Positions 1 through 27,452 of a stretch of 27,452 nt of DNA are shown here, in pieces. Numbering within the stretch: position 1 is the first letter of the stretch; every line of letters begins with the position of its first letter. Source of the stretch: a virus; the IMG/VR virus record IMGVR_UViG_3300028392_000246, positions 1-27,452 of that record; one strand, written 5' to 3'. Position numbers and translations under genes: made by a program. The notes under the pieces are model-generated. The model made no database searches, had not been told where the DNA came from, and was given only the letters and a program-made list of their open reading frames with translations.

Positions 1-20
1 ACAAATTTAAGCTCCTTCAT
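1..20 (-). CDS. Possible start of a further downstream gene (partial, cut by window edge)
   Basis: An ATG lies on the minus strand at 18-20 and stays open for the remaining codons (reading MKELKF) to the window edge. It follows the stop of the 37-aa gene by about 36 bp, in the same direction and with spacing like the other genes here. Only six codons are visible, so no function can be given and the start could be chance. Confidence 0.3.
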
Positions 21-56
21 ATATGTAGTTTGTTGGTTATATTTTTATTAAACACA

Positions 57-170
57 CTAAGGCTTAATGTTCTTTCCCATCACTTTGGTTAATTGTTCTA
101 GCTGTTTAGCTATGTTCCAAAGCAACTTAGCCTTTTGACTCCATCCTATTTGTTGAGAAGGTATTGACAT
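57..170 (-). CDS. 37-aa mini-protein, paralogue of the N-terminal motif of the fibre-like protein just upstream
   Basis: This gene starts with ATG at 170, only 2 bp after the stop of the fibre-like gene (173-745), and ends with TAG at 57-59. The protein begins MSIPSQQIGWSQKAKLLW. When aligned from Met1, 19 of the first 33 residues are identical to the neighbour's N-terminus, including PS-x-QIGW, LLW and KQLE-x-LT. After about 33 residues this copy simply ends, with no C-terminal domain. The pattern predicts a Trp-anchored amphipathic helix. I infer a short virion-anchoring or oligomerisation peptide, or the remnant of a fibre gene that lost its distal domain. The clean reading frame and tight spacing argue for a real gene. 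The exact function is unknown. Confidence 0.7.
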   Translation of the reverse strand: MSIPSQQIGWSQKAKLLWNIAKQLEQLTKVMGKNIKP

Positions 171-172
171 GA

Positions 173-745
173 TTATCCAATATTAAATATAGAAAAATTA
201 ACAGATGGTGATAATGGTCTAGTTGGATTAGTTCCTGCAGCAGTTGATAAAATTTTCATACCAGTAGCTGGTGACCACCAATAAAACTTAAGATATTGTC
301 CAGCTGTTAACGTTATAGTATCTGATATGTGTGCAAGTGTTTGATCATTTTGTGCTCCAGTTGTAGTGAATGTAAATGCAGAATTATCTACAACTACATC
401 ATTTATAGTGTACCAAACAGTTACATTGTAACTTGACGCTCCTCCAGTAAATGCAAGTTGAAGAGCTAGATCTATATAATATACACCTGCATTAGTAACA
501 TTTATTCTATTATTTGGACCTAATGTAAAACCGTTAGCAGATTGTGTTGAATTAATTAACACTTGATTTGCTACAGTGGCTCCACCATTATTTTGAGTGG
601 TGGTGTCAAAAAAAGTTCCAGAATAAAGAGATAATGGAGCTGGTATATTACCTGTAACATTAGTTAAATATTCTAATTGCTTAGAAATCTCCCATAAGAG
701 ATTTTCTTCTGTTCCCCAACCTATTTGTCTAGATGGTACACCCAT
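173..745 (-). CDS. Fibre-like structural protein with short N-terminal anchor motif and C1q/jelly-roll-like C-terminal domain
   Basis: The protein is 190 aa from the ATG at 745. A longer reading to 793 would need a TTG start, and the 37-aa paralogue downstream begins exactly at the residue matching this ATG, so I chose 745. Residues 1-33 (MGVPSRQIGWG, then LLWEISKQLEYLT) form a short anchor motif. Residues from about 40 to 190 are rich in Thr, Asn, Ser and aromatics in alternating beta pattern. They include NAGVYYIDLALQL, a following NVTVWYTIND strand and TAGQYLKFYWW, the layout of C1q/TNF-like or BclA-like trimeric jelly-roll domains found at phage fibre tips. I infer a minor fibre or receptor-contact protein. 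It lies at the end of the lysis cassette, and no convincing promoter is visible in the 104 bp before it. The family call rests on pattern only. Confidence 0.72.
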   Translation of the reverse strand: MGVPSRQIGWGTEENLLWEISKQLEYLTNVTGNIPAPLSLYSGTFFDTTTQNNGGATVANQVLINSTQSANGFTLGPNNRINVTNAGVYYIDLALQLAFTGGASSYNVTVWYTINDVVVDNSAFTFTTTGAQNDQTLAHISDTITLTAGQYLKFYWWSPATGMKILSTAAGTNPTRPLSPSVNFSIFNIG

Positions 746-849
746 GTTTATAAAATTTAATATCGAAGGTATGTTAACTTTACTTATTAACAATGACCTT
801 CATTAATTTGTAATAATTAAATTAGTTATATAGATTCTAATTAAATTAA
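746..849. other. AT-rich intergenic stretch between the basic 40-aa gene and the fibre-like gene
   Basis: These 104 bp are almost entirely A and T. They contain loose direct and inverted copies of TAATTAAATTA but no stable GC-containing hairpin. No TAnnTTTG box has a TTG element at the right distance. I see no gene or clear regulatory site. Confidence 0.4.
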
Positions 850-972
850 TTATCTTCCTTGAGCTCTGTATTTAGAAACTTTCTTGTCTTTTGGACCAGA
901 AGATTTTCTAGCTTTTCCACCTTTACGCTTACCAAATGTAAGCTTTGTAGCATTACTTATTGATTTTGCCAT
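850..972 (-). CDS. 40-aa highly basic small protein
   Basis: ATG at 970-972 lies 5 bp after the lysozyme stop (978), and TAA is at 850-852. The protein begins MAKSISNATKLTFGKRKGGK and ends KYRAQGR. By count it has 14 Lys or Arg and one acidic residue in 40, with no hydrophobic segment. Similar tiny FGKRK/RGQGR-type proteins seem familiar to me from Bacteroidota phages, but I cannot name a family. Such charge suggests nucleic-acid binding, for example a packaged condensing peptide or an RNA-binding factor; this is inference. Its position in the late lysis/structural operon suggests late expression. Its size makes it easy for gene callers to miss. Confidence 0.72.
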   Translation of the reverse strand: MAKSISNATKLTFGKRKGGKARKSSGPKDKKVSKYRAQGR

Positions 973-977
973 GTTAG

Positions 978-1451
978 TTATTTTGTAAAATATAAATCAG
1001 CTTCTGCTTGTCTTCTTCTTACTAGTCCTTTAATGTGGGCCCCGTTAGACATATCCCATTTCATAAACTCATCACGAATAGTTAAATCTAAAGGATTGAT
1101 ATTAATCTTCTTACGAAGTGTAGATCCTTTAAGTGCTCCTAGTCCTAAGTTGTATGCAAAGGATACTATAGCTCCAAATTGATTAGCAGATAGTGTATCT
1201 ATAATAAGATCATCAACTCCTGTTGTTTTCAGTCTAACTTCCCAAGTTAGGAATTCCACAGCCTGTTCTTTAGTTATTGCAGGATCTCCAACCTTAACCT
1301 TCTTACCACCTAAGTATGTTGGTGGATATTGAATTGTTCCATAACCTATTGTATCTACTCCTGGGGGATCAATCTTATCATGATAGGCATTAGCACTAAA
1401 GCCTTCAAAAGACTTAATTAGAGAAATACAACTATCATTGATAATAATCAT
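978..1451 (-). CDS. Endolysin: T4-type lysozyme (glycoside hydrolase family 24)
   Basis: This 157-aa protein has the GH24 lysozyme layout. Residues 12-39 hold IKSFEGFSANAYHD followed by TIGYGT. By family comparison the catalytic triad would be Glu16 (SFEG), Asp25 (YHD) and Thr34 (TIGYG); the Asp-Thr spacing is three residues longer than in T4 lysozyme. The C-terminal half has the expected AIVSFAYNLG-x-GAL helix and ends with an RRRQAEADLY motif typical of the family. It hydrolyses the MurNAc-GlcNAc bond in peptidoglycan at the end of infection. There is no signal peptide, so release should depend on a holin; small membrane proteins that could supply one lie upstream. Its ATG overlaps the stop of the preceding gene by 4 bp (ATGA), suggesting translational coupling. 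Confidence 0.93.
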   Translation of the reverse strand: MIIINDSCISLIKSFEGFSANAYHDKIDPPGVDTIGYGTIQYPPTYLGGKKVKVGDPAITKEQAVEFLTWEVRLKTTGVDDLIIDTLSANQFGAIVSFAYNLGLGALKGSTLRKKININPLDLTIRDEFMKWDMSNGAHIKGLVRRRQAEADLYFTK

Positions 1452-2059
1452 CTTAATTTAATTTTCCAATATGAACTAAAACCGTAAGTAAATCCTTTAG
1501 GATTATAACCAATATTAACTCCAAATATTCTATCTCTTCTATCTTTATATAGTCCGCTTACAAAACCTCCAGTTACACCAGACTCTTTGCTTCCAAAGAG
1601 TCCACCACCTACATACACTTGTCTATTTAATGGTATAGGTTCATGTATAACTATTTGTTCTTTAGGTATATTTAGATTATATGTAAATGAAGATCCTATT
1701 AGTTGATTTGATGTCACTGTATCCACTATTGTAGCATTTCCATATTTACCAAGACTAAGTGGTGTACTATATATATTCTTAGAGAAGAATTTGTTTCCTA
1801 GAACATTGTATTGAGATAGTAGTGTATTATAATCACCACTTGGAGCATATAAGGTATCATGTAACCAAGCTGTATCTTTCTTCTGATATATTAGTTTTGG
1901 TTTACTGATTATAGTGTCATGTATTCTAATAGTGTCATATGTAATAACAGTGTCAATAATTAATTTATCTTTTATATACTTAGGTCCTCCTCCGCATCTT
2001 TGTAAAAAGATTACAAAAACTAATATAGCCATAATTACATATAAAATGTTGGTTTTCAT
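1448..2059 (-). CDS. Membrane-anchored envelope protein of the lysis cassette, possible spanin-like component
   Basis: I start this 203-aa protein at the ATG at 2059. A longer reading to 2107 would overlap the holin-like gene, while 2059 leaves a 4-bp gap and puts a membrane segment at the N-terminus (residues 4-20), followed by RCGGG. Residues 36-69 carry an unusual DT repeat: Asp-Thr pairs at 36, 42, 48, 62 and 68, several spaced exactly six apart. The C-terminal part (from about 140) is rich in Gly, aromatics and alternating residues (GGGLFGSK, then GFVSGLY and GFSSYWKIKLR), like short beta strands. The topology is one inner-membrane anchor with a periplasmic domain. Its place between holin-like and lysozyme genes suggests a spanin-type role in outer-membrane disruption. 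This is inference; no spanin family is recognised. Confidence 0.68.
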   Translation of the reverse strand: MKTNILYVIMAILVFVIFLQRCGGGPKYIKDKLIIDTVITYDTIRIHDTIISKPKLIYQKKDTAWLHDTLYAPSGDYNTLLSQYNVLGNKFFSKNIYSTPLSLGKYGNATIVDTVTSNQLIGSSFTYNLNIPKEQIVIHEPIPLNRQVYVGGGLFGSKESGVTGGFVSGLYKDRRDRIFGVNIGYNPKGFTYGFSSYWKIKLR

Positions 2060-2063
2060 ATAT

Positions 2064-2270
2064 TTAGGTTGTTGGTTGAGAGTCATCACTAAATAGGTTA
2101 GATACAAACTTTGCTATCACACCTAGTACAAATATGATAGTTCCCACTGTAGGATGGCCATTTAATGCTGCAATACTTCCACTAAATGTTGTAGCAGCTA
2201 CAATTGAATCAGCAATTTTTCTAATTTTCTTTGGGGTTGGTGCCCAATATTGATTTAATCCAAAAGACAT
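2064..2270 (-). CDS. Small two-helix membrane protein, probable holin
   Basis: This 68-aa protein has a short polar, basic N-terminus (KKIRK at 14-18). Two hydrophobic stretches follow, at about 20-37 and 42-60 (TVGTIIFVLGVIAKFVSNLF), then a charged tail SDDSQPTT. Size, two predicted membrane helices, and the location just upstream of the membrane-anchored protein and lysozyme fit a class II holin that opens the inner membrane for endolysin. It follows the 120-aa gene by 1 bp and precedes the next by 4 bp, so the cassette is translated as one unit. No sequence family is recognised; the call rests on topology and context. Confidence 0.7.
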   Translation of the reverse strand: MSFGLNQYWAPTPKKIRKIADSIVAATTFSGSIAALNGHPTVGTIIFVLGVIAKFVSNLFSDDSQPTT

Positions 2271-2271
2271 A

Positions 2272-2634
2272 TTATGGGGTTTTTATTTGTTGAGGCTGTT
2301 CCATTTGTCTCTGATTATTCTTAGTCATTATAAAACTAGAATAAATGGTAACACTGTATTGAATAATTGCACCTAATGCTAATACTATACCAAGAGTCCA
2401 CAAGGTTTTTTTCTTAAAATCTTCATGTTGAACTTGTTTAACTTCTAACTCAACTACTTTTGCTTTCAATAGTTCAATATCATGAATGAATCCCCCAGTT
2501 TTAGTTAGAGGATTGCCCAATATTGCATCTACCACTTGTGTTAGTTTGGTATCAATACTATTGATTTTTTCTTCCATTTCGGTTAGTCTTGTATCCATGT
2601 TTAATAAATTGTCTTGTAAAGTACGAATCTCCAT
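2272..2634 (-). CDS. Coiled-coil plus C-terminal membrane-anchor protein, holin-like (haemolysin XhlA-like topology)
   Basis: This 120-aa protein has long heptad-patterned helices at about 1-38 (MEIRTLQDNLLNMDTRLTEM onward) and 50-76. A single hydrophobic segment at about 77-103 follows (LWTLGIVLALGAI and onward), then a polar Gln/Pro-rich tail. Coiled coil followed by one membrane span close to the C-terminus is the layout of XhlA-type phage accessory lysis proteins. It is the first gene of the lysis cassette and sits behind a promoter at 2717-2748. It probably works with the 68-aa holin-like protein at the inner membrane. A role as a virion-associated membrane protein cannot be excluded. 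Confidence 0.65.
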   Translation of the reverse strand: MEIRTLQDNLLNMDTRLTEMEEKINSIDTKLTQVVDAILGNPLTKTGGFIHDIELLKAKVVELEVKQVQHEDFKKKTLWTLGIVLALGAIIQYSVTIYSSFIMTKNNQRQMEQPQQIKTP

Positions 2635-2663
2635 AGCTTTTTCATATGGTTATAACACAAAAA

Positions 2664-2679
2664 TCCCCTTTAGTGGGGA
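2664..2679 (-). terminator. Hairpin with short U-tract in the leader of the lysis cassette
   Basis: On the minus strand the sequence reads TCCCC-ACTAAA-GGGGA followed by TTTTTG. This is a 5-bp GC-rich stem with a 6-nt loop and five Ts. It lies between the promoter at 2717-2748 and the first lysis gene (start 2634). It could be a weak backup terminator for the upstream unit or an attenuator or stabilising 5' hairpin. Confidence 0.45.
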
Positions 2680-2716
2680 AATAAATGTTATCTAGTTAAG
2701 AAATAATAGTTGTAAG

Positions 2717-2748
2717 CAAAACTATGTGAAATAAACCATATATCCAAA
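2717..2748 (-). promoter_or_regulatory. Bacteroidota-type promoter for the lysis cassette
   Basis: The minus strand reads TTTG, 20 bp, then TAGTTTTG. This matches the Bacteroidota consensus: TTG/TTTG near -33 and TAnnTTTG near -7. Transcription would start near 2711 and give a leader of about 75 nt containing the hairpin at 2664-2679. The promoter lies just downstream of a strong terminator, which makes it a natural unit boundary. Confidence 0.6.
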
Positions 2749-2769
2749 TATTTTTTGATGAAATTTAAT

Positions 2770-2803
2770 AAAAAAAGGAGCTAGTTTAATAGCTCCTTTT
2801 TAT
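2770..2803 (-). terminator. Intrinsic terminator, bidirectional in form
   Basis: The GGAGCTA / TAGCTCC stem (2777-2783 with 2790-2796) has a 6-nt loop and is flanked by A7 on one side and T5 on the other. On the minus strand the hairpin is followed by seven Ts. It starts just after the stop of the 115-aa gene (2806) and ends that transcription unit. No plus-strand gene is present, so the symmetrical form is probably incidental. Confidence 0.85.
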
Positions 2804-2805
2804 TC

Positions 2806-3153
2806 TTACTGTGCTTCAATTTCCTTATGTAAGTCAACAATAGTTTGAGAAAATATTGCCCATTTCATATGGGTGAATAACTCTTTTAATTTAGCAAAAT
2901 CTGCATCTTCTAATTGTAATGTATCAGTAAGAAGCAAATCCTCATCTTTAAACTCATTACCCTCTTTAATTTTAAATACATCCTTGTGTTCTTCTAACTT
3001 ATTTAATAAACGAAGTCTTTGGATCATTTCATTTACATCAAATCCCTTTTCTTGGGGAGAATTGATTGTCATTTTTAATAGATCATAAGTTGTAAAGAAT
3101 GTATCTCTACCTTGAACATTTTCTTTTACTACTTTTAATTGTATTGATTTCAT
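2806..3153 (-). CDS. Hypothetical 115-aa protein
   Basis: I start this gene at the ATG at 3153 (MKSIQLKVVKENVQGRDTF). The longer reading from 3198 would place its first 15 codons across the promoter at 3169-3199. The protein is soluble, mixed alpha/beta at the start, then helical and acidic, with no membrane segment, cysteines or catalytic motif that I can see. The C-terminal half (LQLEDADFAKLKELFTHMKW) looks like a small helical bundle. It has its own promoter and is followed directly by an intrinsic terminator, so it appears to be a monocistronic unit between the tail-fibre and lysis modules. I do not recognise the family and assign no function. Confidence 0.75.
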   Translation of the reverse strand: MKSIQLKVVKENVQGRDTFFTTYDLLKMTINSPQEKGFDVNEMIQRLRLLNKLEEHKDVFKIKEGNEFKDEDLLLTDTLQLEDADFAKLKELFTHMKWAIFSQTIVDLHKEIEAQ

Positions 3154-3168
3154 ATAAATGGTTTTGTG

Positions 3169-3199
3169 CAAAATTAAATAAAATAAAACATTATTCAAA
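3169..3199 (-). promoter_or_regulatory. Bacteroidota-type promoter for the 115-aa gene
   Basis: The minus strand reads TTTG, 19 bp, then TAATTTTG, a full match to the TTTG/TAnnTTTG pair. The -7 box ends 15 nt before the ATG at 3153, giving a leader of only about 8-10 nt. This spacing nearly repeats that of the promoter before the 859-aa gene. Confidence 0.68.
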
Positions 3200-3204
3200 A
3201 AATA

Positions 3205-3444
3205 TTATTGATCCCAAGGAGCTGCTTCAATAAGAGCATCTGTAATAACATTATCATCATCATGCCAATCATTATCAACAGTTTCTAATGGAACTTGCCA
3301 ATTACCTGTTAATAATTCACTACCATTAACATCTAATAGTCTGTAATACATTTGTCTAGATGGATAAAGTAAACTCCATTCTCCTTTTGTAATTGTTTTT
3401 TTACCTATGAATGGTATAGGTGTAGGAAAGTCAAATGCTATCAT
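3205..3444 (-). CDS. Hypothetical 79-aa protein
   Basis: This small acidic protein begins MIAFDFPTPIPFIGKKTITK. It contains an aromatic-rich middle (WSLLYPSRQMYYRLL) and a run of acidic and Trp residues near the end (VDNDWHDDDNVITD, then APWDQ). No membrane segment or catalytic motif is visible. It lies 62 bp downstream of the tail-fibre gene in the same direction, and its stop is just before the next promoter. It could be a fibre-associated or assembly protein because of its position, but nothing in the sequence proves this. Confidence 0.68.
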   Translation of the reverse strand: MIAFDFPTPIPFIGKKTITKGEWSLLYPSRQMYYRLLDVNGSELLTGNWQVPLETVDNDWHDDDNVITDALIEAAPWDQ

Positions 3445-3506
3445 TTTTATGTTTTTTGTTTTAATTATGTAAAGATAATAATTTATTTAGAATATTGTAA
3501 TAAATT

Positions 3507-6500
3507 TTACAAGCTGGTCACTGTTTCCCACGCAGCCCCCGTATATACCGCCAATTTATTTAGTGTGGTGTCATATACTACTAGCCCCGTTGCAGGTGAT
3601 GATATAGCGTTCTTTTGGGTTGTGGTCATTCGGGGAGGAAGGAAGCCTTTAGTAGTGCTTGTTACATTTAGAATGGCACTTGCAGCAAGTGAAGTAGAGC
3701 CAATATTTGTAGTAGCTGCAAAATAATTTGGAGCCGTATTATTAGCGTAAAAATTCCAATTCAAAGAACCATTTACTGGTACGTTTGAAAAGAATCCTGA
3801 TGTATTATTTGCAGCACCTCCTAATGATGATGTTGCATAGAAGCCATAAATATTATTTACAGTAGAGCCCGAACCAATTGTAGACTGTGTAGAAGTAAAA
3901 CCACTATAAGTACCTAAAGTAAAAGAAGCTGCTTGTGTATTTAATACGTTATAATTACCATGTGCCTGGGAAGTTACCCCACTCTGTACTGTTCCATTTT
4001 GATAGATACCAAAAGAACTAACTGCTCCAGATATATTTTTACTAATAACAACATTAAAACCTGCTGACACTGAACCGCCAATTACTAACGAACCATTCGG
4101 TATATAAACATCACCTGCAGAAAATACTCTAAACTGTTCCGTTAATGTACCATTATTAGAAACTTGCAACCTAAAATCACTTTTATAAGTTGCATTATCT
4201 TTAGTTATTAATTGCACTCCTATCCTTCCAAAAGTTACTTGTGTTGCTGCACCTGTTCCAGTTGTATCTGAAGTAAATGTTTGATACAAATAATTATTTA
4301 ATGTACTGCTAGTATCATATAAACTTAAATAATCACCACCGCCATTTCTTGCAAATGTTGCAAAGTTTCCTGTTGAACCTATTACCTTCATTGAACCTGT
4401 TACTTGCAGCTTATCTGTTCCGTTGTCGGTTGTGCTTCCTATTAATAATGCTCCGTTGAGATAGTTGATAGCAGTACCGCTCATGTAAAGATTCCATTTA
4501 CCCGTTGCACTTGCTACTTGTGAACGAATACCAATATTCTGCACTGAAGTAAACGCCCCATTAGTAAATATTGGATTAACATCAAGACCTACCAAAACAT
4601 CACTATTTGCAGCAGCAGCTAAAGTAGGTGTAAATACAGTTCCTTGTGCTAAAGCAGCAGAAGCAGTAACACTAGAGCTAAATGTAGTTTTAGGTGCTAT
4701 ATTTAAAGTGAAATCTCCTGAACTTATTGTTCTATTTGAAGTTAAAGTTCCATCAGCTGTATAAATATTACTTGTTAAATAACTAGATGTATCTAATGTA
4801 AAGGTACCTGCCGCAGTCATTTTTACAAATGAAGAGGAAGCATAACTAAGACCTGCTAGTGATGTTAAATTAGTAGAAAGAGGTTGCCCACCTAAACCAC
4901 TCAAAGTATAAGTAGGTATATTTAATGTATTACTAACCAAAGTTGAAGCACCTGAACTTCCTGTTACAGTTAAAGTGATTGCTTCTTGTTTATTACTAAA
5001 GGTATTCCAATCAGTAGATGTTAAATATCCTGATTGAGTTGTATTTGCAACTTGGATACTAAACACTCCTGTTGTATTGTCGTAAGATAAAGGGCTCGAT
5101 GCTGATAAAGCAGTTAATGCAATGTAAGCATTAGGATTAGATGCTAAATAATATGTGCTATTATCATAACTTATTGTAGTGCCTGAAATTTTTACAAAAC
5201 CAGTACCACTCAAAGCTGGTTGTTTGCTGTTAAAGGTTGTCCAATCAGTAGAACTCAAATATCCATTTGTTGTGGAGTCTGATTGACTTATTGAAATGAC
5301 ATTGGATGTTATGTTTAAAGGAGAACTAGCACTTGTAATTCTTAAACTATATGCAGTGTTCCAATTTGTACTATTATCTACAATTGATGTTCCCCAAGCA
5401 CTACCTGTTGAAACAGCTATGCCTGCACTTGGATAAACCATTGAATTAATACTCCAACTTCTATTGGCTGATAAATCATAAGTTGTTCCGTTGATGGTTA
5501 GCTCTCTTGAAGTTGGGACATATCCACCTAATGAACTTGTTAAAGCTAATGTACCAGTTGCTGAAGGAAGGGTGTAAGTGTAAGTACCATTTGTTATTGT
5601 TGATCCTAATGTTAATTCATCTGTTATTTTTACAGTGCCATTAACTTGTAATCTTTGTCCTGAATCAGTTGAGTTTCCATTAATGCTTATGTTTCTAGTG
5701 ACACCAAATACACGTAAGGCTTCAACAGAGTTAACACCAAAAAGAACACTACTTGTTCCTTGTGAAGTGATGGTAAAATCTCCTGCTATTGAATTTGTTA
5801 CAAATTGATTTGAAGAAGTGGCTAATCCAAATTTTGCTTGATAGGTAGCACCTATCATAGCATTAGCCATAGATACTGATGGAGCATTTCCTGCAATTAA
5901 AAGATGATTATCAGGAGTTGCAGAATAAATATTAAATAGTCTTGCAACAGTTGTACTTCCTATTGATACACCACTTCCCCCATCATATAATAAACTGTTT
6001 CCTATTGTACTTCCAGTGCTTGTAAACTTACTGATATAATTTAATGTTCCTGTTCCTGTAATTGGATTTGTTAGAGTAGAAACACTTCCGTCTGCTTTAA
6101 GATATTGTGCTGATGTCCCACTAGGTATCTTATAACCTGTTGCAATAGAATAACCGTTTATTTGTATTTTATTGATACCGTCATCTATGATACTCCCCAT
6201 AAGTATATTGCTGCCACCTGAACTTGGGGCTATATACATTGCAGGAGTAAAGCTATTTCCAAACTGAATAGCGGCATCTTCATTAGTTTCAATACTAAAC
6301 AACCCTGTACCTCTATGCACGATTGTAGACGGAGCATTTGCTCCCGAATTACCACGTTGAATCCTTAATCCATAATCGGTATAGGCTGCATCACCTATTA
6401 AATCAAAATAAGCATATCCATTTGTGGTCCTACCCTGACCTACCTGCAAAGAGTATTCAGATAAATTACTTGAGCCGTCTATAAGTATCTTGCCAATAGA

Positions 6501-6956
6501 AGATTGTTTTAAGAATCCATTCCCAATAGTAGATGCTGATGTGAATACAGGGATAAAGTCAACAGTACCTGTTCCTGTAATTGGATTGGTAATTACACCT
6601 TGGTATTGAGGAATATTTAATGTTGATCCTATTAATGTGGCAGCACCTGATGTACCTATTGTTGTTAATGTAATTGCATCTTGCTTGTTGTTAAACGTGT
6701 TCCAATCTACATTAGATAAATAACCATCAGAAGATGTTCCTGATTGTGTAATTCCTATTATATTTCCTATATAAGTTATAGGAGGTGCAACATTAATAAA
6801 AGATAGATTATGGACAGTAGCGTTTATTTTTTGTAATGCTACTTCTAATGTATCATTAGTGTGTACACCTATGTATAACAGATTTTGCCCCTCGTAAAAC
6901 ACGCAGGCAGCATCTAATAATACTGGACAAGTTTTTGCAGAACAAGTAACATTCAT
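3507..6956 (-). CDS. Large repetitive tail fibre / receptor-binding protein
   Basis: I start this 1,149-aa protein at the ATG at 6956 (MNVTCSAKTCPVLLDAAC). The longer reading from 6998 begins inside a perfect hairpin. Residues 1-45 have Cys5, Cys10 and Cys18, then CVFYEGQNLLYIGV and a TNDTLEVALQKI stretch, an N-terminal module I associate with Bacteroidota phage tail proteins. The body is Ser/Thr/Asn-rich beta repeats: GYLSxxDWxTFNxKQ-like three times, ITGTGT twice, and several DxGxxxLQVxG units. The last ~47 residues (GFLPPRMTTTQ, AISSPATGLVVYDT, then a TGAAW stretch) form a conserved-looking tip. No C-terminal autoproteolytic chaperone is evident. It should extend from the tail and bind the cell surface. 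It lies between the cargo genes and the small-gene/lysis region. Confidence 0.85.
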   Translation of the reverse strand: MNVTCSAKTCPVLLDAACVFYEGQNLLYIGVHTNDTLEVALQKINATVHNLSFINVAPPITYIGNIIGITQSGTSSDGYLSNVDWNTFNNKQDAITLTTIGTSGAATLIGSTLNIPQYQGVITNPITGTGTVDFIPVFTSASTIGNGFLKQSSIGKILIDGSSNLSEYSLQVGQGRTTNGYAYFDLIGDAAYTDYGLRIQRGNSGANAPSTIVHRGTGLFSIETNEDAAIQFGNSFTPAMYIAPSSGGSNILMGSIIDDGINKIQINGYSIATGYKIPSGTSAQYLKADGSVSTLTNPITGTGTLNYISKFTSTGSTIGNSLLYDGGSGVSIGSTTVARLFNIYSATPDNHLLIAGNAPSVSMANAMIGATYQAKFGLATSSNQFVTNSIAGDFTITSQGTSSVLFGVNSVEALRVFGVTRNISINGNSTDSGQRLQVNGTVKITDELTLGSTITNGTYTYTLPSATGTLALTSSLGGYVPTSRELTINGTTYDLSANRSWSINSMVYPSAGIAVSTGSAWGTSIVDNSTNWNTAYSLRITSASSPLNITSNVISISQSDSTTNGYLSSTDWTTFNSKQPALSGTGFVKISGTTISYDNSTYYLASNPNAYIALTALSASSPLSYDNTTGVFSIQVANTTQSGYLTSTDWNTFSNKQEAITLTVTGSSGASTLVSNTLNIPTYTLSGLGGQPLSTNLTSLAGLSYASSSFVKMTAAGTFTLDTSSYLTSNIYTADGTLTSNRTISSGDFTLNIAPKTTFSSSVTASAALAQGTVFTPTLAAAANSDVLVGLDVNPIFTNGAFTSVQNIGIRSQVASATGKWNLYMSGTAINYLNGALLIGSTTDNGTDKLQVTGSMKVIGSTGNFATFARNGGGDYLSLYDTSSTLNNYLYQTFTSDTTGTGAATQVTFGRIGVQLITKDNATYKSDFRLQVSNNGTLTEQFRVFSAGDVYIPNGSLVIGGSVSAGFNVVISKNISGAVSSFGIYQNGTVQSGVTSQAHGNYNVLNTQAASFTLGTYSGFTSTQSTIGSGSTVNNIYGFYATSSLGGAANNTSGFFSNVPVNGSLNWNFYANNTAPNYFAATTNIGSTSLAASAILNVTSTTKGFLPPRMTTTQKNAISSPATGLVVYDTTLNKLAVYTGAAWETVTSL
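4982..6725 (-). repeat. Dispersed internal repeats in the tail-fibre gene
   Basis: Three copies encode the GYLSxxDWxTFNxKQ motif, at about 4982-5030, 5220-5264 and 6681-6725. A 20-bp exact direct repeat, encoding the ITGTGT segment, occurs at 6049-6068 and 6568-6587. Such repeats can recombine and change fibre length. Confidence 0.75.
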
Positions 6957-6983
6957 AGTAGTGAGGTTTGATATATAACAAAA

Positions 6984-7001
6984 TGCATGGAAGACCATGC
7001 A
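6984..7001 (-). promoter_or_regulatory. Perfect 7-bp hairpin in the leader of the tail-fibre gene
   Basis: TGCATGG and CCATGCA are separated by a 4-nt loop. On the minus strand the stem is followed by TTTTG. It lies 27 nt before the chosen fibre start. It could be a weak terminator for the cargo operon, an RNA-processing site or a 5' stabilising hairpin. Confidence 0.45.
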
Positions 7002-7026
7002 CTAGTTAATGTAAAAGTAGTTAATA

Positions 7027-7055
7027 AACTCTTATTACCAAAGAGTTGTAATAAG
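7027..7055 (-). promoter_or_regulatory. Overlapping inverted repeats, possible alternative hairpins or pseudoknot
   Basis: Two inverted repeats interleave. AACTCTT (7027-7033) pairs with AAGAGTT (7041-7047), and CTTATTAC (7031-7038) pairs with GTAATAAG (7048-7055). They share 3 nt, so both cannot form fully together. The element lies between the stop of the 1,670-aa gene (7074) and the fibre leader. Confidence 0.45.
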
Positions 7056-7073
7056 TTAGATGATATAATATAG

Positions 7074-10000
7074 CTATTCTGATCTAGTTTGTGTAGTTGT
7101 TTTTACACCTTCTGCCTTAGAGATATCTGGAAAGAAGTAAGGAACTAATTCTTTTTGCATTGTACCTGCTACAGGAATTATATCAAAGAAATATTTAGTA
7201 GGATGTGTATGGTCTATAAGCTTTTGATCACCTATTGCCTCTGCATAAGTTAATGTTCCTAAAGCTTTAAAAAACTTAGCACCTTCTACTAATACACCTA
7301 ATGATGGTAAGAAAGATCCTTTTGCTATACTTTGAAAAGAAAGAGGATTATAATAGAATTCTAATCTATCTGCAAGTTTATTTGTAAGCTTTGCCCAGAA
7401 GTTATACTTATTCTTATCAGGATCATTTGAACCTGGTTTAGCAGCTCCTACAGCAAATATAAGTCCCATAAGACCAACTAACACTCCTAATTCCTTAGCC
7501 TGATTAGCAAGTTCACTTCTCATTAAATCATAAAATTCTTCAGATGTAATTTCTAATTCTTGTCCTGTTTTTCTAAAATGAGCTTCTTTTTTCTCTTGTA
7601 AGATTTCATCCATTATTTTTAATCCAGCATCTGTACCTGTCATTACATCAATCATTTTATTTATTCCTGTAAGTCCTACATGAAATAATGTTTTGAAGAA
7701 TGCTCTAGCTCTACCATATTCCCAGCTATCAGTCTCTAAGTTCTTATCAATATCTGAAGCTCTGGTAGATATACCTTTAGGAATCCAGTTTCTAAACATC
7801 ATAAAGCTTCTCATTAATGTGTCTCTTCTATAGCCAGCTTTATCATCTTCGCTCATTAAGTCTCCCACCTTTCTAGAAAAGTTACTAACCTGAGCTCTAT
7901 ATTTAGCAAATTCTTCATCAGATACACCAGGAATTTCTAATGAATTATCTACAATTTTTACCACTTTAGTAAGAGACTCTTTATCTTTTAAGGCCTTCAC
8001 TCTATCCTCAAATGTTCTTTCTAGAGCTTTTCTTTCTTCTTGTGACATTTTATACTTAACTGCTCTATCTTCTGCACTTACATATTTTCTAATATTTACA
8101 ATCTTACCATCTCTGATCATTGCATTATCATTAAATGCTAGAGCATTAGTAATCTGAAGCTTCTTAACAGCAAAAGATGCTGTTGACATAATTATATCAT
8201 TGAATGACCAAGATGCTAAATAATTATATAGTCCTTGTTTAGATGCAATTTCTTTTCTTTTATCAGAAGCAAGGTTATCTGTAAGAGGAACTAATTTATC
8301 TAGTAATAGTTTTTCTGGTAAAGATAATCCTCCTTTAAATATAGCCTTAACATGGTTTCTTTCCCAGTCTGAAAAAGTATAAAACTGACCACTGTTAATA
8401 AATCCTTGAAAGTGTGTACTTAAATAGTGAGGAGCTGCAACTAATAGTTTTAAACCTACAGCCTGTGCCTGAATAAGTTTATTAGAATTTTGTAATCCTT
8501 TCTTTATAGAAAGCTGTCTGTTTTCAGAAGACTCAGCATTTTTACTTATCTTCTCACTAAATCCTTTAATACTGACATTACCTAACGATGATAGATTTTC
8601 TTTTAGTCCGTATATAGCATCATCTATGATTATTTCAAATATATCAGCATTTTTGTTAGATCTCTCATCTACTTTAGGAGCACCATTCTCAAATACAATA
8701 TCACCATTTTGATTTACTACTACATGTCCTTTAGTTTTTTCAACAGCGTTTAATGTAAGAACTGTGTTTTCTATTTGTTTAGTTGCTTCATAATCTAATA
8801 GTGCCTTAATCCATAATGTACCCACCTTATTAAGATCTGTAGATAGTTGAGATATAGCTCTATCTGTAAATGTAAAAGGTTTAGGGGTTTCTTTTTTAAG
8901 CATATTAGTTTCTGGATCAAGCTTAGAATAGTCTCTACCTTCACTAGCTCTTACAGTGTATGCATCTTTGAATAGATCTTTTGCTTCAGTAAAAACATCT
9001 TTTGAATTAGAGAGTCTTTGTAGCATAGAGGCTTCTATTAATGGGAAGAAAGAGCTTCCTCTATTTGATAAATAACCTGCATCAATACCTCTATTGTTTA
9101 ATGCTGTAAAGAAATTCCACATGTCTAAAGCATTTTTACTCTTAGACATTTCTACATACTCTTGAGATAGATGTTTATCTTGTAGCATATGTTTTATAAA
9201 TAACTGATTGAATTGCCAGTTTTTATATCCATTAAATCCTACATTTGTTATATCAAGACTATTTTTTAATCTAGCTTTCTGAGCATCTCTTCTTTTTTCA
9301 TTTTGTTCATCATCTTGTGAGAATGTAGTATCGTCAATATCTTTAATTCCTTTATTTATAATATCTTTAGCCTCTTCCATATAAGCATCAACATCCATAT
9401 TATCTAAGAAGAATTTCTTATTCTTTGCTGTTTTTGCATTCTCACCATCTTCATAGAACTTCTTACTAATCTTTCTGATTAGAGATATGTTTTTATCTCC
9501 TACTTTACCAATCATATCAAAAGCAGACTTATTACGAGCTTCAGCTTCTTTTTGTAATGGTACAAGTAATTCACCAAACTTATCAATTAAACTATTAGCA
9601 TTTATAGTAGTTTGGTTTCTAGATACACCAATTAACCTAGAACCAAGTTTAATTAATCTAGGAGCAAGTTTAGATCCTTCTTGAAATGTCTGTACAAATC
9701 TTCCCACTTCTCTTTCTGCAGCTAATACATCTAATTTAGTTTTCTCAGTTGTAAGTCCTTCTTTTAAAGCAATCTGTACAGCAAAGTCTCTTTGTATATC
9801 AAGAATCTGATCAAGCATTCTTTCTGTAGAATTACTTATTTTAGTAAGTCTATCAAAAACAATCTGGTCTTCTTTACTAAGTCCTTCTTTAGAAAACTGT
9901 GATAGAAATATATCACTTAAAGATACATACTTCTCAGCACTATTTTTAATCTCTATAAGACTAGCAAGTTTATTATTAACTTCATCTTTAGATAACTTAG

Positions 10001-12086
10001 TATAGTCTATATTTTGAAACTCCTTAAATTTCTCTGCAGTATCTTTTAGAAAGTTAGCACCTACAAAAGTTAATGGAGAAAAATTAAGTTGTACTTGTAA
10101 ATGACGAATAGCTTTAGAAAGCTCTTGTAATCTTAAGGACTTTTTAAATTTATCCTCAGGTGCAGTTTTTGCTTTATATAACTTATCATATTGTGCTTTT
10201 AAAGCAACTACAAGATTATTAATTTTCTTGTTTCCTGTATCTTCTGTAGTGATGGGTACAGGTAATAGATATGTTCTAGTTTCTTTTACATTATCAAATT
10301 TACCAACTTCAAGAGATGATAAAATAAGTTTGCTATTATTATCTCCTTTTATAGAGTTTCTATAATTAGCAATGAATGGAATCATTCTAGCTCTTCTTAA
10401 TTGATTAGGTTTAATTCCATAGTTGTACACTATTTTAGAATACTCTTTCATCTGTTCTTTCCACTCATCTTGTTTAAAGAACGGTATGTCTTCATTGGTA
10501 GATTTATCAAAGTTTGTAAACTTCCAGTCATATATATCAGCCTTAATTCCAGTGGTATCATTTGGTTCAATGGCTATAAGATCTATTGTAGAAGCTAACA
10601 TTCCTTTTTCTTTTTCATTAACTACCTTTCTTTCTACAAGAAATCTAGTTCCTTCTTTATATGAGCTAATAAGATCTTCTAAATAACTTCTAACACTTTT
10701 TTGTATTGTAGGATTTAATTCAGTGGTTATCTGTGTCTTAGTAAAATTGGCCTTACGATACCCATCTTTATCAATAAGATCATTTAATATGGTGTTTTCA
10801 ATAAAGCCATGACCTTGTAACCCCCAGTTTTGCATCTGATCATCTTGTTTCTTTTGAAACTCAGTACGTTCATTAGTATTCTTACTTTTTATTTTTTCTG
10901 TAACACTTAGTGCAATTCTTTTAGTACCGTCAAGTAAGTAGTGTCTTTTGTCTGTAGCAGTTGCTGGATTAAGTATCATACGATTATCCATATCAGCCAC
11001 TTTATTATAGAAAGTGTCTACTGCTTCTTTTGGACTTTTAACCTCTTTGTCTGCAACATTAAAGTATGTCCCAGAATCTATAATATCAGATACAGTTCCT
11101 TTAATATTACCAGAGGTTATATCTTTAGCTGTTTCAGCAAAGATGTCCACCTTACTTTTATTATATAATGTCTTAACAAAATCTAATATAGCGTCCCAAA
11201 GTCTTTGAGCTAAATTTCTATTAGATTTCTCTGTTTCTGTAGGTTGTTCTTTATTTCCTTCTGTTTGATCTACAATATGTCTTGTAATCAATTGGTCTAC
11301 AGCCTCTTTCTTTATTTTACGAATGTTAGGTTTACCATCAGATAATTGATATGCTTGCCTACCACTATACTCTTTAAATACTTCATCATAGATTTTATAC
11401 TTACCTATTTCAGAAATCATTCTTGTCATTAACTGAGGACTAGTTTGTTCTACAATAGCTGTAGCTATGTGAACTACCTCTTCCGTTAATGCTACATTTT
11501 CTTTACCAAGAGCAATAGCAACAACTCCTCTAGTAGTATCTGCAATACCATTTACACCATTAATATCAAGTCCTATTTCCTTTGCATACTTAGCTAAGTC
11601 TTGAAAATCAATACCCATTTGTTTACCAGCTTCTTTCATTATTAAAAGAGTTTGTTGGGAAGATATAGGTGCAGAAACAGATTCTAATTGGTAATTAATT
11701 CCTTTAGTCGAATCAGATGATGTTAATTCTTCAATTGCAGATTGTTTATCTTGACTTCTTTCTTGTATTCTACTATTATATGAAGCAATCTTTTCTTTAC
11801 TATCATAGATACCAAGTTCTTTTCTTTTGCTATCTATTTGATCAAATGCTTCTTTGTTTCCAGATATATAATACTCATTATCAGCTCTTTTCTCTAATGT
11901 AAACAATGGAGCATCCACTCCATAGTTTCTTTTAGAAAAACTATTAAGTCCATCAATTACAACTCTGGCTTTATCTGCAGATGTAATAACTTTATTCTTA
12001 TAAGTTTCAGCTATCACACCCTTTTCAACAAGAGTCTCTCTTGAATTAATTGCTGATTCTTTATGAGTTAATGTACATTTATCCAT
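7074..12086 (-). CDS. 1,670-aa internal virion (cargo) protein with zincin-like and PD-(D/E)XK nuclease-like domains
   Basis: Residues about 160-265 resemble a zincin metallopeptidase domain: a GVNGIADTTRGVVAIAL stretch, then LTEEVVHIA (E202-E203-V-V-H206) and a possible third ligand Glu261. The first His of HExxH is Glu here, so activity is doubtful. Residues about 425-522 fit a RecB/Cas4-like PD-(D/E)XK fold: GHGFIE (425-430), Glu485, Asp502 in STIDLIAIE and D520-W-K522. Long helical, lysine-rich stretches follow. The C-terminal part has hydrophobic segments (LLVAAPHYLSTHF and LGVLVGLMGLIFAVGAA) that could contact membranes. It starts 9 bp after the polymerase gene and is surely co-expressed with it. 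In crAss-like phages the giant proteins beside the RNA polymerase are packaged and ejected, and I infer the same here. The nuclease call is moderately sure; the substrate is unknown. Confidence 0.8.
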   Translation of the reverse strand: MDKCTLTHKESAINSRETLVEKGVIAETYKNKVITSADKARVVIDGLNSFSKRNYGVDAPLFTLEKRADNEYYISGNKEAFDQIDSKRKELGIYDSKEKIASYNSRIQERSQDKQSAIEELTSSDSTKGINYQLESVSAPISSQQTLLIMKEAGKQMGIDFQDLAKYAKEIGLDINGVNGIADTTRGVVAIALGKENVALTEEVVHIATAIVEQTSPQLMTRMISEIGKYKIYDEVFKEYSGRQAYQLSDGKPNIRKIKKEAVDQLITRHIVDQTEGNKEQPTETEKSNRNLAQRLWDAILDFVKTLYNKSKVDIFAETAKDITSGNIKGTVSDIIDSGTYFNVADKEVKSPKEAVDTFYNKVADMDNRMILNPATATDKRHYLLDGTKRIALSVTEKIKSKNTNERTEFQKKQDDQMQNWGLQGHGFIENTILNDLIDKDGYRKANFTKTQITTELNPTIQKSVRSYLEDLISSYKEGTRFLVERKVVNEKEKGMLASTIDLIAIEPNDTTGIKADIYDWKFTNFDKSTNEDIPFFKQDEWKEQMKEYSKIVYNYGIKPNQLRRARMIPFIANYRNSIKGDNNSKLILSSLEVGKFDNVKETRTYLLPVPITTEDTGNKKINNLVVALKAQYDKLYKAKTAPEDKFKKSLRLQELSKAIRHLQVQLNFSPLTFVGANFLKDTAEKFKEFQNIDYTKLSKDEVNNKLASLIEIKNSAEKYVSLSDIFLSQFSKEGLSKEDQIVFDRLTKISNSTERMLDQILDIQRDFAVQIALKEGLTTEKTKLDVLAAEREVGRFVQTFQEGSKLAPRLIKLGSRLIGVSRNQTTINANSLIDKFGELLVPLQKEAEARNKSAFDMIGKVGDKNISLIRKISKKFYEDGENAKTAKNKKFFLDNMDVDAYMEEAKDIINKGIKDIDDTTFSQDDEQNEKRRDAQKARLKNSLDITNVGFNGYKNWQFNQLFIKHMLQDKHLSQEYVEMSKSKNALDMWNFFTALNNRGIDAGYLSNRGSSFFPLIEASMLQRLSNSKDVFTEAKDLFKDAYTVRASEGRDYSKLDPETNMLKKETPKPFTFTDRAISQLSTDLNKVGTLWIKALLDYEATKQIENTVLTLNAVEKTKGHVVVNQNGDIVFENGAPKVDERSNKNADIFEIIIDDAIYGLKENLSSLGNVSIKGFSEKISKNAESSENRQLSIKKGLQNSNKLIQAQAVGLKLLVAAPHYLSTHFQGFINSGQFYTFSDWERNHVKAIFKGGLSLPEKLLLDKLVPLTDNLASDKRKEIASKQGLYNYLASWSFNDIIMSTASFAVKKLQITNALAFNDNAMIRDGKIVNIRKYVSAEDRAVKYKMSQEERKALERTFEDRVKALKDKESLTKVVKIVDNSLEIPGVSDEEFAKYRAQVSNFSRKVGDLMSEDDKAGYRRDTLMRSFMMFRNWIPKGISTRASDIDKNLETDSWEYGRARAFFKTLFHVGLTGINKMIDVMTGTDAGLKIMDEILQEKKEAHFRKTGQELEITSEEFYDLMRSELANQAKELGVLVGLMGLIFAVGAAKPGSNDPDKNKYNFWAKLTNKLADRLEFYYNPLSFQSIAKGSFLPSLGVLVEGAKFFKALGTLTYAEAIGDQKLIDHTHPTKYFFDIIPVAGTMQKELVPYFFPDISKAEGVKTTTQTRSE

Positions 12087-12095
12087 ATTAGTTTA

Positions 12096-15000
12096 TTAAA
12101 AAGGTGCAGAGTTACAATCTAAATCTTTTTTTTCTTCAGTATCTCTAGCTAAAAAATCATTTATATCTTGTAAAGTTTGGTTTGGATCTTGTAGATCTTC
12201 AGAAAATTGTTCATCTTCTAATAAAGATTCTATATCATCGCCTAAGCCTTGGAAATAAGACATAATATGCTCATCTGAAATAGACTCATCTGCTGTAATG
12301 AATCCATTATCTATTATAGACTTTTGTGGTGTAAGATAGAATTCATTAGCAAACTTACCATCTCCCCAAGCATTAATTGCTTTGTAAATATAATTCATTT
12401 GTCCATCACCACGATCATAAGAACCAACTTTCTTAAATAAACCTTTTTGTTTATAAGAGAAATCTGCTTCTTTTCTCATCTTAGCTTTTTCCTTAGAGCT
12501 GATATTTTTTTCCCATGTATATACAAGAATATCATTCTCAGCTTCTTTAGAGAATGGACTGATTCTTAATAGTTGAGGAATATCACCAGATTTTATTCCA
12601 TTATAAATTTTCTCAGGAAATGACATATTCTCATTATATGTATGCTCATTATATACAGGATCGTATTTAGATTTAGCTGCCATGTAAGGAACCACATCAC
12701 TATAGTTCCAGAAGTTTCTCTCAAATACATTTAAGTTTTTGAAATCTTCAAGGGTGGATAGTTGATCAAGATCAGACAATGTATCATTGTACATCTTCCT
12801 AACATCTTCATAAGGAAGTAAATTAGTAAAAGATATATTAGATTCTGTTAAACCAGATTGTAACACTGATAGTTTAACAAGCTTATCATAAAGATCTCCC
12901 TTACCTTCGCTCTCTAAATAGTTTTTAAGTTCTGTAAAAGCATATGTTAATTGGTTTTGATCATACACCTTATTATTCTTATTTCTAATCTGAAGATTAT
13001 TCACTTCACCAGGAGCACCAAAATGTGGCTTCAAGATGTTAATTACTTGGTTATTATACAAAGGATGAGTTGAGTCTTTCTTAACCTTCTTAACAAAGTT
13101 CCACATTTTTTTAGCTGTATTATCTTTGCCTATAAGTTGAGATTTGATCTTCTTATTTAATCCCTCATTAGTTTGAACAGCCCAGTCAAATAATGTAGAT
13201 ACAGCTCTTTGAGAAGTTCTTACAAAGTCTCTATCATTCATTTCTACATAAGGAGTGAGAACATCTTGTAACACTTGTCTAGTTCTTCCTTGGTCAGCTT
13301 TTAACACTGTAGCCAAAGCATTTCTTATATCAGTGATACTATTCATTAATTTTCCAAGAAATGAATTTTTTAATAATGAATCTGCAGAACTAAATATTGT
13401 ATTTCTAGCTTTATCTAATTGCTCCATTTTTCTAAATACTAAGAATGGATCATTAAATGATGCTGTATCAAAGTTAGTACCTTGTGTGAGTTTAAACATA
13501 TGCTCAGCCATCTTAGCATATTTTAAGAACTCATTTAGAATAAATCTTTGTTCAGACTTACCAACCTTATCAAATGTAGTCTTTCCTATGTTCTCAAATA
13601 GTTTTTCTTCAGAAGGCATTTTGCTAGTGAAATATCCATCAGCTTTATACTTCTTCTGTATCTTATTAAGAACTCCAGTGTTAAATAACCAACTATATCC
13701 ACTTCTTTCAAGTTCACGTAAGTATTCACGAATGATTGGCTGGTTCATAAAATAGGCAGTAGTATTAATAGGAACACCCACCTTAGTTAAAAACATCCAA
13801 GTGGATGCTACGTTTGGTGTAGCACCTAATTCCATAATCCAAGGTCCCTTAGAAATATCTACATATCCATCAATAAACTGTCCAAGAATGTCAGAGATGT
13901 ATTCATCGTCAGCATTTGTAATCATTGATATAGTTGGCTTACCATCAATTTGATTATATTTCTCAAACTTAATCTTACCATCTTTTAAAAACTTACGATC
14001 TGCAGCACTTAGTAAATCTTTTCTAGCTTCAAAGTCTAATACAATAGGAGATCTTTGATTTAAAGAATGATTTGTTTGATTCACTGCAGCAATACCAATA
14101 GCATATTTCCCACTTACAAACGCATGTCTAAGTCTAGACATGAATCTTCTACCTAACATATTACCTGTAGATCCATAATCAAATGAACCAAGTCCCATTT
14201 TATCTACAATCTTCTTAGCTAAACCTTTTAATTGATCAGCAGAGTTAGAAGTGGTAAGTCTTTCAAAGTTAAGAGGATGACCAATTAAGTTTTGTAGAGA
14301 TTCAATGTATGCATTCTCTAGATTTCCTTTACCTTCACCTTTAGTAGATAACATACGAGGAACACCTCTTTCACTATCATCTACATTCTTTAGATAGATT
14401 GATAGTTTATCTATATCAAAGTCAGATCCAACTTTCTCAACTAGCTGAGAAGGAATAACAACAGAATCTCCAAACTCTTCAGGAAGAAATCTAGCTATTC
14501 TAAATACATCAATTGAGTTTTGTTTCTGTGTAGGGATACGAAAAGCTACACCATCTAACACGCCAGAATCTTTTAACTCTTTAATAAGTTGTTCATCAGA
14601 TAAATCTGACTTAAACCATCTACCTACCATAATTTCACATACACGCTGACCATCTTTATCTTCATAGAATTTAAGTGTGTCAGATGTATAAGCATTTTTA
14701 CCATTAATTTTTACAGCAGCCACTTTATTAGATTCTAACAATGTAGAAGGAACTTGCACCTTCATACCACCATTAATCTTAGGACTAATCACTTCTCTAT
14801 CAGCAATAGAATATAATACATTTCTAATTTGTTGATACGCAGGAGTAGCTTCAATAACCACATCTCCATCTTTAAACCCTTGTAATGCAGCTAGAATATT
14901 ATCATTAACTTCTCTTTTAGTTAACTCTTTTTTTAATGTATCAGCTATCTTATCAATCTTACCTAACTTATATCCTCCATCAACTTTTATAATATCAAAT

Positions 15001-18000
15001 GTTTTTAATAAAGAATTTACACCATTTTCAATCATTCTTTCAAGAATGTCCTGGTTATTCTTTATCTCTTTGTATAGAGGAGATGCTTTTTCTCTTTCTT
15101 CTTCTGTTTTTAAACTATACCAATCTTCATAACTTCCTTTGTAATCAATAGGTACACCTGCAGCCATAAAGTCTAAGGTGGCAAGTTTGGTCATTTGAGA
15201 ACCTCTTGTTACAAGATTATCATCTTTAGAAGGAACTTCAGATTGTACACTCATAATAGAGAATGGCACATTTATTATTCCACTAAACGGAGCTTCATTA
15301 AAATCTCCAGTCTTTAAATCATACAATTGATGTACTTGTTCAGCCCCTACTTTTCTACCACTTTCATATACAGCATAATCAATCTGTTGGTCTTGCATCA
15401 TATTATATAACTTAACAGCATTAGAATCTGCTTTTATTTCTTTAGCTGCTCTATAAGATAGAATGGTTAATGCAAACTTGTCTAATACAATATCATTATA
15501 AGTTTTACCATTTGCTTTATTACCAGATACAATAGGTTTAATAGGAGTGTACGTACGTTTGATTTGAGGATTACTTTCTCTTAATGTTCTTTTCTCAGCT
15601 TTAGTTAACTTTTGCCCTTTATCTTGTTTCTCCCAAGCAATGTCATACTCATATTGTCTTTCTTGTTCACTATCCCAATCTCCACTTCTTATTTTAAAAT
15701 TACGAGCAGCAGGTAACGAAATAATACCACCACCGTCTGTTTCAGTCCATGTAGTGTTAGTAAGAAGACTACCTGCAGTTACATCACCAAGAGTTATTGT
15801 TTTAAATGAATCAATATTAAAATCTGTATGACCAATGGTTCCCACTGCAAATCTTTTATTCCAAACATTATTTAAAGCCTCATTCATTTCTACAGAATCA
15901 GCAATAATAGATTGTCTTGGAGAACTGAAGCTTTTAATACGTTTCAACTCATCTGAATATTGATAAGGATCTGAATATAAAATCTTATGAAGCTCTATAT
16001 TATTCATGATATAGTTAGCAGATAATGCTGCCAACTCTCTATCTAGTTCTTCTGATTTCATTAATTCCTTACCAAAAGAAAGACCGTCAGTTTTAAATCC
16101 ATTGTCATATTCTTTTAATAAGTTATAGTCAGTCAATGTCTTCTTTAGAGATTCCTTTTCTCTATTTATAAACTCTGTAACTTTCTCATCAATCTGATTA
16201 ATCTTACTATCTGGATCAGTAAAGCTATCATACACTTGTTCAGCTGTACCTTCTTTACTAATTACTTCATTATGTAATTCTTCACCTAATATAGATTTGA
16301 AGAAACGTAAATCTGTAGATTCTCTTTGTTTTTTGCCTGCTGCTTTATCTTCATCTGTAAGTTTAAGTAGAGCTATAGGACGATTATCTTTAGATAAATT
16401 AAACTCATCTATAAAATATCCTCTAAATTTATCATGAATAGCTTTATAGTTTGTAAGAATATCACTAATGTTAATTCTATTACCCATGAATAACATCCAC
16501 TCAAGAGATGCATCTCCAGGAATCAAATTTAGATAATAACCTTCTCTATTAAGATTGAGTTCTTGTAACACTCTATCTTTATAGTTTAATTTAGATGCTT
16601 CTTTTTGTTTACCAGAATCTTCATCTACAACACCACCTGCATATCCTGTATGTAATAATTGTTTAGTATCAAACTCTGAATCTTCATCCTGTTCAATCTT
16701 ATCTCCAGATTCTTTATCAAACATTGAATATAACAGATCAGAATTCCTTGCAAATGTATCTGTTAATAAATATTCATAGTTTGTTCCTACTAATTCATTC
16801 AAATTATTAATCTGAGATAGATGATCATAAAGATCACTAGCAGCATTTGTACCGATGAATGTTTGTGTTAATTCACCATTCACATTGTAATATGTACTGC
16901 TGAATTCAGGATTATCCATCTTAGCTTTAATCTCACCCAATTGACGCAAACGCTTATCAATATCCAATGACTTACCTGAGAATGTTACAACTTGTTTAGC
17001 ATTAGCTATACTTTGTCTAATACCATTTACTGCCTTAGAGAATAATGTTTTCTCAGGCATTGTTGATAATTTATTATAATCAAACTCAATACCTATCTCT
17101 TTTAAGAAATCTACTTGTGCCTGTAAGCTATCAAGTTTTACATTTTCAATAGCTTTAGGATTACCATAATAAACATTCTTATATGAGTTGTATGTAAAAT
17201 ACTTACTTCCATCATCTATAGAACCTTTAATATCTTCTATAAAATCTTGTTGAGCTTGTCTAGCTGCTGTAGAGAAGTTAGCATCTCCCACTTGTATATC
17301 ACCATTCTCTAATAGATAAACATTCTTAACTATGGGAGATTGTTTTTTAAATGTTCTCCATAGAGAGGCAAGTAATTGTAAATCAGCTTTATTATCTAGA
17401 TCTCCAATATTTTTCATCTTACTAAGACGATTGTAAAGCTTAGTATATTTAGGATCTTGGTCAGCCATCTTTTTAATTCTACTAACCATCTCATCAATAC
17501 TACGAGAGTTATGTGTATTGTTCATTACACTAATAAATGCTTCACTCATTGGAACTAACGTATATCCTCCAATTGAAGATAATTTATTACTTCCATCTGC
17601 ATTAGTAACAGGAAGACTAGCTAATAGCAGCTTAATAGCAGCATTAGCTTTCTTCATATGATCTATTTTACTAGCATCTCCATAAGGATCATCTTTAGAT
17701 CTATCCATTGTAGGAATCAGGTCATCATTCTCATCAAACTCAATACCATAAGATTTGATATACTCTTGGTGCTTAGCCTGAAGATCATCCCAATTATCTA
17801 ATATGTTACCATATAAAATGTTATTTGCTTCAATTGCAGCAGCTCTTTCTTCAGGAGTTGCATCTTGATCAGTCATCTTTTCTAACTGAACAACATTCTC
17901 AGCAATTAAATCCCCTAATTCATCCTTAAGAGTTTCATACACTTGTGCTTTATTAGCAGTGGCCCCAACAAGATTAAACAATCCTTCATTAGACTCAAAC

Positions 18001-21000
18001 AAATCTTTTACGATTGTGTAAGTCATATGTTGCATTATATCATTAACTTGTTCACCTGTGAATCCAGCTAATTTAAATTCTGAATTCTCATCACCAATAG
18101 CACTATCTATATCAATAATTCCTTTCTGAGCAAATGATAATCCTGCTAACGATGGTGAGTACTGAGCATAATATCCTGTACCAATATTTTCAAATAGTCT
18201 ATCAGTGTTCTCTTGTGCATGTTTTCCAAGAAAGAACGTCTTAATAAAATCTAAGATCTGTGAAAAGATTCTAGAAAGTAGAGATTTACTTTCTGTAGCT
18301 TCTTGTTTTAATGTATGATCTCTAAACTCTTCAGCAAGTTTTTCTTTAATATCTTGATCTGTAGCTTCAGAATATTTAATCTCTTTAGAAGTAAAAGGAT
18401 CTGTGTAAGAACCTTTTCTGTTTCTAAACTCTTTTAGTACAGCATCTCTTTCTCCTTGAGAAGTAAACATCTTCCATACAGCCTCAAACACTTCATGATA
18501 AACTGTTCCTACTTCTGCATTCTGATATAGATAGATAGCACCATCTTTCAACATACCAAAGGCTAATTTACCACCAGTTGCTTGAATGATGTTTCTTACT
18601 CTGTATAAAGGAAGATTTGGTAGGTTTTTACTAATCCATTGTTCTACCTTTTTCCAATCTTCTGTTTGAAAGTTTTTAAAGTTATTAGCAACTTGTAATC
18701 TATAATCACTTCCTCTTTTACTATCTCCTTGTTGCTTTCTTTGATTAATCTTTTTTTGCAAATTAGGATTTACCTTAGGAGCTTCAGTTGGTTTACTACT
18801 TTCTAAAGCTTTTAATTCTGCATCAAAATATCCAGTAAGAAAAGCACTAGCAATATTTTCAATATCACCTTTGTTACCTTTCTCATCATGCCATTTCATT
18901 GTTGTTTGAATGGTACTATCCATTCTAGTAATCGAAACCTCTTTCTTCTCCCATCCTAATTTTTCAGCAAGTTTATCACTAATTTTCTTTGATAATTCAA
19001 TTATCAATCCATTTATACGTCTCCCTTCTTTTGTAGCAATACCAACTTCATCTCTATAAGTTCTATCACCACTCATCTTTTTCTCACCAGTCATAAATGG
19101 CATAGCTTCTGCTTCACCATCTTCTAATTTAACTCCTAACTTTTCTATATCAGCTTTCTTAGCTTCTATATCAGAAACTGCAGGAGCTTTTTCAGTCTGT
19201 TTTTGAGCTGGAGCTTCTGGAGCAGGAGCTTGTTGATTTCTAATTTTTGCAGTGATTATTTGTCTAATGAAACTCTTAGTTATTTTAAAAGCATCTTCAT
19301 CTGACATATCAGCTGTTATTCCTGTTCCAGGAATATTTTCTAATATACCAGTTAATTTTTCTAGTTTTATTTTAAATTCTGAATCAGAATCTTCATCAGG
19401 AATTAATATACCACTAGGAGTGTCAGAATTAACATCAAACTTTTCTGGATCTATACTAAATGTAATTTCTACATTTCCTAATTTATCAAGCACTGTTGTA
19501 TTCTTCTCTCCTGTAAGATCAAATAATTTAGATTCTTTAGGAGCAGTAGTCACCTTAGTAGATTTAGCTATAATAGGTTCCGCAGAGCTAGAGCTCTTTT
19601 TATCCATTAAAGTGAAGTAGATTCCTTTTCTGTTAGTATCTGTAGCATTTTTTAAAGGCTTCATTTGTGTTGTCAAAGGAATATCTACACCAGATCTAAT
19701 CTTTCCTTCAGGATCTTTAGCAGATAATAAGTAAGATTGATAGTTTTGCCATTCTCTGGTTTTAATATCATTACCATCTATCTCTAGAATCTCTGTATAC
19801 TTAGCGTTCCAAGGCCTCACCTTAGAACCTTTTGTTAAAGATGAATTAACATTATGATATAACTTAGATAGTCTATCTATAATAGCTTCTTTGTTCTTTT
19901 CAAGTTCTTTAGGATCTAGATAGAATTGTGTTTCATCTTTACCAATCTTTAATTTCATATTCTCAAAGAATATACTACTATATCCAGCAGCTTTCCTATT
20001 TCCTTGAGCATCTGTAGGAGTACCCCAATACACCACTGACTTTAACCAGTTGTATAGCATTTGAGATTCTCCAGATTTAAGATTACCATCAGTAAATAAA
20101 TTAGTAGATAGTTTCTTAATAACATCAAACATTAACTTAGCTTCCTTAGTAGTAAATTGTCTGTTGTCCAACTTAACCATTCCATTAGTTGTAAATAATG
20201 TAGGAAGTCCTTTGATGTTATTCATAGTGACAGATCCTCTTGTTTGAGCATCATCACTTGTAGCAATACCTACAACTCGTTTAGTTCTTAGTTGAGTATC
20301 ATTAACTAATCCAGCTTCTATTACAGGAGTTCTTGCTGAATAATCTCTTTCGAATTTACCAGAAGCACTTAGTTCTCCTACATAACTAGGAGACCCAAAA
20401 GATGCAGCTATTTGATATAAATCAGAGGTAGGGTTATTTAAGATTTGTTCTCTCCATTTATTATATTCTTTTTCAAGAGCTACAATTTCATCTTCTCTAT
20501 AATCAGCATCTCTAAACATAGAGTCGCCACCAGCCCAAGATAATTTTATAGGAAAGGTTTGATATATCGTATTTTCTAAAGTGGGTTTAGCTAATTTCTT
20601 ACCATCAACACTTACAAAATACTTTTCACCAGTTGTAGGATCTATACCCATTACAACCATTGCAATAGTTTTTGTAGGATCAATACTTGCGTCTCCTGTA
20701 CCTTTATCTTTTAACCATTGTGTAAGACCAGGTAAACCAACAATAGCTTCGTTACCAGATGTAACTACAACACCACGAAAGTTTTCACTTCCAGGTAGAT
20801 CATAATAATTAGCACCAAACTGATTAGCACGAACATGATGTGGAGCTGAAGCAGCCTCAGAATATCCCTCAACAGGAGGACTGGTAGAATTCTTAACTTG
20901 TTGATCTGTTTTTCTAGAATCTATTTCATAAGGTCTATCAAAATCAGCAGTGGGAACACTATCTTCATCTACAGTGGATAATAACTCTTTAGAAAGATTA

Positions 21001-23882
21001 TCATTCTGCATAATCTTTTGTTTCTCAACTCTTTCTTCTATCTCAGTTTTAGAATCTTCATTAAACTTAGTTTCTACAGCAGATATTAATTCTGGATTAT
21101 TTAATGAATTAACATATTCTAATTTATCAACTCCTTCTGTAGGTTTTTCAATACTAGAGAACTTCTCATCTTTTAATGTTTCATCAATGGCTTTATCCAT
21201 TGTTTTTTTAAGTTCTTCAGCATCTGCTTCTGCAGTTCCTATATTATATCCTATAAACTGTTCAGAATCTAAATACTCAGAAGTTCCATTAGGATTTGTA
21301 ACTTGTAATTTACCATCAACTGGTCCTGAAATGATTGTTATCTTTGGAGCTAGTGTTAATGTATTTTCATCTCTATGAACAAGATCAGTTAAAGGATAAG
21401 TTTCTCCAACCTTTAACTCTTTATCAATAGTTTTAGTAGTGTCATTTAAATCTACTTGTTTTACAGATATAGGAGCATCTTCAGTGCTAGGACTATTCTT
21501 AAGATCTTCTAATATCTTCTTGTTAGACTTAGCCTGTTCTTTCATAAGATCAAACGTATCTCTAAAAGTAGTTCTGTCTATAGATTGTTTATATGCTTCT
21601 TTTGTTAATTCTAATGCATGTTCAAGTGCTTCATTTTGATCTATTAACTTATTTGCTTGTAGTTCTTGAGGAGAAGAAGGTTTTTCTACTCTCTCTAATA
21701 TACCAAGATTTGCCAATTGAGCAGTGTTCTTCTGTAACTGAGAGCTAAAGAATATTTGATCTGCAGCATTAAAGTATTGAAAGTTCTTTGTACCATTAAT
21801 ATAATTAGCAGCAAGTTTAACTTCATCAGGATTAGTTCTATCTACATTAAGACTAGTAAACCCTGCATGTCTTTGATCAATAGCATCATGTGCTTTTTTT
21901 AATTCTAATACATGAGCAATATTTCTTTGTAGTTGAACTTCAGGAGTAACTTGTATACCTGCTTCAGTATCATTAACTCTATTAATATCTTCCTTCTGAT
22001 TTTTTGCTTCAAACTTTAAAAGGTTAGTTAAATACTCCATACCATTAGGGTCATCAAAAAAGTTTTGACCTAATGCAGCTAGCGAGTTAAAGTTTAATTG
22101 ATCTAATGATAGTTTGTTACCATCTTTAATAGCTTGCACCTTTGCTAAGATTTCAGTTTGGGAATCCATCATGGATATACCCATTGCTGCAAGTCTCTCT
22201 TGATTAAACTTAGGTTGAGCTTTGCCTTTATCATCAACGGTTGTAGCTATCTTACCATTTTCATCTTTTTCAAATATATCATCTGGTGTATAGAAGTATC
22301 TTCTTCTAGCAACAGCTTGTGTTATTCCTTCTCTGAATTTTTGAGCAGCTTCATCTTGTTGACTATAACTTTCTTGTTTAAGTGCTTTAGAAAGTTTATT
22401 ACTAGATTTTGCAGCATGACCACCTAAAGTCATCAACATACCTTGTATAGTACCTAGAGCAATGTTATTCTGACCATTAGGATCATTAACGTTATCTAAC
22501 CAATCTTTCATGATGCTACCAAATCCACCCTGGTCTTTTTCTATTTTATCATCTTTAATTTTACCAGCGATAGAATCTTCTAAATATCTACCAACAGCAA
22601 CTTGCATGCTCTCATTCTGACCATGTTCAAGTCCTGTTAATAATGTCTTTCCTAATATCTTACTGATGGTAGGCTTAGCAGAAACAGCTGATGTTTCAAG
22701 AGCTTCCAAAGTTTCAGCATTAAAAAACTTTTTTAACGCACTCTCTGCACTTTTTGCTGTAGAGAATATCTGAGGAAGTTCATAAAAAGAAGCACCTATA
22801 CTTAAAGGAAGTGTATATGCAAATCCTTTCATTGCTCCTTCTGCTGCTTTTTGTTCTATTTCTTCATCTGAAATATTAATAAGTCCTTGATCTTTTTGTT
22901 CATGTAAAGCTTTTCTAATAGACACTTGTGCTTCTTTGCCATTCAATCCAGATTGACCAATTATATTCCATGAATATAATTCGGCTTTTTGAGCAGCTTG
23001 AATAAGTCCTTTAAATCTTAAAGTTGCTGCAGCTTCTAAATCAACAGTTCCTGTAGCAGCAGTTTTGTAGATTTGATTACCTAGCATCTTACCTAACTTA
23101 CCATACAATTCAGGATTATCAGCAAGTGCTTGTATAGCTTTAGATCCAAGTCCTGTAGCTTTTAGTCCACCAGAAGCTTCATCTAATGCAGCTCCAAATA
23201 ATCCAAATCCTTTAGCCTCTAAAGCTCCAGGAGCAACCATAGATGCTGTAAGAGCAAGACGATCTGCAGCATCATCTAACCACCAACTAGTTGTAGTTAA
23301 TTTACTCCAGATATTACCATTTGTATATTTATCAGTTTTATATATAGGATTTGTTTCTTGCACCTTCTCTTTCCATACATCTCCTAAATTAGTCAAGAAA
23401 TTATCTGTCATTAAAGAAACAGCATTTCCATTATTAATAACATCTCCCTTTCCACCAAGTGCTTGGTTTGTTAAATTTGCTATTCCTCCAACAGCTGCAG
23501 GAATTGCACCTAATATAAATCCAGCGTTCTGTAAAAAGTAAGCTCCTGTTTTATTAACAAAGTTCCAACCAGCATTTGCCACTCTGTCTAAACCAGATTG
23601 TCCTTGTGCGTGATAGTCTTCTTGATCTTTAACAGTGGGATTATAAACACCATATCTTTTATTATCTAATAGTTCTTTTTGACTATATACAACATCAGGT
23701 TTACTGTAATCTGATGTACTACTATAATAATCAATTAAATCCATACCATTAGTCTGTGGCACACCACCACCATCTAATGTAGGATTAGGTTGTATAATAT
23801 CAGCAGCTGGATTGTATGCGGACTTATTATCTCTAGGAGACTCAGGAGTTATGATTGGATCTAAACCTTGAAAATCTGGCAT
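12096..23882 (-). CDS. Giant virion RNA polymerase polyprotein of a crAss-like phage (3,928 aa)
   Basis: The active-site loop is DFDID at residues 3154-3158 (GSDFDIDKLS). About 40 residues before it is FRIPTQKQ (3114-3121), mirroring the NRAPTLHR...NADFDGD order of cellular beta' subunits. In crAss-like phages (phi14:2 gp66) such single-chain enzymes are packaged and transcribe early genes after ejection. Residues 1-150 are low-complexity, then hydrophobic at 113-137 (FLQNAGFILGAIPAAVGGI), possibly for membrane passage. A Pro/Ala linker lies near 1550-1570. Residues about 1745-1855 are zincin-like with HEVFE (1796-1800) and EEF at 1851-1853; the second His is Glu. The C-terminal ~60 residues are very acidic. 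By my recollection phi14:2 gp66 is about 2,200 aa, so the N-terminal ~1,700 residues probably form a fused cargo protein. The gene is one unbroken frame, 12 bp after the 859-aa gene. Confidence 0.88.
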   Translation of the reverse strand: MPDFQGLDPIITPESPRDNKSAYNPAADIIQPNPTLDGGGVPQTNGMDLIDYYSSTSDYSKPDVVYSQKELLDNKRYGVYNPTVKDQEDYHAQGQSGLDRVANAGWNFVNKTGAYFLQNAGFILGAIPAAVGGIANLTNQALGGKGDVINNGNAVSLMTDNFLTNLGDVWKEKVQETNPIYKTDKYTNGNIWSKLTTTSWWLDDAADRLALTASMVAPGALEAKGFGLFGAALDEASGGLKATGLGSKAIQALADNPELYGKLGKMLGNQIYKTAATGTVDLEAAATLRFKGLIQAAQKAELYSWNIIGQSGLNGKEAQVSIRKALHEQKDQGLINISDEEIEQKAAEGAMKGFAYTLPLSIGASFYELPQIFSTAKSAESALKKFFNAETLEALETSAVSAKPTISKILGKTLLTGLEHGQNESMQVAVGRYLEDSIAGKIKDDKIEKDQGGFGSIMKDWLDNVNDPNGQNNIALGTIQGMLMTLGGHAAKSSNKLSKALKQESYSQQDEAAQKFREGITQAVARRRYFYTPDDIFEKDENGKIATTVDDKGKAQPKFNQERLAAMGISMMDSQTEILAKVQAIKDGNKLSLDQLNFNSLAALGQNFFDDPNGMEYLTNLLKFEAKNQKEDINRVNDTEAGIQVTPEVQLQRNIAHVLELKKAHDAIDQRHAGFTSLNVDRTNPDEVKLAANYINGTKNFQYFNAADQIFFSSQLQKNTAQLANLGILERVEKPSSPQELQANKLIDQNEALEHALELTKEAYKQSIDRTTFRDTFDLMKEQAKSNKKILEDLKNSPSTEDAPISVKQVDLNDTTKTIDKELKVGETYPLTDLVHRDENTLTLAPKITIISGPVDGKLQVTNPNGTSEYLDSEQFIGYNIGTAEADAEELKKTMDKAIDETLKDEKFSSIEKPTEGVDKLEYVNSLNNPELISAVETKFNEDSKTEIEERVEKQKIMQNDNLSKELLSTVDEDSVPTADFDRPYEIDSRKTDQQVKNSTSPPVEGYSEAASAPHHVRANQFGANYYDLPGSENFRGVVVTSGNEAIVGLPGLTQWLKDKGTGDASIDPTKTIAMVVMGIDPTTGEKYFVSVDGKKLAKPTLENTIYQTFPIKLSWAGGDSMFRDADYREDEIVALEKEYNKWREQILNNPTSDLYQIAASFGSPSYVGELSASGKFERDYSARTPVIEAGLVNDTQLRTKRVVGIATSDDAQTRGSVTMNNIKGLPTLFTTNGMVKLDNRQFTTKEAKLMFDVIKKLSTNLFTDGNLKSGESQMLYNWLKSVVYWGTPTDAQGNRKAAGYSSIFFENMKLKIGKDETQFYLDPKELEKNKEAIIDRLSKLYHNVNSSLTKGSKVRPWNAKYTEILEIDGNDIKTREWQNYQSYLLSAKDPEGKIRSGVDIPLTTQMKPLKNATDTNRKGIYFTLMDKKSSSSAEPIIAKSTKVTTAPKESKLFDLTGEKNTTVLDKLGNVEITFSIDPEKFDVNSDTPSGILIPDEDSDSEFKIKLEKLTGILENIPGTGITADMSDEDAFKITKSFIRQIITAKIRNQQAPAPEAPAQKQTEKAPAVSDIEAKKADIEKLGVKLEDGEAEAMPFMTGEKKMSGDRTYRDEVGIATKEGRRINGLIIELSKKISDKLAEKLGWEKKEVSITRMDSTIQTTMKWHDEKGNKGDIENIASAFLTGYFDAELKALESSKPTEAPKVNPNLQKKINQRKQQGDSKRGSDYRLQVANNFKNFQTEDWKKVEQWISKNLPNLPLYRVRNIIQATGGKLAFGMLKDGAIYLYQNAEVGTVYHEVFEAVWKMFTSQGERDAVLKEFRNRKGSYTDPFTSKEIKYSEATDQDIKEKLAEEFRDHTLKQEATESKSLLSRIFSQILDFIKTFFLGKHAQENTDRLFENIGTGYYAQYSPSLAGLSFAQKGIIDIDSAIGDENSEFKLAGFTGEQVNDIMQHMTYTIVKDLFESNEGLFNLVGATANKAQVYETLKDELGDLIAENVVQLEKMTDQDATPEERAAAIEANNILYGNILDNWDDLQAKHQEYIKSYGIEFDENDDLIPTMDRSKDDPYGDASKIDHMKKANAAIKLLLASLPVTNADGSNKLSSIGGYTLVPMSEAFISVMNNTHNSRSIDEMVSRIKKMADQDPKYTKLYNRLSKMKNIGDLDNKADLQLLASLWRTFKKQSPIVKNVYLLENGDIQVGDANFSTAARQAQQDFIEDIKGSIDDGSKYFTYNSYKNVYYGNPKAIENVKLDSLQAQVDFLKEIGIEFDYNKLSTMPEKTLFSKAVNGIRQSIANAKQVVTFSGKSLDIDKRLRQLGEIKAKMDNPEFSSTYYNVNGELTQTFIGTNAASDLYDHLSQINNLNELVGTNYEYLLTDTFARNSDLLYSMFDKESGDKIEQDEDSEFDTKQLLHTGYAGGVVDEDSGKQKEASKLNYKDRVLQELNLNREGYYLNLIPGDASLEWMLFMGNRINISDILTNYKAIHDKFRGYFIDEFNLSKDNRPIALLKLTDEDKAAGKKQRESTDLRFFKSILGEELHNEVISKEGTAEQVYDSFTDPDSKINQIDEKVTEFINREKESLKKTLTDYNLLKEYDNGFKTDGLSFGKELMKSEELDRELAALSANYIMNNIELHKILYSDPYQYSDELKRIKSFSSPRQSIIADSVEMNEALNNVWNKRFAVGTIGHTDFNIDSFKTITLGDVTAGSLLTNTTWTETDGGGIISLPAARNFKIRSGDWDSEQERQYEYDIAWEKQDKGQKLTKAEKRTLRESNPQIKRTYTPIKPIVSGNKANGKTYNDIVLDKFALTILSYRAAKEIKADSNAVKLYNMMQDQQIDYAVYESGRKVGAEQVHQLYDLKTGDFNEAPFSGIINVPFSIMSVQSEVPSKDDNLVTRGSQMTKLATLDFMAAGVPIDYKGSYEDWYSLKTEEEREKASPLYKEIKNNQDILERMIENGVNSLLKTFDIIKVDGGYKLGKIDKIADTLKKELTKREVNDNILAALQGFKDGDVVIEATPAYQQIRNVLYSIADREVISPKINGGMKVQVPSTLLESNKVAAVKINGKNAYTSDTLKFYEDKDGQRVCEIMVGRWFKSDLSDEQLIKELKDSGVLDGVAFRIPTQKQNSIDVFRIARFLPEEFGDSVVIPSQLVEKVGSDFDIDKLSIYLKNVDDSERGVPRMLSTKGEGKGNLENAYIESLQNLIGHPLNFERLTTSNSADQLKGLAKKIVDKMGLGSFDYGSTGNMLGRRFMSRLRHAFVSGKYAIGIAAVNQTNHSLNQRSPIVLDFEARKDLLSAADRKFLKDGKIKFEKYNQIDGKPTISMITNADDEYISDILGQFIDGYVDISKGPWIMELGATPNVASTWMFLTKVGVPINTTAYFMNQPIIREYLRELERSGYSWLFNTGVLNKIQKKYKADGYFTSKMPSEEKLFENIGKTTFDKVGKSEQRFILNEFLKYAKMAEHMFKLTQGTNFDTASFNDPFLVFRKMEQLDKARNTIFSSADSLLKNSFLGKLMNSITDIRNALATVLKADQGRTRQVLQDVLTPYVEMNDRDFVRTSQRAVSTLFDWAVQTNEGLNKKIKSQLIGKDNTAKKMWNFVKKVKKDSTHPLYNNQVINILKPHFGAPGEVNNLQIRNKNNKVYDQNQLTYAFTELKNYLESEGKGDLYDKLVKLSVLQSGLTESNISFTNLLPYEDVRKMYNDTLSDLDQLSTLEDFKNLNVFERNFWNYSDVVPYMAAKSKYDPVYNEHTYNENMSFPEKIYNGIKSGDIPQLLRISPFSKEAENDILVYTWEKNISSKEKAKMRKEADFSYKQKGLFKKVGSYDRGDGQMNYIYKAINAWGDGKFANEFYLTPQKSIIDNGFITADESISDEHIMSYFQGLGDDIESLLEDEQFSEDLQDPNQTLQDINDFLARDTEEKKDLDCNSAPF

Positions 23883-23894
23883 GCTTAATTCTTT

Positions 23895-26474
23895 TTAAAA
23901 TAATTTACCGTTAAACTTAGGATAGTAATTTCTAATTATAGTCTGTATACTAGCATCATCTAAAGATCTTAGAAACTCATTAGCATTATTAATTGACATA
24001 GGTTTTTCTATTTGAATAGGTAACCAATGCCCATCTGATAATTGTACTTGAAGCTTTGGAAATACAACACTATTATCATTAGTATCTTGACGAAGATCTG
24101 CAACTACTGTTGCTTTTTTAATACGTGGAAATGCTGTAGATTGCCATCTAGCTCCTGAAGGATCTTCACTACTACTAGCATTTGTTGTTCCTCCAGTCTT
24201 CTTCATATCACCTTTGATTTGTGATTCAAAAGTTGTTTGAGCTTCTGGAATTTGACCTATATCTGTACCTGATAAAGTTCTTTTTTGCGTACTTCCATCT
24301 GGACCAGTTACCCAAAGTTGTTTTATAATACCATCATTATATATACCATATTTAAGTCCAGATGATTCTTTTGGATTAGCTAACCATCCTTTTACTTTAC
24401 TATTGTCCCAATTATCATATCCACCTCTATCATGACTATCCATTGAACTTAAACCATTTGCTATACTTTCCCATTTTGCTTTTGATGTTTCTGAAGGAGT
24501 GATAACATAAGAAAGTTTAGGAGCATATTCTGGGGTTTTTGTAGCAATTAAATCATTAAACTTTCTATTGTAGACTGTTTGCTTTTCTGCATCCTTATGA
24601 ATAACATCATCATACTCTCCTCTACCTATACCAAGACTTAGTAACTTAGCAGCCCAGTTTGTTCCTGATCCTACAAATTTACTAACTCCTAATTTTTCAT
24701 CTAATAATTTTTCTTTGTTACTAAATTCAATTGGAGTTCCAGCAAGTGCTGCAGTTTGTTTTTCTTTAAATCTAGCAATATAATCAAATATTTCTCTAGG
24801 AGAATATGTAACTAATTTACCATTATTATCTTTAATACTTACTGGTGATTTTTGAGATAGATCTCTATTAATTTCTTCATCTATTTTTTGCATTTCAGGA
24901 TCATTCTTCATCTGTTGACTAGCACTATTTAAAACAGCAGCATTTAATCCCGCCTGTCTTCTACTTTCTAAGATAGAACTTACGGTAGATTTTAACTCAG
25001 GACCAATTGGATTTTTTACAGGGCCATGATAAGATCCAGTGATCATATTTTCAACATCAGCAGTTGTAATTGCAACTCTTTTACTAGGATCTATTATTCC
25101 TTTATTAGCATTATCTTCCACTTGTTGACGTAATGATTCTACACCAGATTTTGCTTGATTTGTATAAGTAGCAACTTGTTGACTTACAATATCCTTAGGT
25201 TGTTTATCAGGCTGTTCATTTCCTCCAATTGCTACAAATGGTACTGTACCACCATGAGCAGTCCAATATTTTAAATTATATTCATCTCTACCTAAACTCT
25301 CTTCAACCATTTGATGTATCACTGTGTTTTTAAATTCAGCTTGACTTAATGCAAGAGTGGATTGTTTTATTCCAAAATCAGAAGTCCAATGTTCAGCATC
25401 TAATATTGGATTATTAAGATATTTTAATGCTGTTTCTTCCCAAGAATGAGCATTTGCAAATTCTTTTATCATTCCATTTTTATAAATATCTGCTTTAGCT
25501 TGATTAGGATCTTTAGCAATAGCTGCTAATTGTTTATTTAAAGTTTCTGTCAATGTTCCTTTATACACCCCTCCTTCTCCAATTTGTTGTTGTAGTTCTT
25601 TTATAGTGGTAAGTGCTTCATTATATAAATGGTTATTTCCACTATTTGTAGCTGCATATTTTCTTAATGCATCTATTTTATCAGTGACTACTTTTATACC
25701 AGCTTCATATTCACCTTGAGCATGTTTAGCTAAATCTTCTGGTGTATAGTTTCTAAACTGATACATTCCAGAAATTTGTAATTGACGAAGATCATTAGCA
25801 TCAAGTGATGATCTCACTGCATTTTCTATTTTTGTTGAACTAATACCTTTATACCCATTCTCAACCATTGCCTTAGCAGTCTTACTATAATTTATATTTC
25901 CATCAGCATCAGTTTCCCAAGGAACTTCTTTATCAGAACCACTTTCATGAAGACTCTTTAATGCCTCTATCATTTTAGGTTGTAAATCTCTATATTCTAT
26001 ATATCCACCTGAATATGAAGCATTTACATCTTTGTTATTTAAATAAGAATTAGCTCCTTGATCAAAGAACCAATCATTATCTGCTGAACCTTTTCCTGCT
26101 TTATTAGCAGAAGTTTTATCTGCAACTCCTTGTTTTAATCTTTGTGTAGAGGCTACAGCATTTTGTATACGAGGATCTTTAACAATTGATGTTGCCATTC
26201 CTCCAACAGAATTAACTAACTGTTGATTAGAGAAGTCTCCAGCAGCAACAGTTTTTAATTTACCACCAAGTTCATCAAGTTTAGATTGTGCATATTGTCT
26301 TTGAGATTCATTAGCAATTTCCATCCCAGCTATATTATCCATTTGAGCTTGGATCTTTTGCACACCCTGATCATACTGAGATTGCTTTTGCATGCCCACA
26401 TTAACCATAGCTTCAACAGGAAGTTGCTCTACGTAAGGGGTGAATGGGGTTAATTGATCGGTAAATGATGCCAT
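23895..26474 (-). CDS. 859-aa internal virion / cargo protein
   Basis: This large soluble protein begins MASFTDQLTPFTPYVEQLPV. A region at about 25-110 follows, rich in Gln, Ala and Asn and probably helical (GMQKQSQYDQGVQKIQ, LDELGGKLKTVAAGDFSNQQ). This N-terminus (PYVEQLPVEAMVNVG, KQSQYDQG) is a pattern I associate with internal proteins of crAss-like and related Bacteroidota phages, though I cannot name a family. No membrane segment or enzymatic motif was seen. The C-terminal part contains a basic RIKKATVVADLR stretch. The gene is preceded by a well-formed promoter with a very short leader, and the polymerase gene follows after 12 bp, so it opens the cargo operon. Packaging and ejection with the polymerase is inferred from context. 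Confidence 0.75.
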   Translation of the reverse strand: MASFTDQLTPFTPYVEQLPVEAMVNVGMQKQSQYDQGVQKIQAQMDNIAGMEIANESQRQYAQSKLDELGGKLKTVAAGDFSNQQLVNSVGGMATSIVKDPRIQNAVASTQRLKQGVADKTSANKAGKGSADNDWFFDQGANSYLNNKDVNASYSGGYIEYRDLQPKMIEALKSLHESGSDKEVPWETDADGNINYSKTAKAMVENGYKGISSTKIENAVRSSLDANDLRQLQISGMYQFRNYTPEDLAKHAQGEYEAGIKVVTDKIDALRKYAATNSGNNHLYNEALTTIKELQQQIGEGGVYKGTLTETLNKQLAAIAKDPNQAKADIYKNGMIKEFANAHSWEETALKYLNNPILDAEHWTSDFGIKQSTLALSQAEFKNTVIHQMVEESLGRDEYNLKYWTAHGGTVPFVAIGGNEQPDKQPKDIVSQQVATYTNQAKSGVESLRQQVEDNANKGIIDPSKRVAITTADVENMITGSYHGPVKNPIGPELKSTVSSILESRRQAGLNAAVLNSASQQMKNDPEMQKIDEEINRDLSQKSPVSIKDNNGKLVTYSPREIFDYIARFKEKQTAALAGTPIEFSNKEKLLDEKLGVSKFVGSGTNWAAKLLSLGIGRGEYDDVIHKDAEKQTVYNRKFNDLIATKTPEYAPKLSYVITPSETSKAKWESIANGLSSMDSHDRGGYDNWDNSKVKGWLANPKESSGLKYGIYNDGIIKQLWVTGPDGSTQKRTLSGTDIGQIPEAQTTFESQIKGDMKKTGGTTNASSSEDPSGARWQSTAFPRIKKATVVADLRQDTNDNSVVFPKLQVQLSDGHWLPIQIEKPMSINNANEFLRSLDDASIQTIIRNYYPKFNGKLF

Positions 26475-26488
26475 ATGAATAGAATTAG

Positions 26489-26519
26489 CAAATGTAATTT
26501 AAAATATTTTACATACCAA
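26489..26519 (-). promoter_or_regulatory. Bacteroidota-type promoter for the cargo/RNA polymerase operon
   Basis: The minus strand reads TTG, 20 bp, then TACATTTG, matching TTG/TAnnTTTG. The -7 box ends 14 nt before the ATG at 26474, so the leader would be about 7-10 nt. The -33 element lies within an inverted repeat (26514-26548). Confidence 0.65.
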
Positions 26520-26548
26520 GAGAAATAACGATTTCAGTTAATTTGGTA
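26514..26548 (-). repeat. Nested inverted repeat overlapping the -33 element
   Basis: The outer arms TACCAA and TTGGTA (26514-26519, 26543-26548) enclose an inner hairpin GAAAT-AACG-ATTTC (26522-26535). It could be a weak transcript end for the upstream gene or a protein-binding site at the promoter. There is no U-tract, so a classical terminator is unlikely. Confidence 0.35.
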
Positions 26549-26560
26549 TAATCAGATTAG

Positions 26561-27452
26561 TTAGATAGTTTTTAGAGCTTTTACAATAGCACCATTTCTT
26601 GCAGGTTTTGTATCTTCTTTAACCTTCTTTTCAAAAGCAGCGACTGTTGCTTTGGCTTTTTCATAATCAGATAAAGTACTTGACTTACCACTTACTTGAC
26701 CAACATCAGTTGCTCCTGAAGCTAATTCAGGCTTAGTAAATGATGCTAAACCATTTTCATTGATAGCTTCACCAGTATTAGGATTAAATCTGTATTTATA
26801 TAAGTTTTCATAAATACCTAATTTTCTGTTTTCCAATTTGTTTTGAGCAATTTTAGAAGCAATAGAACCTAAAGCTTCTTGTGCAATTCTTTTAGTGTTA
26901 CTCTTAGCTATAGATTGTCTTTCGTATTGCTTATCTAGAATACCTAAGTTTTGTAACTGAGCTTGGTTTAATAGTTCTCTATTCTTACCATATGTTTGTT
27001 CAGCTGCTCCTTGGTTCATTCTAAATTGTTCTCCTAGCACTTTATTCTTCATCTCTGCAGCACTAGCCATAATTTGAGCTTGAGCACTGGGATTTCTTCC
27101 AGCAGCTCTCATGGCAGCATTAGCTTGTCCATCTATAGCATTGATTTGATCTTGTAAAGAAATACGTGAAGGTTGTCCTTGTAACATTGGTTGGAATGTT
27201 TGAGCTTGAACAGGTTCTATTTGGTTATTACCTAGAGCAAACATTTCTCCCATTAGTTGATTAGGATCTAAAGGCATTTGATTTGTAGGTCTAGCATAGT
27301 TAAATGCACTAGAAATAGCATCTGTAATTGCAGTGTTTCTATCACCTTTCTTTTTACCATCAGAAGTTGTGGTTGAAAACTTACCAGGTAAAGCACCTGA
27401 TTGATCTACAACATTATTATAAGGATCATAGTAATTACCATATTCATCTTGT
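26561..27452 (-). CDS. Internal virion protein, Gln/Ala-rich and helical (3' part; start outside window)
   Basis: The frame ending at 26561 stays open to the window edge. Upstream of the first internal ATG (27277), 58 further codons read DEYGNYYDPYNNVVDQSGAL and onward without a stop, so the real start lies beyond 27452. About 296 residues are visible. They include NNQIEPVQAQTFQPM, a PSRISLQDQINAIDGQ stretch and a long Ala/Gln/Asn-rich helical region. The end is basic (KPARNGAIVKALKTI). There is no membrane segment or catalytic motif. Composition and location directly before the 859-aa gene suggest another internal or neck-associated structural protein of a crAss-like phage. No specific role can be assigned. 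Confidence 0.72.
   Translation of the reverse strand, partial: QDEYGNYYDPYNNVVDQSGALPGKFSTTTSDGKKKGDRNTAITDAISSAFNYARPTNQMPLDPNQLMGEMFALGNNQIEPVQAQTFQPMLQGQPSRISLQDQINAIDGQANAAMRAAGRNPSAQAQIMASAAEMKNKVLGEQFRMNQGAAEQTYGKNRELLNQAQLQNLGILDKQYERQSIAKSNTKRIAQEALGSIASKIAQNKLENRKLGIYENLYKYRFNPNTGEAINENGLASFTKPELASGATDVGQVSGKSSTLSDYEKAKATVAAFEKKVKEDTKPARNGAIVKALKTI

Follow-up and report, generated by a model that had tools for sequence, protein, structure and literature searches.

A giant crAss-like virion RNA polymerase that shares one reading frame with an upstream cargo module

We analyzed a metagenomic IMG/VR record of 27,452 bases (the window), probably a fragment of a viral genome, in which one giant protein joins a crAss-like virion RNA polymerase to a module whose homologs in several other phages are separate cargo proteins. 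Our preferred reading, to which we give a probability of about 0.8, is that the chain is a virion RNA polymerase packaged and ejected with its cargo module attached, the two acting together, and that cutting of the chain is not required. For this phage the proposal draws on homologies, gene order and alternative gene joints, and on analogy with crAss001 and phi14:2. The comparison points to a single machine for transcription and ejection that different crAss-like groups divide into genes at different places. The frame of 3,928 codons claimed by an earlier sequence-only reading, which had not given its strand, was confirmed and lies on the minus strand (Table 1); it is closely spaced with an 859-aa and a 1,670-aa gene, also on the minus strand.

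Table 1. Features of the giant frame and its neighbors; residue numbers are those of the giant protein, and A, B and C denote the upstream cargo module, the polymerase and the third protein of the RNA polymerase block.
Feature	Coordinates	Strand	Basis or remark
Giant virion protein, A + zincin-like + RNA polymerase (B), one frame	12096..23882	minus	3,928 aa, ATG start
N-terminal cargo module, residues 1-520	22323..23882	minus	hhalign matches to separate phage proteins
Weak hydrophobic segment, residues 120-138	23469..23525	minus	mean Kyte-Doolittle 1.56 over 19 residues
Hypervariable stretch, residues 1500-1690	18813..19385	minus	alignment, no invariant column; includes the Pro/Ala run
Zincin-like domain, residues 1730-1990	17913..18695	minus	matches to crAss001 gp47 C-terminus, cr4_1 and cr108_1; invariant H, E, E
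N-terminal part of polymerase module, residues 2050-2600	16083..17735	minus	matches cr108_1 gp606 1773-2338
RNA polymerase core, residues 2590-3560	13203..16115	minus	profile and predicted-structure match to 6VR4
DFDID active-site motif, residues 3154-3158	14409..14423	minus	motif in sequence; aligned with 6VR4
P0003, upstream cargo-type protein, 859 aa	23895..26474	minus	N-terminus homologous to Lbo-JY46 XAI97383.1
P0002, third RNA polymerase block protein (C), 1,670 aa	7074..12086	minus	homologous to cr108_1 gp608, cr4_1 gp27, phi14:2 gp076, crAss001 gp49
P0005, conserved upstream protein	26561..27451	minus	frame open at window edge

The polymerase core

Scans of the window's proteins against PHROGs and Pfam, a phmmer search with the single giant protein against the PDB and a tblastn search with its N-terminal half against named phages gave nothing useful here, and only profiles gave matches where these searches failed. 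We built a profile of the core from 27 sequences, the window included, that are distinct below 97% identity, and ran it with hmmsearch against 177,635 PDB sequences. It returned a single match, 6VR4, the phi14:2 RNA polymerase (E=8.5e-27), with GSDFDIDK and RIPxQxQxS in register between the two; the 6VR4 protein (gp66) is gp077 in the phi14:2 record. An AlphaFold2 model of the core (pLDDT 72.6, pTM 0.60) likewise had 6VR4 as its sole significant Foldseek match in the PDB (E=5.6e-21, probability 1.00, TMq 0.51), and profile-to-sequence comparison also tied the core to crAss001 gp50, p-crAssphage gp44, crAss002 gp33, Fpv1 and cr4_1. DFDID is identical in 33/33 sequences (the window and its relatives), lies 80% along the chain and is preceded by FRIPTQKQ (residues 3114-3121, 14520-14543). 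On these profile and predicted-structure matches we identify the core of the giant protein as a crAss-like virion RNA polymerase. The sequence-only reading had assigned this identity and had placed both motifs, and the 80% position, exactly where we find them; the comparison it had proposed, of a predicted core structure with phi14:2 gp66, also came out in its favor. Neither a different fold of the DFDID region nor a match of the N-terminal half to ordinary polymerase domains, the two outcomes it had named as contrary, was found.

The zincin-like domain, the linker and the cargo module

The last 327 residues of crAss001 gp47 align with residues 1690-2050, as do internal parts of cr4_1 gp26 and cr108_1 gp606. 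An HExxH motif occurs near the C-termini of crAss002 gp32 and p-crAssphage gp45; the annotation of the latter describes a fusion to a zincin protease. By these matches the zincin-like domain is part of the upstream cargo subunit in the split phages. Since it matches the C-terminus of the upstream protein, the predicted joint between cargo and polymerase comes after it, at about residue 1990-2050. A Pro/Ala linker, as proposed previously, does exist (residues 1550-1568), but it is not the ancestral joint and is ruled out as the point of fusion, because the zincin-like domain beyond it belongs to the upstream subunit.

The motif itself reads HEVFE in the window (residues 1796-1800) and is followed by KEKLAEE (1846-1852). 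Its histidine and glutamate never vary within the clade, nor does a pair of glutamates some 50 residues further on, while the last motif residue is His in 10/33 sequences and Glu in 23/33. The tree places 4 switches between HExxH and HExxE, and well-supported branches require no fewer than 3 of these; outside the clade the motif is HExxH, with the exception of a Chitinophaga prophage relative (HExxE). The domain had been called degenerate, which suits the HExxE of the window and of most of the clade but is too strong for a family in which nearly a third of the members keep an intact HExxH. The domain seems to be constrained, with a single ligand free to vary, and not to be simply decaying. Its model is poor (pLDDT 61), with strands followed by two motif-bearing helices, and a fold search of this model against the PDB returned no match.

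A domain of this kind lying between the two modules, with its H-E pair and a downstream glutamate kept throughout, could mean that the chain is a precursor, which the zincin-like domain or another protease would cut in the head or after ejection and so free the cargo from the polymerase. Zincin-like domains have been proposed to process phage polyvalent proteins, and DdrB of phage P1 is cut before packaging (PMC5512222); moreover, the modules are able to exist separately, as they do in split relatives. Against this, the last HExxH residue has been exchanged repeatedly, no zincin motif is detectable in phi14:2, and the sole hypervariable linker precedes the domain and offers no invariant column. 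The same 2017 survey contrasts DdrB with the N4 virion RNA polymerase, where processing is only a possibility (PMC5512222). We therefore consider a precursor unlikely, and favor a chain that works uncut.

At the other end of the protein, hhalign aligned residues 1-520 with crAss001 gp47 1-574 (probability 99.95), Leptolyngbya phage Lbo-JY46 XAI97382.1 (1,552 aa) 1-534 (99.86), phi14:2 gp078 1-436 (99.29) and crAss002 gp32 (91.5), whereas reversed and shuffled controls gave a probability of at most 1.04 in any hhalign comparison tried. Record annotation lists phi14:2 gp076-gp078 as virion proteins from MS/MS; gp47, gp49 and gp50 were detected in crAss001 virions by mass spectrometry, and gp47 was named RNA-polymerase-associated cargo (PMC10172136). 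Because gp078 and gp47 are separate virion proteins, these matches support the fusion of a cargo protein to the polymerase. The suspicion that a separate cargo protein had been fused here was thus upheld by the very check suggested for it, a profile comparison of the N-terminus with crAss-like cargo proteins. Residues 520-1500 had no counterpart in the split crAss-like relatives and a weak match in Lbo-JY46 only. The N-terminal hydrophobic segment reported before is present, if weak; at the same place and threshold it recurs only in the closest of the distinct relatives, and so is not conserved.

One could still argue that nothing was fused and that the N-terminal 1,700 or so residues are ordinary internal domains of the polymerase, as the single frame in all close relatives would allow. 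This is very improbable, as phi14:2, crAss001 and crAss002 each encode the N-terminal homolog in a gene of its own, and a further match is a gene of a cyanophage (Lbo-JY46) that has no polymerase match.

Gene joints among relatives and the proposed working of the chain

When the C-terminal 2,029 aa served as query, 32 IMG/VR loci were recovered. Each has the homologous frame as one ORF, complete in 30 (3,735-4,821 aa) and truncated at a contig end in the other two. An N-terminal-side search (A3) yielded 13 loci, some on the same contigs as the former. Of the 13, 10 have the N-terminus and the polymerase in a single frame, 2 have a frame that reaches the contig end ahead of the polymerase, and one (L087) has a frame broken inside the polymerase. 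No stand-alone N-terminal gene appeared in either IMG/VR search. The metagenomic origin of the window might suggest that assembly or frame errors created the long frame, but this is hardly credible, as 32 other contigs and an isolate chromosome have it too; a chance frame is excluded because the whole frame is kept in the 32 IMG/VR loci.

The fusion is not unusually large, contrary to the sequence-only reading, for a single frame is found in all the environmental relatives and in the five Suoliviridae genomes read (5/5), whose polymerase genes (cr4_1 gp26, cr52_1 gp34, cr115_1 gp52, and those of cr118_1 and cr55_1) encode 4,464-4,946 aa with the zincin motif followed by DFDID. In these the zincin-like domain lies about 1,430-1,530 residues ahead of DFDID (1,358 in the window), DFDID falls at 65-79% of the chain and the C protein is the next gene, all much as in the window. 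They differ from it in their intact HExxH, in a first 500 residues that give only a short weak match and, for cr4_1, cr52_1 and cr115_1, in reading TAG as sense. Flavobacterium phage Fpv1 also has the core in one giant frame (ANB40275.1, structural protein, 4,401 aa), but its N-terminal part has no profile match and no zincin motif lies ahead of the core. The joined polymerase chain is already known as a normal form in several crAss-like groups: a 2023 review gives crAss-like RNA polymerase genes of up to ~6,000 aa (PMC10136315), and in the description by Yutin et al. the transcription block consists of several large proteins with multiple domains (PMC7886860).

Comparison of the groups revealed four arrangements, A/B/C, A/BC, AB/C and ABC (a slash marks a gene boundary). 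Steigviridae phi14:2, crAss001 and DAC15 carry three genes (A/B/C), while cr108_1, of the same family, has a joined frame that is interrupted. In phi14:2 the homologous core, the DFDID and RIPxQxQ motifs and the gene order are as in the window, and the N-terminus of gp078 resembles residues 1-520; the difference lies in the two separate genes (1,797 and 2,180 aa), which overlap by one base. Among Intestiviridae, p-crAssphage (KP06_gp45 and gp44) and crAss002 (gp32 and gp33), and by gene length also Rudgehvirus jaberico and cr107_1, are A/BC: the three modules are those of the window, but the polymerase is joined to the downstream C and not to the upstream A. All modules, including a P0002-type C, stand in one 5,485-aa frame in a prophage of Chitinophaga sp. 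YR573 (ABC). A one-off fusion, which we also considered, is ruled out by the fused frame in the environmental relatives, the Suoliviridae and this prophage.

Differing joints are what one would expect of parts that work as one complex; they tell which parts act together and suggest one machine whose giant joined form is functional uncut. By analogy with crAss001 and phi14:2 (PMC10172136, PMC10136315), the chain would be packed in the head close to the portal, would follow the smaller cargo proteins through the tail, partly unfolded and presumably with its N-terminus leading, and would refold in the host cytoplasm, where the polymerase would transcribe early phage genes. The upstream module would travel joined to the polymerase and act with it, probably with no obligatory cleavage. 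The giant virion RNA polymerase of coliphage N4 (gp50, ~3,500 aa) is an analogy and not a member of the group, since it is an unrelated single-subunit polymerase; it too carries a zincin-like domain of unsettled function (PMC12633501, PMC5512222), placed after the polymerase and not before it as in the window. Thermus phage P23-45 (PMC10770324) likewise combines a cellular-like RNA polymerase and a virion protein in a giant virion chain, but there the partner is the tail tape measure protein and the polymerase is at the N-terminus.

The polymerase core is interrupted in cr108_1 (L034, 6465-18055) and in L087 (9644-21107), where two ORFs lie ~70-290 bases apart, possibly owing to an intron or a similar insertion.

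Kinship, host and neighboring genes

Membership in the Crassvirales was assessed through relatives, as the window does not carry the genes concerned: their TerL, portal, MCP and IHF-like genes stand in crAss order, which assigns the phage to this order by homology. Among the structural genes of a 125-kb relative (L012 record), which include terminase, portal and capsid, the majority match Fpv1 and some match phi14:2 or crAss001. In relative G001 the portal matches phi14:2 gp104 (E=1.4e-36) and MCP and TerL match Fpv1, and in the Chitinophaga prophage a TerL-like protein matches phi14:2 gp105 (E=6e-26) and IHF matches crAss001 gp42 and phi14:2 gp084. The crAss001 major capsid protein, used as a single query sequence in a search that had no positive control, matched nothing in 10 relatives. 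The structural genes of the relatives are closest to those of Fpv1, which has the most in common with them among the three named phages compared and whose record gives no family. A Bacteroidota host is likely for the phage of the window.

The crAss-like Chitinophaga prophage lies in the chromosome of an isolate (NZ_FOJF01000001.1, ~3,692,000-3,768,300; L063, L093-L099), with genes for TerL, portal, MCP, IHF, the giant polymerase chain and a DnaB-type helicase. A tyrosine integrase adjoins tRNA-Gln; no attachment-site repeat was found within the stretch searched. If the prophage is inducible, culture work could address whether the giant chain is packaged and whether it is cleaved.

Lbo-JY46 (L036, 16477-33444) carries homologs of P0005, P0003 and the N-terminal module in the order of the window, together with a weak match to the C module and a 2,748-aa protein with HExxH motifs and a GNAT domain. 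The polymerase core had no match anywhere in its record; a search of it for T7-like RNA polymerase families also missed the positive controls and is uninformative. It is conceivable, and we raise it only tentatively, that the N-terminal module and its neighbors form a polymerase-independent ejection unit found across phages of different bacterial phyla, to which the polymerase became attached by fusion, and that the zincin-like domain is a metal-binding switch or a protease with repeated His to Glu ligand exchange in the clade.

Elsewhere in the window, also on the minus strand, a 1,163-aa protein (3507-6998) with a high content of Ser, Thr and Gly and recurring motifs such as GYLSxxDWNTFNxKQ is probably a fiber or appendage protein, and a phage lysozyme (Pfam PF00959, E=2.4e-32) is encoded at 978-1451.
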